Assembly (NCBI GenBank): GCA_020723345.1
Contig: DYJA01000001.1
Coordinates: 179,602 to 243,601 of the forward strand
Direction: 5' to 3'
DNA from: Candidatus Aquidulcis sp.
GTDB taxonomy: Bacteria > Chloroflexota > Anaerolineae > UBA4142
DNA length: 64,000 nt
Within the stretch, counting starts at the first letter, position 1. The number at the start of each line of letters is the position of its first letter. Position numbers and translations under genes: made by a program. The notes beneath the pieces are model-generated. The model had not been told where the DNA came from. It worked only from the letters and a program-made list of their open reading frames with translations, and made no database searches. Shown here in pieces: positions 1-64,000 of the stretch.

Positions 1-2
1 AG

Positions 3-959
3 CGCAGGATCAGTGCTTGGTCTAGTTCGTATTACTACAGTGGGAATAATGCCTGGGCATATCAACTCGGGCGCGATGGGAATGGTACGGTTTACGCGGT
101 CCGTCAAAACACCGGAGGCGTTTATGCGGTCGATCAGGCATCCGGCGTGATCAATGAGGGGACTTTGATCCGTTCTATCGGGGTCACCGTTTTTGACGCG
201 TCCGAATGTCCGGTCGTCCCGATGGATTTCGGCGACGCGCCAACGTCGTATGGCTGGGACGCGGGTCCCCGCGCCGCGCGGCATGGCATTGTGTCGGATT
301 TATATCTCGGTTCCTCCCGCACCGTGACCGAGACGCGCGATTTACGCGGTTTTTCGTCCACCAACGCCGACGGAGACGACACGCACACCTATAATGGCGG
401 CACGGCGACGGTTGATGATGAAAACGCCGTCTCGAACATTCCAAGAATGACCGTCGACAGTACGACCTATGTCCTTACCAACGTCGTCGTCTACAACAAC
501 ACGGGCAGAAACGCGACGCTGTATGGCTGGGTCGACTTTAATCGCGATGGCACATTCGCGACGACCGAGCGCGTCAACGTTACAGTCCCTTCCAGCGCGG
601 CAACCCAATCCATCACCTTGACCTGGAGTGGCTTGAGCGGACTGGTGTACGGACAATCCTACTTGCGTCTACGCCTTTCAACTTCGACTGTGACGACCAG
701 CACCTGGGGCACAAGTAATGATGGCGCGTTCCTCGCCACCGGCTACGCGCCCAATGGCGAAGTGGAGGATTATCCTGTACAGATCGATAACCGCCCCACG
801 GCGGTCACCATTTCGACATTCAGCGCGCGCAACGTTCCGCCGAACCGGAGTATTGAATGGATACCGCTTGGGCTAATCACAGGCATCGTCGCGAGCGGCA
901 TTGGTGGCTTGATCATTTATCGGCGCGACCGGTTAACCCGGCGCAGGAGAAATTTGTAA
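3..959 (+). CDS. GEVED-domain surface protein, C-terminal part
   Basis: The reading frame is open from the first bases of the window, so the start lies outside. The visible 318 codons carry the hallmarks of GEVED-domain secreted proteins: an FGDAP..Y motif, a DDE acidic stretch and the NGEVEDYP signature near position 753. After this comes a membrane helix (about 855-920) and a tail of five or more arginines, which looks like a C-terminal membrane anchor. Proteins of this type are normally large, exported and adhesin- or S-layer-like; that role is inferred from the family. The next gene has its own promoter. Confidence 0.8.
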   Translation, partial: RRISAWSSSYYYSGNNAWAYQLGRDGNGTVYAVRQNTGGVYAVDQASGVINEGTLIRSIGVTVFDASECPVVPMDFGDAPTSYGWDAGPRAARHGIVSDLYLGSSRTVTETRDLRGFSSTNADGDDTHTYNGGTATVDDENAVSNIPRMTVDSTTYVLTNVVVYNNTGRNATLYGWVDFNRDGTFATTERVNVTVPSSAATQSITLTWSGLSGLVYGQSYLRLRLSTSTVTTSTWGTSNDGAFLATGYAPNGEVEDYPVQIDNRPTAVTISTFSARNVPPNRSIEWIPLGLITGIVASGIGGLIIYRRDRLTRRRRNL

Positions 960-979
960 ATCGCAAGTGACCAAAGTCA

Positions 980-1008
980 ATGACCGCGCGCCTGCGTTGT
1001 GGTATAAT
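980..1008 (+). promoter_or_regulatory. Sigma70-type promoter for the membrane-protein gene at 1095
   Basis: ATGACC (980-985) and a perfect TATAAT (1003-1008) are separated by 17 bases. The predicted transcript starts near 1015 and has an 80-base leader before the ATG at 1095. Confidence 0.65.
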
Positions 1009-1043
1009 CCATCTCGTGGACGCCAAGCAACCTTGAAGCATGA

Positions 1044-1083
1044 ACACCTCTCTGATGCGTTTCACCGTCGGAGAGGTGTCTTT
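1044..1083 (+). terminator. Leader hairpin with T-rich 3' side, possible attenuator
   Basis: ACACCTCTC (1044-1052) pairs with GAGAGGTGT (1071-1079), the inner bases also pair partly, and CTTTAT follows. It lies between the promoter at 980 and the start codon at 1095, so it could terminate or attenuate rather than end a gene. A plain stable leader hairpin is the alternative. Confidence 0.5.
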
Positions 1084-1094
1084 ATGGGAGGTCT

Positions 1095-2552
1095 ATGCAA
1101 GCGGCTCTCGATCGCTACGATTTCCTGTTTCGTTCGACGAAAGGTCTCATTCTCGTCGCGATTGCGCTGGTCGCACTCGTCACGGCAATTTGGGGAATGA
1201 TTTCGGGACCGATGGCAGATTTGGGCGTGCGCGATGTCGTCGTGCGTTTGACCGGAATGATTCTCAAGCCCGCGGAGCGCGAAGGGCGCATCGTGATGCT
1301 CTACCACGCGATTGCGATGGCGATTGTCGCGATTGAGACGTACATCATCACCGCGCTCGTGAAAATGAAAGCGCACCAGCGCGCGAACATCAACGCGACG
1401 ATCACGGTCGGGTACATCGCGGCGATGTTTGGTGGGCTGGGTTTCGCCTACTTTGGTCACAACTGGATTTTGCACGGTATCTTTATCGCCGGGCAGTCGC
1501 TGATTTTCTTCGCGGGCATTTTGCTTGCCGCCGCGCTGAATCCATGGAACCAGGACTATCGCGCGACGCGTTCAGAGTACGCGGCGTGGCGCGGTATCGA
1601 TCTGGAGCGCGCCGCGTTTTTCACGATGGCAGTCGCGACGCTTGGTTCCGCGCTCTTCGGCGCGATTCCCGGCGCGTACTCCGGCAACGGTTTCAATATA
1701 TTTCTCGCCGAAGATGTTGTGCGCCAAGTCCACAAGGACACGCTGCAACTCGCGGTAATCGGACACTTGCACATCATGCTTACGCTGATCGCGGTCGCGC
1801 TCGCGCTCATCGTCGGACGCTGGCTCGATTTCAAGGGGCGACTGCACAAGATCGCAATACCGCTGATGATCGCCGGTACGATTGTCATCACGCTCGGTGT
1901 GTGGCTCGTCGTGCCCTTCGAGGAAATCGCGCATTACATTATTTACGTCGGCTCGGTGCTCATTTTGCTTGCCGCGCTCTTCCTCGTGATCTTTGGTTTC
2001 GACAAATTGATTCGCGAAAACTCGCGAAATGACACGAAAGTAAATCTCGCGCAAAAACTCTGCGCGCTGATTGACGATCCGCTCAAATTCGGCGCGCTGT
2101 GGCAATTGGTGTACATGAATTTCGTCGTCACCGCGATTGGCTTGTTCATGGCGATGCGGCTCGACAAAGTGATCCGCGTGTGGCCCCAGCGCGAAGAACG
2201 CATCACGCTGACCGGGCACTGGCACATTCTCGCGTCGATCATCGCGACGATCATCCTGTTGTATTACGCCGACCTGATCGGATTGCAAGGGCGCGCGCGC
2301 AAATGGTTCGGCTGGCTCATCATCATTCCATCCGACATCGCGTTCGCCGCCGCCGCGCTCTTTTCGACGAAACGGCTGTACGTCGCGGAATCGTCGCAGC
2401 AGCCGCTCGTCGACGCGATCATGTTGACGATTGACGCCGCGCTCGCGACGGTTTTGCTCGCACTCGCGGTGTTGATGGTGTGGCGCTTGATCGATCTGTT
2501 TTCGCGCAAGGGCAAATGGTCGGATGAAATGCGCGAGGAGGTGGCGGAATGA
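1095..2552 (+). CDS. Polytopic membrane protein with paired histidines, possibly related to heme-copper oxidase subunit I
   Basis: This 485-residue protein consists mostly of membrane helices (about a dozen). Several helices carry histidines in patterns used for heme or copper ligands: YHAIAMAI, GHNWILH, GHLHIML and GHWHILA. The H-x-H pairs resemble helix X of the heme-copper oxidase/NO reductase subunit I family, but I do not see the complete ligand set, so oxidase activity is not claimed. The start is set by GGGAGG (1086-1091). A CtaB-type heme farnesyltransferase 1.2 kb downstream on the same strand supports a heme-linked role. Alternatives are an uncharacterised membrane sensor or a quinol-linked protein. 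Confidence 0.5.
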   Translation: MQAALDRYDFLFRSTKGLILVAIALVALVTAIWGMISGPMADLGVRDVVVRLTGMILKPAEREGRIVMLYHAIAMAIVAIETYIITALVKMKAHQRANINATITVGYIAAMFGGLGFAYFGHNWILHGIFIAGQSLIFFAGILLAAALNPWNQDYRATRSEYAAWRGIDLERAAFFTMAVATLGSALFGAIPGAYSGNGFNIFLAEDVVRQVHKDTLQLAVIGHLHIMLTLIAVALALIVGRWLDFKGRLHKIAIPLMIAGTIVITLGVWLVVPFEEIAHYIIYVGSVLILLAALFLVIFGFDKLIRENSRNDTKVNLAQKLCALIDDPLKFGALWQLVYMNFVVTAIGLFMAMRLDKVIRVWPQREERITLTGHWHILASIIATIILLYYADLIGLQGRARKWFGWLIIIPSDIAFAAAALFSTKRLYVAESSQQPLVDAIMLTIDAALATVLLALAVLMVWRLIDLFSRKGKWSDEMREEVAE

Positions 2553-2563
2553 TGTGGCAACAA

Positions 2564-2683
2564 TGTCATTTCGAGGAGCATCCTGAGCGGAGCGACGTTT
2601 TTTGTTGCGGAGTCGAAGGATCGCGACGAGAAATCTCGGCGCCGCGATGTGGGCGAGATTTCTCGCGTTCGCTCGAAATGACA
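2564..2683. repeat. MITE/REP-like element with TGTCATTTCGAG terminal inverted repeats
   Basis: TGTCATTTCGAG at 2564 is the exact inverse of CTCGAAATGACA ending at 2683. The interior contains CCTGAGCGGAGCG and GTCGAAGG, shared with copies inside other genes (3218, 11073, 54.7 kb), and a GAGAAATCTCG palindrome. The next gene's ATG (2678) lies inside the right terminal repeat. A short relative lies at 56883. No transposase is present. Confidence 0.75.
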
Positions 2684-3652
2684 AAAGTGGTGCGCGCTAT
2701 TCCTTTGCTTCTCATTGCCTTGCTCCTCGCCGCGTGCGCGTCCGCATCACCGCCCGCCGCGCCGCCGCAATTCGACACCGGCGTTGATCCCGAAGCGTGG
2801 GTGACGGTTCCGGCAGGTGAGTTTCTCTTCGGTCAGCACGCCGAACGCGTGCAAATCGATTACGCGTACGAAATCATGGTGACCGATGTGACGAACGCGC
2901 AGTACGCGCGCTATTTGAACAAAGCGCTTGCCGCTGGCAAAGTGAAAATCGCCAACCATCAAGTCGTCGGCTATTATCCGGGCGACAAGTTCACCGGTCG
3001 CCGCCACGAAAAGAAAATCGACGCGGGCGATTATTTGCACGTTCCTATCGGCGATAAAGATTTGCGACTCGCGTACGACGGAAAATTATTCGGCGTGAAA
3101 TCGGGATACGAAAATCATCCGGTCGTCGCGATCACTTGGTTCGGCGCGAAAGCGTACTGCGACTATTTCGGCTGGCGGCTGCCGACCGAAATCGAATGGG
3201 AAAAAGCCGCGCGCGGTCCTTCGACTCCACTTCGTTCCGCTCAGGATTCGACTTTGCTTCCTGAGCGGAGCGCAGCGAAGTCGAAGGAAGCCGGGCGCGC
3301 GTATCCGTGGGGCGACGACATCGCGAAGAATCAGGCGAATTCGTACAACAGTTTCGATCCGTTTGAATTCCGCATCGGCGCGCAAGGCGACACGACGCCG
3401 GTTGGTTTCTACAACGGCAAGACGTACGCCGGTTATCAAACGCGCGACGTGCCAAGTCCGTACGGCGCGTACGATATGGCGGGCAATGTGTGGCAGTGGA
3501 CGGGCGAGGTGTACGCGGGCATGCACTATCGTTTTATGCGCGGCGGGAGCAAAGCAAATTACGAATACAACCTGCGCGTCTGGTCGCGTAACAGCGCGGA
3601 ACCGGATTATTTCGGACCGAGCACCGGATTTCGCTGCGCGCGGAACAAGTAG
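2678..3652 (+). CDS. SUMF1/FGE-like lipoprotein
   Basis: A 324-residue lipoprotein: the start at 2678 gives a hydrophobic signal ending in the lipobox LLAAC (about residues 17-21). An earlier in-frame ATG would put nonsense residues ahead of the signal. The mature part is a formylglycine-generating-enzyme/sulfatase-modifying-factor fold, recognised by VTVPAGEF, LPTEIEWEKAARG, YPWGDD, YDMAGNVWQWTG, FMRGGS and GFRCARN. The reactive cysteine expected after RGGS in true FGEs is absent, so a binding or structural role is more likely than sulfatase maturation. About 23 extra residues between AARG and YPWGD come from an in-frame repeat (3218-3287). It lies between the histidine-rich membrane protein and the CtaB-like gene. 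Confidence 0.8.
   Translation: MTKVVRAIPLLLIALLLAACASASPPAAPPQFDTGVDPEAWVTVPAGEFLFGQHAERVQIDYAYEIMVTDVTNAQYARYLNKALAAGKVKIANHQVVGYYPGDKFTGRRHEKKIDAGDYLHVPIGDKDLRLAYDGKLFGVKSGYENHPVVAITWFGAKAYCDYFGWRLPTEIEWEKAARGPSTPLRSAQDSTLLPERSAAKSKEAGRAYPWGDDIAKNQANSYNSFDPFEFRIGAQGDTTPVGFYNGKTYAGYQTRDVPSPYGAYDMAGNVWQWTGEVYAGMHYRFMRGGSKANYEYNLRVWSRNSAEPDYFGPSTGFRCARNK
3218..3287. repeat. Foldback repeat inserted in frame within the SUMF1-like gene
   Basis: CCTTCGACT..CCGCTCAGG on the left is the inverse of CCTGAGCGGAGCG..AGTCGAAGG on the right. The 70-base palindrome is read through in frame and adds low-complexity residues between two conserved SUMF1 motifs. Confidence 0.8.
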
Positions 3653-3677
3653 CGCGGGCGCGCCACGCCAGCAAAAT

Positions 3678-3705
3678 TTGGCAAAAACGCCTCTTCATGT
3701 ATAAT
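3678..3705 (+). promoter_or_regulatory. Promoter for the ctaB-like gene
   Basis: TTGGCA (3678-3683), a 16-base spacer and TATAAT (3700-3705) precede a GGAGG ribosome site and the ATG at 3745. Confidence 0.65.
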
Positions 3706-3744
3706 ATAATTGGCAGAAAAGTTTTTTTGTACGTGGAGGCACTC

Positions 3745-4638
3745 ATGATAGCGCTGGCAAAATCATTGCTGGTGAATGGAATCATGGCGCGGTTGCGAAT
3801 TTATTGGACGTTGACCAAAAGTTTGCAAACGGGGCTTTTGCTGATCACCGGTCTGGCGGGCTATTTCAGCGCGCGTTGTCCGACGCACAGCACGGAAACC
3901 GTGCTCGCGCTCGCGGCGAGTCTGTTCCTCGCGATTGCGGGGAGCACCGCGCTGAATATGGTGTGGGATCGCGACATTGACGCGGCGATGCCGCGCGCGT
4001 GTCAGCGCCCGCTGCCGCAGAAGCAAGTCTCGGTGCGCGAAGGTTTGTTTTTCGGGATCGAACTTTCGGCGTGCGGCATCGTGTGGGCGTTCGCGCTCGA
4101 TCCGTTGTACGGCGCGATTGTTTTTGCCGGATGGTTTGTCGACGTTGTCGTGTATACGATGTGGCTCAAGCGACGAACCGCCTGGTCGATTGTGTGGGGC
4201 GGCATTGCCGGCGCGATGCCGATTCTCGCCGGGCGCGCGCTCGGCACAGGGCAGATCGATTTGATTGGCATTCTGTTCGCGCTCGCGGTCTTGCTGTGGA
4301 TTCCGACGCACATGCTGACGTTCGGGCTCAAGTACGCCGATCAATATCGCGCGGCGGGCGTGCCGGTCTTTCCCAATCGCTACGGCGAAGTGATCACGCG
4401 TTTTGCAATCGCGCTCTCGACCGCGTTCGCGACGCTCGCAATGATCTTTGCCGCGTCGCACGTCGGTCTGGCGTGGGGCTATTTTCACCTCGTGCTGTGG
4501 TTGAGTGGATTGCTTTTGATCGTCGCACTGACTAGCGTGCTCAACCGTGCGCCCAAACTCAATTTCGCGCTGTACAAATTCGCGTCGGTCTACATGCTCG
4601 GCGCGATGGCGCTGATCATGCTCGGCGTTAGTTCGTAG
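3745..4638 (+). CDS. ctaB: Protoheme IX farnesyltransferase-like UbiA prenyltransferase
   Basis: A 297-residue integral membrane protein of the UbiA family. The first prenyl-diphosphate motif is N-x3-D-x3-D (NMVWDRDID), followed by the CtaB-typical R..QRPLP. The second conserved region, WIPTH..TFGLKYADQY, then AGVPVFP and YG, parallels the W-x-P-x-H and KDDY-x-RAGxPMLP signatures of heme O synthase. Such enzymes attach a farnesyl group to protoheme for terminal oxidases. The start at 3745 follows GGAGG by a few bases. The neighbouring histidine-rich membrane proteins are plausible heme users. Another UbiA activity remains possible. Confidence 0.75.
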   Translation: MIALAKSLLVNGIMARLRIYWTLTKSLQTGLLLITGLAGYFSARCPTHSTETVLALAASLFLAIAGSTALNMVWDRDIDAAMPRACQRPLPQKQVSVREGLFFGIELSACGIVWAFALDPLYGAIVFAGWFVDVVVYTMWLKRRTAWSIVWGGIAGAMPILAGRALGTGQIDLIGILFALAVLLWIPTHMLTFGLKYADQYRAAGVPVFPNRYGEVITRFAIALSTAFATLAMIFAASHVGLAWGYFHLVLWLSGLLLIVALTSVLNRAPKLNFALYKFASVYMLGAMALIMLGVSS

Positions 4639-4678
4639 TGCGCGCTTGAGCGCACGGAAGCGATGAATCGCTCACTAC
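4635..4678. repeat. GTAG...CTAC palindromic mini-element
   Basis: GTAGTG at the left and CACTAC at the right bracket an imperfect hairpin (CTTGAGCG / CGATGAATCGCTC). The TAG stop codon of the upstream gene (4636-4638) is part of the element. Confidence 0.65.
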
Positions 4679-4695
4679 AAACAATCTTGGAGACC

Positions 4696-5397
4696 ATGCA
4701 AAACAAATCAGTGTGGATTTGGCGCGGCGCGCTCGCGTTGCTGCTCGGCGCGTCGACCGTGATGACGATTTTGGGCGCGGTCGGAACGGCGTGCCTCGCG
4801 TGGAATGGACATTTGTATCCGCCGCAAGCGTTCGGTTGGATCGTACCGCACATGCCGACGTATCAACTGCTCGTCTACATCGGGCTGGCGGCGGGGCTCG
4901 CGCTGGCGATTGTCACGTACGCGCTCGCGCGCGGCGACAAGTGGTTTTATCTCGGCGCGTTGATCTTTCTGATGATCGCGGGCGGCGCAGCGGCGTATCA
5001 AATGTACCTGACCTCGTCGCTGCGGAAAATTTCGTTCTTCGCCGCCGCGCCGACGAACATTCGATTTTACATCACCGCGCTGACGTTGATCGTGCTGCTC
5101 ATTGTCCGGATTCCTCCGGTGTGGAACAAGAGTGGCTTGGGCAAGCCCGGTAATGGCAAGGGCGATTTCGCTACGCCAATGGGAATTACGTTGTTGTTCA
5201 CGGGATTTTTGCTGATCACCGCGCCGTTGTGGGCGTCGCCGGAGCACGTCGTGGATGGCGTGAATTACGTGATGGGGTTGGCAGTGCCGCTCATCGCGAA
5301 TGGCGCGGCGCTGATGGCAGGCGGCGCGGGGTTGCTGATCGCGCGGAGATGGATCGGGAGACAGCGGGCAATCGGCGTTCAGGAACGTGCGCGATAA
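4696..5397 (+). CDS. Hydrophobic membrane protein of unknown function
   Basis: 233 residues with about seven membrane helices and no recognisable domain. The chosen ATG at 4696 follows GGAG by 5 bases; an upstream in-frame ATG at 4663 lies in the preceding palindromic repeat. A hydrophilic loop rich in Gly and Lys (around residues 143-156) separates the last helices. It sits 57 bases after the ctaB-like gene and ends just before a strong terminator, so it probably closes that transcript. A role in the same membrane or heme process is a guess from position only. Confidence 0.6.
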   Translation: MQNKSVWIWRGALALLLGASTVMTILGAVGTACLAWNGHLYPPQAFGWIVPHMPTYQLLVYIGLAAGLALAIVTYALARGDKWFYLGALIFLMIAGGAAAYQMYLTSSLRKISFFAAAPTNIRFYITALTLIVLLIVRIPPVWNKSGLGKPGNGKGDFATPMGITLLFTGFLLITAPLWASPEHVVDGVNYVMGLAVPLIANGAALMAGGAGLLIARRWIGRQRAIGVQERAR

Positions 5398-5404
5398 ATT
5401 GCAC

Positions 5405-5440
5405 AGACCCGAAGGGTTTTGGAGACCCTTCGGGTTTGTT
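5405..5440 (+). terminator. Rho-independent terminator after the 1.1-5.4 kb cluster
   Basis: ACCCGAAGGGT and ACCCTTCGGGT form a near-perfect stem with a TTTGG loop, followed by TTGTTGT. Confidence 0.8.
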
Positions 5441-5447
5441 GTATAAT
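5419..5447 (+). promoter_or_regulatory. Promoter for mntA-hepT, overlapping the terminator
   Basis: TTGGAG (5419-5424), 17 bases, and TATAAT (5442-5447). The -35 box sits in the loop of the preceding terminator hairpin. Confidence 0.55.
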
Positions 5448-5534
5448 TGACGCGGTGGTCGCGGCAATTGACGCGGCGGTATATCGGTTGTATGATTTGA
5501 ACGCGGAGGAGATAAAGGTGGTGGAGAACAAGCC

Positions 5535-5858
5535 ATGAACAAATTGCATACTCAAACGAGCGTCATGCGGATCTTGCGCAAACAACTGCCGCGCTTGCGC
5601 GCCGAGTACGGAGTAGAAAAAATGGCGCTGTACGGTTCGTTCGCCAAGGGCACTTGCACTCGCCGAAGCGACGTGGATATTCTCGTCGAACTGACGCGAC
5701 CGCTCGGCTTGGAATTTGTGCGCCTCGCGTTCGACCTTGAGAAATCGCTCGGCAGAAAAGTGGACCTCGCGACGTTCGACACGTTCCAGCGCGGGCTGGC
5801 GCAGTCAAGGTATGCGCGCATTGTTTCGGATGTTGAAAGGACGCTGAGGTATGTCTGA
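5535..5858 (+). CDS. mntA: MntA-type antitoxin, minimal nucleotidyltransferase
   Basis: A 107-residue minimal nucleotidyltransferase with the canonical GS-x10-D-x-D active site (GSFAKG....SDVDILVE, about residues 35-53). In characterised HEPN/MNT pairs such an enzyme AMPylates a tyrosine of the HEPN RNase toxin and neutralises it. The gene follows GGAGGAG and overlaps the next gene by 8 bases, the usual arrangement for this type VII pair. All catalytic residues expected from the motif are present. Confidence 0.88.
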   Translation: MNKLHTQTSVMRILRKQLPRLRAEYGVEKMALYGSFAKGTCTRRSDVDILVELTRPLGLEFVRLAFDLEKSLGRKVDLATFDTFQRGLAQSRYARIVSDVERTLRYV

Positions 5859-6220
5859 ACGGCGCGATCGGGACTACATCGAGGACATTCGCGTTGCCAT
5901 CGCGCGGATCGAGCGCTACACTGCGAATCTCTCGCGGGAGCAACTCGAGGCAGACGAAAAGACGCAGGATGCTGTCATTCGCAATCTCGAAGTGATCGGC
6001 GAAGCAGCAAAGAATGTATCCGCGTCACTCCGCCGCGAACATTCCCACATTCCTTGGAAAGATCTTGCGGGTGTACGCGACAAATTGATTCATCACTATT
6101 TTTGGGGTCAATCTCACCATCATTTGGGAAATTATCCGAGACGATTTGCCGTCCTTGCTTCCAGAATTGGACGAGGTGTTGCGTGTTCTTGCGGCGCAAG
6201 ACCAAGCGCAAGAAAGTTGA
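5851..6220 (+). pseudogene. hepT: HepT-type HEPN toxin with a one-base frameshift
   Basis: The first 80 or so codons encode a HEPN domain ending in the catalytic and modification motif R-x4-H-x-Y (RDKLIHHY), typical of HepT RNases AMPylated by MntA. Immediately after it a run of five T (6099-6103) shifts the frame. Dropping one T restores FGVNL..IWEIIRDDLPSLLPELDEVL and a stop at 6218-6220, the normal end of HepT (about 122 residues). The uncorrected frame runs to 6333 through unrelated sequence and into the terminator. The total of 370 bases fits one extra base. Either the toxin is inactivated in the cell or this is a homopolymer sequencing error. Confidence 0.8.
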
Positions 6221-6235
6221 TCCGTGCAAAGGCAG

Positions 6236-6274
6236 AAGACCTTCGAGGTTTCCTAAAACCTGGAAGGTCTTTTT
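6236..6274 (+). terminator. Terminator of the mntA-hepT pair
   Basis: AGACCTTCGAGGTTT pairs with AAACCTGGAAGGTCT around a CCTA loop, followed by TTTTTG. Its arm recurs in the terminator at 51070. Confidence 0.85.
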
Positions 6275-6276
6275 GT

Positions 6277-7443
6277 TTACTCCACCACTCCCGCGCCCGC
6301 CATCGCGCGGCACGCGAAGATTTGCGGCGATAGTCCGGTACGCGCGTGGTACGCGCGCGCGACATCGCTGATGAACGCATCGACCGCGCTCTCCTCGACC
6401 AGATTCACAGTGCAGCCGCCGAAACCCGCGCCGGTCAACCGCGCGCCCAGACAGCCGCGCTGCTGCCGCGCGATCTCCACCATCGCGTCAAGTTCCGCGC
6501 AACTGACTTGGTAATCGTCGCGCAGACTTGCATGTGACGCGTCCATCAACGCGCCGAACGCGGCAAGAGCGTCGCGGCGCGTGGCGGCGACCGCGTCGAG
6601 CACGCGCGCGTTTTCGGTGATGATGTGGCGCGCGCGCTTGGCGACAGTTGGCGGCAACGCGTTTTCGCCGCGCGCGAATTCCTCCGGCGACACGTCGCGC
6701 AGCGCGCGCAGCGGTTTGCCGAGTTGCGCGGCGAGGAGGCGCACGGCTTGCTCGCACTCCGCGCGGCGCGTGTTGTACTCCGAGTCGACCAAGCCGCGCC
6801 GCTTCAGCGTGTCGCACACGACGATCTGCGCGCCGCGCGGCAGCGGCACATTTTGGTACGACAGATCGCGGCAATCGATCAAAAGCGCGTGATCGGCGCG
6901 CGCGAGCGCGGAGATGAACTGATCCATGATTCCGCATTTCATTCCGACAAATTCACTCTCCGCGCGCTGACACAACTTGGCAATCTCCACTTTGCTAATT
7001 TCCAAGTTACCAATTTCCGCGAACGTCGTCGCCGCGCAAACCTCCAGCGCCGCGCTCGACGACAAGCCGGAGCCGCGCGGCACGTCGCCTTGAATCGCGA
7101 GATCGAGTCCGGGCAGAATGAAACCGCGCGCCAGCAGCGCCCACGCGACGCCGCGAATGTAATTGCTCCACTTGTTCGCGCTATCGTGTTCAATCGGCGC
7201 GTCGAGCGCAAACTCGGAGCGCGCGTGTTCGAAATCGAGCGCGAGCATTCGGACGCGGCGGTCGGCGCGCGCGCGCGCGGCGATCAACACCGCGCGGTCG
7301 AGCGCCATCGGCAGGACAAAGCCGTCGTTGTAATCGGTGTGCTCGCCGATGAGGTTGACGCGTCCCGGCGCGCGCGTGATGTGGGTGGGCGCAGCGCCGT
7401 AGAACTGTGTGAATGTGGCGCGCAGAGTTTCGATTGATCGCAT
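6277..7443 (-). CDS. galK: Galactokinase
   Basis: A 388-residue GHMP kinase phosphorylating D-galactose at C1 in the Leloir pathway. Diagnostic motifs are the galactokinase signature GRVNLIGEHTDYNDGFVLP near the N-terminus, the ATP-binding GSGLSSSAALEV in the middle, and GAGFGGCTVNL near the C-terminus. The start at 7443 matches the usual N-terminus of the family; an in-frame ATG 12 codons upstream adds an arginine-rich stretch and is less likely. No gal partner is adjacent, though a UDP-sugar epimerase lies at 12786. It converges on the hepT terminator. Confidence 0.95.
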   Translation of the reverse strand: MRSIETLRATFTQFYGAAPTHITRAPGRVNLIGEHTDYNDGFVLPMALDRAVLIAARARADRRVRMLALDFEHARSEFALDAPIEHDSANKWSNYIRGVAWALLARGFILPGLDLAIQGDVPRGSGLSSSAALEVCAATTFAEIGNLEISKVEIAKLCQRAESEFVGMKCGIMDQFISALARADHALLIDCRDLSYQNVPLPRGAQIVVCDTLKRRGLVDSEYNTRRAECEQAVRLLAAQLGKPLRALRDVSPEEFARGENALPPTVAKRARHIITENARVLDAVAATRRDALAAFGALMDASHASLRDDYQVSCAELDAMVEIARQQRGCLGARLTGAGFGGCTVNLVEESAVDAFISDVARAYHARTGLSPQIFACRAMAGAGVVE

Positions 7444-7591
7444 GGTGAATTGACAATGCCTTCGCCAAAATCTCCCCACTGATCGAATGGAACATGGATA
7501 AATGGGAAAAGCAAGAAAATCATCCGTGTTTCTTTCGGTCGGTGGGGAAAAATTCGTGTGTGCGTAAATTGGCGAAGGTATTGATTGAGAA

Positions 7592-7627
7592 ACCCGTTTT
7601 CTGCTGAAGGCGGAAAACGGGTTTCTG
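7592..7627 (-). terminator. Hairpin downstream of the ppiC-type gene
   Basis: GAAACCCGTTTT and AAAACGGGTTTC form a 12-base-pair stem just past the stop codon at 7630. The T tail on the - strand is weak. The 186 bases between galK and the ppiC gene hold nothing else I recognise. Confidence 0.65.
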
Positions 7628-7629
7628 GA

Positions 7630-8964
7630 TTAACGCGCAGTTGGAGTCGCAGATGCTTGAAGTTGCGCGATGATTTTCTTCACTTCGGCTGGGACGTACT
7701 CTGGCTTGTAGAACCGTTCGATCTTGTTGTTGGGATCGCTCGCCGCGGTTTTCAGCCAATTGGTCAGCGCGGTGCTTTGGACGCGCGTGAGCGCGCTCGA
7801 CTCGAGTTCGCGGTTCTGCTCGTGCGCGGTCACTTGAATAATATGCAAGCCGTAGGTCGTCGTGATCGGCTGGCTGATTTGGTTCACTTGCAGCGCGAAC
7901 GCGGTATCTTCGAACTCTTTGATCATCGCGCCGCGGGGGAACCAACCCAGGTCGCCGCCCGAATCTTTCGAGCCGGGGTCTTGTGACACGTCTTGCGCGA
8001 CTTTGCCGAAATCTTCGCCTTTGCTCAAGCGTTCTTCGACTTTGACCGCGTCGTCATAGGTACTGACGAGGATGTGCCGCGCCTGGACTTGTTCAGCCGT
8101 CTTTGGCATTTCGTCGGCTAGCACTTTTTGCAATTTCTGGCGCAGGATACTCGTTTCGATCATCTTGCGCAAGTCCGGCTCGCTGACTTGGGTTTGTTTG
8201 GTGATCGTCTCGAACAACTTTTTCTTTTCGGTCAGATAGGTTTCGTACACCATCAGCGTCGGCGTGGGCAGCGGCGTCTCGGTGGGTCCGATCGTCGCGG
8301 TTGGCGTCGGCGTGGTGGGCGTGATCGTACCAGTTGGTGCGGGCGATGGGGTAAATGTCCGCGTGACCGTTGGCGTGCGCGTCGGTGTGCCGGTTCTCGT
8401 CGGCGTCGGCGATGGACCAGCGGTGGGCGAAGGCGTCGGGCGCAAATAGCCGACGTATTGTTCGATCTCTTGATCCACTTCGTCCGCCAGCACGGTGATA
8501 TTGCGCCGCGCGGCTTCTTGCCGCGCCAATTCGTCTTCGATCATCGTGTTCATCAGCGAATTGGGCAGACCGACCAATTGGAACGCGGCTTGTTCGTATT
8601 GTTGTTCGTACGACGACTTGATAAAATCGAGCGTCGGGTCGCTGCCGATCTGTTGGAGCTGGGCGATGATTTGCTGCAATTGCCCGTTCAACGTCACCGC
8701 GCTGTACCGCAGTTGGGTTTGATAATCGCGGATGCTGATCGGCTTGTCATTAACGGTCGCAATTGGGCTGTTGAATTGAACGGCGAGCAGGGTCTGCAAT
8801 CCGCCGAAGTTCGCCGATAAATAACCCAAGCCGAAAACAATCAGAATGACGAGCGCGACCGCGCCGAGCGCAAGATACAACATTCTCTCCTGACGCTCTT
8901 CGCGCGCGCGACGGAGTTGTTGTTTGCGAGTTTCTTGGAGCGTGTGCTTATCGCCTTTTGGCAT
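7630..8964 (-). CDS. Membrane-anchored SurA/PrsA-like PpiC peptidyl-prolyl isomerase
   Basis: 444 residues in the order: basic cytoplasmic N-terminus, one membrane helix (about 29-50), an N-terminal SurA-type helical region (VNDKPISIRDYQ..), a long Thr-Pro linker (about 175-235), and a PpiC parvulin domain (about 290-385) with ARHILV, DPGSKDSGGDLGWFPRG and ITTTYGLHIIQV. Parvulin foldases of this layout assist folding of exported proteins outside the membrane. The Thr-Pro linker inside the chaperone part is unusual and matches the style of other surface proteins here. It lies upstream of rpsR on the same strand, separated by a foldback repeat. Confidence 0.85.
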   Translation of the reverse strand: MPKGDKHTLQETRKQQLRRAREERQERMLYLALGAVALVILIVFGLGYLSANFGGLQTLLAVQFNSPIATVNDKPISIRDYQTQLRYSAVTLNGQLQQIIAQLQQIGSDPTLDFIKSSYEQQYEQAAFQLVGLPNSLMNTMIEDELARQEAARRNITVLADEVDQEIEQYVGYLRPTPSPTAGPSPTPTRTGTPTRTPTVTRTFTPSPAPTGTITPTTPTPTATIGPTETPLPTPTLMVYETYLTEKKKLFETITKQTQVSEPDLRKMIETSILRQKLQKVLADEMPKTAEQVQARHILVSTYDDAVKVEERLSKGEDFGKVAQDVSQDPGSKDSGGDLGWFPRGAMIKEFEDTAFALQVNQISQPITTTYGLHIIQVTAHEQNRELESSALTRVQSTALTNWLKTAASDPNNKIERFYKPEYVPAEVKKIIAQLQASATPTAR

Positions 8965-8978
8965 GAGAATCCTTTTCG

Positions 8979-9041
8979 GTCAATTGGTCAATCGGGCAAT
9001 CGGGCGATCAGATACCTGATCGCCTGATCGCCCGATTAACT
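8979..9041. repeat. Intergenic foldback with 7-base periodicity
   Basis: Units of the type TCAATTG/GTCAATC/GGGCAAT/CGGGCGA run into GATCAG-ATAC-CTGATC and back through CGCCTGATCGCCCGAT. The two arms pair, so the whole spacer between rpsR and the foldase gene is one hairpin. Confidence 0.65.
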
Positions 9042-9043
9042 GT

Positions 9044-9385
9044 TTATTCTCCGCGGGTGGCTTCGGTGGCAAAGGGCAACAAGGCGACGTGGCGCGCGCG
9101 CTTGATCGCGGCGGAAAGCACGCGTTGATGGCGCGCGCAGGTGCCGACTTTGCGGCGCGGTTTGATCTTGCCGTGATCGGTCAAATAGCGGCGCAGCATT
9201 TCGACATTTTTGTAATCAATCGTCTTGGCTTTTTGCGCGCAGAATGGACAGACGCGCGGCGGGCGCGGTCCCTGAAAACGTCCGGGACGTCGCCCCGGTG
9301 GACCATTGCGGCCGCGCGAATCGGAAGTTCTGGCGGCGGAGGGGGTTGATCCTGCGCCCATTGGCGTCGGTTTGGTTTCTTCCAT
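9044..9385 (-). CDS. rpsR: Small ribosomal subunit protein bS18
   Basis: 113 residues. The conserved core contains [38 protein letters not shown] and [12 protein letters not shown], all typical of bS18. The family is usually about 75-80 residues, so the 35-residue N-terminal Gly/Pro/Arg-rich extension is lineage-specific. It follows rpsF by 45 bases; no ssb gene lies between them, unlike in many bacteria. Confidence 0.96.
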
Positions 9386-9430
9386 GGTATTGAATACTCC
9401 TGTTTCGATTCAATCAACGCGTGGCGCGCG

Positions 9431-9718
9431 TTATTCGCTCTCGACGCGCGTGACGAGGTAACGCAAAACATCTTCCAGCAATTGGAGATTGCGTTCGAGA
9501 TCGCGCACCGCCGTGGAGGGCAGTTTGATTTGGAGGACTGAATAAAAACCTTCGGTGACTTTGGCGATGGGGAAGGCGAGGCGACGTTTGCCCCAATCTT
9601 CGCGCTTGACAATTTCTCCGCCGGCTGTGACGATGAATTTGTCGATGCGTTCGTGCATTGCCGCGAGCGCTTGTTCATCCAGGGTGGGACGAACGATGTA
9701 CATCAATTCGTAAGACAA
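9431..9718 (-). CDS. rpsF: Small ribosomal subunit protein bS6
   Basis: 95 residues beginning MSYELMYIVRP and containing the bS6 features GGEIVKREDWGKRRLAFPI and a final LRYLVTRVE. It binds 16S rRNA together with bS18, encoded just downstream. The promoter is at 9807-9835 (- strand), leaving an approximately 80-base leader with a clear purine-rich ribosome site. Confidence 0.96.
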   Translation of the reverse strand: MSYELMYIVRPTLDEQALAAMHERIDKFIVTAGGEIVKREDWGKRRLAFPIAKVTEGFYSVLQIKLPSTAVRDLERNLQLLEDVLRYLVTRVESE

Positions 9719-9806
9719 GATGGACTCCTTTCCTCGGGTTTGCTCCGCGTGAGGCGCGGGCGAAAAGGTGTGTGGTTATTCAATTGGATTTCACACAACG
9801 GGCGCG

Positions 9807-9835
9807 ATTATAACAGATAAGCGCGAATCTGGCAA
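9807..9835 (-). promoter_or_regulatory. Promoter of rpsF-rpsR
   Basis: On the - strand TTGCCA (9835-9830), 17 bases, then TATAAT (9812-9807). It is divergent from the nadE promoter. Confidence 0.75.
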
Positions 9836-9840
9836 ATCGT

Positions 9841-9870
9841 TGTCGGACAAGTTGGCAACTTGTCCGACAT
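9841..9870. repeat. Long palindrome overlapping the nadE -35 box
   Basis: TGTCGGACAAGTT and AACTTGTCCGACA are exact inverses around a short centre. The -35 hexamer of the + strand promoter (9852-9857) is at the centre. The sequence belongs to the GGACAAGTT hairpin family also seen at 57321, so it may be a captured repeat acting as an operator. Confidence 0.7.
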
Positions 9871-9880
9871 TGGATATAAT
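9852..9880 (+). promoter_or_regulatory. Promoter of the NAD synthase operon, probably leaderless
   Basis: TTGGCA (9852-9857), 17 bases, TATAAT (9875-9880). The ATG at 9888 is only 7 bases beyond the -10 box, where transcription would start, so the mRNA should have almost no 5' leader. Confidence 0.75.
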
Positions 9881-9887
9881 AGCGAGG

Positions 9888-10748
9888 ATGAAATTCAAAC
9901 TCGCGCTGGCTCAATTCGCGCCGCATCTCGGCGACGTGGACGCGAATCTTAAAATAATCGCCGACTATATCGCGCGCGCACGCGTCGCGCAAGCCGACGT
10001 GATCGTCTTGCCCGAACTCGCGCTGACCGGCTATTATCTCAAAGACCTCGTGCCGACGGTCGCCGCGCGTCCATCGCCCGACGATCCGCGTTTTGCGCCG
10101 CTGATCGCCGCGAGCCGCGATCTCGATATCGTCGTCGGTTTCGTCGAAGAGGACGCGCGCTATCGCTACTATATCGCCGCGGCGTACCTGTCCGCCGGAC
10201 GCGTCGTTCACGTCCACCGTAAAGTGTACCTGCCGACGTATCGGCTGTTCGACGACGGACGATTCTTCGCGCCGGGCAATACCTTCCGCGCGTTCAACAC
10301 GCGCTTTGGGCGGATGGGTTTGCTGATTTGCGAGGACGCGTGGCATCTCTCGTCGCCGTACGTCTTGTGGCAAGACGGCGCGGATTTTCTGATCGATCTC
10401 TCCGCGAGTCCGGGGTACGGCATTTCGGCGAGCGATGAACTGGCGAACGCGGAGACCGTGAAAACGTTTTTGCAAACCTACGCGTCGATCTTGACGACGT
10501 TTGTGATCTTTAGCAACCGCGTTGGAATGGAAGACGGCATCGCGTTTTGGGGCGGCAGTCACGTTCTCGCGCCCGACGGCAAGCCGCTTGCCGCCGCGCC
10601 GCGCTTTGACGACGCGCTCGTCTGCGCCGAAATCGACACGGACGCGCTGCGCCGCGCGCGCTTGGGCTTGCCGATTTTGCGCGACGAACAACGTGAGTTG
10701 GTGCGACACGAATTGGGACGCGTCGCCAAGTTCGAGTTGGATCGCTGA
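9888..10748 (+). CDS. Nitrilase-family glutaminase subunit of NAD synthase
   Basis: 286 residues of the carbon-nitrogen hydrolase superfamily. The catalytic triad is visible: Glu in LPELALTGY, Lys in VHRKVYLPTY and Cys in LLICEDAWH. The opening LALAQFAPHLGDVDANL is typical of the amidase half of glutamine-dependent NAD synthetases. Usually this domain is fused to NadE; here it is a separate gene one base upstream of nadE. It should release ammonia from glutamine for the synthetase. Another amidase specificity is possible, but the context is strong. The ATG at 9888 is preferred because it sits at the predicted transcription start. Confidence 0.85.
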   Translation: MKFKLALAQFAPHLGDVDANLKIIADYIARARVAQADVIVLPELALTGYYLKDLVPTVAARPSPDDPRFAPLIAASRDLDIVVGFVEEDARYRYYIAAAYLSAGRVVHVHRKVYLPTYRLFDDGRFFAPGNTFRAFNTRFGRMGLLICEDAWHLSSPYVLWQDGADFLIDLSASPGYGISASDELANAETVKTFLQTYASILTTFVIFSNRVGMEDGIAFWGGSHVLAPDGKPLAAAPRFDDALVCAEIDTDALRRARLGLPILRDEQRELVRHELGRVAKFELDR

Positions 10749-10749
10749 A

Positions 10750-11622
10750 ATGTCAGACACACTCAAGCCGCTTGAACTAAACACCGCGCTCGCGCGCCGC
10801 ATGATCGTCGATTTCATTCGCGTCGAATTGACGCGCGTCGGTTTTTCGCGCGGCATCCTGGGTTTGTCCGGCGGCATCGACTCGTCGCTCGTCGCGTTTC
10901 TTGCGGTCGAAGCGTTGGGCGCGGAAAACGTGCTGGGAATGATTTTGCCGTACCGCACGAGCCATCCCGACAGTCGTGCGGACGCGGAACTCGTCGCGCG
11001 CCAACTCGGCATCGCGACGCGCGTCGTCGAAATTACGCCGATGGTCGAGCCGTACCTCGCGCAACTTGAACAGCATCCTGAGCGGAGCGCAGCGCAGTCG
11101 AAGGGAGCGGAGTCGAAGGAGCGACGACGCGGTAACGTGATGGCGCGCGCGCGGATGATCGTGCTGTACGATCAATCGGAAGAAGCGCGCGCGCTCGTCC
11201 TCGGCACGTCGAACAAGACCGAAACGCTGCTCGGTTACACGACGCTGTTTGGCGATAACGCGGCAGCGATTCAGCCGATTGCCGATCTGTACAAATGCCA
11301 GGTGCGGCAACTCGCGCGCGCTGTCGGCGTGCCGGAACGGATCATCGCCAAAGCGCCGAGCGCGGACTTGTGGCAAGGACAGACGGACGAAGGCGAACTC
11401 GGTTTCACGTACGACGACGCGGACGCGATTCTGTATCGCCTCGTGGACGAACGCCGCCGCGTCGAAGATGTGATCGCCCAAGGATTCGACGCGCGCGTCG
11501 TGCAACACGTCGTCGAGTTAGTGCGGCGCAATCACTTCAAGCGCGTGCCGCCGCCGGTCGCCAAGATTAGCGCACGGACGGTCGGAATTGATTTTTTGTA
11601 CGACCGAGATTGGGGCAAGTGA
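10750..11622 (+). CDS. nadE: NAD(+) synthase, synthetase subunit
   Basis: 290 residues of the N-type ATP pyrophosphatase family. The P-loop SGGIDSS is at residues 40-46; later come RRGN..AR.RMIVLYD, LVLGTSNKTE, GY.T.FGD, and KAPSADLW.GQTDEGELGF. It adenylates nicotinic acid adenine dinucleotide and amidates it, using ammonia from the amidase encoded one base upstream. About 17 residues (108-124), placed just before the conserved RRGN, are encoded by an in-frame copy of a dispersed repeat; the frame is intact, so the protein is presumably functional. Confidence 0.93.
   Translation: MSDTLKPLELNTALARRMIVDFIRVELTRVGFSRGILGLSGGIDSSLVAFLAVEALGAENVLGMILPYRTSHPDSRADAELVARQLGIATRVVEITPMVEPYLAQLEQHPERSAAQSKGAESKERRRGNVMARARMIVLYDQSEEARALVLGTSNKTETLLGYTTLFGDNAAAIQPIADLYKCQVRQLARAVGVPERIIAKAPSADLWQGQTDEGELGFTYDDADAILYRLVDERRRVEDVIAQGFDARVVQHVVELVRRNHFKRVPPPVAKISARTVGIDFLYDRDWGK
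11073..11122. repeat. Dispersed repeat fragment in frame inside nadE
   Basis: CATCCTGAGCGGAGCGCAGC, then GTCGAAGG and a second GTCGAAGGAGCG, match the repeat arm at 3261-3287 and the element at 2564. It encodes extra residues just before RRGN in NadE. Confidence 0.75.
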
Positions 11623-11663
11623 TTTTTCGATTTCTGATTGCCAATTTTTGATTTTCAACGGGG
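11620..11663. repeat. AT-rich 7-base-period array, left side of the NERD gene
   Basis: Units of the type TTTTTCG/ATTTCTG/ATTGCCA/ATTTTTG/ATTTTCA repeat with a 7-base step. The array at 12741 is its approximate inverse complement. Confidence 0.6.
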
Positions 11664-11672
11664 AGGTTGGAA

Positions 11673-12740
11673 ATGGCACGACAGACAGAACCGAGGAAAG
11701 ATTCAAAGCAAATCGTCGTCGAACTAACAATGCCGCTGGAAGAAGCGCGGCAGGTGATTTGGCAAGGGCGCGGTGTACACGATCCGATGGGGCAACTGAT
11801 TGATGCTAAACAAATTGACAAAGGTGATTTGGCATGGGCAGTTGACTGTGGGTTTGAGCCCAAGTTTCGCGAAGCCGCTAGAACACTTTTGGCGTATTGG
11901 CTCGGTCAACCCGCGACACTTGAGAAGACTTTGCAATATGGGCCACAGGTGATCGAGGGCAGTCATGACCTTGAAGATATTGAACGCAAAAATCTAATTC
12001 AGGCATCTGCGTTTTTCGGTTTGACATTCGGTTTTATCGGTATCTACCTAACCATGTTCGTAACCAATTGGATTTTTGATCTCTTCAAACACTGGGGACA
12101 AGGTGAGTACCTTGGAGTTGTGTTAGCTCTGTTGTTTGATGTAGGTTGTTTCGCTGGAGCAGTTTGGTTATTGCTACGGTATATCAAACAAAAATATGAT
12201 ACATCCAAGTCCTTCCGAACTGGACGCGAAGGCGAGGAAAAAGTAGTTGAAAGACTTCGGTCTGCGCTGGATAATCGTTGGACAATATTTCGTAACTTAC
12301 ACCTACCGGGTCATAACGATGACATTGATGTTGTTCTGGTGGGTCCTGCTGGCGTTTGGGCAATGGAGGTCAAATCGTCCCGCTCTACGGTAAAAATCGA
12401 GGGGAAGAAATGGGAATTGAAGGTCAAAGGGCGGTGGGTTTCAGCGCAGAATAATCCATCTGACCAGATAACAGTTAATGCTAAATTGTTGAATGATTTT
12501 CTGAAGCGGCAAGGCATTACACGTTGGATTGAGTGCGCGATTGTACTAGCAAGTTCCCAACCGATTTCCAATTTCGATTTGTCTGAAATCCCCGTCTGGC
12601 TTTTGCCCACAATCGAAGAAAAAGTTACCAACTTGAGTACGCGAGTTCCCCCTACGGAGAAAGATATCGAACAGATCGTCGCAATCTTCAAGGATTTAGC
12701 GACAAAACGAATCGCGATAGAAGAAGTCAAATACAAGTAA
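11673..12740 (+). CDS. Membrane protein with NERD nuclease-related domain
   Basis: 355 residues: an N-terminal soluble helical part, two membrane helices (about 110-135 and 146-168), and a NERD domain (about 185-300) with GREGEEKV..L, FRNLHLPGHNDDIDVVLVGPAG, and the acidic/lysine core WAMEVKSSR. NERD domains belong to the PD-(D/E)XK nuclease-like fold; the D..E-x-K pattern is present, so nuclease activity is possible but not shown. The start at 11673 follows GGGGAGG; a TTG six bases earlier is less likely. The gene is visibly more AT-rich than its neighbours and is bracketed by inverted 7-base arrays, suggesting acquisition. Confidence 0.8.
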   Translation: MARQTEPRKDSKQIVVELTMPLEEARQVIWQGRGVHDPMGQLIDAKQIDKGDLAWAVDCGFEPKFREAARTLLAYWLGQPATLEKTLQYGPQVIEGSHDLEDIERKNLIQASAFFGLTFGFIGIYLTMFVTNWIFDLFKHWGQGEYLGVVLALLFDVGCFAGAVWLLLRYIKQKYDTSKSFRTGREGEEKVVERLRSALDNRWTIFRNLHLPGHNDDIDVVLVGPAGVWAMEVKSSRSTVKIEGKKWELKVKGRWVSAQNNPSDQITVNAKLLNDFLKRQGITRWIECAIVLASSQPISNFDLSEIPVWLLPTIEEKVTNLSTRVPPTEKDIEQIVAIFKDLATKRIAIEEVKYK

Positions 12741-12779
12741 CGCCAATCGAAAATCAGAAATCACAAATCGCAAATTGGA
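12741..12779. repeat. AT-rich 7-base-period array, right side of the NERD gene
   Basis: AATCGAA/AATCAGA/AATCACA/AATCGCA/AATTGGA repeats with a strict 7-base step and is roughly the inverse complement of the array at 11620. It ends at the GGAGG ribosome site of the next gene. Confidence 0.7.
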
Positions 12780-12785
12780 GGTACC

Positions 12786-13718
12786 ATGCCACTCGCACTC
12801 GTCACCGGCGGAGCCGGTTTTATCGGATCACATTTGGTCGAAGGATTGCTTGCGCGCGATTACAAGGTGCGCGTGCTCGACAACTTTTCGACGGGACGGC
12901 GCGAGAATCTCGCGAGCGTCCTGACGAAAGTCGAGTTGCTCGAAGGGAGTGTGGCGAACTTGACGACCGCGCGCAGCGCAATGCGGAACGTGGATGTCGT
13001 TTTTCATCAAGCCGCACTGCCCTCCGTGCCGCGCTCGGTGAAGAATCCACTGGAGAGCAACGAGATCAACATCACCGGCACGCTGAATGTTTTGGTCGCC
13101 GCGCGCGACGCCGGAGTCAAGCGCGTCGTCTACGCTGCATCGTCCGCCGTCTACGGCAATCAACCGACGCTGCCAAAAGTGGAAACGATGACGCCCGATC
13201 CGCTGTCGCCGTATGCGATTGGCAAACTGGCGGGCGAAATGTACGCGCGCGCGTTCACGCAACTGTACGGACTCTCGACAGTTTCTCTGCGTTACTTTAA
13301 CGTCTTCGGACCCCGACAAGATCCGACGACGCAGTACGCCGGAGTGATCGCCAAGTTTATGACGTGCGCGCTAGAAAGCAAGCCGTACCCGGTTTACGGC
13401 GACGGCGAACAATCGCGCGATTTCACGTACGTCGCAAACGTCGTCGAAGCGAACATTCGCGCGGCGGAAAGCACGATCGCAGGCGCGCCGCTCATCAACA
13501 TCGCGTACGGCGAACGGACGACGCTCAATCAGATCATCAAGATTTTGAACGAACTGACCGGGCAAAAGTTATCGGTGGACTATGGACCCGAACGCGCGGG
13601 CGACGTGAAGCACTCGCACGCAGACGTGACGCTCGCCGGGAAATTGATCGGCTATGAGCCGATGGTGAATCTGCGGGAGGGCTTGAAGCGAACACTGGAG
13701 TGGTATCGGCAACAATGA
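12786..13718 (+). CDS. NAD-dependent UDP-sugar C4-epimerase (extended SDR)
   Basis: 310 residues of the extended short-chain dehydrogenase family. The Rossmann motif TGGAGFIGSHL is at the N-terminus, the catalytic Ser-Tyr-Lys set appears as ASSAVYG and YAIGK, and SLRYFNVFGPRQDP with DGEQSRDFTYV is typical of GalE/WbpP-type UDP-hexose or UDP-N-acetylhexosamine 4-epimerases. Exact sugar specificity cannot be read from sequence alone. With galK in the window it could serve galactose metabolism, or equally cell-surface polysaccharide synthesis. GGAGG lies just upstream. Confidence 0.87.
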   Translation: MPLALVTGGAGFIGSHLVEGLLARDYKVRVLDNFSTGRRENLASVLTKVELLEGSVANLTTARSAMRNVDVVFHQAALPSVPRSVKNPLESNEINITGTLNVLVAARDAGVKRVVYAASSAVYGNQPTLPKVETMTPDPLSPYAIGKLAGEMYARAFTQLYGLSTVSLRYFNVFGPRQDPTTQYAGVIAKFMTCALESKPYPVYGDGEQSRDFTYVANVVEANIRAAESTIAGAPLINIAYGERTTLNQIIKILNELTGQKLSVDYGPERAGDVKHSHADVTLAGKLIGYEPMVNLREGLKRTLEWYRQQ

Positions 13719-13739
13719 CCAATGACGAATGATAATGAA

Positions 13740-13764
13740 ACCGCGCCGCCGTTGTCAGGCGCGT
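13740..13764 (+). terminator. Terminator after the epimerase gene
   Basis: CGCGCC and GGCGCG form a stem around GCCGTTGTCA, followed by TTTTTTATTT. It sits between convergent genes and may serve only the + strand. Confidence 0.8.
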
Positions 13765-13767
13765 TTT

Positions 13768-15180
13768 TTATTTCTGCCGCGAGGTGTCCAAGATTCCACC
13801 CTCAGTCATCGCCGCCAAATCGAGAATGTGGTCGAGTTGTTCTGCGGTGAGATAGCGTTTTTCCAGAACGACCTGGCGAATCGGGACGCGGCGCGCCATC
13901 GCTTCCTGGGCGACTTGCGCTGCCTTTTCATAGCCCATAACCGGGTTGAGCGCGGTGACCAGCGCGGTTGATCGCGCGAGCCATGCCGCCGCGTTCTCGC
14001 GATTCGCGGTAATGCCCACCGCGCATTTCGATGTGAATGTTCCGATTGCGCGAATCAGAATGTCCATCGTTTGGAACAGATTGTACGCGACGATGGGCAT
14101 CATGACATTCAGTTCCAGTTGTCCGGCGCTCGCCGCCAGCATCACGGTGAAATGGTTGCCCATGACTTGATAACACGCCATGTTCAGCATTTCCGCCATT
14201 ACCGGATTCACCTTGCCGGGCATGATCGACGAACCCGGTTGCGCGGCGGGCAGTTCGATTTCGGCGAGTCCGGTCGTCGGACCGGAGGCGAGCAGGCGCA
14301 GATCGTTCGCGATCCGCGTCAGTGTGATCGCGAGCGTGTTCAGCGCGGCGGAAAAATCGACTGGGTCGGCGAGCGATTGCATCGATTCAAACAGGTTGCC
14401 CGAACTGCGAACTTGCAAGCCCGTCAATTGATTGATCCGTTCGATCATCCGCGCGTGATACTGCGGGTGCGCGTTCAGCCCCGTGCCGGTCGCCGTGCCG
14501 CCGATGCCGATCCGCCGCAATCGATCCCCTGCCGTCGCGATCCGTTCGCGGTCGAACGCGATGGCTTGCGCGTACGCGCCGAACTCTTGCCCCAAGCGCA
14601 CCGGCACCGCGTCCTGCAAGTGCGTTCGCCCGGATTTGATCACATCGTCGAATTCGCGCGATTTCTGCTCCAAGACTTGCTGGAGCGCGTCGAGTGTTTT
14701 CAGCGACTCGCCCAATCGCCACAAACAGCCAAGCCGAATTGCCGTCGGCACGGTGTCGTTCGTCGATTGCGCCATGTTGACGTGGTCGTGCGGATTCACC
14801 GGCTTGCGCGGATCGTCCAACTGATAACCCAGGATTTGGTTGGCGCGATTGGCGATCACTTCGTTGACGTTCATGTGATGCGATGTCCCCGCGCCTGCCT
14901 GGATCGGATCGACGACGAATTGGTCCGCCCACTCGTTATCCATCACCTCTTGCGCGCTCGCGCTGATCGCTTCCGCGAGTGGCGGCGCGAGCAAACCCAG
15001 ATCGCGATTTACCTCCGCCGCCGCGCGTTTGAGCGCCGCCGTCGCCCACACAAACGCGCGATATTGCGCGAGTCCGCTGATCGGAAAATTCTCCAGCGCG
15101 CGCTGCGTTTCCGCGCCCCACAGCGCATTGCGCGGCACGTTGACCGCGCCCAGCGAATCCTTCTCGGTTCGATATTCCAT
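13768..15180 (-). CDS. aspA: Aspartate ammonia-lyase (aspartase/fumarase superfamily)
   Basis: 470 residues. The superfamily signature GSSIMPGKVNP is present. The motif VDPIQAGAGTS..MNVNEVIANRA matches aspartases (DPIQ-x-GAGTS) rather than fumarases (which have WQTGSGTQ), so reversible deamination of aspartate to fumarate is the favoured reaction. SGRTHLQDAVP is also conserved. Fumarate hydratase is the alternative. The start at 15180 has GAGGAGG directly upstream; an in-frame ATG 11 codons earlier is less likely. Confidence 0.8.
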   Translation of the reverse strand: MEYRTEKDSLGAVNVPRNALWGAETQRALENFPISGLAQYRAFVWATAALKRAAAEVNRDLGLLAPPLAEAISASAQEVMDNEWADQFVVDPIQAGAGTSHHMNVNEVIANRANQILGYQLDDPRKPVNPHDHVNMAQSTNDTVPTAIRLGCLWRLGESLKTLDALQQVLEQKSREFDDVIKSGRTHLQDAVPVRLGQEFGAYAQAIAFDRERIATAGDRLRRIGIGGTATGTGLNAHPQYHARMIERINQLTGLQVRSSGNLFESMQSLADPVDFSAALNTLAITLTRIANDLRLLASGPTTGLAEIELPAAQPGSSIMPGKVNPVMAEMLNMACYQVMGNHFTVMLAASAGQLELNVMMPIVAYNLFQTMDILIRAIGTFTSKCAVGITANRENAAAWLARSTALVTALNPVMGYEKAAQVAQEAMARRVPIRQVVLEKRYLTAEQLDHILDLAAMTEGGILDTSRQK

Positions 15181-15211
15181 GCTAACCTCCTCGCGAAATC
15201 TTGCCGCGCTC

Positions 15212-15217
15212 ATTATA
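15212..15217 (-). promoter_or_regulatory. -10 box for the aspartase gene
   Basis: A perfect TATAAT reads on the - strand at 15217-15212, about 30 bases before the start codon. No clear -35 hexamer is seen at 17 bases. Confidence 0.5.
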
Positions 15218-15284
15218 ACGCGCGCCGCGTGGGATGAATCACGCGGCGCGCAACTTTAACAAAACTCTTGTGGACGCCAGAATC

Positions 15285-15313
15285 TTGTCAGTCCTATTTG
15301 TTTGGGATATAAT
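15285..15313 (+). promoter_or_regulatory. Strong promoter ahead of the signalling island
   Basis: TTGTCA (15285-15290), a 17-base spacer and TATAAT (15308-15313). The transcript would carry a leader of about 250 bases before the first island gene at 15570; the leader holds a small open frame (15422-15553) and nothing else recognised. Confidence 0.8.
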
Positions 15314-15421
15314 GGAGGCGCAGCGCGAGTAGCGCTGACACGATCATCACGCGGGAACGCGCGAAACAAGTTCCTTCATCCGGCAGCGGACGACAGTGGC
15401 GTCACAATTCGAGGAGTGCCA

Positions 15422-15553
15422 ATGTTGATACAGGAATCGGATCCCTCTTGTTCGCGAGTGAACGGCGGGCAAGGCAGTCGCTTTTTTTGCGCCACACTTT
15501 CGGGACACAGTTTGAGCGCGTGTCTGAAGGTTGTGGCGCGTTGTATTGAGTGA
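15422..15553 (+). CDS. Possible 43-residue leader ORF
   Basis: A short open frame starts at an ATG with GAGGAG 7 bases upstream and ends 16 bases before the first zinc-ribbon gene. The peptide has four cysteines and no known motif. It lies in the long leader of the signalling island, so it could be a regulatory leader peptide or chance. Base use does not settle it. Confidence 0.3.
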   Translation: MLIQESDPSCSRVNGGQGSRFFCATLSGHSLSACLKVVARCIE

Positions 15554-15569
15554 AGCGAGGAGGAACCCA

Positions 15570-15953
15570 ATGCAATGTCCAGCGTGTGGAAACATGAACC
15601 GCGCCGGCGTCAAGTTCTGCGCGAAATGCGGAAAACCACTGCCGCAACAACCCGCCGAAGCCGCGACGCCGCAAACTCCGGCGTATTCTCCGCCGCCCGC
15701 GCCACCCGCGCCCGCGCAGATTCCGCCGGTCGCGCCTGCCGCAAAACCAAGCCCTGCCGCGCGCACGTTGCCGTGGAAGAACATCGCGATCGGCTGCGCG
15801 ATTTATTTGCTTGGAATGATTTGCGGCGCGTTGTTACTTGCCGGCGTGTTGTATGGAGTTGAATGGTCGAAAGTCGCCGCCCCGTTCGCGCCGGCATCGC
15901 CAGCGTGGATCACACCGGCGGCGCCGCCTTTTGCGCCGACGACGAAACCGTAG
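15570..15953 (+). CDS. Zinc-ribbon protein with one membrane helix
   Basis: 127 residues: an N-terminal zinc ribbon ([17 protein letters not shown], residues 3-22), a Pro/Ala-rich linker, and one membrane helix (about 72-92) ending in a Pro-rich tail. The same ribbon heads most proteins of the next 28 kb, so it may be a shared adaptor module. No enzymatic domain is present. GAGGAGG lies upstream, and the gene is first in the island's apparent operon. Confidence 0.75.
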
Positions 15954-15978
15954 CCGAGGATCAAAAGGAGAATTCTCA

Positions 15979-16788
15979 ATGCAGAAACGAACATCCTCTT
16001 TGGCGATGCTGAGTGCGCTGCTCGCGTTGACTGCGCTGATCATTGTCGTTCGAGCGCCGGTCGCGGCGCAAGGACCGACCGCGCCGACGGAAACGCCGAC
16101 GCTCGCGACGACGTTGCCGCTCACGGCTACGCCGACTGGGTCGCCAACTGCGTCGCCCACGCCGACGCCGACGTCGACTGCGACGCCAACGCCTTCACAC
16201 ACCCCAACCGCAACCGCCACATCCACGCCGACGGCGACGGCGACACCAACATCGACATCGACGCCGACCGCGACGCCAACTTTCACGCCGACCGCGCTTG
16301 AAATGGTCGCGACGACCGCGCAGAATTATTGGCATTTGCTCGCGCTGGGCAGCGCGCTCGTCTGCGTTTTGATCTTGCTGGCAATCGCGTTTTTGTTGCG
16401 CGGACGCGGCAAGAAACCGCCGACTGCTCCGGCGCAGGCGTTTCTCGTCAGTTCTCAAATACCGAATTTGGTCTTTCCGATTTCCGCTGACGCGGTGACG
16501 ATCGGGCGCGCCAAGGGCTGCGATATCCAAATCACGGAGAAGATGAAATTGCCCGGCGCAGACACGCTCTCGCGCTGGCACGCGCGTCTCGAAAAGCGCG
16601 GCGAGCGCTGGGTGCTGATCGACGGCGGCAAAGAGAATCAGCCGTCGACCAACGGCATCTTCGTCAACGATGTGCGTACACGCGAAAATTATATTCACGA
16701 CGGACTGGAAATTCGCTTGGGTCAGGTTCGTTTCACGTTTTATACGCAACTTCCGACTGAAGATCCAACGCAAGGAGGAACACGATGA
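15979..16788 (+). CDS. Membrane-anchored FHA protein with extracytoplasmic Thr-Pro region
   Basis: 269 residues: signal-like hydrophobic N-terminus (about 8-30), an extended Thr/Pro/Ala repeat (about 34-105) that should lie outside the cell, a membrane helix (about 118-142), and a cytoplasmic FHA domain (about 165-260) with [20 protein letters not shown] and [11 protein letters not shown] domains bind phosphothreonine peptides, fitting the kinases encoded downstream. The start at 15979 follows AAGGAG. The gene overlaps the next by four bases (ATGA), implying coupled translation. Confidence 0.85.
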
Positions 16789-18422
16789 GCCAGCCCCAAA
16801 TGATCGCGTGTCCGAATTGCGGCGCGATGAATCGCACGACCGCGCGCTTTTGTAGTCAATGCCGCGCGCCGCTCGTCGTGACGGAGCAACCGACGATCCG
16901 CTTGCCCGACGATTCCAAAGCGCCGTTTGCCGAACGTCGGACGCGGCGGCTGGGCGACTCTGGCAAATTTGCCGCGTTGCCGGAAGGCGCGCTCATCGGC
17001 AAGTACGAAGTGCGGCAATTGTTTCCCGCGCAGTCGGGCGTCCACAGTTATCTCGTCGCCGATGAGCGAAATGAATTATGCGTGCTGTTCGAAGCGGAAA
17101 ACCCGGAGCAGTGGAAAAAAGAAAAGTACTTGTTCGAATCACACATCGCGCATCCGGCGCTTGCGCTGCTGACCGATGTGTTCGAGCAAGTGCAGTACGC
17201 CAATCAGCGGCGCGCGTACCTCGTCACCGAATATCCGATGGCGCCGCTCGCGCAACTCGGCGCGCCGAGCGAATTCAACGTGCTGGCGTGGGGCGCGCAA
17301 TTGGCAGGCGGCTTGGCGTACTTGCACGAAAATAATCTCGCGCATGGCAACGTGCAACCCGCCAGTCTTGTGATGACTGGAAGCAGGCAAGTCAAATTGT
17401 GGAACCTGGCGGATACGCGCGCGCTCACACCCGAATTGCGCGATTGGGATATTCTCCAACTCGCCAAAGCGCTCTACCAATTTGCGATGCCGTCCGGTCA
17501 AGCCGTGCCGATGTTGTCGCCGGACGCGACGCGCGTGTTTGAGCGCGCGTTCGCGCAAGACCCGCGCCAACGCTATCACGACGCGCGCGCGTTCGCGGCG
17601 GATTTGGAACACGCACTCGACGCGCTGCGGCATCCGAAAGGGATCACGTGCAGCGTCGGGCGCATCACGGACGTGGGACAAAAACGCGAATTGAACGAGG
17701 ACGCGTTCGTCACACTCGATTTGCTTCAAGCGGTTCAGCAGGGCAGTCAGTCCATCGGTTTGTACGTCGTCGCGGACGGGATGGGCGGCGCGGTGGCGGG
17801 CGAAGTCGCGAGCAAAATGGTGACCCAGGTGATGGCGCGCCACGTGCTCACAGATGTTTTTAATCCGCAGTTTTCCGCGCAGCCCGCGCGCTTGGACTAT
17901 GGCGCGATTTTGCAAGCCGCGGTCGAGCAGGCGAACGCGGAAATTTTTCAGATGCGGAGCGCGGCGCGCACCGATATGGGATCGACGGTCGTCGCCGCGC
18001 TGGTGAGCGGCAATCGCGCGCACATCGTCAACGTGGGCGACAGCCGCGCGTATTGGATTGCGCCCGACCGCATCGAAAAAATCACCAAGGACCATTCGCT
18101 GGTGCAGGCGTTCGTGGATCGCAACGAGATCGGCGAAGACGACGTGTACACGCACCCGCAGCGCAATTTCATTTTGCGAAACGTCGGCGACAAGGCACAG
18201 GTGCAAGTCGATTCATTCACGCGCGCGTTCGAGCCGGGCGAGTATCTGCTGTTGTGTTCCGATGGTTTGTGGGAAATGGTTTATCCCAAGAGTCGCCTGC
18301 ACGAAATCGTCACGCACGCGCCGAGCGCGCAAGCAGCGTGCCAGCAACTCGTCGACGCCGCGAATAAAAATGGCGGCGACGACAACATCACCATCGTGCT
18401 CGTCAAGTTCGAAGCGACGTAG
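16785..18422 (+). CDS. Zinc ribbon - pseudokinase - PP2C phosphatase fusion
   Basis: 545 residues in three parts. A zinc ribbon ([18 protein letters not shown]) is followed by a kinase-like domain (about 68-280) that has lost its catalytic residues: the HRDxKxxN loop reads HGNVQPASL and the DFG position reads NLAD. A PP2C domain follows (about 290-545) with intact metal-binding motifs ([35 protein letters not shown]). It should remove phosphate from Ser/Thr residues, with the pseudokinase perhaps docking partner kinases. It overlaps the upstream FHA gene. Confidence 0.88.
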
Positions 18423-18444
18423 GACAAATTTGTAAATTTGTCCC
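18421..18444. repeat. GTAG-type palindromic mini-element
   Basis: GGACAAATTTGTAAATTTGTCC is preceded by GTA so that the TAG stop of the upstream gene overlaps the element. It is the same design as 23948, 45915 and 57321. Confidence 0.65.
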
Positions 18445-18466
18445 ACAATTTCGGCGGAGTCATTTG

Positions 18467-19801
18467 ATGGAATTGCTGCTCCAAGACCAGCCGTGTCCAT
18501 TCTGCGGCGCGCAGAACCGCGCGGGCGCGAAATTTTGTCATACATGCGGCAAGTCGTTTGGCGATTCGCCCACGTCAACGGAGCCGGTGGTTGACGCGGT
18601 GGTGTCGCCGCCGACAGACGCGCCACCCGCGCAACCAGAGCCATCGCCAACCCCGGCAGCATCGCCCGAAACGTTGCCGCGCTTGACGCCGGGCGCGCGC
18701 CTGTTCAATCGCTTTGAGATCATCGAAACGCTCGAAGCGACGAACGCGGTCACGCGTTACCGCGCGCGTGACGCGTTACGCTGCGCGGCGTGTCATGCGG
18801 AAAATCAGCCGGACGATCATTTCTGCGGTGATTGCGGGCGCGAGTTGGGCGAGACGCGCGGCGCGTGCATTTTGGAAGCGCGACGCGCGCCGCCGGATAT
18901 GACGCGCGCGCCGCCGAACGCGTTTATCGTAGACGCTTGGCTGTACGTGATCCAGTTCGAACCGCCGCAAGTCGAAACGAAGAAAAAGTTTCCGCGCGGC
19001 GTGCATCTCGCGTTCGGCTGCAAATCGGATCCTGGGTTAGCGCGCGGCGACGCGCCGGACGAGGACAGCGTCTTCGCCGCCGCATTCTCCGCGATTTACG
19101 AATCCAACGCGCAGCCGACGGTCGGGTTGTTCATCGTCGCGGACGGAATTGGCGGAAGCGACGCGGGCGAGGTCGCGAGCAAGGCGGGTGTCCAGACCGT
19201 CGTCGCGGAATTGACGACGCGCGTCATCGCGCGCGCACTCGCGGGCGAAGCGATTGGCGCCGACGCGGCGCGCGACGCGATCAAAGCGGCGATTCAAGCG
19301 GGCAACACCGCGGTGTACCAACTCGCGCGCGAGAAGCAAGTGGACATGGGCACGACGATCACGCTCGCGCTCATCGTCAATGACAACGCGTACATCGCGA
19401 ATGTCGGCGATAGCCGGACGTATTTGCTCGCCGGCGCGAAGATGGAACAGATCACGCAAGATCATTCGCTCGTCGCGAATCTCGTCGCCACGGGCGAGAT
19501 TCAACCCGAAGACATTTACACGCATCCGCATCGCAACGTGATTCTGCGCAGTCTCGGCGCGCATGAACGGGTGGAAATCGATCTGTTTCCGGCGGACGGC
19601 GGCGCGATCAAATTGCCGCCCGGCGCGCGCCTCTTGCTCTGCTGCGACGGCTTGTGGGAAATGGTGCGCGACGATGATCTAGAGCGCGCGCTCTTTGCGA
19701 CCGACGCGCCGCAAGCGATTTGCGAGCGACTCATCGCGAGCGCGAATGAGGCGGGCGGCGAAGATAATATCAGCGCAGTCGTGGTGAGTGTGGGAGAATG
19801 A
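18467..19801 (+). CDS. Double zinc-ribbon PP2C phosphatase with kinase N-lobe remnant
   Basis: 444 residues. Zinc ribbon 1 (CPFCGAQNRAGAKFCHTCG) is followed by a Pro-rich linker, a short stretch resembling the start of a Ser/Thr kinase N-lobe (FNRFEIIETLEATNAV), a second ribbon (CAACHAENQPDDHFCGDCG, about 106-124), and a PP2C domain (about 170-444) with EDSVF, VADGIGGSDAGE, MGTTITLAL, NVGDSRTY, CCDGLWEM and GGEDNIS. The ATG at 18467 is chosen over a TTG one codon earlier. The kinase part is nearly gone, the most reduced of three such fusions in the island. It ends two bases before the next start. Confidence 0.85.
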   Translation: MELLLQDQPCPFCGAQNRAGAKFCHTCGKSFGDSPTSTEPVVDAVVSPPTDAPPAQPEPSPTPAASPETLPRLTPGARLFNRFEIIETLEATNAVTRYRARDALRCAACHAENQPDDHFCGDCGRELGETRGACILEARRAPPDMTRAPPNAFIVDAWLYVIQFEPPQVETKKKFPRGVHLAFGCKSDPGLARGDAPDEDSVFAAAFSAIYESNAQPTVGLFIVADGIGGSDAGEVASKAGVQTVVAELTTRVIARALAGEAIGADAARDAIKAAIQAGNTAVYQLAREKQVDMGTTITLALIVNDNAYIANVGDSRTYLLAGAKMEQITQDHSLVANLVATGEIQPEDIYTHPHRNVILRSLGAHERVEIDLFPADGGAIKLPPGARLLLCCDGLWEMVRDDDLERALFATDAPQAICERLIASANEAGGEDNISAVVVSVGE

Positions 19802-19802
19802 A

Positions 19803-21476
19803 ATGCCCCTTTCGTCCGGTCAACTGATCGCACAACGCTACAAAGTAATGAGGGTGCTTGGACAAGGCGGGTTCGGCGCGGTTTATCTTGTCGAAGATAC
19901 GCGACTCGCCGGGCACAGGGTCGCGCTCAAAGAAACCTTCGACACCCAGCCCGAAGCGGTGCGTCAATTTCAACTCGAAGCGGAGATTCTCGCGCGGCTC
20001 AGTCATCCGGGGTTGGTGCGCGTCTCGGATCGTTTTGAAGAGCGCGGGCATCAATTTCTCGTGATGGATTTCGTCGAAGGCGACGATCTGATCGACTTGA
20101 TCCAACGCGGCGCGGCGAGTCACGCGCAAATTATCAAATGGATGATCGAGGTGTGCGACGCGGTGGCGTACCTGCACAGCCAAACCCCGCCGATCATTCA
20201 TCGCGACATCAAGCCGCCGAATATCAAAATTCGCCATGACGGGCGCGCGGTGCTCGTCGATTTCGGCATCGCCAAGGTGTACAATCCACAAAAGCAAACC
20301 GCGATGGTCGCGCGCGCGATCTCGACCGGCTTTTCGCCGCCGGAACAATACACCGGCGGCACCGACGCGCGCTCGGATGTGTACTCGCTCGGCGCGACAC
20401 TCTACTGCGCGCTGACCGCGACCATTCCGCCTGAAGCGCTCGACTTGGTGGATCAATCGGCGGTGCTGGCGCGCCCGCGCGAGATCAAACCGCAAATCAG
20501 TCCGGCGGTCGAGCAAGTGATTTTGAAAGCGATGTCGCTCAACCTTCTCGCGCGTTATCCAACCGCGCGCGAAATGATGTCCGCGCTGCAACAATGTTTG
20601 GGCGGCGCGGTCGTCGCGTCAATGTCCCCTTCGACTGTCGCTCAGGGTGCGTCGATCCAGCAACCGTTGATTCCCGCGCCGCCCGAGCGATTGCAGGGCG
20701 CGATTTGTCCGCGCTGCCGGCAGATAAATCGTCCGGGCGCGCGCTTTTGCCAGTTCGATGGGACGCCGCTCGTCCCTTCGACCGTCGCTCAGGGTGCGGT
20801 ATCATTCGCGCCGAGCGCGCCGGTGGTGACACCGCAGATGCGCTTTGAGTACGGCAATCGCCATTTTCGCAAAAAGGATTACGCGCGCGCGGTCGAAGAA
20901 TACGCGCAGGCGTTGCAAGGTGGGTTCGAGCACGTCGCGCTCTTTTACAATCTAGCCGGCGCGTACATCGAATTGCGGCGCATCAGCGAAGCGATTCCGG
21001 TGTTGCAGCGCGGCGTCGGCAAGTATCCGCAAGACGCGGGAATCTACGCGCTGCTCGGTCTGGCGTACATTCACTGGAATCAATTTACGCAAGCGGAGCA
21101 AGTGCTCCAGCGCGCGGTGCGCTTGGACGCGCGAAATTTCGAGGCGCACCTGTTCACGTCGATGCTGCATCGCCAACGGCAGCGACCCTCCGACGCGGTC
21201 AAATGGGCGCAAAAAGCGGTCCGGCTCGAGCCGAATGTTGCGGCGGGGCATTTTGCGCTCGGGCGAGCGTACGCGGCGCAGAAAAAATGGACCGACGCGA
21301 TTGCCGCGTTCAAGCGCGCCGCGCAGTTGGACGCGAACGATCCTGATCCACACGCGCATCTCGCGGCGTGTTATCTCGCGCTCAAGCAGAAAACCGCCGC
21401 GCGCGCGGCGGCGGAACGCGCGCGGCGGATCGATCCGAACAATCGGGCTGCGCAAGAGTTGTTGGATCGAATTTAG
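19803..21476 (+). CDS. Ser/Thr protein kinase with zinc-ribbon-like segment and TPR repeats
   Basis: 557 residues. The kinase domain (about 12-275) has all hallmarks: glycine loop LGQGGFGAVY, lysine in VALKE, HRDIKPPN and DFGIAK, and a PPEQY..TDARSDVYSLG segment. A partly degenerate zinc ribbon follows (CPRCRQINRPGARFCQFDG, last cysteine missing). The C-terminal 200 residues are TPR repeats (NLAGAYIEL.., GLAYIHWNQF.., AVRLEPN..), a protein-interaction scaffold. No membrane helix is seen, so it should be cytoplasmic. The linkers around the ribbon contain two in-frame copies of a dispersed repeat. Confidence 0.9.
   Translation: MPLSSGQLIAQRYKVMRVLGQGGFGAVYLVEDTRLAGHRVALKETFDTQPEAVRQFQLEAEILARLSHPGLVRVSDRFEERGHQFLVMDFVEGDDLIDLIQRGAASHAQIIKWMIEVCDAVAYLHSQTPPIIHRDIKPPNIKIRHDGRAVLVDFGIAKVYNPQKQTAMVARAISTGFSPPEQYTGGTDARSDVYSLGATLYCALTATIPPEALDLVDQSAVLARPREIKPQISPAVEQVILKAMSLNLLARYPTAREMMSALQQCLGGAVVASMSPSTVAQGASIQQPLIPAPPERLQGAICPRCRQINRPGARFCQFDGTPLVPSTVAQGAVSFAPSAPVVTPQMRFEYGNRHFRKKDYARAVEEYAQALQGGFEHVALFYNLAGAYIELRRISEAIPVLQRGVGKYPQDAGIYALLGLAYIHWNQFTQAEQVLQRAVRLDARNFEAHLFTSMLHRQRQRPSDAVKWAQKAVRLEPNVAAGHFALGRAYAAQKKWTDAIAAFKRAAQLDANDPDPHAHLAACYLALKQKTAARAAAERARRIDPNNRAAQELLDRI
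20626..20650. repeat. Dispersed repeat copy in frame in the TPR-kinase gene (first)
   Basis: CCCTTCGACTGTCGCTCAGG is the CCTTCGACT..CGCTCAGG arm of the element family at 2564 and 3218; it encodes PSTVAQGA. Confidence 0.65.
20774..20798. repeat. Dispersed repeat copy in frame in the TPR-kinase gene (second)
   Basis: CCCTTCGACCGTCGCTCAGG again encodes PSTVAQGA, on the other side of the zinc ribbon. Confidence 0.65.
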
Positions 21477-21486
21477 AGGATGCCGC

Positions 21487-22473
21487 ATGCCGCTGAATCC
21501 AAATCAAATTCTGCGCCAACGGTATCAAATTCATTCCTTGCTCGGTCAAGGCGGCTTTGGCGCGGTCTATCGCGCGCTGGATTTGAATTTGAATCGGTGG
21601 TGCGCGGTGAAAGAGAATTTGGGTTCATCGTCGACGGCGCAGCGGCAATTTGAACGCGAAGCGCAACTCCTCACGCGCGTCCGACATCCCAATCTGCCGC
21701 AAATTTGGGATTATTTTGACGAGTCGGGCGGACGGCAGTACCTGGTGATGGAATTTGCGCAAGGGGTGAACCTGAGTCAACTCGTTCGTCAACGCGGCGT
21801 GTTGACTGAGGCGCAAGCCGTTGCGTTCGCTTTGCGCGTGCTCGATGCGTTGGAATATTTGCACGCGCAAACGCCGCCGATCATTCATCGCGACGTCAAG
21901 CCGGAGAATATTCTTTTGACTCCCCAAGGGCGCGTCATGTTGGTCGACCTGGGAATTGCCAAACAACTGACCGGCAGCAACTCGACCCCTTCCGGGGCGC
22001 GCGGCGGCTCGCCGGGCTATGCGCCCCTGGAACAACTGAGTTCTGCCGGAACTGATCTGCGCGCAGATTTATACGCGCTGGGCGCGACGTTGTATTTTGC
22101 GCTGACCGGGCATCCGCCTCCCGACGCGGTGGATCGGGCGATGGGAAAGGAGTTGCCTTCGCCGCGGCAAATGAATCCGGCAATCTCAGCGCAACTCGAA
22201 CGCGCGATTCTGTACGCGCTGCAAGTGACCCCGGCGGATCGTCCGCAATCGGCGGCGGAGCTGCGCCGCGCGCTCACGGGAGCTGCGCCGCCGCGCGCCC
22301 GCGCCGTGCCGTTCCTGGAGCGCGTGGGACAAATCGGCTTGACGGTAGGCATCGGCGCGCAACTCATCATCGGACTGGCAACACTCATTCTGGTTTTGCT
22401 GGCGGTGCTGATCGCCGTCGGCTTTGTGGTGTACGCGATGAGCGTGCTGACTCGCGCGACCGGCGCGCCGTAA
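21487..22473 (+). CDS. Membrane-anchored Ser/Thr protein kinase
   Basis: 328 residues. Kinase domain (about 12-265) with LGQGGFGAVYRA, CAVKEN, HRDVKPEN and DLGIAK (DLG in place of DFG, a tolerated variant), and PLEQ..TDLRADLYALG. A hydrophobic segment follows (about 285-320) that should form one long or two short membrane helices; there is no sizeable extracytoplasmic domain. It starts 10 bases after the TPR kinase gene, and a foldback repeat separates it from the next gene. Confidence 0.88.
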   Translation: MPLNPNQILRQRYQIHSLLGQGGFGAVYRALDLNLNRWCAVKENLGSSSTAQRQFEREAQLLTRVRHPNLPQIWDYFDESGGRQYLVMEFAQGVNLSQLVRQRGVLTEAQAVAFALRVLDALEYLHAQTPPIIHRDVKPENILLTPQGRVMLVDLGIAKQLTGSNSTPSGARGGSPGYAPLEQLSSAGTDLRADLYALGATLYFALTGHPPPDAVDRAMGKELPSPRQMNPAISAQLERAILYALQVTPADRPQSAAELRRALTGAAPPRARAVPFLERVGQIGLTVGIGAQLIIGLATLILVLLAVLIAVGFVVYAMSVLTRATGAP

Positions 22474-22512
22474 TTCAACTGACGAGTTGGTGAATTAGAC
22501 TTTCGGGATTAA

Positions 22513-22594
22513 TTTTGGACACTGATAAACACAGGTGAACACAGATAGAGAATTGAAAATCAGTGTTAATCAGCGTTAATCTGTGTCCCAAAAA
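22513..22594. repeat. Foldback element with ACACAGAT-type units, copy 1
   Basis: TTTTGGACAC..AACACAGGTGAACACAGAT on the left pairs with GTTAATCTGTGTCCCAAAA on the right. Units such as ACACAGATGA step by about 10 bases. Related copies are at 24851 and 43372. The 181 bases between the flanking genes hold nothing else recognised. Confidence 0.75.
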
Positions 22595-22654
22595 GGGTTT
22601 GGGCTTTTTTCCGATAATGTCTATTTGATTCACTGACCAATTGGAGGTGATCCT

Positions 22655-23950
22655 ATGGCAGGCGAATTGAATCTTCAAGTGGCTTGGCTGCGCGACGCGG
22701 TCAACGCGAACGCGCCGACGCCGCAAATGCTGTATGCGCTGCTCGAGGCGCAGCCGACCGGCGCGCAGATCGCGACGACGCAAATGCCGCTCAACCTCAC
22801 GCTCGTGCTCGACCGCAGCGGCTCGATGAGCGGCGCGCGCATTCAAAATTTGCGCCAGGCGGTCAAGATGATGATCGACCAACTCCAGCCGACCGATTTC
22901 ATCGCGATTGTTCTCTTTGACGATCTGGTCGAAGTCAAATTGCCGAGTCAGGTGGCGGCGCACAAACAACAACTGCACGCGATTGCCGACGCGATCGACG
23001 ATCGCGGCGGCACGCAAATGTCGCTCGGCTTGCAGGCGGGCTTGCAAGAAGCGCAGCGCAACGCCGATCCCGGACGCGTCAACAAAATCGTCCTGCTGAC
23101 CGACGGCAATACCTGGGGCGACGAGCAGCAATGCTACGCGCTCGCGCAGCAAGCCGGACAAGCGCGCGTCCCGATCATCGCGCTCGGCTTGGGCTTGCCG
23201 CAGCCGATTGCCGCGCCCGGCGTTCCGCAGCCGGTCGGCGGCGCGGCGGACGATTGGAACCACGCCTTGCTCGACGGCATCGCGCAGCAGAGCGGCGGCG
23301 TCAGCGATCTGATCGAAACACCGGACAAGATCGTGCGCGTGTTTCAGGACATTGTCCGCAGCGCGCAGGCATCGGTCGTCCGCAACGCGGAGTTGCTTTT
23401 CCGTCTCTCCGCCGATGTGACGGCGCGCCAAGTGTGGCAAGTGACGCCGCTGATTTCCAATTTGAGTCAGCGCGCGATTTCGCCGCGCGATGCGCAGGTG
23501 ACGCTCGGCGACATTGAAAAGAATGTTGGCAAATCGGTGCTGGTCGAACTGACGGTGCCGCCGCGCGCGCCGGGCAAAACGCGCGTCGCGCAAGCCGAGG
23601 TGACGTACGACGTCCCGGCGGCGAATTTGACCGGGCAAAAGATGCGCGTTGATGTCATCGTGGAGTACGGCGCAGAATCGGCGATCAATTCGCGCGTGAT
23701 GAATCTGGTCGAGCGCGTGAACGCGCACAAGTTGCAGACGCGCGCGCTGCAAGACGCGAACGCGGGCAACGTCGCGGGCGCGACGCAAAAACTCCGGCAA
23801 GCCGCGACGCAATTGCTCAACCTGGGCGAAGCGGAACTCGCGCAGCAAGCGATGCAAGAGGCGCAGAATTTGCAGCAGCAAGGACAAATGTCGTCGGCGG
23901 GCACCAAGCGTTTGAATTACGGCACGCGTAAATTGACGCGCAACTTGTAG
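22655..23950 (+). CDS. Von Willebrand A domain protein
   Basis: 431 residues without signal peptide. A VWA domain (about 48-230) has the MIDAS motif DRSGSMS with later T (GGTQMS) and D (LLTDGNTWGD) residues. Next comes a beta-rich part (about 240-350), then a conserved helical C-terminus with VMNLVERVNAHKLQTRALQDA, GATQKLRQAAT and GQMSSAGTKRL. Two close paralogues (37976, 42093) share the layout. In TerY-P systems a VWA protein works with a PP2C and a kinase; that function is inferred here from neighbours. GGAGG precedes the ATG. Confidence 0.9.
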   Translation: MAGELNLQVAWLRDAVNANAPTPQMLYALLEAQPTGAQIATTQMPLNLTLVLDRSGSMSGARIQNLRQAVKMMIDQLQPTDFIAIVLFDDLVEVKLPSQVAAHKQQLHAIADAIDDRGGTQMSLGLQAGLQEAQRNADPGRVNKIVLLTDGNTWGDEQQCYALAQQAGQARVPIIALGLGLPQPIAAPGVPQPVGGAADDWNHALLDGIAQQSGGVSDLIETPDKIVRVFQDIVRSAQASVVRNAELLFRLSADVTARQVWQVTPLISNLSQRAISPRDAQVTLGDIEKNVGKSVLVELTVPPRAPGKTRVAQAEVTYDVPAANLTGQKMRVDVIVEYGAESAINSRVMNLVERVNAHKLQTRALQDANAGNVAGATQKLRQAATQLLNLGEAELAQQAMQEAQNLQQQGQMSSAGTKRLNYGTRKLTRNL

Positions 23951-23972
23951 GGCAAATTTGAAATTTGCCCAA
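23948..23972. repeat. GTAG-type palindromic mini-element
   Basis: GGGCAAATTTGAAATTTGCCC with the VWA stop codon TAG (23948-23950) overlapping its first base. Confidence 0.65.
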
Positions 23973-23990
23973 CTTTCGAGGAGGATTCGT

Positions 23991-24824
23991 ATGAATTGCC
24001 CAAAGTGCAACGCGCAAGTTATGTCCGGCTCGGAATTTTGCGATCAGTGCGGCGCGCCGCTCAAAGCCGCAGCACCCGCGCCAACTCCCGTTGCGCCGCC
24101 GCCCGCGCCCAGCGCGCCTGCCGCGCCGCCCGTACCTGTCGCGTCACCCGCGCCCAGCGCGCCGCCGGCACCTGCTGCGCCAGTCGCGCCGAGCGTGCCG
24201 CCACCGGTGCCTGCCGCGCCAGTCGCGTCCGCCGCGACGATCAAATGTACGACGTGCGGGCAGGAAAATCCGATGGGAAATCAATTCTGTGATAACTGCG
24301 GTGCGCCGGTCGCCGCGCCTGCGCCGGTGCCGCCGCCAGCCCCGCCGGCAGCCGCCGCGCCGCCGACCGAGCCGATGCCGGTGCCTGCGCCCGTGCCCAT
24401 CGCGCCGCCGCCTCTGCCTGCCACGCCCGCGCCATCGCCAACGCCCGCGCGTCCGCAAATGATTCCGGCGACTCCGGCGTCGCAGCCCGTTCCGCCGGGG
24501 CATCCGCGCATCGTCGTGATGCCGAATCAGACGTACTTTGATCTGAGCGGTCGCGCCGAAATCGTCATCGGTCGCCTCGATCCGATCACGCCGGTGATTC
24601 CGGATATCGATTTGACCGCGCACGGCGGCGACGACGCGGGCGTCTCGCGCCAGCACTGCCGCATCACGCTCGCGGGCAATCAATATTTTGTCGAAGATCT
24701 GGGAAGTAGCAACGGCACGTCGATCAATTCGGTGTTGATTCAACCGAACGTCCGCACCGCGCTGAACAACGGCGATCAATTGCGCCTGGGTCGGCTCGTG
24801 CTGAATTTTTTCACCGGTCAATGA
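23991..24824 (+). CDS. Double zinc-ribbon FHA protein
   Basis: 277 residues: zinc ribbon 1 (CPKCNAQVMSGSEFCDQCG), Pro/Ala-rich linker, zinc ribbon 2 (CTTCGQENPMGNQFCDNCG), a second Pro-rich linker, then an FHA domain (about 180-277) with IGRLDP, SRQHCRI and GSSNGTSINS. No membrane helix. It should read threonine phosphorylation in the cytoplasm. It directly follows a VWA gene; the same VWA then ribbon-FHA order is repeated at 42093-44131, indicating a duplicated unit. GAGGAGG precedes the ATG at 23991. Confidence 0.88.
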   Translation: MNCPKCNAQVMSGSEFCDQCGAPLKAAAPAPTPVAPPPAPSAPAAPPVPVASPAPSAPPAPAAPVAPSVPPPVPAAPVASAATIKCTTCGQENPMGNQFCDNCGAPVAAPAPVPPPAPPAAAAPPTEPMPVPAPVPIAPPPLPATPAPSPTPARPQMIPATPASQPVPPGHPRIVVMPNQTYFDLSGRAEIVIGRLDPITPVIPDIDLTAHGGDDAGVSRQHCRITLAGNQYFVEDLGSSNGTSINSVLIQPNVRTALNNGDQLRLGRLVLNFFTGQ

Positions 24825-24850
24825 TGTTCGCGTGGGACGTGCTGAAAAGC

Positions 24851-24920
24851 AATTGGACACAGATGAACACAGATTTACACAGATCAGAATCAGTGTTTAT
24901 CAGTGTCTATCTGTGTCCTA
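24851..24920. repeat. Foldback element with ACACAGAT-type units, copy 2
   Basis: AATTGGACACAGATGAACAC on the left, ATCTGTGTCCTAA on the right. Three ACACAGAT units step by about 10 bases, answered by TCAGTGTTTA/TCAGTGTCTA on the other arm. Confidence 0.75.
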
Positions 24921-24939
24921 ACTCTGGGAGAGAAGCTTT

Positions 24940-25341
24940 ATGAACCGAGTCGCGATTCGACGCGTTGAGCCGCACTCTGCGTTCAAATTCGGCTGCGTGC
25001 TGGGCGCGCTGTTCAATTTCGCGCCGGGTGTGATCTGCGCGCTGATCGCGCGCTGGCTGATCGCGTCGCTGCGCGCGCTGCTGGAGGGTTGGCAGAACGT
25101 CGAGATCGCGAATATTCTTGGGCAGAGCGTGCGCGCGAATCTGACGCAGCAACTCGGACTGGACGCCGCGCTCAAGACGCTGCGAACGCTCGATGGAATG
25201 GCGTGGCTCGTCGCGCTGCTGATTGTGCTGGCGATCAGTTTGCTCGGCGGCGCGTTGATGAGCGCGATGACCGGATTCAGCGCGACGGTTTACAATGTCG
25301 TGGCGCGCGTCTCCGGCGGTGTGCGCGTGGAATTGGAATGA
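24940..25341 (+). CDS. Small membrane protein resembling DUF3566
   Basis: 133 residues with two membrane helices (about 18-40 and 88-110). The start (RVEPHSAFKFG) and the end (YNVVARVSGGVRVELE) resemble DUF3566 membrane proteins known mainly from Actinobacteria; this is pattern recognition, not a search result. It lies 13 bases upstream of the zinc-ribbon beta-domain gene and is likely co-expressed. Function unknown. Confidence 0.6.
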   Translation: MNRVAIRRVEPHSAFKFGCVLGALFNFAPGVICALIARWLIASLRALLEGWQNVEIANILGQSVRANLTQQLGLDAALKTLRTLDGMAWLVALLIVLAISLLGGALMSAMTGFSATVYNVVARVSGGVRVELE

Positions 25342-25354
25342 GCCAGGAGGAACG

Positions 25355-27118
25355 ATGATTCCACCCTGTCCTAATTGCGGATTCGTTTCGAACAAACCCG
25401 GCGCGCGATTCTGTAGCAAGTGCGGCGCGCAAATTTCTGGACCGACGGAACAACTCAAAGGGCAACCGCCGCCCGCGCCATCGCCGCCAACGATGATCAC
25501 TTGCTCGCAGTGCGGCACGCCAAACCGGCAAGGCGCCAAGTTCTGTCTGAAATGCCGTCAGCCATTAGCGCAAGCGACGGCGCCGTCCTCGCCATCGCGT
25601 CCGGTTCAACCGCCGCCGCCACCCCCACCGCCGCCGCGCGCGTCAGTCGCCGCGCCAACGCCGGTTGCGCCACCCGCGCCGCGTCCGCAATCGCCGTGGC
25701 TGGGCTTGCTGGGTTTGTTCGCGCTGACGATCTGTTTGTGCGTCGCGCTCGCGGGCATCCTCACAGTCGATTCGACGCGCGTCACGCCGACGCCGACGAT
25801 TTATATCGTTGTGATTCCGCCAACCGCGACGCCGACGGTCCCGCCATCGCCGACGCCCGCGCCCATTCCAACCATCGTACCAACGCCGACGCCGAATCCG
25901 CCGTATCCGGTCGTCTCGATGCAAATCGTTCCGGCAAACGGACGATTCGGATTTATGACAAAGGAAGGCGATCCGAGTGATCCGAAAGACGACAACAAGC
26001 CGCTGACCTTTCGACCTGAAAAAACAAATCAGATCGCGAACGGCGATACGAACAACACGCGCGTCCAAATCGACGACAAGACGCCGCTCTTTGGCGATCC
26101 GGCAAGCGGTTTTGTGATCGCGCCCGCGTTGAACGCCGATGGCTCGCGGCTGACGGCAGTTTGGCAATTCAATCGCGTCGTGTTCACGCAAACTGTTTCC
26201 ATCGCGCAAAGTAATTCGACGAATCGGCTCGACACGTTTCGGATCCAGTACGACGCGGAAAATCGCGATACGCAACCGCACGCGGTCGGAATGCGTTTGA
26301 TGATCGATACGCTGATCGGCGATAACGACGGTGTGCCGTTCAACGTGCCGATTCGCGCGACCGGCTTGATCGCGTCGCCGCTCGATCTGCGCGGCAACGA
26401 TATTCCCGATTACGTTCAAGTGTACGAAAGTCCCGACATTCATAACCCCGGCGTGATCGTTCAGATCATGCTCAAGGGCGGCGAAGCGACTCCGCCGGAT
26501 CGTTTCGTCATCGCGCCGTGGTGCAAGAAAGATGCCGGTTGGGATTTTCTGGAAGAAGTGGGCGGCTTGGCGAATCGTACGCTGCACCAATGCGGCGACG
26601 CCGGTACGCAAGATGACAAACTCGACAGCGCGGTGGGCATTTATTTTGACGCCAAATCGCTCGCGCCCGGCGGGACGCGGCGTTGGACGACGTTTTACGG
26701 CTTGGGTCGGATCACGCGCGTCGATCCCACAAGCGCGCTGGCGATCACGCTGGGGCAGCGCCAAGTCCGCGTCGGCGATCAGTTCTGGGTGACCGCGCTC
26801 GTGCAAAATCCCAAAGCCGGTCAACGCGTGCGAATCGATCTGCCGCCGGAACTCGCGCTCGCGCGCGGCGATGTCGAGCAAGCCGTTCCGCAGCCCGGTT
26901 CCACGATGACCCAGGTCTCGTGGATGTTGCAGGCAAGGCAACCCAAGACCGATGCGGAGATCAAGATCACACTCTCCACGACCGGCGCGACGCCGACGAC
27001 GAGTGTACAGACGGAACGCGTTACCATTATCCCGGTGCCAGTGCTAATCCAAACGCCTACGCCAACGCGTACGCGCGTACCGTGTACGCCGAGTATCACG
27101 AATCCGGTGTGTCCATGA
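25355..27118 (+). CDS. Zinc-ribbon membrane protein with large extracytoplasmic beta domain
   Basis: 587 residues: two cytoplasmic zinc ribbons (CPNCGFVSNKPGARFCSKCG and CSQCGTPNRQGAKFCLKC), a Pro-rich linker, one membrane helix (about 110-132), a Thr-Pro linker, and a 400-residue exported domain rich in beta strands (GRFGFMTKEGDP, GDTNNTRVQIDD, LIGDNDGVPF, VTALVQNPKAGQRVRIDLP). I do not recognise the exported domain; its layout suggests a ligand-binding sensor whose signal reaches the ribbons. A frameshifted paralogue lies at 30311. AGGAGG precedes the ATG at 25355. Confidence 0.75.
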   Translation: MIPPCPNCGFVSNKPGARFCSKCGAQISGPTEQLKGQPPPAPSPPTMITCSQCGTPNRQGAKFCLKCRQPLAQATAPSSPSRPVQPPPPPPPPPRASVAAPTPVAPPAPRPQSPWLGLLGLFALTICLCVALAGILTVDSTRVTPTPTIYIVVIPPTATPTVPPSPTPAPIPTIVPTPTPNPPYPVVSMQIVPANGRFGFMTKEGDPSDPKDDNKPLTFRPEKTNQIANGDTNNTRVQIDDKTPLFGDPASGFVIAPALNADGSRLTAVWQFNRVVFTQTVSIAQSNSTNRLDTFRIQYDAENRDTQPHAVGMRLMIDTLIGDNDGVPFNVPIRATGLIASPLDLRGNDIPDYVQVYESPDIHNPGVIVQIMLKGGEATPPDRFVIAPWCKKDAGWDFLEEVGGLANRTLHQCGDAGTQDDKLDSAVGIYFDAKSLAPGGTRRWTTFYGLGRITRVDPTSALAITLGQRQVRVGDQFWVTALVQNPKAGQRVRIDLPPELALARGDVEQAVPQPGSTMTQVSWMLQARQPKTDAEIKITLSTTGATPTTSVQTERVTIIPVPVLIQTPTPTRTRVPCTPSITNPVCP

Positions 27119-27230
27119 AAATCAAGGATGAAGGCAGAAGGATGAAAGATGAAAGAAGAACGAAAACAGCTGAGAGATGCAAGATGAAAAAATTCATCCT
27201 TCATCCTTCATCCCTCATCCCTTGCAAGGG
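27117..27230. repeat. Foldback of 7-base units (GGATGAA / TTCATCC type)
   Basis: AGGATGA/AGGCAGA/AGGATGA/AAGATGA on the left arm and TCATCCT/TCATCCT/TCATCCC/TCATCCC on the right pair across about 35 bases. It fills the gap between two island genes and ends at the ribosome site of the next. Confidence 0.75.
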
Positions 27231-27239
27231 GAATTTTCG

Positions 27240-28124
27240 ATGAACCGCTTTCTTCGAGTTTCGTACAGTTTGGTGCTGGGCGCGTGGGCGGCGTTGATCG
27301 CGTGGGTGTTGCTTGATCCGCTGTTGTCGTTTGTTGGCGTCAATCTCAACGACGCGTACTGGCGCGCGCTCGCGGACGGCGCAATCGTGGGCATGTGCGT
27401 CGGCGCGATGGTCGGCGCGCTCGAAAAATACAACAGCAGCAAGCGCGTCGGCGCGACCGCGCTCGGCTGCGCGATTGGCTGGTTCGTCGGATTGCTCGGC
27501 GGCGCGGCTGGATTGTTGTTGGCGAACGCGCTGTATCTGAACATTCGACTGTCGGAGTCGCTGCAATCCGCGCTGCTCGTCGTCGGCTGGATGATCTTCG
27601 GCGTCGCGGTTGGCATCGCGCCGGGCATTGCCGCGGGGTCGTTCTGGAAAATGATCGCGAGCAGCATCGGCGGTTGCCTCGGCGGCATTGTCGGCGGGGT
27701 GAGTTTGCTCGCGCTGGTGTCGCTTTTGCGCTTGCCGGGGATTTCGCGCGCGGCGGGATTCGTCGCGCTCGCGGTGTGCGTCGGCGCGTTGATTGCGCTC
27801 GTGCAGCAAGCCGCCAGACGCGCGACGCTCAAGATCACGCAGCAGCGCATCGCGACGCGTCCGCAGGAAGGCGCGTTCTTCGACATCTTTGAACGCAAAA
27901 TTTCGATTGGCAGCGGACGCGACAATTGGGTCATCAGCAACGATCCGCAGATTCACGCGCGCCACGTCGAGGTTCGACAAGAGGGCGGCAAGTTCGTGCT
28001 GTACAGCATGAACCCGAATCATCCGGCGCGCGTGCAAAATCAACCGGCGCAAAAGCACGCGCTCGCCGACGGCGACCGGTTTTGGATCGGCGCGACGGAA
28101 ATCGCGTTCAAGGCGCGCAAATAG
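27240..28124 (+). CDS. Polytopic membrane protein with C-terminal FHA-like domain
   Basis: 294 residues: about six glycine/alanine-rich membrane helices (to residue 200), then a cytoplasmic FHA-like domain (about 218-294) with ISIGSGRDNWVIS, IHARHVEV and ADGDRFWIGAT. The GR and SxxH positions are partly altered, so phosphothreonine binding needs testing. The paralogue at 31872 has a more typical FHA. The ATG at 27240 follows AAGGGG. The gene follows the beta-domain gene, as its paralogue does at 31872, so the two genes were duplicated together. Confidence 0.78.
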   Translation: MNRFLRVSYSLVLGAWAALIAWVLLDPLLSFVGVNLNDAYWRALADGAIVGMCVGAMVGALEKYNSSKRVGATALGCAIGWFVGLLGGAAGLLLANALYLNIRLSESLQSALLVVGWMIFGVAVGIAPGIAAGSFWKMIASSIGGCLGGIVGGVSLLALVSLLRLPGISRAAGFVALAVCVGALIALVQQAARRATLKITQQRIATRPQEGAFFDIFERKISIGSGRDNWVISNDPQIHARHVEVRQEGGKFVLYSMNPNHPARVQNQPAQKHALADGDRFWIGATEIAFKARK

Positions 28125-28210
28125 AGAAGGGAAAGGAGATTGACCAAGAAACCATCGCGAGAATAATTTTCGCAAGTTCGCGCAAAGACCAATTCTTTAT
28201 GGAGGAAATC

Positions 28211-28405
28211 ATGTCGGACAATCAACCTGCTGCGCCGAAATCATCGAACCGCGCGCTCAAAATCATCTTGATCGTGGTGATCGCCCTCGTCGTGATTTGC
28301 ATTGTGGTGCCTTGTTGTATCATCGCGCTCCTCACGTTGATGGGACCATCCATCGCGAATATTTTTTCCCGCGTCACTTCGGGATTGGGTACGCCGATGT
28401 ACTAG
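28211..28405 (+). CDS. Small single-helix membrane protein
   Basis: 64 residues: a short polar N-terminus, one strongly hydrophobic helix (about 18-43) containing a Cys-Cys pair, and a short tail. GGAGG is 5 bases before the ATG. No homology recognised. It lies inside the island in the same direction as its neighbours. Confidence 0.6.
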   Translation: MSDNQPAAPKSSNRALKIILIVVIALVVICIVVPCCIIALLTLMGPSIANIFSRVTSGLGTPMY

Positions 28406-28432
28406 ATTATCTCACGATTGAGCGGAGATCGC

Positions 28433-28464
28433 TCCCATGCTGCCGGATGATCGGGCATGGGAGT
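28433..28464. repeat. Stable intergenic hairpin
   Basis: CTCCCATGC and GCATGGGAG form a 9-base-pair stem. No T run follows, so it looks like a repeat or an mRNA-processing hairpin rather than a terminator. Confidence 0.55.
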
Positions 28465-28495
28465 GTGAACCGCGACCTACTTGAGGAGTCGGTGG

Positions 28496-30298
28496 ATGTT
28501 GAATCCCGGCAGCATTCTTCAGAATCGTTATCAAATTATCCAATGTATCGGCGGCGGCGGCATGGGCGACGTATACCTCGCCGGAGATTTGCGTTTGGCG
28601 AACAAGCGCGTCGTCATCAAAGAAAATCGCGGCGGCGATCCGCAATTGTTTTACGCCGAAGCCGCGATTCTCGCGACGCTGCGTCATCCGAATTTGCCGT
28701 ACGTGACGGATCACTGGATCGAATCCGCGACCGGCGCGCAATACCTCGTGATGAGTTACGTCGAAGGGCAAACGCTGGAGCAGATCGTTCAGACGCGCGG
28801 CGGATTGCCGGAGGCAGACGCGCTCGCGTGGATGAATCAAATTTTTGACGCGGTGAAATATCTGCACGCCAATCAGATCATTCATCGCGACATCAAGCCG
28901 CAAAATATCATCATCACGCCGGATGGTCGCGCCGTATTGGTGGATTTTGGAATCGCCAAGGTGATGGCGGCTGGGCACACGACTCAACCCGGCGCGCGCG
29001 GGTTCGGCTCGCCGGGCTACGCGCCGCTCGAACAATACACCGGCGGTACGGACGAACGCTCCGATGTGTACGCGCTTGGCGCGACTTTGTTCTTCGCATT
29101 GACCGGACTGGAGCCGCCCGCCGCGCCCGACCGCGCGAATGGCGCGCCGCTGCCATCGGTGCGCGCGGCGAACTCCACCGTGTCGGCGGCGACCGAACGC
29201 GCGATCACTCAAGCGATGATTTTGGTACGCAATCAACGCTTGCAGAGCATCGCGATGCTGGAACAAGTCCTGCAAGGAGCATCCGCCGGTCAAGGCGTTG
29301 CGATCCCTTGGCTGTACGCGGGCGTCGGCGTTGGCGCGATCGTGTTGTTGATCGCGATTCTCGGCGCGATTGCCGTGGTGAGCGCGATCACCCAACCGAC
29401 GCCGACGCGCATCGCGTTCGCAACGCCGACCGTACCGGTCGCGCCCACTGTTCGACCGACTGATACACTCGCACCGCGTCCGACCGTGGCGGCGACGGTC
29501 ACGCCGTCTGCGGCTATCGCGACCGCGACGGTCGCTCCCAAGCCCACCGCGCCCGCGACACTGCCGCCGACGCCCGCGCCGCCGTTGGGCGAAACGCGCG
29601 TCATTGGCGGCGCGCCGATGGTCTTTGTGCCGGCGAGCGAGTTCACGATGGGGAGCAACTCCGGCGCGGCGAGCGAACAACCCGCGCACAAAGTGTCGCT
29701 CGGCGGATTTTGGATCGACAAGCACGAAGTGTCGGTCAAACTCTACCAGAGTTGCGCGGGCGTGGGTTGCCCGGCGACGCCGCCGGGCCCGAATTGGAAA
29801 ACGAATTATTTCGGCGATTTTCAGAACGTGAACAACCCGGTCATCAACGTCACGTGGACGGAGGCGAACGCGTATTGCGCGGCGATGGGCAAACGTCTGC
29901 CGACGGAAGCCGAATGGGAATTCGCGGCGCGCGGGAACGATGGGCGGCTATATCCATGGGGAAACACATGGAAGCCGGAATGCGCGCAGTACGGGTGGAC
30001 TCCCATCAAGGGTCACTATCAAACGTACGCCGATGTGGATGGGTACGCGATTTGTCCTAGTCCGGCGGGCGCGTTGAATATGGCAGGCAATGTGTGGGAA
30101 TGGGTGGCGGACTATTTCGATCAGAACTATTACAAGGACGCGCCGCGCGAAAATCCAAAGGGTCCGACTTCGGGACGCGAGCGCATCATTCGCGGCGGCT
30201 CGGTCTTGGAACAGCCGGTCGACTTGCGGACGACGATCCGTATTCCGCTCGGAGCCGACACGCGGAGAGATAATGTCGGTTTTCGCTGCGCGCAGTGA
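28496..30298 (+). CDS. Transmembrane Ser/Thr kinase with extracytoplasmic SUMF1-like domain
   Basis: 600 residues: kinase domain (about 10-265) with IGGGGMGDVYLA, VVIKEN, HRDIKPQN and DFGIAK; a membrane helix (about 278-300); a Thr/Pro/Ala linker; and an exported SUMF1/FGE-like domain (about 365-600) with MVFVPASEFTMGS, LPTEAEWEFAARG, YPWGN, MAGNVWEWV and IIRGGS. The cysteine needed for formylglycine formation is missing after RGGS, so the domain probably senses or binds a ligand. The ATG at 28496 follows GAGGAG. The architecture strongly suggests an envelope-sensing kinase. Confidence 0.9.
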   Translation: MLNPGSILQNRYQIIQCIGGGGMGDVYLAGDLRLANKRVVIKENRGGDPQLFYAEAAILATLRHPNLPYVTDHWIESATGAQYLVMSYVEGQTLEQIVQTRGGLPEADALAWMNQIFDAVKYLHANQIIHRDIKPQNIIITPDGRAVLVDFGIAKVMAAGHTTQPGARGFGSPGYAPLEQYTGGTDERSDVYALGATLFFALTGLEPPAAPDRANGAPLPSVRAANSTVSAATERAITQAMILVRNQRLQSIAMLEQVLQGASAGQGVAIPWLYAGVGVGAIVLLIAILGAIAVVSAITQPTPTRIAFATPTVPVAPTVRPTDTLAPRPTVAATVTPSAAIATATVAPKPTAPATLPPTPAPPLGETRVIGGAPMVFVPASEFTMGSNSGAASEQPAHKVSLGGFWIDKHEVSVKLYQSCAGVGCPATPPGPNWKTNYFGDFQNVNNPVINVTWTEANAYCAAMGKRLPTEAEWEFAARGNDGRLYPWGNTWKPECAQYGWTPIKGHYQTYADVDGYAICPSPAGALNMAGNVWEWVADYFDQNYYKDAPRENPKGPTSGRERIIRGGSVLEQPVDLRTTIRIPLGADTRRDNVGFRCAQ

Positions 30299-30310
30299 TT
30301 GGTGGAGAAG

Positions 30311-31821
30311 ATGACGGCTTGTCCAAAATGCGGCAACCCAGTTCGACCGGGCGCGAAATTTTGCCTCAAGTGCGGCAACGCGCTGGCGACGCCACCGCCT
30401 GCGCCGATGTGTCCGCGTTGCGGCAGCCCGCTGCGCCCCGGTGCGCGCTTTTGCGCGGCGTGCGGTTACGCGTACACGCACGCGCCGACGCAAATTACTC
30501 CGCTGCCGCCTCCACCACCTCCGCCGCGCATCACTCCATCACCCGCGCCGCCGCCCGTACCATCTGCGCCAGCGCCGACTCCCGATCAACCCACCGGTCC
30601 GAACGGAGGTTATCTTTTGCGACACGCGCTCGTCGCGGGCGCGCTCTTTTTCTGCTTGCTCTGCGCGCTCGCCGGATCGGCTGTTACGACATCACTCATC
30701 CCGCGCCCACGCCGACCGCGCTCGTCGTCGGTCCGCCGGGTCCCGCTGCGACGCTCGCGCCGATCAGCACGACGCCGGAAGTGCGGATCCAAATCGATTC
30801 GATTGGACGATTCGGCTTGGCGACGACCTCCGGCAAGTTGTTGACTTACTCGGACGACGGAGACACGAACAACACGCGCGTGCAAGTCGACGGTGTGGAT
30901 GCGATTGTTGGAGAAGACGATGGGACGTTCACGACGCGACCGCAGATACGCGGCGCCGGAATGATCATGGGTTGGAGTTGGCGCGGCATCGAGACGACGC
31001 AAGAGGTCGCGCTGACCGCCGGCGCGACGACGCGGCGCACCGACACGATCCGCGTTCGGTACACTCTGACGAATCGTTCGCCGCAAACGCACCAGGTCGC
31101 GCTGCGCGTAATGCTCGACACGCTGATCGGCGGGAACGACGGCGTACCGTTCCTCCTCGCCGGGGAAAACGCGATCACGACGCGCGCGAAAGATTTGCGC
31201 GGCGCGGCGGTGCCCGATTTCATTCAAGCATTGGAGCGCGAGGACATTCGTAATCCCGGCACGATGGTGAACTTGGCGCTGCGCGGCGGCGACGCGACTC
31301 CGCCGGATCGATTGGTGCTGGCGCATTGGCCCGGCTCGGACGCGGAATGGGAATATCTCGAAGATGAGGGCGGCGTCGGCGCGGGCTGGGGGAAAGATAG
31401 TTCCGCCGGGCTGTACTATAACGCGAAACCGCTCGCGCCGAACGAATCGCGCGTGATCGTTTTCTACTACGGCTTGGGCGGCATCGCCGCGGTCGGCAAA
31501 GTTGGAATGACGGTGCCGCTCGAAGTAGTCGAGACCGAAAAATTTTCCGTCATCGTCGTCGTGATGAATCCGCGCGAGGGACAGCGCGTCACACTCACGC
31601 TGCCGAGCGCACTCGCGTTCGCCGACGGCGATACCGCGAGCAAAAATGTGACGCCTGTGCCGGGCGCGGCGTACACCCAGGTCTCGTGGAAACTACGCGC
31701 GGCAAGTCCGGCGGACGCGGTGCGGCTCAGCGCGCGTCTGGATCCGGAGGGCGATACGACGACGCAGACGATTCGGATCCAACCGTGCGGCGTGACGCGT
31801 CCGTGTAGCACGGCGCCGTAA
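30311..31821 (+). pseudogene. Zinc-ribbon beta-domain membrane protein, frameshifted paralogue
   Basis: The first part (from the ATG at 30311) encodes two zinc ribbons (CPKCGNPVRPGAKFCLKCG, CPRCGSPLRPGARFCAACG), a Pro-rich linker and a membrane helix (HALVAGALFFCLLCALAG). Around 30690-30710 the frame must change to continue into PAPTPTALVVGPPGP and the exported beta domain (IQIDSIGRFGLAT, GDTNNTRVQVDG, LIGGNDGVPF), which aligns with the paralogue at 25355. The total of 1,511 bases is one short of a multiple of three, and adding one C after ATCCC restores a continuous frame. It is either a true inactivation or a sequencing error. Confidence 0.75.
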
Positions 31822-31829
31822 CGAATTTT

Positions 31830-31853
31830 CCTCCCCTGTGACAACGGGGGAGG
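31830..31853. repeat. G/C-rich palindrome
   Basis: CCTCCCCTGT and ACGGGGGAGG form a hairpin directly after the beta-domain gene. It could act as a weak terminator but has no T tail. Confidence 0.5.
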
Positions 31854-31871
31854 GTCAGGGTGGGGGTAGAA

Positions 31872-32753
31872 ATGTCGCTGCGGCTGAAAACCGTGTACAA
31901 CGCGCTCGTCGGCGCGTGGGGCGGGCTGCTCGCGTGGTTCCTGCTCGACTTGATCGTCGAGCGATTGTTCCGCGTGCGGTTGATGAACGTGTGGCTCGAC
32001 GCGTCACTCAACGGCGCGATGGTTGGAATGTGCATCGGCGCGCTCGTCGGCGGGTTTGGCGGATTGGCGGCGGCGCGATTCTTGATGCTCGCGCGCGGTT
32101 TGATCGTTGGACTGATCACCGGCGTGATCGGCGGCGTGTTCGGTTTGCTTGCCGGTCAAGTCGCATTTCAATTCGGCGGCATTCTCAGCGCGGACGGATT
32201 AGTGCGCGGCGTCTTTCGCGCGCTCGGCTGGGCGATTTTTGGCGCGGGCATCGGCGTCGCCGAAGGAATGTTGACGCTGTCGTTCAAACGATTTCTCTTT
32301 GGCGGATTGGGCGGCGTGATCGGCGGATTTGTCGGAGGGATCGCGTTCGCGCTGATCGAACGCGCGCTGAATTTGCAACTGCTCAATCGCGCGCTCGGGT
32401 TCGCGCTGCTCGGCGCGTTCATCGGCTTGTTCGTCGGCTTGATTCCCGATTTGCTCAAAGACGCGTGGCTCAAAGTCGTTTCGAGCGGACGGAACGAAGG
32501 AAAAGAATTTCTGCTCGATAAAAAGATCAACACGATTGGCAGGGCTGAACGCAGCGATGTCGCGCTCTTCGGCGATAAGGCGATCGCGCCCAAGCACGCG
32601 GAGATTCGACAGGAGAGCGGACGATTTGTAATGCACGCGCTCGCCGAGCATCGCGTCGAGGTGAATGATCGCCAAGTGACGCGCGTCGCGTTGCAAGATG
32701 GCGCGCGCGTCCGCGTCGGCGCGACCAAGTTGATCTTTCGCCGGAAGAGGTAA
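31872..32753 (+). CDS. Polytopic membrane FHA protein
   Basis: 293 residues: about six glycine-rich membrane helices, then a cytoplasmic FHA domain (about 210-293) with NTIGRAERSDVAL, IAPKHAEI and LQDGARVRVGATKLIF. The GR and KH positions are intact, unlike in the paralogue at 27240. It likely recruits phosphorylated partners to the membrane. It follows the second beta-domain gene and ends 3 bases before the next kinase gene. Confidence 0.83.
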   Translation: MSLRLKTVYNALVGAWGGLLAWFLLDLIVERLFRVRLMNVWLDASLNGAMVGMCIGALVGGFGGLAAARFLMLARGLIVGLITGVIGGVFGLLAGQVAFQFGGILSADGLVRGVFRALGWAIFGAGIGVAEGMLTLSFKRFLFGGLGGVIGGFVGGIAFALIERALNLQLLNRALGFALLGAFIGLFVGLIPDLLKDAWLKVVSSGRNEGKEFLLDKKINTIGRAERSDVALFGDKAIAPKHAEIRQESGRFVMHALAEHRVEVNDRQVTRVALQDGARVRVGATKLIFRRKR

Positions 32754-32756
32754 CGT

Positions 32757-34601
32757 ATGATAACGTGTTGTGTCTGCAATCACTCGAATCGTCCGGGCGC
32801 GAAATTGTGCGCCAACTGCCGCGCGCCGTTGATGCTGCAAGACAAGTACCGCATCACGAAATTGCTGGGGCGCGGCGGCTACGGCGCGGTCTATCAAGCC
32901 GAGCACACCGGCTTGGGCGGCGCGCTGTATGCGATCAAAGAACTGAATCCCGATCCGGGCGCGACGCCGGAACAACAGCGCGCGGCATCGGAACAATTCC
33001 GTCTCGAAGCGAGCATTCTCGCCAAACTAAATCACGCGACGCTGCCCAAAGTGATGGATTTTTTTCACGAAGCCGGTCGCGATTATTTGGTGATGGAGTA
33101 CGTGGAAGGCGAGACGCTGCAAGAGCGACTCGCGTACGCCGCGGCGCCGCTGCCCGAAGCGCAAGTACTCGCGTGGGCGCACGAACTGTGCGACGTGCTG
33201 GCGTACCTCCACACGCGCGAGCCGAATCCGGTGATTCATCGCGATGTCAAACCCTCCAACATCAAGATCGCGCCGGACGGCAAATTGAAGTTGATCGACT
33301 TTGGGATCGCGAAATTGTACGCGGCAGGCGCGGGAACCCAGGGCGCGGCGCGCGCGGTCTCGCCGCCGTACTCGCCCATCGAGCAGTACGGCAAGGGCAC
33401 GGACGCGCGCAGCGACATTTACGCGCTCGGCGTGACGTTGTACCACTTGCTGACAAATCATCTGCCGCCCGAAGCGCCCGACCGCGCGAGCGAAGCCGCG
33501 CTCCCGGTGCGGCAACGGAATCCCGCGCTCGCGGCGAACACCGAAGCGATCGTGATGAAAGCGATGGCGGAAATATCGGCGGAGCGTTTTCAGAGCGCGG
33601 CGGAGATGAAGCAAGCGTTGACCGCGCCCGCCGCCTCGCCGACGTTGCCGGTGCGCCAAGCGCCGGTTGCCGCGACTCAACGCGCCGCGTACGCGCCGAC
33701 GATTCAAACGTCACGCGCGCGCTCGAATAGTTTGATCTGGCTCACCCTCGCGCTCGGAATCCTGTTCGTCCTTGTAATTTGCGGCGTCTTGCTCGGCATC
33801 CAGGTCATCACGCAACAGCAGGCGGCGGCTACGGTCAGGGCGCGCGAAACGTCGGAGGCGCGCGCCACGGCGCAGACGCAAGCGCAAATGACTGCGGGCG
33901 CGAACGCGCGCGCGACGGCGACGGCGGTCGCGCGCGCAACGATGGTGGCGGAAGCGTATGCGACCACGACCGCGCGGGCGCGCGCCACGACGGCGGCGCA
34001 AACCGGCGCGACTGCCACGGCAGCCGCGCGCGCAACTGCAACCGCGCAAGCGAACGCGACAATCTATGCTCGCGCCACGGCGACGACGCGCGCGTTATCC
34101 GCCGCGCTCTTTGGACCCAAGTCGGGCAACTTGTCTCATTCGGAGGATTCGGATATCGAAACGTTGAGCGCGAATATCAGCGTCCGCGATTTTGTCGCCG
34201 AAGCGCGTTTTTACAACCCGTATGATCGTACCGTGCGAGAGTGGGATTATGGATTCGGATTCCGCAGCACCACCGGGGGAAATCGCAATTATCGGATTGC
34301 CGTTGAATCCGACGGTGATTGGTACTTTTATTTGACGGAGGGAGCGCCAGGGGAGACTCAAAGCCCCAAAGGGCGCTTGGACAACCTGGATGTCACTCCC
34401 AACGGATCGAATCGCTTGCGGATCGAAATCCAGGGTAACGGCGGTTCTTTTTGGGTGAATGGGAAATTCATTTCCGATTTGGACGTGGCTCGCAAAACGG
34501 TTGCCGGGGATGTGTGGGTCGGCACAGGATTCTTCACGGGACATGAGATGAACGGCAAAACAACGCGCTATGAGAATTTTACGGTTTGGCAGTTGCCGTG
34601 A
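32757..34601 (+). CDS. Zinc-ribbon transmembrane Ser/Thr kinase with exported lectin-like domain
   Basis: 614 residues: zinc ribbon (CCVCNHSNRPGAKLCANC), kinase domain (about 30-285) with LGRGGYGAVYQA, YAIKEL, HRDVKPSN and DFGIAK, a membrane helix (about 325-350), an alanine/threonine/arginine-rich helical stalk (about 355-450) and a C-terminal beta domain (about 455-614) with FVAEARFYNP, YGFGFRST, YRIAVESDGDWYF and NGSNRLRIEIQGNGGSFWVNG. The end resembles concanavalin/LamG-like jelly-roll domains, so a carbohydrate or cell-wall signal is plausible but unproven. Confidence 0.88.
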   Translation: MITCCVCNHSNRPGAKLCANCRAPLMLQDKYRITKLLGRGGYGAVYQAEHTGLGGALYAIKELNPDPGATPEQQRAASEQFRLEASILAKLNHATLPKVMDFFHEAGRDYLVMEYVEGETLQERLAYAAAPLPEAQVLAWAHELCDVLAYLHTREPNPVIHRDVKPSNIKIAPDGKLKLIDFGIAKLYAAGAGTQGAARAVSPPYSPIEQYGKGTDARSDIYALGVTLYHLLTNHLPPEAPDRASEAALPVRQRNPALAANTEAIVMKAMAEISAERFQSAAEMKQALTAPAASPTLPVRQAPVAATQRAAYAPTIQTSRARSNSLIWLTLALGILFVLVICGVLLGIQVITQQQAAATVRARETSEARATAQTQAQMTAGANARATATAVARATMVAEAYATTTARARATTAAQTGATATAAARATATAQANATIYARATATTRALSAALFGPKSGNLSHSEDSDIETLSANISVRDFVAEARFYNPYDRTVREWDYGFGFRSTTGGNRNYRIAVESDGDWYFYLTEGAPGETQSPKGRLDNLDVTPNGSNRLRIEIQGNGGSFWVNGKFISDLDVARKTVAGDVWVGTGFFTGHEMNGKTTRYENFTVWQLP

Positions 34602-34604
34602 AGA

Positions 34605-34680
34605 ACAACGGACAAGATCGGATTAAACGGACAAACACGCCGCGCGTGTTTGTTGAATCCGCACTTGTCTGTTGTCCAAA
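34605..34680. repeat. ACAACGGACA foldback element, copy 1
   Basis: ACAACGGACAAGATCGGATT at the left, CTTGTCTGTTGT at the right, with a GCCGCGCGTG centre. The left arm matches the inverse of the right arm of the copy at 55851. Confidence 0.7.
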
Positions 34681-34689
34681 CGACGATGA

Positions 34690-35577
34690 ATGAAACATTG
34701 TAACCTCTGCGGCAACGCCGTCGATGAAAACGAATATCGCGTTTACCCGCGTCCGCGCAAGCCCAACGCGCGCGGACTGATCGTCTGCGCGCAATGTCAG
34801 CGCGACAAACCGCGCTGCGCGGTCTGTCAAACGCCGATGCCGCCCGCGCGCGCGGAATTGAGCATTTGCGCGGCGTGCTGGCGCGAGGGCTTGAACTGTC
34901 GCGCGTGCGGCGCGCGGATTCGCGATAACTTTTTGATGATCAACGGCAACGATGGACCGTACTGCGAGAAATGTTACCGCGATCACGCGCCATGCGATTT
35001 GTGCGGCGCGCCTGCAAACGACGGTGCGGTACTTTATGCCGACGGGCGGCTCGTGTGCCAACGCTGCGCGCAAACCGCGATTGCCGATCCGCGCGACGCG
35101 GAGAGACTCTTCGACCGCGTCGTCGATTTGGTTGGCGCGACGCTGGGACTGCGGCTCAACGTTCGTCCGCGCTTGATGGCGGTGGATCGCGCGCGCCTCG
35201 TCGAACTGGCGCGGCATGCAACGGCAAATATCGGACACGCGGACGGCAAGACACTGGGCTTGTTCGTGCGGATGGGGCGCAAGCGCGTTGTCTACGTCCA
35301 GGAATTGTTGCCGCGCATTTTGCTGATCCACATCGCCGCGCACGAATTCGCGCACGCGTGGGAAGGCGAAAACGCGCCGCTCTTGCGCGATCTGCGTTTG
35401 CGCGAAGGATTTGCGGAATGGGTCGCGTATCACGCGCTCGTGCAACTTGACGCGCCGAAAAAAGCCGCACAGATGTTGCAGCGCCACGACGATTACGGCG
35501 AGGGATTGCGGCACTTGCTGGAGGTGGAACGCGAGCAAGGGATCGCGGGTGTATTGCAATATTGCCGAACGGCATAA
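34690..35577 (+). CDS. DA1-like LIM/zinc-module metallopeptidase
   Basis: 295 residues. The first 126 hold four successive treble-clef or LIM-type zinc modules with 16 paired cysteines (CNLC..CAQC, CAVC..CAAC, CRAC..CEKC, CDLC..CQRC). The second half has a gluzincin-type active site: HEFAH (residues 218-222) followed by LREGFAEWVAYHAL, which supplies the third ligand. This LIM plus HExxH plus EG(x)xE layout resembles the DA1 peptidases best known from plants, where they act with ubiquitin signalling. No ubiquitin system is visible here, so the substrate is unknown; a partner of the island is likely. Confidence 0.8.
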   Translation: MKHCNLCGNAVDENEYRVYPRPRKPNARGLIVCAQCQRDKPRCAVCQTPMPPARAELSICAACWREGLNCRACGARIRDNFLMINGNDGPYCEKCYRDHAPCDLCGAPANDGAVLYADGRLVCQRCAQTAIADPRDAERLFDRVVDLVGATLGLRLNVRPRLMAVDRARLVELARHATANIGHADGKTLGLFVRMGRKRVVYVQELLPRILLIHIAAHEFAHAWEGENAPLLRDLRLREGFAEWVAYHALVQLDAPKKAAQMLQRHDDYGEGLRHLLEVEREQGIAGVLQYCRTA

Positions 35578-35590
35578 CGAGAGCCAAAAG

Positions 35591-37858
35591 ATGAAATGTC
35601 CATATTGTCATCACTCTAATCGAAGTACAGCCAAATTATGTGCCAACTGCGGGAGACCATTGCACGTTAACCCAAACCTTGGTGCGCGCCCTTCACTTAA
35701 AAATCGTTATCGTATCTTGCACGATGTTGGGCAGGGAGGTATGGGGGCAGTCTATCTGGCTGAAGACACACAGCTTTTTGGGAGACGTTGGATAGTCAAA
35801 GAGATGTTATCTCCTGTAGACCCATCTGAACGACGCGAAGCCGAAGATAATTTTCAGCGAGAGGCAAAGTTGTTGGCACAGCTACGTCATCAACGGATCC
35901 CTGAAATTCATGATTACTTCGTTGAAGGTGGCAAGTACTACTTGGTAATGGAACTTGCTGAGGGTGAAAACCTAGAAAAACGACTCGAGAAAAATGGTGC
36001 CCCGCTTCCTGAAAAGCAAGTACTCGACATCGCGCTGCAGGTCTGCAAAATACTTGAATATCTCGGACGGCAGAATCCACCTGTCATTCACCGTGATATC
36101 AAACCCGCAAATATCATTATGGATGATGAAGGACAAGTCAAGTTGGTGGATTTCGGGATTGCACGCGCCAAAATCGTCCGAGGAACTAATGTCAGTCAGG
36201 ATACGGTGGCGTACGGGACGCCGGGGTATGCTCCGCGCGAACAGGAAAAAGGACAGACCGAACCGCGTTCAGATATCTACGCGCTCGGTGCAACAATGCA
36301 TCACCTTTTGACTGGGCGTGATCCGCGTAATTCGCTACAACCATCTTTCCAACGGATAGATCGCTTGACGCCGAATGTATCAGCTGAACTAGCTCAGGTT
36401 GTCGAACGGATGCTTGATCCAAGCCCGTCCAATCGTCCCTCGGCTTCTGAGTTGGCAACGACGTTCGAACGAATGTTGAGTATTAACCCGTTTCCATTTC
36501 AATCGGGAGATCGCGCTTACTCGGTCAGCGATTTAGTCAAGCTTTGTGATCGATATCAGCGAGAGACAATCGCGTACCTAAAGAATCAGCACATTGAAAA
36601 ATGGTTAGCTCAAATTGGGCGGGCTGATTTGGCTACACTAGCGAGGACAATTCGTGTTGAATTAAATCGCAGAAAAAAGACTGCTGACCCGGACGAAGCG
36701 CTTGAACGGTTACTGCGTGCGTTAGATCCAAATCTTCCTGCACCACAACTCACTGTGTCTCTGTCTACAGTTGATCTGCTTGTTGTCAGAGGTACACCGG
36801 TGCATCTGAATGTCACGATTTCAAGCAACCGGCGAAATGTGAGAGGTGAAACCTTGCCTACGCCAAACTTCTATTTTACAGTGCCAAGTAGTTTTGAATG
36901 TATCGCGCCGAGTTTCGCGGCTGTCGTTCCCATCCAATTCAATCCGTATGGAGCAGCATCGAATGCATCATCGAAAGCGACGATAATATTCAAAGCACGC
37001 CAAGCGCGCACCAGCGCAGAATTGAATTATACGGTAATATCTCCACCTTGCTTTCGGTCAGGAACAACGTTGAGCAACCCTTCTGATTTGGTACGAGTTT
37101 CTTTGAAGGAATGGGAAAACGCGGTTTATCATTTCGAGAACGGAGATATCAGCAATTGGATGCGGTACTGGCAACGCACGACATTGGCAAATCGCGCCGA
37201 TCAACTGCGCCGGAATCCGACAAAAGGATTGGGCGAGCTTTTGCAGCAGATAGATTCCAAATTGGCGAATGCACAGCACAGCGTCTCGCCGCAGGCACTT
37301 GATTTCGGCAAATTTTCTCTCGGTGAACACAAGGAGGCTGTGCTGAAGCTGACGAATACCTCAGAAGGTATTCTTGTTGGAGCGATTTCTTCTGTTTCAC
37401 CTTTGGAAATTAACCCACAGGAAATCCTTTGCTTGCCGCGTCAATCTCAGGATATCCGCGTGCGAGTAGACACTAGCCAGCTTGGTAAAATAGACGCCGA
37501 GACATCGTACAATCTCACCATATCCTTTCTTTCAAATGCACCACCACAAACAATACCAGTTGCTTTCAGTGTTGTACCAAATGCACTGTCTCGTCTCCTG
37601 AATATGGCTAGCAATACGAGCCGGGATCCAAGCAACCAAGCACCGATTGTTATCAACAGTACTACGCGGCGGCGATTTCCTGTTGGATTATATGCTGGCT
37701 TGCTTTTTCTATCGCTATTGTTCGACGGAGTCGCAATTACAATTTTGCAATCTTTCGGATTCATTCCATCGTTCACTGTGATTGTCGGATGTGCTGGTTT
37801 TGCGCTCGGCTTTGTGATAGCGACGACAGTTGCGTTCGCGATCTACTATGCCCCTTGA
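35591..37858 (+). CDS. Zinc-ribbon Ser/Thr kinase with duplicated C-terminal repeat and membrane end
   Basis: 755 residues: zinc ribbon (CPYCHHSNRSTAKLCANCG), kinase domain (about 38-300) with VGQGGMGAVYLA, IVKEM, HRDIKPAN and DFGIAR; then two copies of a unit made of a helical part (HIEKWLAQIGRADLATLART and DISNWMRYWQRTTLANRADQ) and a beta part (LTVSLSTVDLL.. and VSPQALDFGKFSLGE..); and two membrane helices at the end. The gene is clearly more AT-rich than the rest of the island, suggesting separate acquisition. Confidence 0.87.
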   Translation: MKCPYCHHSNRSTAKLCANCGRPLHVNPNLGARPSLKNRYRILHDVGQGGMGAVYLAEDTQLFGRRWIVKEMLSPVDPSERREAEDNFQREAKLLAQLRHQRIPEIHDYFVEGGKYYLVMELAEGENLEKRLEKNGAPLPEKQVLDIALQVCKILEYLGRQNPPVIHRDIKPANIIMDDEGQVKLVDFGIARAKIVRGTNVSQDTVAYGTPGYAPREQEKGQTEPRSDIYALGATMHHLLTGRDPRNSLQPSFQRIDRLTPNVSAELAQVVERMLDPSPSNRPSASELATTFERMLSINPFPFQSGDRAYSVSDLVKLCDRYQRETIAYLKNQHIEKWLAQIGRADLATLARTIRVELNRRKKTADPDEALERLLRALDPNLPAPQLTVSLSTVDLLVVRGTPVHLNVTISSNRRNVRGETLPTPNFYFTVPSSFECIAPSFAAVVPIQFNPYGAASNASSKATIIFKARQARTSAELNYTVISPPCFRSGTTLSNPSDLVRVSLKEWENAVYHFENGDISNWMRYWQRTTLANRADQLRRNPTKGLGELLQQIDSKLANAQHSVSPQALDFGKFSLGEHKEAVLKLTNTSEGILVGAISSVSPLEINPQEILCLPRQSQDIRVRVDTSQLGKIDAETSYNLTISFLSNAPPQTIPVAFSVVPNALSRLLNMASNTSRDPSNQAPIVINSTTRRRFPVGLYAGLLFLSLLFDGVAITILQSFGFIPSFTVIVGCAGFALGFVIATTVAFAIYYAP

Positions 37859-37893
37859 TACTTGGCGTGAATCTCAATAGCTACTAACCTGGC

Positions 37894-37922
37894 TTGATAA
37901 TTGCGCCCTTCGGGTATATAGT
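37894..37922 (+). promoter_or_regulatory. Internal promoter of the signalling island
   Basis: TTGATA (37894-37899), 17 bases, TATAGT (37917-37922), upstream of the VWA gene at 37976. Confidence 0.6.
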
Positions 37923-37975
37923 AGAGATCGTCACGACGCGCATTTCTTTCGCGCGCATTCGCGAATCAAAAGCCA

Positions 37976-39352
37976 ATGGCACTTTCGATCACCACCACGC
38001 TCAACCAAGATTTCATTCCGGTCGACGCGTCCGCGCGGTTGCTGTACGTACTTTTGCAAATTCAGCCGGGCGCAAATAATGGCGCGGCCGCGCCATTGCC
38101 GGTCAACATCGGCATCGTCGTGGACAACAGCGACTCGATGCGAATTCCGATTCTCTCGTCGGGGCAATTCGAGGAACTCGCGCGCGCGGGCGCGGTCTCG
38201 GAAACGATGGTGGACGGCGTCGCGGTGTGGCAATTCCAAAACGTGCCGCCGTCGTACAAACTCGACGCGCCGCGCAATCTCGATTTCGTCAAGCAGGCAT
38301 TACGCAGCGCGCTCGAACGACTCGCGCCGCGCGATCAATTTTCGCTCGCCGCGTTCGCGGGACAAGCGGAACTGCTCGTGCCGCTGCAATCGGGCAAAAA
38401 CAAGCGCGCGCTGCTTCAAGCCATTGACGCGCTCGACGATCTCAAACTCGGCAACGAAACGCTGATGGCGAGCGGGATGAACCTGGGTTACGAGCAGGTC
38501 AAGCGCGGTTTCTCGCGCGAGATGGTCAATCGCATGATCGTACTGACCGACGGCTTTACGCTCGACGCGCCGCAGTGCCAATTTCTCGCGCAGCAAGCCG
38601 CGCAAACCGGCATCTCGATCAGCACGCTCGGGCTTGGCGTCGAGTTCAACGAGGAACTGCTGATCCGGATCGCCGATGCGTCCGGTGGCAACGCGTATTT
38701 CATTCACGACCCCGCCGAAATTCCCGACGCGTTCAAGCAAGAATTGTCCGGCGTACAAAACGTCGTCTTGCGCGATGTGATGCTCAAGATGCGCCTGATG
38801 CAAGGCGTCGAACTCAAGCGTGTCCATCGCGTCAAGCCGATCATCGCCGATCTCGGCGCGGTGCCGACCCAGGATCGCGCGTTCGATCTCGCGCTCGGCG
38901 AGTTGGGACGCGGCGGCGAAATCGCGCTCTTGCTCGAATTGCTCGTGCCGCCGAAACCGGCAGGACAGTACCAACTCGCGCATTACATCGTCGAGTACAA
39001 CCAGCCGAGCGCGGGCGTGTTCGGCGCAAAGGTTCGCCAGAACATCGTCGTGCAATACACCGGCGACGCGACGCAAACGCCGGTCAATCCAACCGTGATG
39101 AACATCGTCGAAAAAGTGAGCGCGTTCAAATTGCAAACGCGCGCGCTGGAAGACGCCGCGCGTGGCGACATCGCGGGCGCGACGCAAAAACTGCAAGCCG
39201 CGGCGACGCGTCTGCTCAATATGGGCGAAGACGATTTGGCGCGCGCCGCGCTCGACGAAGTCGCGAACCTGGAACAGCGCGGACAAATGACGCCCGAAGG
39301 CACCAAGCGTTTGCGGTACGACACGCGGCGGCTAACGCAGAAACTAGAATGA
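37976..39352 (+). CDS. Von Willebrand A domain protein
   Basis: 458 residues, paralogue of the VWA proteins at 22655 and 42093. The MIDAS motif reads DNSDSM, followed by a loop insertion of about 40 residues (SSGQFEELARAG..), then GNETLMAS and VLTDGFTLD. The conserved helical tail (VMNIVEKVSAFKLQTRALEDA, GQMTPEGTKRL) is present. The stop overlaps the start of the kinase at 39349 (ATGA), so this VWA and that kinase are probably made together. Confidence 0.9.
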   Translation: MALSITTTLNQDFIPVDASARLLYVLLQIQPGANNGAAAPLPVNIGIVVDNSDSMRIPILSSGQFEELARAGAVSETMVDGVAVWQFQNVPPSYKLDAPRNLDFVKQALRSALERLAPRDQFSLAAFAGQAELLVPLQSGKNKRALLQAIDALDDLKLGNETLMASGMNLGYEQVKRGFSREMVNRMIVLTDGFTLDAPQCQFLAQQAAQTGISISTLGLGVEFNEELLIRIADASGGNAYFIHDPAEIPDAFKQELSGVQNVVLRDVMLKMRLMQGVELKRVHRVKPIIADLGAVPTQDRAFDLALGELGRGGEIALLLELLVPPKPAGQYQLAHYIVEYNQPSAGVFGAKVRQNIVVQYTGDATQTPVNPTVMNIVEKVSAFKLQTRALEDAARGDIAGATQKLQAAATRLLNMGEDDLARAALDEVANLEQRGQMTPEGTKRLRYDTRRLTQKLE

Positions 39353-40407
39353 ATTGTCCAGTCTGTAGCGCGCCCAATCGAGACGGCGCAAAATTTTGCA
39401 TCAAATGCGGCACGAACTTTTTCCCGGCGGCGGCAACGCCGCCCGCGCCTGCCATCACGCCGGTCGGGCAAGTGTGCCGCCGGTGCGGTACGCCTAACGC
39501 GAGTAACGCCAAATTTTGTCGGCGCTGCGGCGAACGTTTTGTTTCGCGTCCGAGCACCGGTCACCTCGCGCCGAACACGTTGATCGCGAATCGTTTTCTT
39601 GTCGTCAAACGGATCGCGCAAGGCGGACAAGGCGCGGTGTATCTCGTCGTCGATACGCATCTCAAAGACGCCGCGCTCCAACGCGATAAACCCTGGGCGC
39701 TCAAAGAGATGAGCCAAAGCATCGTGCCGGCGGAGCAAGTCGAGCAAGCCGTCAAGATGTTTCAGCGCGAAGCGGCGATGCTCGCGCATCTCGATCATGT
39801 CAACTTGCCGCACGTGATCGATTGCTTTGAGCATGACGGCAAGCATTATCTCGTGATGGATTACATCGAAGGCGAGACGCTGGAACGCTTGCTGGGTGAT
39901 CGCGGCGCCGCGTTTCCGTTGTCCGAAGTCGTGCCGTGGGTGCGACAACTGATCGGCGTGCTGTCGTACTTGCACGGTCAGAATCCGGCGATCCTGTATC
40001 GCGATCTCAAACCGGGCAACATTATGCGCGATCGGCGCGGCATGTTGAAATTGATCGACTTTGGGATCGCGCGCTTCAAGCGGACGACGCTGAACATCGC
40101 GGGTGGCAGCGGCGAATTGCGCGGCGTCACGCCCGGCTACGCGCCGCCCGAACAATGGAAGTCCGGCGAAGTGACGCCCGCCGTCGACGTGTACGCGCTC
40201 GGCGTGACGCTGCACCAATTGCTCACGAACTACAATCCGACGCAATCGCCGACGCCGTTTCAATTGCCGCTCGCGTGCGAGGTCAACCGAGCGTTGCCGC
40301 GCGCGCTTGCCGAGGTGCTCGCGCGCGCGCACGAGCCGATTTTGCAAAAGCGGATCCAAACGATGCGCGAGTTCGAACGCGAATTCGAAGTCGCGCTGCG
40401 CACGTGA
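39349..40407 (+). CDS. Double zinc-ribbon Ser/Thr protein kinase
   Basis: 352 residues: two zinc ribbons (CPVCSAPNRDGAKFCIKCG, CRRCGTPNASNAKFCRRCG), then a kinase domain (about 80-350) with IAQGGQGAVYLV, WALKEM, YRDLKPGN (Tyr replacing the His of HRD) and DFGIAR, and PPEQWKSGEVTPAVDVYALG. The Asp and Asn of the catalytic loop remain, so activity is likely. No membrane helix. It is translationally coupled to the VWA gene upstream and 6 bases from the PP2C gene downstream, forming a compact VWA-kinase-PP2C triad. Confidence 0.9.
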   Translation: MNCPVCSAPNRDGAKFCIKCGTNFFPAAATPPAPAITPVGQVCRRCGTPNASNAKFCRRCGERFVSRPSTGHLAPNTLIANRFLVVKRIAQGGQGAVYLVVDTHLKDAALQRDKPWALKEMSQSIVPAEQVEQAVKMFQREAAMLAHLDHVNLPHVIDCFEHDGKHYLVMDYIEGETLERLLGDRGAAFPLSEVVPWVRQLIGVLSYLHGQNPAILYRDLKPGNIMRDRRGMLKLIDFGIARFKRTTLNIAGGSGELRGVTPGYAPPEQWKSGEVTPAVDVYALGVTLHQLLTNYNPTQSPTPFQLPLACEVNRALPRALAEVLARAHEPILQKRIQTMREFEREFEVALRT

Positions 40408-40413
40408 TGTAAC

Positions 40414-42003
40414 ATGATCACTTGCCTGAATTGCCGTACCCAGGTTCGCGCGGACGCGCACTTTTGCCAACACTGCGGCGCGCCGCTCAAACAGATCGGA
40501 GCGTACCGCGTGGTGCGCACCCTGCGCGCAGACGGCAATGTCTATGTCGTCGAGTGCGACAAAAAAATGCCGGGCGGCGCGCCCAAAACGCAGATCGCGA
40601 TTGAGGCAGCGCGCTCGCTTTCGACGCACTTGTTCGAACAAGCCAGGCAAATGGCGCGCTTGGCAAACGTCGTCCCGCTGTGGAATCAAGCGCGCGACGA
40701 ACGCGGCGTGCCGTACGTGATCGTCGGTTACGCGCCGGGCGAGCCGCTGGATCAGGTTTCGACTCCGCTCGCGCCGAAACGCGCGCTCAGCGTGGCTCTG
40801 CAATTGGCGACAATTGTCGATTACGCGCACGCGCACAATTTGACGTTCGACGTCAAATCGCCGCGCGGCGCGTCAGTTGATTCGCTCACGCGTTTTCAAA
40901 AAGCGTTCTTGCTCGACGAACGCGACCGGCTCTATTTTTTCGATCACACGATTTGGATGGCGCTGCCGCGCACGGGCAAAGCCAAGTATCAAGACGAAGA
41001 TGTTTTGCGGATTCTCCGCGTTTTCTTACGCCTGCTCACCGGCACGACGATGGGCAAAATCGTCGGCGCGCTGAAACAGGACTCGCAGCAACTGGCATCT
41101 GTGACCGGGCACCTCGTCAAAAATCCGCCGACGAGCGCGCGCAATCTCGTCGGCGCGATCACCCAAATGCTGCCGCCGCAGCCGTCGCCAGCGACGACGA
41201 TCAAACTGGTTGATCGCGCGACGCAAGCGATGGCGACTGTCAAGTTGCCGGTGACGCCAGCGCTCGCATCGTCCGCGCAAACGGATGTAGGGCAAAAGCG
41301 CGATCACAACGAGGACAATCACCTCGTACTGCCGCTGGACGCGACGAGCGCGCTGTTCGCCGTGGCGGATGGCATGGGCGGGCAAGCCGCCGGCGAAGTG
41401 GCGAGCCAAATCGCGATTGACGAATTACGCCAGCGCGCGCAAAGCGAGTGGACGCGCGTCGCGCAAACACCCACGCCGGAAAATATTCGGGGACATTTGC
41501 ACGGGTGGATTCAGCGCGCGCACACGCGCATCGTCGCGCGCGCGCGCGAGCGCAACAACAACATGGGCAGCACGGTGACCGCCGCGCTGATCTGCCAGCG
41601 CCAAGTTTTTGTCGCGAATGTCGGCGACAGCCGCACGTATCTCTGGCGCGGCGGCGAGTTGTATCCGCTGACCTGGGATCACTCGGTCGTGGCGAGTTTG
41701 GTGCGCGCCGGTTTGGTGGAACCCGACGCGGCGTACAGTCATCCGCAGCGCAACGAAGTTTTTCGGTCACTCGGACAAAAGGGCGAGTTGAAGGTCGACG
41801 TTTTTGAGCCGATTGAACTGGGCGCGGGAGATCACATTCTGCTTTGCTCGGATGGATTGTGGGAAATGGTGCGCCCGCCGCGGTTGAAAAATATTTTGTC
41901 GCGCGGCTTGGATCCGGCGGTGGGTTGCGCGGAACTCATTCGCGCGGCGAACGCGGGCGGCGGTGAGGACAACATCACGGTCGTGCTAATTCAAATCGAG
42001 TGA
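40414..42003 (+). CDS. Zinc ribbon - pseudokinase - PP2C phosphatase fusion
   Basis: 529 residues: zinc ribbon (CLNCRTQVRADAHFCQHCG), a kinase-like domain (about 28-265) without catalytic residues (the loop equivalent reads FDVKSPRGAS and the DFG region reads YFFDHT), and a PP2C domain (about 285-529) with [43 protein letters not shown] and GGEDNIT. It is the phosphatase partner of the adjacent kinase and VWA gene. Confidence 0.88.
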   Translation: MITCLNCRTQVRADAHFCQHCGAPLKQIGAYRVVRTLRADGNVYVVECDKKMPGGAPKTQIAIEAARSLSTHLFEQARQMARLANVVPLWNQARDERGVPYVIVGYAPGEPLDQVSTPLAPKRALSVALQLATIVDYAHAHNLTFDVKSPRGASVDSLTRFQKAFLLDERDRLYFFDHTIWMALPRTGKAKYQDEDVLRILRVFLRLLTGTTMGKIVGALKQDSQQLASVTGHLVKNPPTSARNLVGAITQMLPPQPSPATTIKLVDRATQAMATVKLPVTPALASSAQTDVGQKRDHNEDNHLVLPLDATSALFAVADGMGGQAAGEVASQIAIDELRQRAQSEWTRVAQTPTPENIRGHLHGWIQRAHTRIVARARERNNNMGSTVTAALICQRQVFVANVGDSRTYLWRGGELYPLTWDHSVVASLVRAGLVEPDAAYSHPQRNEVFRSLGQKGELKVDVFEPIELGAGDHILLCSDGLWEMVRPPRLKNILSRGLDPAVGCAELIRAANAGGGEDNITVVLIQIE

Positions 42004-42007
42004 TACA

Positions 42008-42036
42008 GTGTTGCGCGGGCAGCCTGCCCGCAGTGT
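42008..42036. repeat. Palindromic hairpin after the PP2C gene
   Basis: GCGGGCAGCCTGCCCGC is a perfect palindrome, flanked by CAGTGT at one side and AGTGTCC at the other. No T tail follows. Confidence 0.5.
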
Positions 42037-42092
42037 CCGTAGCGAGCTAGCAGCCCGCCCCACGAAATGACAGGCCTAGAAAGGAGATCGAT

Positions 42093-43340
42093 ATGGCAGG
42101 CGAAGTGCAATTGACGTGCTCCACGCACCGCGACTATGTGCCTGTGCTGAATCAACCGCAGCTGGCGTACGTCCTGCTCGAAATGGCGACAACGCAAGCG
42201 ATGGCGAACGCGCAAATGCCGCTGAATTTCTGTTTCGTGCTCGACAAGAGCGGCTCGATGGACGACGACAACAAAATCGCGCAATTGCGGCAAGCGGTCA
42301 AGCACGCGATCGATTTGCTCCAGCCCACCGACATCGTTTCGATCATCGCGTTCGACGCGAATCCCAAAACGTTGTGCGCCAGTCAGACCGCGCAGGATAA
42401 AAATCGGCTCAAGCGCGAAGTGGATCGGCTCAACGCGAGCGGCGGTACGCAAATGGCGTCGGCGATGCGCGCCGGACTGAAAGAAGTGCGCCGCAATCTC
42501 GGACGCGACCGCGTCAGTCGGCTAGTTATTTTGACGGACGGACAGACGGAAGGCGAGCCGGAGTGTTTGCGCGAAGCGGAGAACGCCGCGCGCGAAGGCA
42601 TTTCAGTGATCGCGCTCGGACTCGGCTCGGATTGGAACGACAATCTGTTGATGGATATGGCGCAGCGCGCGCAGGGGCGGGCGGATTATATCGCGTCGCC
42701 CGAACAAATCGTTCAGCATTTTCAACAGCAAGTTCAAGCGGGTCAAGGCGCGATCATTCAAAACGCGCTGCTCACGCTGCGTTTGATGCAGGGCATTCAG
42801 CCGCGCAAGGTGTGGCGCGTCGCGCCGCTCATCGGCGATTTGGGCGTGCAGCCGATCTCGGATCGCGATGCGCAAGTGTCGCTCGGCGAAATGGTGAAGG
42901 ATCAGCCGCAAGGCGTTCTCGCCGAATTGCTGCTGCCGCCGCGCAACGAAGGACGCTATCGCGTCGCGCAGGCGGATGTCAGTTACGACATTCCGCTTGG
43001 CGGGATCGTCGGCGAGCACACGCGCGCGGATGTAGTGCTCAATTACACGTCGAATCCCGCGCTCGCGCAAGCGGTCAATCCGCGCGTAATGAACATCGTC
43101 GAAAAAGTTGCCGCGTTCAAATTGCAGACGCGCGCGCTGCAAGAAGCGCAGTCGGGTGATCGCGCGGGCGCGACGCAAAAATTGCGCCAAGCCGCGACGA
43201 TGTTGCTCGGTCAAGGCGAAGCGGATTTGGCGCGGACGATTCAACTCGAAGCGGATCGCTTGGAGCAAAGTGGTCAAATGTCGGAGGAAGGCAAAAAGAC
43301 GATTAAATTCAGCGGCGGCAAAACGGTGCGACTCAGTTAA
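42093..43340 (+). CDS. Von Willebrand A domain protein
   Basis: 415 residues, closest in length and start (MAGEVQL) to the VWA protein at 22655 (MAGELNL). MIDAS DKSGSM, GGTQMAS and ILTDGQTEGE are intact. The tail VMNIVEKVAAFKLQTRALQEA..GATQKLRQAAT is conserved among all three. AAAGGAG precedes the ATG. It forms a unit with the ribbon-FHA gene at 43472. Confidence 0.9.
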   Translation: MAGEVQLTCSTHRDYVPVLNQPQLAYVLLEMATTQAMANAQMPLNFCFVLDKSGSMDDDNKIAQLRQAVKHAIDLLQPTDIVSIIAFDANPKTLCASQTAQDKNRLKREVDRLNASGGTQMASAMRAGLKEVRRNLGRDRVSRLVILTDGQTEGEPECLREAENAAREGISVIALGLGSDWNDNLLMDMAQRAQGRADYIASPEQIVQHFQQQVQAGQGAIIQNALLTLRLMQGIQPRKVWRVAPLIGDLGVQPISDRDAQVSLGEMVKDQPQGVLAELLLPPRNEGRYRVAQADVSYDIPLGGIVGEHTRADVVLNYTSNPALAQAVNPRVMNIVEKVAAFKLQTRALQEAQSGDRAGATQKLRQAATMLLGQGEADLARTIQLEADRLEQSGQMSEEGKKTIKFSGGKTVRLS

Positions 43341-43371
43341 GAGAGAATCGTAAAGGAGTAGAAAGAAAAGC

Positions 43372-43450
43372 AATTGGACACAGATACACACAGATACACA
43401 CAGATTATTGATGGTTTGATCAGTGTTTATCCGCGTTCATCAGTGTCCTA
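43372..43450. repeat. Foldback element with ACACAGAT-type units, copy 3
   Basis: AATTGGACACAGATACACAC at the left, TCAGTGTTTATCCGCG and TCAGTGTCCT at the right. It lies between the VWA and ribbon-FHA genes. Confidence 0.75.
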
Positions 43451-43471
43451 TTTTCCGAGGAGGAATATCCT

Positions 43472-44131
43472 ATGAATTGCCCAAGTTGTCATGCCCAAGT
43501 TCCCGATGGCGCATCATTTTGCGATCAATGCGGCGCGTCGCTCGCTAGCGCGATGCCGCCCGGCGCGCCCGCGGTTCCCGCGCCCGCCGCGCCGATGTCC
43601 CCGCAACAATTTGCTCCCGCGCCTGCAAGCGGCGGAACAACGTGCCCGAGTTGCGGCACGCCGTTCGTCCCTGGCACCGCGTTTTGCGACAACTGCGGCG
43701 CATCGCTCACCAACGCGGGTGTGCCGCAGCCACAGCCGATCCCGCAACCCCAACCATTTCCGCAACCGGTTGCGCCGATGCCGCAGCCGTTTCCGCAACC
43801 CGTGTCCGGCGCGATGACCGCGCGCTTGATGATCGGCGGACAGACGATTGCGGTGCCGCAAAAACCCGAAGTCGTGATCGGACGCGCGGACGTCGCTAGC
43901 GGCTCGTTTCCCGATGTCGACCTGACGCCGTATGGCGCGTCGCCGCAGACCGGCGTATCGCGCGTGCATGCCAAATTGACGTGGCAGGGCGCGTGGGTGA
44001 TCGAGGATATGAACTCGACGAACGGCACGATGTTGCGCGGGCAGAAACTCGCGCCGCATCAAAAAACGCCGATCAACACCGGCGACCCGTTGATCGTCGG
44101 CACGCTGCAATTGACGTTCTACGCGAGTTGA
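43472..44131 (+). CDS. Double zinc-ribbon FHA protein
   Basis: 219 residues: ribbon 1 (CPSCHAQVPDGASFCDQCG), ribbon 2 (CPSCGTPFVPGTAFCDNCG), a Pro/Gln-rich linker and an FHA domain (about 118-219) with VIGRADVASG, GVSRVHAKL and NSTNGTML. It is the paralogue of the protein at 23991 and also follows a VWA gene. It closes the signalling island; the next 250 bases contain only a hairpin and a kinase-gene relic. Confidence 0.88.
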   Translation: MNCPSCHAQVPDGASFCDQCGASLASAMPPGAPAVPAPAAPMSPQQFAPAPASGGTTCPSCGTPFVPGTAFCDNCGASLTNAGVPQPQPIPQPQPFPQPVAPMPQPFPQPVSGAMTARLMIGGQTIAVPQKPEVVIGRADVASGSFPDVDLTPYGASPQTGVSRVHAKLTWQGAWVIEDMNSTNGTMLRGQKLAPHQKTPINTGDPLIVGTLQLTFYAS

Positions 44132-44138
44132 TCCGCAG

Positions 44139-44181
44139 CGCGACCGGGCAGGTTTCCAGCGCGGCGAACCTGACCGGTCGC
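44139..44181. repeat. Intergenic hairpin at the end of the signalling island
   Basis: GCGACCGG..CAGGTT pairs with AACCTG..CCGGTCGC. It could terminate the long transcript, but no T run follows. Confidence 0.55.
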
Positions 44182-44217
44182 AACCGATCTTTGTAGATTT
44201 AGTTGGACGAGTTGCAA

Positions 44218-44325
44218 GCCCTCGGAATCCCGGCGCGCTCTCGATCTCCAGCGCGCCGCCCAGTTTCGCCGCGCGTTCTTTCATCGAACGCAAACCCAGA
44301 TTCAAGTCCAGCATCGGATCCCGGG
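44218..44325 (-). pseudogene. Relic of a sensor histidine kinase C-terminus
   Basis: On the - strand the bases encode LNLGLRSMKERAAKLGGALE followed by IESAPG, the typical end of the HATPase domain of NarL-type sensor kinases. Only about 35 residues remain; flanking sequence on both sides is unrelated and there is no start. It marks a deleted two-component gene. Confidence 0.65.
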
Positions 44326-44383
44326 CTAGGCGCGTTCTCGCCGCGCGCCGCCTTTCTTCGATTTTCATCGCGAATGGAAAAGT

Positions 44384-45880
44384 ATGGAAACTACGACACT
44401 CGCACTGCACACCCAATTTCAAATCGGCAAAGTTGACCCGCGCATCTTCGGCGGATTTCTCGAACACATAGGACGCGCAGTGTACCAAGGCGTGTACGAT
44501 CCGACGTCCGCGCACGCGGACGCAAATGGTTTTCGCTCCGACGTGTTGAGCGCGCTGCGCCGGTTGAACATGACCGCGCTGCGTTATCCCGGCGGCAACT
44601 TTGCGTCCGGCTATCACTGGATCGACGGCACCGGTCCGTGCGACAAGCGTCCCACGATCCGCGAACTCGCGTGGCAAAGCCGCGAGCCGAATCATTTCGG
44701 TACGGACGAGTACATCCAACTCGCGCGCCAGATGAATTGGACGCCGATGATCACGGTCAACCTGGGAACCGGCACGCCGGAAGAGGCGCGCAATTGGGTC
44801 GAGTACTGTAACGCGCCCGCCGGGACGCGCTATTCCGATTTGCGCGCGGCAAATGGCAGCGTCGCGCCGCACGCGGTCAAGTTGTGGTGCCTCGGCAACG
44901 AGATGGACGGTCCGTGGCAACTCGGACACGTGCCCGCCGATCAATACGCGATTCGCGCGCAGCAAGCCGCGAAGATGATGAAGGATGTGGACAAGTCGAT
45001 TGAACTCGTCGCGTGCGGTTCGTGTACGACCGGCTTGCCGACGTACATGGAATGGGATCGCCAGGTGCTTGAGTACATCGGCGATCTTGCCGATTACGTC
45101 AGTCTGCATCGCTACGTCGGCAATCGCGCGAACGACACGCTCGATTATCTCGCGATCACGAATTCAATCGATCGTCAGATCGAAGAGATGGACGCGATGT
45201 GCCGCTTTGTCCAAGCCAAACGTCGCAGCCCAAAACGCGCGGACTTGTGTTTCGACGAGTGGAACGTCTGGTACAAAAATCACCAAACGGATGGCGAAGG
45301 CAAATTCGCGCCGCACCTGATCGAAGAAGAGTACAACCTCGAAGACGCGCTCGTCGTCGCTGGTTTCCTCAATAGTTTCATCCGCCACGCCGACGTGTTG
45401 AAAATCGCGAATCTCGCGCAGATCGTCAACGTGATTGCGCCGATTCTCACGCGCGGCGACGCGATGCTGCTCCAATCGATCTTCTATCCGTTCGAAATGT
45501 TTTCGCGGCGACGCGAGGGAATTTCGCTGCAACCGATTGTCGCGGGACCGGCGTACGAAGGCAAAACGAACGGACGCGTGAATTACATTGACGCGAGCGC
45601 GATTCTCGACGGCGACCGGCTGCACGTCTTTGCGACGAATCGCAGTCTTGGCGAATTCGCGCGCGTGCAGATTCAGGTGGCAGATCGCAAGATCGCCGCG
45701 CTCGAGCGCGGCGAGTCGCTCACCGGTCCGCACGCGCAAGCCGCGAACACGTTCGAGCAACCGAACGTTGTCCAGCCGCAACCGTTCAGCGACGCGCAAA
45801 TTCTCGACGGGCGCGCCGAGGTGAAACTCGCGCCGTTGTCCGTCACCGCGCTGACGTTTCGGTTGGACGCGGTCGAATGA
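44384..45880 (+). CDS. Alpha-L-arabinofuranosidase, GH51 family
   Basis: 498 residues, the usual length. Family features: FGGFLEHIGRAVY near the start, RYPGGNFASGYHW, the acid/base glutamate in WCLGNEMDGPWQ and the nucleophile glutamate in CFDEWNVWY. It removes terminal arabinofuranosyl groups from arabinan or arabinoxylan. No signal peptide is visible, so it should act on imported oligosaccharides. The aldo/keto reductase and ribulokinase downstream fit arabinose use; no arabinose isomerase or epimerase lies within the window. Confidence 0.93.
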   Translation: METTTLALHTQFQIGKVDPRIFGGFLEHIGRAVYQGVYDPTSAHADANGFRSDVLSALRRLNMTALRYPGGNFASGYHWIDGTGPCDKRPTIRELAWQSREPNHFGTDEYIQLARQMNWTPMITVNLGTGTPEEARNWVEYCNAPAGTRYSDLRAANGSVAPHAVKLWCLGNEMDGPWQLGHVPADQYAIRAQQAAKMMKDVDKSIELVACGSCTTGLPTYMEWDRQVLEYIGDLADYVSLHRYVGNRANDTLDYLAITNSIDRQIEEMDAMCRFVQAKRRSPKRADLCFDEWNVWYKNHQTDGEGKFAPHLIEEEYNLEDALVVAGFLNSFIRHADVLKIANLAQIVNVIAPILTRGDAMLLQSIFYPFEMFSRRREGISLQPIVAGPAYEGKTNGRVNYIDASAILDGDRLHVFATNRSLGEFARVQIQVADRKIAALERGESLTGPHAQAANTFEQPNVVQPQPFSDAQILDGRAEVKLAPLSVTALTFRLDAVE

Positions 45881-45914
45881 GAAATGTCAACTTGTGGTAA
45901 AATATCTCGCGCAA

Positions 45915-45963
45915 CCGTAGCGCAAGTTTCCAACTTGCGGGGCGAATTGGAAATTCGCCCTAC
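45915..45963. repeat. Two tandem GTAG...CTAC mini-hairpins
   Basis: CGCAAGTTTCCAACTTGCG followed directly by GGCGAATTGGAAATTCGCC, bracketed by GTAG and CTAC. Confidence 0.65.
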
Positions 45964-45981
45964 TTTTTCTGGGGAGGCAAG

Positions 45982-46965
45982 ATGCAATACCGCGAACTCG
46001 GTCGAACGGGGTGGCGCGTTTCCGCGATCAGTTTTGGCGCGTGGGCAATCGGCAGCGCGTGGGGCGCAGTGGACGACCGCGAATCGCTCGCCGCGCTGCG
46101 CCGCGCGGTCGATCTCGGCGTCAACTTTTTCGACACCGCGGATGTGTACGGCGACGGTCGCAGCGAACGCTTGCTCGCGCAACTCAAGCGCGAACGGCGC
46201 GAAGAAATCCGCATCGCGACGAAAGCCGGGCGGCGACTCAATCCGCACGTCGCCAGCGGTTACAATCGCGAAAACCTCACCGCGTTCGTCGAGCGCAGTT
46301 TGAAAAATCTCGAAACCGACGCGCTCGATCTGTTGCAACTCCACTGCCCGCCGACTGAAGTTTTTTACACGCCAGAGGTCTTTGGCGTTCTTGATGATCT
46401 CGTCAAACAAGGCAAGTTGCGCTATTATGGCGTGAGCGTCGAAAAAGTCGAAGAGGCGCTCAAGGCGATTGAATTTCCAAATGTGCAGACGGTACAGATC
46501 ATCTTCAACATTTTTCGCCAGCGTCCGGCGGATTTGTTTTTCGAGCAAGCCACGCGCAAGCGCGTCGGGATTCTGACGCGCTTGCCGCTTTCGTCCGGCT
46601 TGCTCGCGGGCAAGATGACGCGCGCGAGCACGTTTGCCGCGAACGATCATCGTCAGTATAATCGTCACGGCGAATCGTTCGATCGCGGCGAAACTTTTTC
46701 GGGCGTGGATTTCGAACTGGGATTGCAGGCGGTCGAAGAATTGCGCGCGCTTGTGCCGTCGGGCTGGACGACGGCGGAATTCGCGCTGCGCTGGATTCTG
46801 ATGTTCGACGCGGTGACGTGCGCGATCCCCGGCGCTAAGCGTCCCGCGCAAGTCGAAGAGAATTGCCGCGCGGCAGACTTGCTGCCGATTTCGGACGCGA
46901 CGATGAATCAGGCGCGCGCGATTTATGATCGCCGCATTCGCGAACACGTGCATCATTATTGGTAA
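45982..46965 (+). CDS. Aldo/keto reductase
   Basis: 327 residues of the AKR superfamily. The opening MQYRELGRTGWRVSAISFG, the Asp-Tyr pair in FFDTADVYGDGRSE, the Lys in IATKAG and the His in LLQLHCPP form the AKR catalytic tetrad. YGVSVEKVEE and AIPGAKRPAQVEEN are further family marks. It reduces aldehydes or sugars with NADPH; its place between arabinofuranosidase and ribulokinase suggests sugar metabolism. GGGGAGG precedes the ATG. Confidence 0.9.
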   Translation: MQYRELGRTGWRVSAISFGAWAIGSAWGAVDDRESLAALRRAVDLGVNFFDTADVYGDGRSERLLAQLKRERREEIRIATKAGRRLNPHVASGYNRENLTAFVERSLKNLETDALDLLQLHCPPTEVFYTPEVFGVLDDLVKQGKLRYYGVSVEKVEEALKAIEFPNVQTVQIIFNIFRQRPADLFFEQATRKRVGILTRLPLSSGLLAGKMTRASTFAANDHRQYNRHGESFDRGETFSGVDFELGLQAVEELRALVPSGWTTAEFALRWILMFDAVTCAIPGAKRPAQVEENCRAADLLPISDATMNQARAIYDRRIREHVHHYW

Positions 46966-46977
46966 AAGGAGATCACA

Positions 46978-48651
46978 ATGAGCAAACGCAAATTCGCAAT
47001 CGGCGTGGATTTTGGCACCGAGTCTGGGCGCGCGGTTCTGGTCGAGGTCGCGACCGGCAAAGAAATCGCGACGGCGGTTTATCCGTACTTGCACGGCGTC
47101 ATCGACGAAACGCTCCCCGGCACCAAAGCGCGCCTCGAACCGGATTGGGCGCTGCAAGACCCGGATGATTACATCCGCACGTTCAAGACGACGATTCCGG
47201 CGGTGCTGAAAAAATCGGGCGTCAGCGCGGACGACGTGATCGGCGTCGGGATTGATTTTACCGCGTGTACGATGTTGCCGGTGAAAGCCGATGGCGCGCC
47301 GCTTTGCACGCTGCCGGAATTTCGCAAGCATCCGCACGCGTGGGTCAAGTTGTGGAAACACCACGCCGCTCAGCCCGAAGCGGACAAAATCAACGCGACC
47401 GCGCGCCGGATGAATCAGTCATGGCTCAATCGCTACGGCGGCAAGATTTCGTCGGAATGGTTTTTTTCAAAGACGCTGCAAATTCTCGACGAAGCGTCGG
47501 AGATTTACGCGGCGGCGGATCGCTTGCTCGAAGCCGCGGACTGGGTCGTCTGGCAATTGACCGGCGTGGAGACGCGCAACTCGTGTACCGCCGGATACAA
47601 AGCGCTGTGGTCGAAACGCGAAGGATTTCCGGGAAACGCGTATTTCGCCGCGCTCGATCCGCGCTTGGAACGCGTGATCGACGAAAAAATGTCGCGCGCG
47701 ATTTCGCCGATTGGCGATTGCGCCGGACAACTCACCGCGCAAGCCGCGCGCTGGACCGGACTCAAACCTGGGACAGCCGTCGCAGTGGCGAACGTCGACG
47801 CGCACGTTTCCGTTCCCGCCGCGACGGTCGTCGAACCGGGGCGGATGGTGATGATCATGGGCACGAGCACCTGTCACATGGTGCTCGGCAAGGACGAGCA
47901 TCTCGTCCCAGGCATTTGCGGATACGTCGAAGATGGAATCATTCCGGGGCTGTTTGGCTACGAAGCGGGGCAATCGTGTGTCGGCGATCATTTTGCGTGG
48001 TTCGTGGAGAACGCCGTCCCGCCGGAATATCACGCGCTCGCGAAAAAACGTAAAGCCGATTTGCACGCGGTTCTCGAAGCCGAAGCGGCGAAATTGAGAC
48101 CAGGTGAGTCGGGTTTGCTCGCGCTCGATTGGTGGAACGGCAATCGCTCGACGCTCGTGGACGTGGACTTGACCGGGCTGCTGCTGGGCGCGACACTCGC
48201 GACCAAAGCGCCGGAGATTTATCGCGCGCTGATCGAAGCGACGGCGTTCGGAACGCGCGCGATCGTCGAAGCGTTCGAGCAGAACGGCGTGCCGGTGAAC
48301 GAGTTCGTGACCTGCGGCGGCTTGCCGGAGAAGAACAAGTTGCTGATGCAAATTTACGCGGACGTGACCGGACGCGAACTCAAAGTGACCGCGTCCAAGC
48401 AAACGCCCGCGCTCGGCTCGGCGATGTTTGGCGCGGTGGCGGCGGGCAGCGCGGCAGGCGGCTACGCGTCGATCTTCGACGCGGCGCAAAAGATGGCGCG
48501 CTTGAAGAAAGAAACGTTCAAGCCGATTCCAGAGAATCAGCGCGTGTACGAAAAATTGTACGCCGAGTATGTCGCGCTGTACGATTACTTTGGGCGCGGC
48601 GCGAACGACGTGATGAAGCGGCTCAAACACATCAAAGCCGAGTCGCGTTGA
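46978..48651 (+). CDS. araB: Ribulokinase
   Basis: 557 residues, the usual AraB length. FGGY-kinase features: [85 protein letters not shown] and CGGLPEKN. It phosphorylates L-ribulose in L-arabinose catabolism. It starts 12 bases after the aldo/keto reductase stop with AAAGGAG upstream, so the two are co-transcribed. Confidence 0.94.
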
Positions 48652-48660
48652 GGAGATTCT

Positions 48661-49824
48661 ATGACCAGCACAGTTTATTGGGGTTCGCCGCGGCAAGCGC
48701 GGCTCGAAGCGAAAGAAACGCTGCCCGCGAAACTCGATCTCATTCTCGAACGCTTGAATTTGCGCGAGCGCGTCAAAGGCGAAACGGTCGCGATCAAAAT
48801 GCACACCGGCAACAAGATCGGCTATTCGACGGTGCATCCGGTTTTCGTCCGCAAAATTGCGCAAGCGGTGAAAGAGGGCGGCGGCAAGCCGTTCGTCGCA
48901 GACGTGAATTGGGATGTGCGCGGCGCGGAAGAGCGCGGCTATTCGTCGGAAACGCTTGGCTGTCAGGTTTATCCGGCGGCGGGTCCCGACGAAAAATATT
49001 TTTACATGCACGCGCGCCCGTACAAAAATATTCAAGAGTGGGGCGTCGCCGGAATGATCGAGGACGCGACGTTTCTGATCAATCTCGCGCACATCAAGGG
49101 ACATCCGAGTTGCAGTTACGGCGGCGCGTTCAAAAATCTCGCGCTCGGCTGCATGATCGGCAAGACGCGCAGCGCGATGCACGATACGATGCACTATGAT
49201 CGCTACTGGTTCGCGGACAAGTGTCCGGACGCGGAGACGCGCAAACGGATCGCGGAGTCGTGTCCGCACGCGGCGATTGTCGAGGACAAGGACAAGCCGG
49301 GCGAAATGCACTTGCACTTTGAACAGTGCAATCAATGTGGTCGTTGTTTGCAAGTCGCGCCGCCCGGCAGTTTGAAGATCGACGCGGTGAATTTCCATTC
49401 GTTCCAAGAAGCGTGCGCGATCAGCACGAGCATCACGCTTGCGACGTTTGCGCCGGGCAAGGCGACGTACCTCGGTCTTGCGACGCACATGACGCCGGTG
49501 TGCGATTGCTTTGGCTTTACGAGTATGCCGATTCTGCCGGATGTCGGCGTCTTTGGCTCAGACGACATCGTCGCGATTGAGCAAGCCGTTCTCGACCTGA
49601 CCGCGCGCGAACGCCTTATCGAAGAAAACATTCCGACATCGATGGAAGTCCACTGTCGTGAAGGACATCCGTTGCGCTGGCTGCACGGACCGCACAAGGA
49701 TCCGTACAAGGTCGTCGAGTACGGCGAACAATTGGGCTTGGGTTCGCGCGCGTATGAATTGATCGACGTACTGCCGGTGGAGCAAATCACGCGCGCGCCG
49801 ATGGGGTACATTCCGGCGCAGTAG
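48661..49824 (+). CDS. DUF362 protein with 4Fe-4S motif
   Basis: 387 residues. The N-terminal two thirds match DUF362 proteins (IKMHTGN, NLAHIKGHPSCSYGGAFKNLALGC). A ferredoxin-like motif CNQCGRCLQVAPP occurs at about 222-234, and VCDCFGF follows later. Most ferredoxin-like segments have a longer CxxCxxCxxxCP run; here the fourth ligand is not adjacent. Function is unknown; a redox role is inferred. It begins 9 bases after araB and is probably co-transcribed. Confidence 0.8.
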   Translation: MTSTVYWGSPRQARLEAKETLPAKLDLILERLNLRERVKGETVAIKMHTGNKIGYSTVHPVFVRKIAQAVKEGGGKPFVADVNWDVRGAEERGYSSETLGCQVYPAAGPDEKYFYMHARPYKNIQEWGVAGMIEDATFLINLAHIKGHPSCSYGGAFKNLALGCMIGKTRSAMHDTMHYDRYWFADKCPDAETRKRIAESCPHAAIVEDKDKPGEMHLHFEQCNQCGRCLQVAPPGSLKIDAVNFHSFQEACAISTSITLATFAPGKATYLGLATHMTPVCDCFGFTSMPILPDVGVFGSDDIVAIEQAVLDLTARERLIEENIPTSMEVHCREGHPLRWLHGPHKDPYKVVEYGEQLGLGSRAYELIDVLPVEQITRAPMGYIPAQ

Positions 49825-49863
49825 AAGAGTGAAGAGGGCTTGAGAGGGCGGAAGAAGGTAGAG

Positions 49864-51015
49864 ATGGACAACAACAAAAAACTGATCGCAGGACTCCAAG
49901 CCGCGTGGACGCGCGAAATTGCCGGGGCGAAAACGTACCGCGCGCTCGCGCAACGCGCGCGCTCGCAGCAAGAGCGCGACGTTTTGAATCGGCTGGCGGA
50001 AGCCGAAGAGCGCCACGCGCAGACCTGGGAAGCGCGGCTGAAGGAACTCGGCAGCGCGCCGCCGGAGTTCCGCGAGTCGTTCGTCGAGCGCGCGCGGCGC
50101 TGGGCGCTCGTCCAGTCCGGCACGTCGAACGCGCTGCGGAATATCGAGGCGACCGAAGACAGCGACAAGGACGCGTACGCGCAATTGCTGACGAGCGCGA
50201 CGGAGGAAAAAGATCGCGTCGCCGTGCGCGCGACCCAGGTCGAAGAAAAGACGCACGCGAAACTGCTCGGCGAGATGACGCAGCCGCAAGCGCCCGAGGC
50301 GCGGCTCGACGCGCTGTTGCAGCGCGAGCGCTGGCACGTGCGCGGCGGCGGCTGGATCGGTCAGGCGATCTACGGGATGAACGACGGCATCGGCTCCGTG
50401 TTCGGCGTCGTCGCCGGTGTGGCGGGCGCGACGAACGCGTCGGCGATGTTCGTGATCATCAGCGGGATCGCCGGTGTGATCGCCAACGCGCTGTCGATGG
50501 GCGCGGGCGCGTACCTCGCGACGAAATCGGAGCGCGAAGTGTACCAAGCGGAAATCGCGCGCGAGCAAAGCGAAATCGAACTGAACCCGGAGCAAGAGCG
50601 CGAGGAGTTGGCATTGTTCTACGAGTTGAAAGGTTTTACGCCGGACGAAGCGCGCCAACTCGCGGTGCGGATGGCGGAACGACCGGAACAAATGCTCAAG
50701 ACGCTCGTCGCGGAAGAGCTGGGACTTTCGGCGGATACGTTCCCGAATCCGTGGCGCGAGGGTTTGAGCGCGGGCGTGTTCACCGCGCTCGGCGCAGTCG
50801 TCCCGATCATTCCGTTTTTCTTCGCGAGCGGATTTTCCGCGGTGGTCGCGTCGTTCGTGGTCAGTACGTTGGCGTACTTTGTCGTCGGCGCGGCGAAGGT
50901 GTTGGTGACCGGACGGAATTGGTTCCGCAGCGGTTTGGAGATGCTGCTGATCGGTTTGGGCGTGGGCATTCTCACGTACTTTATCGGGACGTTGTTTCAA
51001 GTGGAAATGAAATAA
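49864..51015 (+). CDS. mbfA: MbfA-type ferritin-like/VIT1 fusion, iron or manganese exporter
   Basis: 383 residues. The N-terminus (about 1-140) is a rubrerythrin/ferritin-like helical domain with E..K..YRALAQ, EAEERHAQTWE and EEKTHAKLLGE carboxylate-His metal ligands. The C-terminus (about 155-383) is a VIT1/CCC1 membrane domain with YGMNDGIGSVFGVVAGVAGA, GAGAYLATKSEREVY and EERE-rich cytoplasmic loops. This fusion is known as MbfA, which exports iron during peroxide stress. The ATG at 49864 follows AAGGTAGAG. Confidence 0.9.
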   Translation: MDNNKKLIAGLQAAWTREIAGAKTYRALAQRARSQQERDVLNRLAEAEERHAQTWEARLKELGSAPPEFRESFVERARRWALVQSGTSNALRNIEATEDSDKDAYAQLLTSATEEKDRVAVRATQVEEKTHAKLLGEMTQPQAPEARLDALLQRERWHVRGGGWIGQAIYGMNDGIGSVFGVVAGVAGATNASAMFVIISGIAGVIANALSMGAGAYLATKSEREVYQAEIAREQSEIELNPEQEREELALFYELKGFTPDEARQLAVRMAERPEQMLKTLVAEELGLSADTFPNPWREGLSAGVFTALGAVVPIIPFFFASGFSAVVASFVVSTLAYFVVGAAKVLVTGRNWFRSGLEMLLIGLGVGILTYFIGTLFQVEMK

Positions 51016-51050
51016 AGGATGAAGGTAGAAGGATGAAGGATGAAGAAGTT
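51014..51050. repeat. 7-base array of GGATGAA units
   Basis: AGGATGA/AGGTAGA/AGGATGA/AGGATGA/AGAAG follows the mbfA stop codon; the same units occur at 27117 and 54585. Confidence 0.65.
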
Positions 51051-51069
51051 TGAGACACGGATTGACGAT

Positions 51070-51108
51070 AGACCTTCGAGGCGCTTGCGCGAAACCTCGA
51101 AGGTCTTT
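51070..51108 (+). terminator. Terminator after mbfA
   Basis: AGACCTTCGAGG and CCTCGAAGGTCT form a 12-base-pair stem around a GCGCTTGCGCGAAA loop, followed by TTGCTTT. Its arm matches the terminator at 6236. Confidence 0.8.
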
Positions 51109-51157
51109 GCTTTGGCGCGGGGTTGTGGTAAAATGGGGATGGAGGGGGACAGGGACC

Positions 51158-51460
51158 ATGGCGCGGAAGATACTAAACAAGTATATCATCCTGTTTTGCG
51201 ATGAATGGCACATACCTGAACCGGCTTACTATTGGATTGATTCCGTGAAGGGAAAGAATCCGAAGGATGCAATCAAGAGAAATCTTCCGCATCTGCTTCG
51301 CGTTGTGAGAAGGATATTGATGCTCGCAAAAACCGAAGTGGCTGATTACAAGCTCGAAAGATCGCTCTATGTTGTGCTGGCAGATCACTGGTTATCCGCC
51401 AATGCAGCATACTGGCAAGCCGATCTAGCCAACCCTCGTGCGACTCTAGAAATATTGTAA
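51158..51460 (+). CDS. Hypothetical 100-residue protein of the accessory block
   Basis: No domain recognised. The sequence is rich in aromatic residues (EWHIPEPAYYWID, HWLSANAAYWQ) and predicted mostly helical. The ATG at 51158 lies within a purine-rich stretch (GGAGGGGGACAGGG upstream). Base composition changes to AT-richer here and stays so until 53.7 kb. It lies 69 bases upstream of the first nuclease-like gene and is probably part of the same block. Confidence 0.5.
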   Translation: MARKILNKYIILFCDEWHIPEPAYYWIDSVKGKNPKDAIKRNLPHLLRVVRRILMLAKTEVADYKLERSLYVVLADHWLSANAAYWQADLANPRATLEIL

Positions 51461-51529
51461 CCGAAGATGCTGAACGGAATTTTGTTTCTCGCCCACTCTT
51501 TTGACACACCAATTGTGGAGGCAAGAGCC

Positions 51530-52510
51530 ATGAAACATTCAACCGACAAATTCATCGAGTTGATGCGGCATCGGTATGGTCCCGAAGAGAAAGTGGGACG
51601 TGGAAACATACTGAACTTTGGCGGCCAAGTAACGTTCGCAATTGGAAACTCGAAATTGCACGCCAAAGGTCATTTCTTTTTTTCTATACAGTCGGACTTG
51701 ATTGAGGCGAAGCGTACCAAGCAGCCTATGCCTGCTCTTGGGGTCTATGCAGCCTTGATCTGTGATGACGAACAAACTGTTCTGATCTTGCCTCAACGAC
51801 TCGTGTCTGAAGCGATGAGGGATTCACCAACGGATAGATTCAACCTTCATCTTCGAGATCAGCAATATTTTCTTCGCACCACAGGGCATCCGTTGCTTGA
51901 TGTTACAGAGTACCTGAACAGGTACCCCGAACCAATAGCAAAGACAGAGGCTATCGAGCAGACGAAAGACGCGGTTGCAACGCCAGAGCAGCAAGAGTCG
52001 GAAATTCAGGATCACACGCGTATTCAATGGATGTTGATTGGCTTTGGGCGCGCTGCCGGGTATTCGGTTTGGGTGCCACAGAGCGATAGGAATAAAGAAT
52101 TCGATTCTGGAAAGTTTTCAGAAGTTACCATTGGCGATTTACCCAATTTTGGTTTTGACCAAAGTACAAACCAGATCATTTCAAATATTGATGTTCTCTG
52201 GCTTGAAGGCAACGTAATTCACAAAGCGTTTGAAATTGAATCTACCACATCGATTTATAGTGGACTTCTTCGAATGTCTGATTTGGTCTTGTCGCAACCT
52301 AATATCAACATAGACCTGCACATTGTCGCACCAAATCGTCGCCGAGACTTGGTGCGGAAGAATATCTTGCGCCCAACTTTTGCGAAACTCCGCCCGAAAT
52401 GCTCATATATTACGTTTGAAGAAATTATGACCAAGTACGCAATGTTCAAAGATATATTGAGAAAGCAACAGGCCCAAATTCGCGATTTGCTCGAAAGCGA
52501 AAAGTTCTAG
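51530..52510 (+). CDS. Two-domain protein with restriction-endonuclease-like C-terminus
   Basis: 326 residues. The N-terminal domain (to about 135) has GHFFFSIQSDLIEAKR and ends in DVTEYLNRYPEP. The C-terminal half has a PD-(D/E)XK-like core: NIDVLWLEG followed by KAFEIESTTSIYSGLLRMSDL, then DLHIVAPNRRRDLV. The Lys of ExK is not in the standard place (EIES), so catalysis is uncertain. GGAGG upstream of 51530 decides the start over the in-frame ATG at 51467. A distant paralogue follows at 52775; together they look like a defence or accessory module. Confidence 0.65.
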   Translation: MKHSTDKFIELMRHRYGPEEKVGRGNILNFGGQVTFAIGNSKLHAKGHFFFSIQSDLIEAKRTKQPMPALGVYAALICDDEQTVLILPQRLVSEAMRDSPTDRFNLHLRDQQYFLRTTGHPLLDVTEYLNRYPEPIAKTEAIEQTKDAVATPEQQESEIQDHTRIQWMLIGFGRAAGYSVWVPQSDRNKEFDSGKFSEVTIGDLPNFGFDQSTNQIISNIDVLWLEGNVIHKAFEIESTTSIYSGLLRMSDLVLSQPNINIDLHIVAPNRRRDLVRKNILRPTFAKLRPKCSYITFEEIMTKYAMFKDILRKQQAQIRDLLESEKF

Positions 52511-52770
52511 ACGAGAATCTACAGTCTGTTTCCCACGAGTTTTCAGACTGGAACAGCGAATACATTAACGCGACAACCAAGAAAGATGCTCTACGAATTT
52601 TTGCGTCTCACCACAAGATTGGGATCAGCCAAAACAAGTCGCCCAAGAATTGGCATTGGTGGGATGGCGAGTGGTATATGAGTTTTCGCTTCATTCGCGA
52701 AGTTGCCCAGAGACCCAAAGCATGTCCGCACTGTCACGGTACAGGAATCATCGTGACTGGGGAGGTTTAA
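52510..52770 (+). other. 86-codon protein-like frame without a start codon
   Basis: In the -1 frame relative to the gene ending at 52510, codons run without stop from upstream of 52510 to TAA at 52768. They encode credible protein: DWNSEYINATTKKDALRIFA, NWHWWDGEWYMSFRFI and a C-terminal CPHCHGTGIIV zinc motif like that of DnaJ. No ATG, GTG or TTG precedes it after the last upstream stop in this frame. It may be a frameshifted C-terminal extension of the upstream protein (the overlap contains GCGAAAAGTTCTAG), an independent gene with a rare start, or a broken gene. Confidence 0.6.
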
Positions 52771-52774
52771 CGCT

Positions 52775-53728
52775 ATGGCTTCAAAGAAGAAGGACATCAG
52801 AGAAAGATTTGTTGCCAAGATTCGGCCATTCAAGCGGATTGAACCGGTTCCGAAGTTGTCCAGTGTCTACACCACATTCAACGAAATACTTTTGGATCTT
52901 CGGTATTCTGGACTGATGAGAAGAAATTATTATTGGTTCTTCATGGACACTCATCGTCTTAATGAATGGCGCGGCAAACAGAGATTTGTCGAGTGTTTCA
53001 TTTGCGGTGACGAAAATACGGTTGTGTTTGTTCCCGATGAAAAAATCTTTGAATGGTATGCTGGTGTTGAGCCCAATCGCAAAGGTCATATTTTTCTGAA
53101 AATTGTCCCCGAAAATGACCGGCTGATCATGAAAGTTGGTTATGAACATCCTGATATTGATGCTCAAGAGTACCTCAACCGGTTCGATTTGATTTCGCCG
53201 CTGATCCCGAAGCCGCTGCCTCGAATGTCGGATTCGCCTGCTATTTCGCAAACGATTTTCGAGGAAACCAAATCAGCAATCATGGTAGATTGTCGCTTGC
53301 AAGGCGATTCGTTGCATGATCGAGTTGTTGATATGATCGCGCAGATCGGAGAATGGTCGGGCTTTGAAGCAAAAAAGTCGTATACTGTCGAACCAAAATC
53401 GCCGTATGCCATTGACGTGGTTTGGATGGAAGGCGACGAATTGGCTCTTGCTGTGGAAGTTCATGTTGGCGGAAATGAGACTGAGGCCAAAGACAGACTT
53501 CGCCAAGCATTGCGATTTGGATGCCGTAAGGTCATCATTGTGTCGGTTCCGAATGCAGTGGGCAGAGTGCGAAGCGTGAGTCATTTTGAAGCCGATTTAA
53601 AGAACTGGCTAGAGATTTGGAGCGTCGCGCGAGTGTACAAAATGTTCATGAGCGGATATCAATTCTATGAAGAATTTCGTCCGTTTCGCAAGAGACAGCG
53701 ATCAGATGATATTGCAGAATATTTGTAG
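52775..53728 (+). CDS. Second two-domain restriction-endonuclease-like protein
   Basis: 317 residues, sharing layout with the protein at 51530. The N-terminal domain contains VECFICGDENTVVFVP, GHIFLKIVPEND and DAQEYLNRF (compare DVTEYLNRY). The C-terminal domain has a PD-(D/E)XK-like core: YAIDVVWMEG followed by LALAVEVHVGGNETEAKDRL and CRKVIIVS. The ExK lysine is replaced (EVHV), so this may be a DNA-binding or inactive form. GGGGAGG precedes the ATG. Composition is AT-rich relative to the genome. Confidence 0.65.
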   Translation: MASKKKDIRERFVAKIRPFKRIEPVPKLSSVYTTFNEILLDLRYSGLMRRNYYWFFMDTHRLNEWRGKQRFVECFICGDENTVVFVPDEKIFEWYAGVEPNRKGHIFLKIVPENDRLIMKVGYEHPDIDAQEYLNRFDLISPLIPKPLPRMSDSPAISQTIFEETKSAIMVDCRLQGDSLHDRVVDMIAQIGEWSGFEAKKSYTVEPKSPYAIDVVWMEGDELALAVEVHVGGNETEAKDRLRQALRFGCRKVIIVSVPNAVGRVRSVSHFEADLKNWLEIWSVARVYKMFMSGYQFYEEFRPFRKRQRSDDIAEYL

Positions 53729-53775
53729 GTATTCATTCCGCTTCAACAATAGTGCCAACCTAACCACCCGTCGCC

Positions 53776-53812
53776 GTTTACTGTTGACTGTCGACTGTCT
53801 ACTGATCTCGAC
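53776..53812. repeat. 7-base array of GACTGT-type units
   Basis: GTTTACT/GTTGACT/GTCGACT/GTCTACT repeats with a strict 7-base step. A related CAGTGAG array lies at 57064. Confidence 0.65.
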
Positions 53813-53818
53813 CCGCCA

Positions 53819-53847
53819 TTTACTTTTTCCACTTTCCTCGGTATAAT
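53819..53847 (+). promoter_or_regulatory. Promoter of the acyltransferase gene
   Basis: TTTACT (53819-53824), 17 bases, TATAAT (53842-53847), about 42 bases before the ATG at 53890. Confidence 0.6.
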
Positions 53848-53889
53848 TGGCATCATTCGCACTCAATCGCAATTCATCCACGGAGAACT

Positions 53890-54609
53890 ATGTCCGACAT
53901 CTCGTTGCGCCACCGCGTCTATATTGAATGCGTGGCGAATTCTTTGAGCGTCTATTATAAACTCTATCACCATTTGCGGATCGAAGGCGCGGAGCACATT
54001 CGCGCGCAGGGACCGCTCTTTGTTACGATCAATCATATCAGCATCCTCGAACCGTTCGCGCTTGGGATCGCGCTGGTCAAGCGCGGCGTCTATCCGGATA
54101 CGCACTTTCGGACGGTATCGAAAAAAGAATTGTTTCAATTTCCGCTGCTCGCCGCGTTCCTCGCCAGCATCGGTATGTTTCCAATCGACCGCGAGCGTTT
54201 TGATATGACCGCGATGCGGACGCTGCTCAACGTTTTGCGCGAAAACAAAATCATCGCGATTGCGCCGGAAGGGACGCGCAGTCCGACCGGACGATTGCAA
54301 GCGTTTCAGCCCGTCGTCGCCAAAATCGCGATCACACGCCGCGTGCCGATTCTGCCGGTCGGCGCGAGCGGCAGCGAACAAGCGATGCCGATTGGCGCGA
54401 AATTTCCGCACCCCGCGCCGATCACCGTTCGCTTTGGTCCGATTTTTGAATTGTCTGAATTTTACAATGTCGAGTTGACCGACGAAGTCGCCGACCGCGC
54501 GTCCTGGGTGATGCGCGCGCACGTCGCCGAACTGCTGCCCGAATGGATGCGCCAAGTACCGCCGCCATCGGGACGGATCGGAGAAAGAAGGCAGAAGGAT
54601 GAGGGATGA
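53890..54609 (+). CDS. plsC: PlsC-type 1-acylglycerol-3-phosphate acyltransferase
   Basis: 239 residues of the LPLAT family. Block I is NHISILEP (H-x4-E instead of the usual H-x4-D), block II contains FRTVSKKELF, block III is APEGTRSPTGRL and block IV IPILPVGASG. It should transfer a second acyl chain to lysophosphatidic acid in phospholipid synthesis. The Asp-to-Glu change in block I is unusual and may affect specificity. The C-terminus runs into a 7-base repeat array, which encodes the last residues. Confidence 0.87.
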   Translation: MSDISLRHRVYIECVANSLSVYYKLYHHLRIEGAEHIRAQGPLFVTINHISILEPFALGIALVKRGVYPDTHFRTVSKKELFQFPLLAAFLASIGMFPIDRERFDMTAMRTLLNVLRENKIIAIAPEGTRSPTGRLQAFQPVVAKIAITRRVPILPVGASGSEQAMPIGAKFPHPAPITVRFGPIFELSEFYNVELTDEVADRASWVMRAHVAELLPEWMRQVPPPSGRIGERRQKDEG

Positions 54610-54795
54610 AGGATGACTGTCGTTGCGAGCGTGGTCTGCGAAGCAAGCTCCTACTCGCGAATTGGGGATTGCTTGCTTCGACTTCGCTCAGCATCGCATC
54701 CTTCGACTCGGCGACAAAAATCGTCGCTCCGCTCAGGATGCTCCTCGCAATGACAATGGTGCCTTCATCCTTCCGTCTTCATCCTTCATCCTTTA
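54585..54795. repeat. Composite: GGATGAA foldback enclosing a TGTCGTTGCGAG element
   Basis: Outer arms are 7-base arrays (GGATGAG/GGATGAA/GGATGA at the left, TTCATCC/TTCCGTC/TTCATCC/TTCATCC at the right). Inside, TGTCGTTGCGAG at the left and CTCGCAATGACA at the right bracket CCTTCGACT and CGCTCAGGATGC, the core also seen at 2564. The plsC stop codon lies in the left arm. Confidence 0.75.
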
Positions 54796-54827
54796 ATTCG
54801 CCGCACTGCGGCTAGAAAGGGCGAATC

Positions 54828-55844
54828 ATGCAATTTCTCTCGCCCGATATGTTGTGGTTGTTGCTGCTCATCCCCGCGCTCGTCGGGGCGTACATACTCG
54901 CGCAACGCCGCCGCGCGCGCTACGCGCTTCGCTATTCCAGCATCTCCATTTTTAGAGAAGCGCTCGGCAAGCGACCTGGGTTGCGGCGGCACATTCCTCC
55001 GCTGTTCTTCCTCTGCGGCATCGGGCTGATGCTTTTTGCCGCCGCGCGTCCGTACGGCGTCGTGACATTGCCGAAACAACAAGCGACCGTCATCCTCTCG
55101 ATTGACGTGTCGGGCAGTATGCGCGCGAACGACATGAAACCGACGCGCCTCCAAGCCGCCAAAACCGCCGCGCTCGCGTTCGTCGCGCTGCAAGACGCGC
55201 AGACGCGCATCGGCGTCGTCGCGTTTTCGTGGAACGCCAACATCGTCCAAGCGCCGACGACGGATCGCGAATTGGTGCGCGCGGCGATCAATCGCCTGAC
55301 GAATCTGCAAAGCACCGCGATTGGCAGCGGCATCCTCGTTTCGCTCGACGCGATCTTTGAAAAGCCGAGCGCGAGTACGTCCTCGCCGCGCCTCGGCGAT
55401 CCGCTCACCGCGCCGACGCCGACGCCGACGCCGGTGCCGCGCGGCAACTTTACGCCCGCGACGGTCATTCTGCTTTCGGATGGACAAAACCGGACGGGAC
55501 CTTCGCCGATCACCTCCGCGCAGACCGCCGCCGATCGCGGCGTCCGCGTTTTTACGATCGGGATCGGCACGCCGCAAGGCACGACCATCGAAGGCGGCGG
55601 CGGCTTTGGTTTCCGCGCGGTGTTGGACGAAGAGACGCTCAGACGCGTCGCGGCGATCACGGACGCGAAATATTTTCACGCGTCGGACGAGACCGCGCTG
55701 CTGACGATTTATCAGAATCTTGCCAAAGGCGTCGTCGTCACGCAAGAAAAAGAAGAAAGCACGGTGATCTTCACCGGAGTCGCGATGTTGTTTCTGCTGT
55801 TCGGCGGCGCGCTCTCGCTCTTCTGGTTCAACCGACTGCCATAA
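54828..55844 (+). CDS. BatA-like membrane protein with VWA domain
   Basis: 338 residues: two N-terminal membrane helices (about 8-26 and 58-76) with the typical basic segment between them, a VWA domain (about 88-290) with the MIDAS DVSGSM, a TAIGSGI threonine and LLSDGQN, and a C-terminal membrane helix (about 312-332). The layout matches BatA/YfbK-type proteins, which work with MoxR ATPases; no MoxR gene is in view. A Thr-Pro insert (about 190-204) interrupts the VWA domain. Confidence 0.88.
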   Translation: MQFLSPDMLWLLLLIPALVGAYILAQRRRARYALRYSSISIFREALGKRPGLRRHIPPLFFLCGIGLMLFAAARPYGVVTLPKQQATVILSIDVSGSMRANDMKPTRLQAAKTAALAFVALQDAQTRIGVVAFSWNANIVQAPTTDRELVRAAINRLTNLQSTAIGSGILVSLDAIFEKPSASTSSPRLGDPLTAPTPTPTPVPRGNFTPATVILLSDGQNRTGPSPITSAQTAADRGVRVFTIGIGTPQGTTIEGGGGFGFRAVLDEETLRRVAAITDAKYFHASDETALLTIYQNLAKGVVVTQEKEESTVIFTGVAMLFLLFGGALSLFWFNRLP

Positions 55845-55850
55845 AGGATG

Positions 55851-55929
55851 ACAACGGACGGAATTGGATTTAGCGGACGGACACGTACGCGATGAGGTTT
55901 GTCCGTTTAATCCGATTCTGTCCGTTGTT
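55851..55929. repeat. ACAACGGACA foldback element, copy 2
   Basis: ACAACGGACGGAATTGGATT at the left; GTCCGTTTAATCCGATTCTG and TCCGTTGT at the right. It pairs with itself and matches the copy at 34605. Confidence 0.7.
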
Positions 55930-55934
55930 ATCTT

Positions 55935-55963
55935 TTGCGTCGCACGCGCGGTTGTGCTACAAT
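55935..55963 (+). promoter_or_regulatory. Promoter of the methyltransferase gene, leaderless
   Basis: TTGCGT (55935-55940), 17 bases, TACAAT (55958-55963). Transcription should begin near 55970, at the GTG codon at 55971. Confidence 0.65.
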
Positions 55964-55970
55964 GCGCGGC

Positions 55971-56858
55971 GTGGAACTCGACAAGATCTATTGCGCCGAT
56001 TGCCGCGCGATGCGCGAGGTGGACGACGACTCGGTGCAACTCATCGTCACGTCGCCGCCGTACAACGTCGGCAAAGAGTACACGCAGCATCGCGACGCGA
56101 TGGAATTGCGCGAGTATCTGGCGTTCCTCAAACAAGTGTGGCAGGAATGTACGCGCGTGTTGTGTCGCGGCGGGCGACTCGCGGTCAACATCGCGAACAC
56201 AGGGCGCAAACCGTACGTGCCGCTGAGCGCGTACATCGCGGAGCAACTGTTCGATCTCGGTTTGCTGATGCGCGGCGAAATTATCTGGGACAAGGGACCG
56301 AGCGTCGGCATTTCGACCGCGTGGGGCAGTTTTGCGCGCGCGTCCAATCCGACGCTGCGCGACGTTCACGAGTACATTCTCATTTTTTGCAAAGAGTCGT
56401 ACAAGTTGGAGCAGACGCACGGCAAAGAAAGCGGCATCGCGAATTTGGAATTTGTCGAGTGGACGAAAAGCGTGTGGCATCAGCCCGAAGATCAAATTAC
56501 CGATGCGGGCAAAACGATGTGGCGCTTCGATACGCTCAGCAAAAAGCGTGACCGCAACGCGCCCGATCATCCCGCGCCGTTTCCAATCGATCTGCCGATG
56601 CGGTTGATGCTGATCTACACCAACATCGGCGACATCGTCCTCGATCCGTTTATGGGCAGCGGTACGACCGCGCTCGCCGCGAAGTTGACGCATCGGCATT
56701 TCATCGGCTACGAAATTTCGCAAAAGTACTGCCAAATCGCGGAAGAACGATTGCAAAAATTTGTCCCCGGCGAACGATTGGTGCCGCCACCCAAACTGAA
56801 AAAGACGAGAGTCAAAAAATCGCGTCGCGCGGCTGGAGAAGAATCGCCGACGCGTTGA
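55971..56858 (+). CDS. DNA methyltransferase, SPPY type (N4-cytosine or N6-adenine)
   Basis: 295 residues from GTG at 55971. The in-frame ATG at 55962 overlaps the -10 box (55958-55963) and would precede the transcription start, so GTG is preferred. The catalytic motif TSPPYNVG is at residues 27-34 and the SAM-binding motif DPFMGSGTT near residue 225, the beta-class order. SPPY is most common in N4-cytosine enzymes, but N6-adenine is not excluded. A basic tail (KKTRVKKSRR) ends the protein. No restriction enzyme gene is adjacent, so it seems an orphan regulatory methylase. Confidence 0.88.
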   Translation: MELDKIYCADCRAMREVDDDSVQLIVTSPPYNVGKEYTQHRDAMELREYLAFLKQVWQECTRVLCRGGRLAVNIANTGRKPYVPLSAYIAEQLFDLGLLMRGEIIWDKGPSVGISTAWGSFARASNPTLRDVHEYILIFCKESYKLEQTHGKESGIANLEFVEWTKSVWHQPEDQITDAGKTMWRFDTLSKKRDRNAPDHPAPFPIDLPMRLMLIYTNIGDIVLDPFMGSGTTALAAKLTHRHFIGYEISQKYCQIAEERLQKFVPGERLVPPPKLKKTRVKKSRRAAGEESPTR

Positions 56859-56882
56859 ATCGAAATTTGCGATTGCATCGTC

Positions 56883-56911
56883 TGTCATTTCGAGCGAAGC
56901 GAGAAATGACA
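56883..56911. repeat. Short TGTCATTTC palindrome
   Basis: TGTCATTTCGAGCGAAGCGA continues to GAAATGACA as a perfect-ended palindrome, a reduced form of the element at 2564. Confidence 0.7.
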
Positions 56912-56947
56912 TTGCCCGCTTGTGGGATAAGCACGCGAAATTTGTAT

Positions 56948-56975
56948 TTGCCAACAAAAGAATTTGTGGTATAAT
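56948..56975 (+). promoter_or_regulatory. Promoter of tRNA-Val
   Basis: TTGCCA (56948-56953), 16 bases, TATAAT (56970-56975), 12 bases before the tRNA. Confidence 0.75.
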
Positions 56976-56986
56976 AGCAATCGAAC

Positions 56987-57061
56987 GGGCGGTTAGCTCA
57001 GATTGGTTAGAGCGCAGCGTTGACATCGCTGAGGCCATAGGTTCAACTCCTATACCGCCCA
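56987..57061 (+). tRNA. tRNA-Val(GAC)
   Basis: 75 bases. The acceptor stem GGGCGGT pairs with ACCGCCC, the anticodon stem CAGCG with CGCTG around the loop TTGACAT (anticodon GAC), and the T arm contains GGTTCAACTCC. The 3' CCA is not encoded. Confidence 0.93.
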
Positions 57062-57063
57062 CA

Positions 57064-57105
57064 CGGTCAGTGAGCAGTGAGCAGTAAATAGTGAACAGTG
57101 GCTGA
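57064..57105. repeat. 7-base array of CAGTGAG units
   Basis: CAGTGAG/CAGTGAG/CAGTAAA/TAGTGAA/CAGTGGC directly after the tRNA, before the T-box leader. Confidence 0.7.
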
Positions 57106-57320
57106 GACCAAGACGAGTAGTCGATCCGATTGTGCCAGGGAGATCGCGCCGCGACTGCAAGCGCGATTCACACACCGTCGACGAAAACCACTTGCGAGCC
57201 AAACGGCGCCACCGTTATCGGCAATTGAGTGTGCAACGCCCAAGGATGCGCGTGTGCAAAACTGGGTGGAACCACGGGAGAACTCTCTCGTCCCAAGCGG
57301 ACGCGAGAGTTTTTTATTTT
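57106..57320 (+). promoter_or_regulatory. T-box riboswitch of lysC, probably threonine-specific
   Basis: The conserved T-box core TGGGTGGAACCACGGG (57263-57278) is followed by CTCGTCCCA, whose CCCA can pair with the first TGGG to form the antiterminator; the terminator at 57281 is the alternative. The UGGA bulge would bind a tRNA ending UCCA. Upstream, the stem I region (CCAGGGAGATCGCG..) leads to GAAAACCAC, where ACC (57187-57189) followed by A is the best specifier codon, i.e. threonine. That fits feedback on the aspartate pathway. The specifier assignment is by eye. Confidence 0.85.
57281..57317 (+). terminator. Intrinsic terminator of the T-box leader
   Basis: AACTCTC..CG pairs with CG..GAGAGTT, followed by TTTTATTTT. 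Confidence 0.85.
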
Positions 57321-57350
57321 GTAGGACAAGTTTCCAGAACTTGTCCTGCC
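57321..57350. repeat. GTAG-type palindromic mini-element
   Basis: GTAGGACAAGTT and AACTTGTCCTGCC pair around TCCAG, between the T-box terminator and the lysC ribosome site (GAGGAGG). Confidence 0.65.
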
Positions 57351-57360
57351 GAGGAGGACT

Positions 57361-58764
57361 ATGCGCCTTGTAATGAAATTCGGCGGCACATCCGTCAGCG
57401 GCGGACCGCGCATCCAAAATGTCGCCGACCTGGTTTGTGGCTACGCCAAACAAGGACACGCGATCGTCACCGTCACCAGCGCGATGAGCGGCGTCACCGA
57501 CACGCTCATTCGCGCGGCGCGGCGCGCGGCGGCGGGTGACGACGCGCCGTACCTCGCCGCGCACGAAACATTGACCGAGCAGCATTTCGCCGCGCTCGAT
57601 CACATCATCGGCGACGCAGCGACACGTGAGATCGCGCACAAGCACGTCACGCGCTTGCTCGACGATTTTGCGAACTTGTGTCAAAGCATTCACGTTCTCG
57701 GCGAAGTGACGCCGCGCGCACTCGACGCGGTCGCCTCGCTCGGCGAACGGCTGATTCTGCCGATTCTCGCGCAAGCGCTGCGCGAACGCGGCGCGGCGAC
57801 CGAAGCGATTGAAGCGACCGAACTGATCATCACCGACGACAATTTCACGCAAGCCAGTCCGGTGATGGACGCGACGCGCAACAAGGCGCGCGCGCGTTTG
57901 ATGCCGCTCTTGCAGCAAGGCGTCTTGCCGGTCACGACCGGCTTTCTCGGCGCGACGCGCGCGGGCATTGTCACGACGCTCGGACGCGGCGGCAGCGATT
58001 ACACCGCGACGATTCTCGGCAACGCGCTCGACGCGGACGAAGTATGGATTTGGACGGATGTCGACGGCGTGATGACTGCCGACCCGCGCATCGTGCCAGA
58101 CGCGCAGACACTCGCGGAAATTTCGTACGGCGAAGCGGCGGAACTGTCGTACTTTGGCGCGAAGGTGATTCATCCCAAGACGATTTCACCCGCCGCCGAA
58201 CGCGATACGCCGATTCGCATTTTGAACACGTTCAACCCGACGCACCCCGGCACGCGCATCGTCCGCGCGCCGCGCGCGAACGGGCGCACCGTCAAAGCGA
58301 TCACAGTGATCCGCAACCTGGGACAGATCACCGTCGAGGGACGCGGGATGCAGGGGATGCCGGGCGTCGCGGCGCGCGTCTTTTCGACCGTCGCGCGCGA
58401 AGCGATCAACGTCCTGATGATTTCGCAATCGTCGTCGGAACAAAATATTTGCTTCATCGTCGAAAGCGCGCAAGCGCAGCGCGCCATCGACGCGCTCGAA
58501 AAAGAATTCGAACTCGACCGGCTGCGCGGCAACATCGACCGCATCTCGGCGCAAGACAAGATCGTCATTCTCGCCGTCGTCGGCGAAGGCATGAAGGGCA
58601 CGCCCGGTATCGCCGCCAAAGTTTTCGGCGCGTTGGCGGAACGCCGGATCAACGTGATTTCCATCGCGCAAGGTTCGTCGGAGTACAACTTGTCGCTCGT
58701 CGTGGACGAGAAGGACGCGGACGAAGCGATGCGCGCGGTTCACAAAAATTTCTTGGTTGGTTAG
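57361..58764 (+). CDS. lysC: Aspartokinase with two ACT domains
   Basis: 467 residues. The kinase part opens with VMKFGGTSV and includes TTLGRGGSDYTA and WTDVDGVMTADPR; two ACT domains (about 315-385 and 395-465) have VEGRGMQGMPGVAARVF and VVGEGMKGTPGIAAKVF, each the typical allosteric fold. It phosphorylates aspartate, the first step to Lys, Met, Thr and Ile. Expression is under the T-box. The last codons (LVG-stop) are the first units of a TTGGTTG foldback array. Confidence 0.95.
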   Translation: MRLVMKFGGTSVSGGPRIQNVADLVCGYAKQGHAIVTVTSAMSGVTDTLIRAARRAAAGDDAPYLAAHETLTEQHFAALDHIIGDAATREIAHKHVTRLLDDFANLCQSIHVLGEVTPRALDAVASLGERLILPILAQALRERGAATEAIEATELIITDDNFTQASPVMDATRNKARARLMPLLQQGVLPVTTGFLGATRAGIVTTLGRGGSDYTATILGNALDADEVWIWTDVDGVMTADPRIVPDAQTLAEISYGEAAELSYFGAKVIHPKTISPAAERDTPIRILNTFNPTHPGTRIVRAPRANGRTVKAITVIRNLGQITVEGRGMQGMPGVAARVFSTVAREAINVLMISQSSSEQNICFIVESAQAQRAIDALEKEFELDRLRGNIDRISAQDKIVILAVVGEGMKGTPGIAAKVFGALAERRINVISIAQGSSEYNLSLVVDEKDADEAMRAVHKNFLVG

Positions 58765-58851
58765 TTCGTTTGGTGGTTGGTTAGTTTGCTCGTTGGATGC
58801 GTCGAACTAACCAGCCAACAAACCAACCAACGAACTAACCAACAAACGAGG
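58753..58851. repeat. TTGGTTGGTTAG foldback array between lysC and asd
   Basis: Units of GGTTGGTTAGTT/CGTTTGG on the left are answered by CCAACAAACCAACCAACGAAC on the right around GGATGCGTCG, so about 95 bases fold on themselves. The lysC stop codon is inside the left arm, the asd ribosome site at the right edge. Confidence 0.75.
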
Positions 58852-58856
58852 TCGCC

Positions 58857-59903
58857 ATGAAAAAATTACCTGTCGCCATTTTAGGCGCAACCGGTTTGGT
58901 CGGACAACGCTTGGCGCAATTGCTCGCGGCGCATCCGTGGTTCGAAATCCGCGCGCTTGCCGCGAGCGATAATTCCGTCGGCAAAAAATATGCGGACGCG
59001 GCGAAGTGGAAATTGCCGCGCGATATTCCCGATGTGGCACGCGAACTGATCGTGCAGCCGTGCGAGCCGGGGATGGATGTCGCGCTCGTTTTCTCCGCGC
59101 TGCCGAGCGATGTCGCCGGTCCGATTGAAGAAAATTTCGCGGCGCGCGGCTATCTCATTTCGAGCAACGCGTCGAATCACCGGATGGACGCGGACGTGCC
59201 GCTCGTCATCGCCGAAGTGAATCCCGATCACCTCGATCTGGTGCGCGTGCAGCGCGCGCGGCGCAAATCGAATGGCGCGATTGTGTGCAACGCGAATTGC
59301 TCGACGATCCATTTGACGCTCGCGCTCAAACCGCTGGCGGACGCGTTCGGCTTGAAGCGCGTGATCGTGACGACGATGCAGGCGTTGAGCGGCGCAGGTT
59401 ATCCCGGCGTCGCGTCGCTCGACATCTTGGATAATGTGATTCCGTACATCGGCGGCGAAGAACCGAAATTGGAAACCGAGCCGCTGAAGATTCTCGGCAC
59501 ACTGAAAAATGATCGCGTGTCAAATGCGGAGATGCGGATCAGCGCCGCGTGCAATCGCGTGGCAACCTGGGACGGACATCTTGAAACCGTTTCCGTGGAA
59601 TTTATCCAAAAACCGAATATTGACCAATTGCGCCGCGTTATGATACAATTCAAAAGCGAACCGCAGTCCTTGCAACTGCCCAGCGCGCCCGCGCACCCGA
59701 TTGTCGTGCGCGACGAGCCGGATCGACCGCAGCCGCGTTTAGATCGCGATGCCGAAGGCGGGATGGCGTCAGTCGTCGGACGCGTGCGCGAGTGCAACGT
59801 GTTGGATTTCAAATTTGTTGTGCTGGGACACAACACGCTGCGTGGCGCGGCGGGCGGCACGTTGTTGAATGCGGAGTTGTTGGTCGCGAAAAAGTTCATT
59901 TAG
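58857..59903 (+). CDS. asd: Aspartate-semialdehyde dehydrogenase
   Basis: 348 residues. The N-terminal LGATGLVGQRL is the NADP-binding loop, the active-site cysteine lies in NANCSTIHLTLALKPL, and GAGYPGVASLDI..NVIPYIGGEE plus the final HNTLRGAAGGTLLNAE are typical of the archaeal/fungal-like ASADH subgroup. It reduces aspartyl phosphate. It follows lysC by 92 bases and is presumably in the T-box-controlled transcript. Confidence 0.94.
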   Translation: MKKLPVAILGATGLVGQRLAQLLAAHPWFEIRALAASDNSVGKKYADAAKWKLPRDIPDVARELIVQPCEPGMDVALVFSALPSDVAGPIEENFAARGYLISSNASNHRMDADVPLVIAEVNPDHLDLVRVQRARRKSNGAIVCNANCSTIHLTLALKPLADAFGLKRVIVTTMQALSGAGYPGVASLDILDNVIPYIGGEEPKLETEPLKILGTLKNDRVSNAEMRISAACNRVATWDGHLETVSVEFIQKPNIDQLRRVMIQFKSEPQSLQLPSAPAHPIVVRDEPDRPQPRLDRDAEGGMASVVGRVRECNVLDFKFVVLGHNTLRGAAGGTLLNAELLVAKKFI

Positions 59904-59987
59904 ATGTTGGAAGTTGGAAATTGGAAGTTAGATGGATTTCAGAGAAGGCATCTAATTTCCGATCTCTAACTTCCAACCTCCAGACCG
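59904..59987. repeat. Foldback of 7-base TTGGAAG units
   Basis: TTGGAAG/TTGGAAA/TTGGAAG/TTAGATG on the left and CTAATTT/CCGATCT/CTAACTT/CCAACCT on the right pair with each other. Confidence 0.75.
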
Positions 59988-59998
59988 AAAGGAGTTTG

Positions 59999-60664
59999 GT
60001 GGCAACGGTTGATTTGTTTCATTACGCGCGCGCCGATGATCTGGACGCGATTTCGGAAGAAGGATTGAAAGTCGGCTCCAAGCGGTGGAAGGTTTTGTCA
60101 GAGTTGCGCGAGAAATGCGTGTACACCTGGCTCGCGCCGGATTTCGACGTGATGGGATACAACGAAAATCCGCAGTACGTTTGTCTGCGCGTGCGCGTCG
60201 ATTCGGCGCGCTGCCGCGTCGCGCCGATGGAGTTGATCTCCGCGGCGTTCGTGAATCACATCGGACGCGGGCAGCCGAAGAACCCGGACCTCGCCGCGAA
60301 ATTGATCGCGGCGTACGAAAAAGTCGCGGTACCGCTGCACGAGTATTTGCCGGGCATGTTTCGCGCGCCCGAAGTGTTGGTGGAAGGGGAGATCAGCGCG
60401 GACGATATCGCCGTGGTCAAAGCGCCGGAATCCGGTATGCGCGGCGAGGAGAATCGGCGGCAGTACACATCGCGCTGGGGCGAGCATTTGATTCGCGTGT
60501 TGGGCGTTCAGCGCACGCTGATGCAATTGCCCGAGTCGACGGAAGCCTCGGTTAATCGTGGCCTCGCCGTGCGCGTCGCGAAACACGACGACGCAACCGC
60601 GTATCTGGAAACGTACATGCTCGTCGAGACCGGCGAATTTTTCACGGTGGAGAAAGAGGACTAA
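59999..60664 (+). CDS. Unknown 221-residue protein, possibly ADP-ribosyltransferase-like
   Basis: A GTG at 59999 preceded by AAAGGAG is the start. No certain family. The opening LFHYARADDLDAISEEGLKVGS and later VYTWLAPDFD resemble the strand-helix start of DarT/RES-type ADP-ribosyltransferase folds (Y/H...L..I...GL), but catalytic residues cannot be assigned, so this is only a suggestion. The second half is rich in charged residues without motif. It overlaps the 3' end of the convergent gene by four bases. Confidence 0.5.
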   Translation: MATVDLFHYARADDLDAISEEGLKVGSKRWKVLSELREKCVYTWLAPDFDVMGYNENPQYVCLRVRVDSARCRVAPMELISAAFVNHIGRGQPKNPDLAAKLIAAYEKVAVPLHEYLPGMFRAPEVLVEGEISADDIAVVKAPESGMRGEENRRQYTSRWGEHLIRVLGVQRTLMQLPESTEASVNRGLAVRVAKHDDATAYLETYMLVETGEFFTVEKED

Positions 60665-61083
60665 CGACGGGCAGGGGGTTCGTCGCCGGGCGCGTAGCGT
60701 TCGGCGTACCTGAGATTGCGCGGATCGAAAGGCGCGCTCGTGACCGGAATGCCGCGGCGCGTGAGCAAATATTCTGCCCAGCGCGCTTGGCGGCGCTTGA
60801 CGCGAAAAGAAAAGTGAGCGCCGGAAAAACCGCGTCCCCAAATGCGAACGCCGTACCGGCGCAGGAACGCTTCGATTTCTTCGCCGCTCCAGCCCGCGCG
60901 GCGCGACACGAAAATCGTCCAGGAATTGATCGCCGCGAGACTCGCGAAAAATTCGTTGACGACGCCGACGATGCCGGCGCGATCGTACGCGCCGCGCCAA
61001 TCGGCGTAGCGGAACGTCGAGAAAATTTCGTCCAAGCGATCTAGCAGATCGAAGGTGGCAAACAGCTCGAGCAAATTCGGCAT
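60661..61083 (-). CDS. Hypothetical 140-residue protein
   Basis: No domain recognised. Starting at the ATG at 61083 the protein reads MPNLLELFATFDLLDRLDE, with SWTIFVSRRAGWSGEEIEAFLRRYGVRIWGRGF in the middle (given here as a motif region, residues about 53-85) and a Pro/Arg-rich end. It has its own - strand promoter at 61108-61136. Longer in-frame starts exist upstream but lie beyond the promoter. Confidence 0.5.
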   Translation of the reverse strand: MPNLLELFATFDLLDRLDEIFSTFRYADWRGAYDRAGIVGVVNEFFASLAAINSWTIFVSRRAGWSGEEIEAFLRRYGVRIWGRGFSGAHFSFRVKRRQARWAEYLLTRRGIPVTSAPFDPRNLRYAERYAPGDEPPARR

Positions 61084-61107
61084 CTGATCAAATCGAACCT
61101 TTGTTCT

Positions 61108-61136
61108 ATTATACGTCAGAACAGTTGCGAACGCAA
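61108..61136 (-). promoter_or_regulatory. Promoter of the 140-residue protein gene
   Basis: On the - strand TTGCGT (61136-61131), 17 bases, TATAAT (61113-61108), about 25 bases before the start codon. Confidence 0.7.
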
Positions 61137-61175
61137 GTGTGGACACGCTGCGCGATCGAGAATCTCGCGGAGAAG

Positions 61176-61583
61176 ATGACAGGAATGATGAATTGGGTGT
61201 ACGCGGCATTTCTGCTTCTCGTCGCTTTCTTTTTTCTGCGCGCAGGCGACGCGTTTCCCGACGACCCCATCGAAGCGGATGCAAAGATGGTGGAATTGGG
61301 CATCGGTTTGCTCATCATCGTCGGCGTGTTGGCATTTCGTTTGGGTGTTTGGGCAAAGGGTGCGCGCGTGGGGTTTCAGCCGCAGGAAGCCAAAGCTAAA
61401 ACAGACAAGACTCCTTTTCAAGTTATGCGCGGAACCTACATCTCGATGGGCTTGATGATCGCAGGTCTGACAATTTTTCTGGTACTCACGTTAGAACTCA
61501 CGGGACATCATGAAGAGCTGATGAAAACTTTGGAATGGATTCAATCCAAAGGCGAAAGACTTGTCAACGCGTTACTCCATTGA
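61176..61583 (+). CDS. Small membrane protein
   Basis: 135 residues with three predicted membrane helices (about 5-20, 40-58 and 90-110) and acidic loops (DAFPDDPIEADAK). No family recognised. The ATG at 61176 follows GGAGAAG; ATG codons at 61185 and 61188 are alternatives. It ends directly before the ribosome site of the thrS leader peptide (TGAAAGGAGG), so its stop codon is almost joined to the thrS leader. Confidence 0.6.
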   Translation: MTGMMNWVYAAFLLLVAFFFLRAGDAFPDDPIEADAKMVELGIGLLIIVGVLAFRLGVWAKGARVGFQPQEAKAKTDKTPFQVMRGTYISMGLMIAGLTIFLVLTLELTGHHEELMKTLEWIQSKGERLVNALLH

Positions 61584-61586
61584 AAG

Positions 61587-61659
61587 GAGGTGGTTGCAAT
61601 GACGGAGGACGAGACTGGCACCACAAGCACGCAAAAATTTGCAGCCACCTCGCGGTGGC
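61587..61659 (+). promoter_or_regulatory. Candidate alternative RNA structures in the thrS leader
   Basis: GAGGTGGTTGCAA (61587-61599) can pair with TTGCAGCCACCTC (61639-61651), hiding the leader peptide's ribosome site. The same CCACC can instead form GCCACC-TCGC-GGTGGC (61644-61659). The two folds exclude each other, and the leader peptide's threonine codons lie between them. Confidence 0.55.
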
Positions 61660-61685
61660 ATAAACGGAGAAGAATTTATGGATGA
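61599..61685 (+). CDS. Threonine-rich leader peptide of thrS
   Basis: 28 codons from an ATG with an ideal AAAGGAGG 8 bases upstream to a TGA that overlaps the thrS start by 8 bases. Six of 28 residues are threonine, five of them within codons 2-11 (MTEDETGTTST), and the end is basic (RWHKRRR). Leader peptides rich in the cognate amino acid are known from attenuated amino-acid operons such as thr; their use for a threonyl-tRNA synthetase would be unusual. The overlap allows translational coupling. Confidence 0.6.
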   Translation: MTEDETGTTSTQKFAATSRWHKRRRIYG

Positions 61686-63462
61686 CAAATTGATCCCCTT
61701 GCGCCATTCTGCCGCGCACGTGATGGCGCAAGCGGTGATGGAACTTTATCCCGGCGCGAAACTGGGTTTCGGTCCGGCGATTGAAGATGGTTTCTACTAC
61801 GACTTTGAATTGCCGCGCCCGATCGCGCCGGACGATTTACCGGCGATTGAAGCGCGGATGAAAGAAGTCATCAAGGAAAAGCACGCGTTCAAACACGCGG
61901 AACTATCGATTGACGCGGCGCGCCAGCAATTCGCCGCGCAGCCATTCAAACTCGATCAAGTGCACGCGCTCGCCGGCGGCGAAATGGGCGAGCACGGCGA
62001 AGCGGCGGCGAAACCGGCGACGAGCGTTTCGACGTACACGCACGCCAATTTCACCGATCTCTGTCGCGGTCCGCACATCGCGAACACCGGCGACATTCCC
62101 GTCGACGCGCTCAAACTCCTCTCGATTGCCGGGGCATACTGGCGCGGCGACGAAAAGAATCCGCAACTCACGCGCATCTACGGTACCGTCTGGCAATCGA
62201 AAAAAGAATTGGACGATTATCTCTGGCGGCTCGAAGAAGCGAAGAAACGCGATCATCGCAAACTGGGTCGCGAACTTGGCTTGTTCTACTTTTCGGACGA
62301 TGTCGGACCTGGGTTGCCGCTCTTCACGCCGAAAGGCGAAATCGTCCGCCACTTGATGGAAGATTACGTGCGCGAGGCGCAGACCAAGTACGGCTATCAG
62401 CACGTTTGGACCGGGCACATGGTCAAGGAAGATTTGTACCACAAGTCCGGTCACTACGACAATTATCGCGATTCGATGTTCCCGCCGATGGAAGATGAAG
62501 GCGTCGTCTTTCGATTAAAGCCGATGAATTGTCCGAGTCACATGACGTTGTTCAACGAAATGGGCAAACACTCGTACCGCGAATTTCCGCTGCGCTTTGC
62601 CGAATTTGCGACGCTCTATCGCTACGAAAAACGCGGCGAGTTGTCCGGCTTGACGCGCGTCCGCGCGCTGACCCAGGACGATTGCCACGTCTTTTGCACC
62701 GAAGATCAAATTCAAAGCGAGTTTACGCTCGCGCTCAATTTGATCCGCGAAGTGCTCGACACGTACAAATTCACCGACTATAAAGTGCGCTTGTCGCTGC
62801 GCGGCGAGACCGGCAAGTTCGTGCAAGACGACGAGAAATGGGACAAGGCGACCAAAGCGTTACACGCCGCGCTCGACGCGAACAAGGTGGACTATTTCGT
62901 CGCGGAGGGCGAAGCCGCGTTCTACGGACCCAAAGCCGATTTCATCGCGAAAGATGTGCTGGGTCGCGAGTGGCAACTTTCGACGATTCAAGTCGATTTC
63001 ATCCAGCCCGCGCGCTTGGGCTGCGAGTACGTTGCGGAAGATGGCTCGCTGCGAACGCCAGTACTGATTCATCGCGCCGTTACCGGATCGACGGAACGAT
63101 TTCTCGGCGTGTTGATCGAACAATTCGCTGGCGCGTTTCCGGTGTGGCTCGCGCCGGTGCAGATGACAATCATTCCGATTGCCGACCGGCATCTGGAGTA
63201 CGCGAATTTCGTCGCCGAACAACTGCGCGCGCAGAATTTCCGCGTCGAGGTGGACGCGCGCGCCGAGCGCATGAACGCGAAAATTCGCGACGCGCAATTG
63301 CAAAAAATTCCGTACATGCTCGTCGTCGGCAACAAGGAAGAAGAAACCAAAGCGGTCGCGGTGCGGTTGCGGACGGGCGAGGATTTGAAAGCGATGCCGC
63401 TCGATCAGTTCAGCGCGATGGCGAAAAAGATCGTGGACGACAAATCATTGGAGTTGAAGTAG
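61678..63462 (+). CDS. thrS: Threonyl-tRNA synthetase
   Basis: 594 residues. The editing domain has HSAAHVMAQAV and CRGPHI (the HxxxH...C...H zinc/editing site). The class II core has FSDDVGPGLPLFTPKG, MNCPSHM, YRYEKRGELSGLTRVRALTQDDCHVF and HRAVTGSTERFLGVLIE, and the anticodon-binding domain ends the protein. The N-terminal TGS domain of longer homologues is absent, as in several bacterial lineages. It charges tRNA-Thr. Translation may be coupled to the upstream leader peptide. Confidence 0.96.
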   Translation: MDDKLIPLRHSAAHVMAQAVMELYPGAKLGFGPAIEDGFYYDFELPRPIAPDDLPAIEARMKEVIKEKHAFKHAELSIDAARQQFAAQPFKLDQVHALAGGEMGEHGEAAAKPATSVSTYTHANFTDLCRGPHIANTGDIPVDALKLLSIAGAYWRGDEKNPQLTRIYGTVWQSKKELDDYLWRLEEAKKRDHRKLGRELGLFYFSDDVGPGLPLFTPKGEIVRHLMEDYVREAQTKYGYQHVWTGHMVKEDLYHKSGHYDNYRDSMFPPMEDEGVVFRLKPMNCPSHMTLFNEMGKHSYREFPLRFAEFATLYRYEKRGELSGLTRVRALTQDDCHVFCTEDQIQSEFTLALNLIREVLDTYKFTDYKVRLSLRGETGKFVQDDEKWDKATKALHAALDANKVDYFVAEGEAAFYGPKADFIAKDVLGREWQLSTIQVDFIQPARLGCEYVAEDGSLRTPVLIHRAVTGSTERFLGVLIEQFAGAFPVWLAPVQMTIIPIADRHLEYANFVAEQLRAQNFRVEVDARAERMNAKIRDAQLQKIPYMLVVGNKEEETKAVAVRLRTGEDLKAMPLDQFSAMAKKIVDDKSLELK

Positions 63463-63492
63463 GAGCCGCGTAATTCTCGCAAGGATCGCGCA

Positions 63493-63606
63493 ATGGAAAT
63501 TCTTTCGATTCACGCCGCGCTACAACAAGGACGCTTGTTTTTCACCGAACACGCTATCCGGCAAATGGCAAAACGCGATATAATGGATGACGAACGAATG
63601 GATTGA
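63493..63606 (+). pseudogene. Truncated DUF4258-type toxin
   Basis: 37 codons encode LQQGRLFFTEHAIRQMAKRD and then stop; this matches only the first third of DUF4258 toxins, which usually reach about 80-90 residues. The remaining part is missing, and the YgiT-type antitoxin gene follows 21 bases later. It is a decayed toxin-antitoxin locus or a truncated toxin. Confidence 0.55.
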
Positions 63607-63627
63607 CAATCGGCAGAGGAGGAAATA

Positions 63628-63867
63628 ATGGAGCGCTGCCATTTCTGTGGAGGAACGTTGGTTGAGCAAATGACAACATTCCTTTACGAAAACAATGATC
63701 AAATTTGGATTATCCGTAACGTGCCCGCATTTGTATGCGCGCAGTGCGGAGAAAAGGAATACACTCAAGAAACGACGCATCGTGTTCTGATGTTTTTGAA
63801 ACAGCCCTCACGCCCGGCGGACATACTGCACGTTCCAACGTATGACTTGGCGATGGCTGTCGCATGA
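63628..63867 (+). CDS. MqsA/YgiT-type zinc-finger antitoxin
   Basis: 79 residues with the zinc finger CHFCGG..(about 30 residues)..CAQCGEKEYTQE, typical of YgiT-type proteins that act as antitoxins with DUF4258 partners. No C-terminal helix-turn-helix is present, unlike in full MqsA. GGAGGAAAT lies before the ATG. The upstream toxin is truncated, so this may be a surviving antitoxin. Confidence 0.8.
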   Translation: MERCHFCGGTLVEQMTTFLYENNDQIWIIRNVPAFVCAQCGEKEYTQETTHRVLMFLKQPSRPADILHVPTYDLAMAVA

Positions 63868-63893
63868 CCACACTTCCAACAGTTGGAGGAGGA

Positions 63894-64000
63894 ATGTCGC
63901 TCGAAACCAAGATCGCCAACAAGACCGCGCGCCTCGCGGTCGTCGGTTTGGGGTACGTCGGTTTGCCGCTTGCCGTCGAATTTGCCAGCGAGGGATTCTC
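63894..64000 (+). CDS. Nucleotide-sugar dehydrogenase, N-terminal part
   Basis: The gene runs off the window. Its start (ATG at 63894 after GGAGGAGG) encodes a lead-in followed by LAVVGLGYVGLPLAVEFASE, the N-terminal NAD-binding motif of the UDP-glucose/GDP-mannose dehydrogenase family (Ugd/WecC/WbpA). Substrate cannot be told from 35 residues; a surface polysaccharide role is usual. Confidence 0.87.
   Translation, partial: MSLETKIANKTARLAVVGLGYVGLPLAVEFASEGF

Follow-up and report, generated by a model that had tools for sequence, protein, structure and literature searches.

In an AT-rich block of a Candidatus Aquidulcis sp. contig we describe two genes, P1 and P2, which we read, with somewhat more confidence than doubt, as encoding two restriction-type DNA endonucleases that stand alone and were acquired separately; most likely they are directed at modified or damaged DNA (type IV-like). 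As judged from the sequence, P1 and P2 would have arrived as separate cassettes, S+P1 and Z+P2, S and Z being small companion genes. The N-terminal domain (N-domain) would read the DNA target and the C-terminal nuclease domain (C-domain), whose active site departs from the canonical form (D-ExE in P1, D-ExH in P2), would cut, the target being incoming DNA that carries a foreign modification or lesion; an anti-phage role is presumed. If this is right, the set of solitary restriction enzymes gains a new DNA-reading module in the N-domain.

Results

A low-GC block of four genes behind a VIT1-family gene

Within the window, i.e. the whole stretch of 64,000 nucleotides analysed, four conserved plus-strand genes in the order S-P1-Z-P2 fill the block at 51.0–53.9 kb (Table 1). 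The GC content is 0.450 for both P1 and P2 (45% against ~59%), 0.463 for S and 0.476 for Z, as compared to 0.638 for the upstream gene, and the block holds the lowest 2.5-kb GC of the window (0.455 vs a mean of 0.586, sd 0.036). The copies of these genes in the related genomes G007, G004 and G010 are equally AT-rich, and the host flanks there have 61–65% GC. The ATG at 51530 is the likely start of P1, since the DNA resembles that of the G007 homologue from 51519 onward. The dN to the nearest homologue is 0.15 for P1 and 0.11 for P2, with synonymous sites saturated; by this comparison, both genes are under strong purifying selection.

Table 1. Features of the S-P1-Z-P2 block and its left flank (window positions)
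Feature	Position	Strand	Remarks
VIT1-family gene with rubrerythrin-like domain	49840-51015	+	Host gene, left flank of the slot; PF01988, E 1.3e-64
Left junction of the slot	51070-51139		Palindrome, then conserved promoter-like TGTGGTAAAATGGGG stretch
S, 100-aa companion protein	51158-51460	+	Homologues in G007, G001, G036, G008
P1, 326 aa	51530-52510	+	N-domain ~51530-51960; predicted PD-(D/E)XE-type nuclease domain ~52010-52450
P1 active-site codons	D221 52190-52192; E235 52232-52234; E237 52238-52240	+	
Z, CxxC small-protein frame	52474-52770	+	5' truncated where joined to P1
P2, 317 aa	52775-53728	+	N-domain as in P1, plus predicted PD-(D/E)XH-type C-domain
P2 active-site codons	D214 53414-53416; E228 53456-53458; H230 53462-53464	+	

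P1 and P2 share an N-domain and a nuclease-like core with a replaced lysine

BLASTP aligns P1 with P2 across both domains (E=3e-7, 23% identity over 217 aa). The N-domains match in profile-profile comparison (E=3.3e-7, probability 93%), and D..EYLNR(Y/F) closes the N-domain in both proteins. For the C-domains, comparison of the P1-type set with the P2-type set gives E=2e-9 and a probability of 96%, while a control with reversed sequences gives 0.34; using just the P2 pair weakens the match (E=1.2e-4). The C-domain of P1 also matches the PADLOC model REase_II (PDLC03534, ‘type II restriction enzyme’) with E 2.7e-9 at model positions 176–321.

At the lysine position of the PD-(D/E)XK core, P1 has Glu (D221...E235-I-E237) and P2 has His (D214...E228-V-H230): both proteins retain the D and the E and, with the lysine replaced, fail the canonical D...(D/E)xK motif. 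The fold assignment stands despite the changed motif because the superfamily has accepted Glu variants such as BamHI, a member with a D-ExE pattern and Glu in place of Lys. Both D and ExE are invariant across the aligned P1-type C-domains (10/10). The His of P2, at a position that in most nucleases is Lys, Glu or Gln, counts against our preferred explanation.

The P1 model, of moderate confidence (pLDDT mostly 69–88 in blocks of residues 211–320), has the alpha-beta-beta-beta-alpha-beta core of the PD-(D/E)XK superfamily, with the C-domain topology H152-175, E179-181, E222-226, E229-236, H242-255, E262-267. The modelled C-domain aligns with NucS/EndoMS, BsaWI, EcoT38I, BstEII, PaqCI and BamHI at VIA Z 6.9–7.7, where a Z of 7–8 can mirror a common arrangement and differences below 1 are ties. 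Many restriction endonucleases score 6–7.7, and restriction and repair endonucleases make up most of the top rows; the weight of this moderate evidence lies in the run of restriction enzymes and not in any single row. Foldseek with the P1 model returned no match at E<=0.001; EcoT38I, at 0.092, is the highest-placed restriction enzyme. The P2 model was left out of the fold search because its mean pLDDT is 41.9, and the predicted nuclease fold of P2 is drawn solely from profile homology.

Searches of Pfam, NCBIfam, PHROGs and PDB sequences yielded nothing useful with P1 and P2 and no family match for the N-domain, in which the P1 model has a confidence of ~35–57. By analogy, since it has no known fold or family, the N-domain probably reads the DNA target. 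An N-domain like that of P1 together with the C-domain is found in L007, L009 and L045–L050; viral scans with the N-domain gave no relatives.

Much of the preliminary description of this block holds on these grounds. It had proposed a common N-terminal domain ending in D..EYLNR(Y/F), changed catalytic lysines, a foreign base composition and a 100-residue protein preceding P1, all of which we find, and a PD-(D/E)XK-like core, which the model makes plausible for P1 and profile homology for P2. That it did not recognise the block as a described system agrees with our searches, in which P1 and P2 match no named one.

The slot behind VIT1 accommodates different restriction cassettes

The left flank formed by VIT1 is the same in seven relatives, and what follows it differs. 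Behind it, G007 has a YCII-like gene, P1 and S, then an M48 peptidase gene, and G010 has a methyltransferase, a TdeIII enzyme and Z, again followed by M48. The slot of G001, a member of the same genus, holds a methyltransferase, an EcoO109I-type enzyme and S behind a truncated VIT1. Two slots run into contig ends: G006 with a methyltransferase and a truncated TdeIII-like frame, and G008 with S, a methyltransferase and an incomplete gene for a similar enzyme. The slot of G012 is empty, with ~33 bp from VIT1 to M48, and those of G003, G004 and G009 have other neighbours, unrelated to restriction-modification (R-M).

The left junction is 80–89% identical to the stretches that directly precede three other R-M cargoes in G001, G010 and G006, and is in this way common to four different cargoes (the window, L062, L065 and L097). 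Its function is putative, as the consensus promoter scan did not list the TGTGGTAAAATGGGG stretch. From these comparisons the VIT1 slot appears to be one junction with exchangeable cassettes. No transposase or integrase was seen from VIT1 to plsC in the window, and cassette exchange via flanking homology would be a simpler reading than one by transposase or integrase. If right, the slot would be a clean example of restriction cassettes with shared companions replacing one another behind one junction. A metal-related role for P1, suggested by the VIT1 neighbour, was considered and rejected, since other R-M systems occupy the same slot.

P1 and P2 are independent modules

P1 occurs without P2 in the same slot of G007; P2 occurs without P1 in G004, elsewhere, behind Z and beside an MrfA-type helicase gene, where the homologue is 82% identical. 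The modules are therefore independent, and among the genomes searched no other has P1 and P2 together. A scan of genome contigs with P1 found the G007 homologue only.

The join between the modules seems to have left a trace. At the DNA level, Z is similar to its intact counterpart in G010 from 52523 on, just past the P1 stop at 52510, and the Z frame in the window has no ATG, GTG or TTG start; since the similarity starts there and the frame upstream is without a usual start codon, the Z start was probably cut off by the join. On sequence grounds, this is most simply read as the joining of an S+P1 cassette to a Z+P2 cassette.

S and Z accompany unrelated nucleases

S homologues are present in 5 of 119 genomes, the window’s own included, and Z in 3 of 119. 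S lies after P1 in G007, after the EcoO109I-type R-M genes in G001, after an EVE-nuclease gene in G036 and beside R-M genes in G008. The Z homologues of G004 (99 aa, 43% identity) and G010 (98 aa, 60%) have normal starts, and the comparison with G010 gives a dN of 0.27 and a dS of 1.7. A nuclease or R-M gene adjoins S or Z at each locus read. Neither S nor Z matched a family in Pfam, NCBIfam or other sequence searches, and viral scans with both gave no relatives. Their occurrence beside unrelated nucleases points to a putative common function; that they control expression or nuclease toxicity is a guess.

The preliminary description had suspected here a compact defence set of paired nuclease-like proteins, complete with a zinc-motif frame. 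The restriction- or defence-type neighbourhood is borne out, the pairing is not, given that P1 (G007) and P2 (G004) occur singly, and S and Z drop out as members of a P1/P2 set, as both also accompany other R-M enzymes. The zinc-motif frame is related to real genes (the G004 and G010 homologues) and has lost its start in the window.

No methyltransferase accompanies P1 or P2

There is no methyltransferase gene between VIT1 and plsC in the window, beside P1 in G007 or in the 3.9-kb P2 contig of G004. P1 and P2 hence have no adjacent cognate methyltransferase, which would be expected of type II R-M, and its absence beside the nuclease is in keeping with type IV. The nearby N6/N4-type DNA methyltransferase gene at 55935-56858 is solitary, lies next to tRNA-Val 2.2 kb downstream of P2 and adjoins no nuclease gene in the window; it is kept order-wide at 57–77% identity, with or without P1/P2. 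We considered it as the cognate partner of P1/P2 and found this unsupported, given its conservation across the order; it is a candidate epigenetic regulator. The 6.3-Mb genome (G000) has ~27 N6/N4 methyltransferase matches over the Pfam family cut-off, an unusually rich R-M load.

C-domain relatives carry other front domains and occur in other contexts

Relatives of the P1 C-domain were found in 15 of the 99 genomes searched. A P1-type C-domain is fused to EVE (PF01878) in L004 and, below the curated cut-off, in L005, and is preceded by a HARE-HTH-like domain (PF05066, below cut-off) in L014; in L022, EVE is followed by a P2-type C-domain with ExQ. Bell, Wolf and Koonin (2020, PMC7641849) put forward EVE-PD(D/E)XK proteins as putative modification-dependent (type IV) restriction enzymes. 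No methyltransferase gene lies directly beside P1-like genes at the cellular-genome loci read; in L071, one small methyltransferase-like ORF is found ~1.7 kb away.

In four genomes of one genus (L068–L071), a P1-like gene with an N-domain and an ExE C-domain is fixed between rplY-like and purE/purK genes and, from its sequence context, seems to be a vertically kept nuclease. A core setting of this kind, which the preliminary description had named as a finding that would refute its defence reading, is unusual for a mobile defence gene and counts against our preferred explanation; it concerns one branch in one genus.

The C-domain also has viral relatives. In three viral contigs (L074–L076), C-domain proteins of ~305 aa have a methyltransferase gene directly behind them, that of L074 matching Dam/D12; nuclease and Dam/D12-type adenine methyltransferase are likely a phage-borne R-M pair. 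This fits type II equally well and also counts against our preferred explanation. Phage records searched with P1 gave no match, nor did plasmids searched with P2.

L017 (G001:C121) is a 930-aa open frame that links a DNA-methylase-like region to a C-terminal relative of the P1 C-domain, in which the second acidic residue is altered (FEVA); this domain is possibly an inactive copy serving DNA binding. On plasmids (L033–L043, L103, L105, L106 and L108), orphan proteins of ~420 aa with a P1-type C-domain, annotated as ‘type II restriction endonuclease’ or hypothetical, lie in or beside copper and heavy-metal resistance genes of Pseudomonadota, Bacillota, Bacteroidota, Cyanobacteriota and Deinococcota. 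Of 17 such loci viewed, ~11 have clear metal genes nearby, ~4 have weaker ones (DUF305 etc.) and 2 have none. In the front half of these proteins a IKGLGPAVANILYF...PPFNTAIVNGYN stretch is conserved; by eye it resembles a helix-hairpin-helix, with no support from Pfam. One member, L036 4260-5525, is copL of C. metallidurans pMOL30, an assignment based on position 181,548 as given in PMC7563307.

Discussion

Function of P1 and P2

Modification- or lesion-directed action appears likeliest because the P1/P2 cassettes contain no partner methyltransferase to protect the host, and because, where P1 and P2 have the N-domain, close relatives have EVE or HARE-HTH, which are known or presumed readers of modified bases. 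The main competitor, which we hold to be unlikely though worth keeping in mind, is that both proteins are type II enzymes of the ordinary, sequence-specific kind and that their methyltransferases have been lost or work in trans, from 55935-56858 or another locus. The slot does carry type II systems in sister genera, the genome offers ~27 N6/N4 candidates, a Dam-type methyltransferase comes directly after the C-domain relatives of phages, and PGAP names several relatives type II; yet P1 has no adjoining methyltransferase in either of its genera, nor has P2 in G004, and the 55935 gene is present order-wide regardless of P1/P2. Less probable still is a role in DNA repair, with P1 and P2 acting like NucS/EndoMS on lesions or mismatches and not on foreign DNA. 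In its favour, NucS/EndoMS heads the fold list (Z 7.7), one genus keeps P1-like genes at a fixed place next to purE/purK and rplY, and a C-domain family sits within copper-resistance islands. With differences below 1 in Z being ties, however, NucS is not favoured over restriction enzymes, and the patchy distribution, the foreign composition and the R-M slot with its R-M companion genes all speak against repair.

Two other possibilities strike us as very improbable. Adjacency on one strand, the common N-domain and the uniform composition could suggest that P1, P2, S and Z form one two-subunit defence system, but P1 stands alone in G007 and P2 in G004, no other searched genome has both, and the join truncated Z. 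It is equally hard to credit that the domains no longer cut and are left as DNA-binding proteins or decaying remnants: although both proteins lack the canonical lysine, P2 having His, and the start codon of Z is gone, all ten aligned P1-type proteins retain D and ExE, dN is low with dS saturated, and BamHI and BglII are examples of active ExE/ExQ enzymes.

Beyond the preferred reading of P1 and P2 as separately acquired type IV-like enzymes, a broader and more tentative idea, which we would sooner doubt than adopt, is that the N-domain represents a new class of reader for modified bases or lesions, and the C-domain a promiscuous nuclease module. Together these would make up one superfamily of solo nucleases lacking a methyltransferase, with roles from phage restriction to the control of DNA damage under metal stress. 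Within it, and just as speculatively, the C-domain would pair with EVE, HARE-HTH, the N-domain and another front domain, that of the copper-island family including copL.

Comparison with known systems

Among the closest described arrangements is that of the EVE-PD(D/E)XK proteins (PMC7641849), likewise solitary genes with a front reader domain and a PD-(D/E)XK nuclease; L004 and L005 join EVE itself to a C-domain of the P1 type, whereas the N-domain of P1/P2 is unrelated to EVE and unnamed. PADLOC REase_II is significantly matched by the P1 C-domain; the N-terminal half of the model is unmatched, P1 has no partner methyltransferase, and P2 does not match the model. BamHI shares with P1 the D-ExE residue pattern and, in the model, the PD-(D/E)XK core (VIA Z 6.9, rmsd 4.3, 111 aligned), but no sequence match of BamHI to P1 or P2 was found; BamHI is a single-domain enzyme paired with a methyltransferase. 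NucS/EndoMS gives the top fold rows for the P1 C-domain (rmsd 4.0–4.4, 101–105 aligned), with the matches confined to that domain and tied with restriction enzymes, and P1/P2 have no Pfam or NCBIfam hit. Finally, the TdeIII (PF09520) and EcoO109I (PF14511) R-M systems differ from P1/P2 in nuclease family and in having an adjacent methyltransferase, and share with them the slot, the left junction, the S or Z companions and the low GC content.
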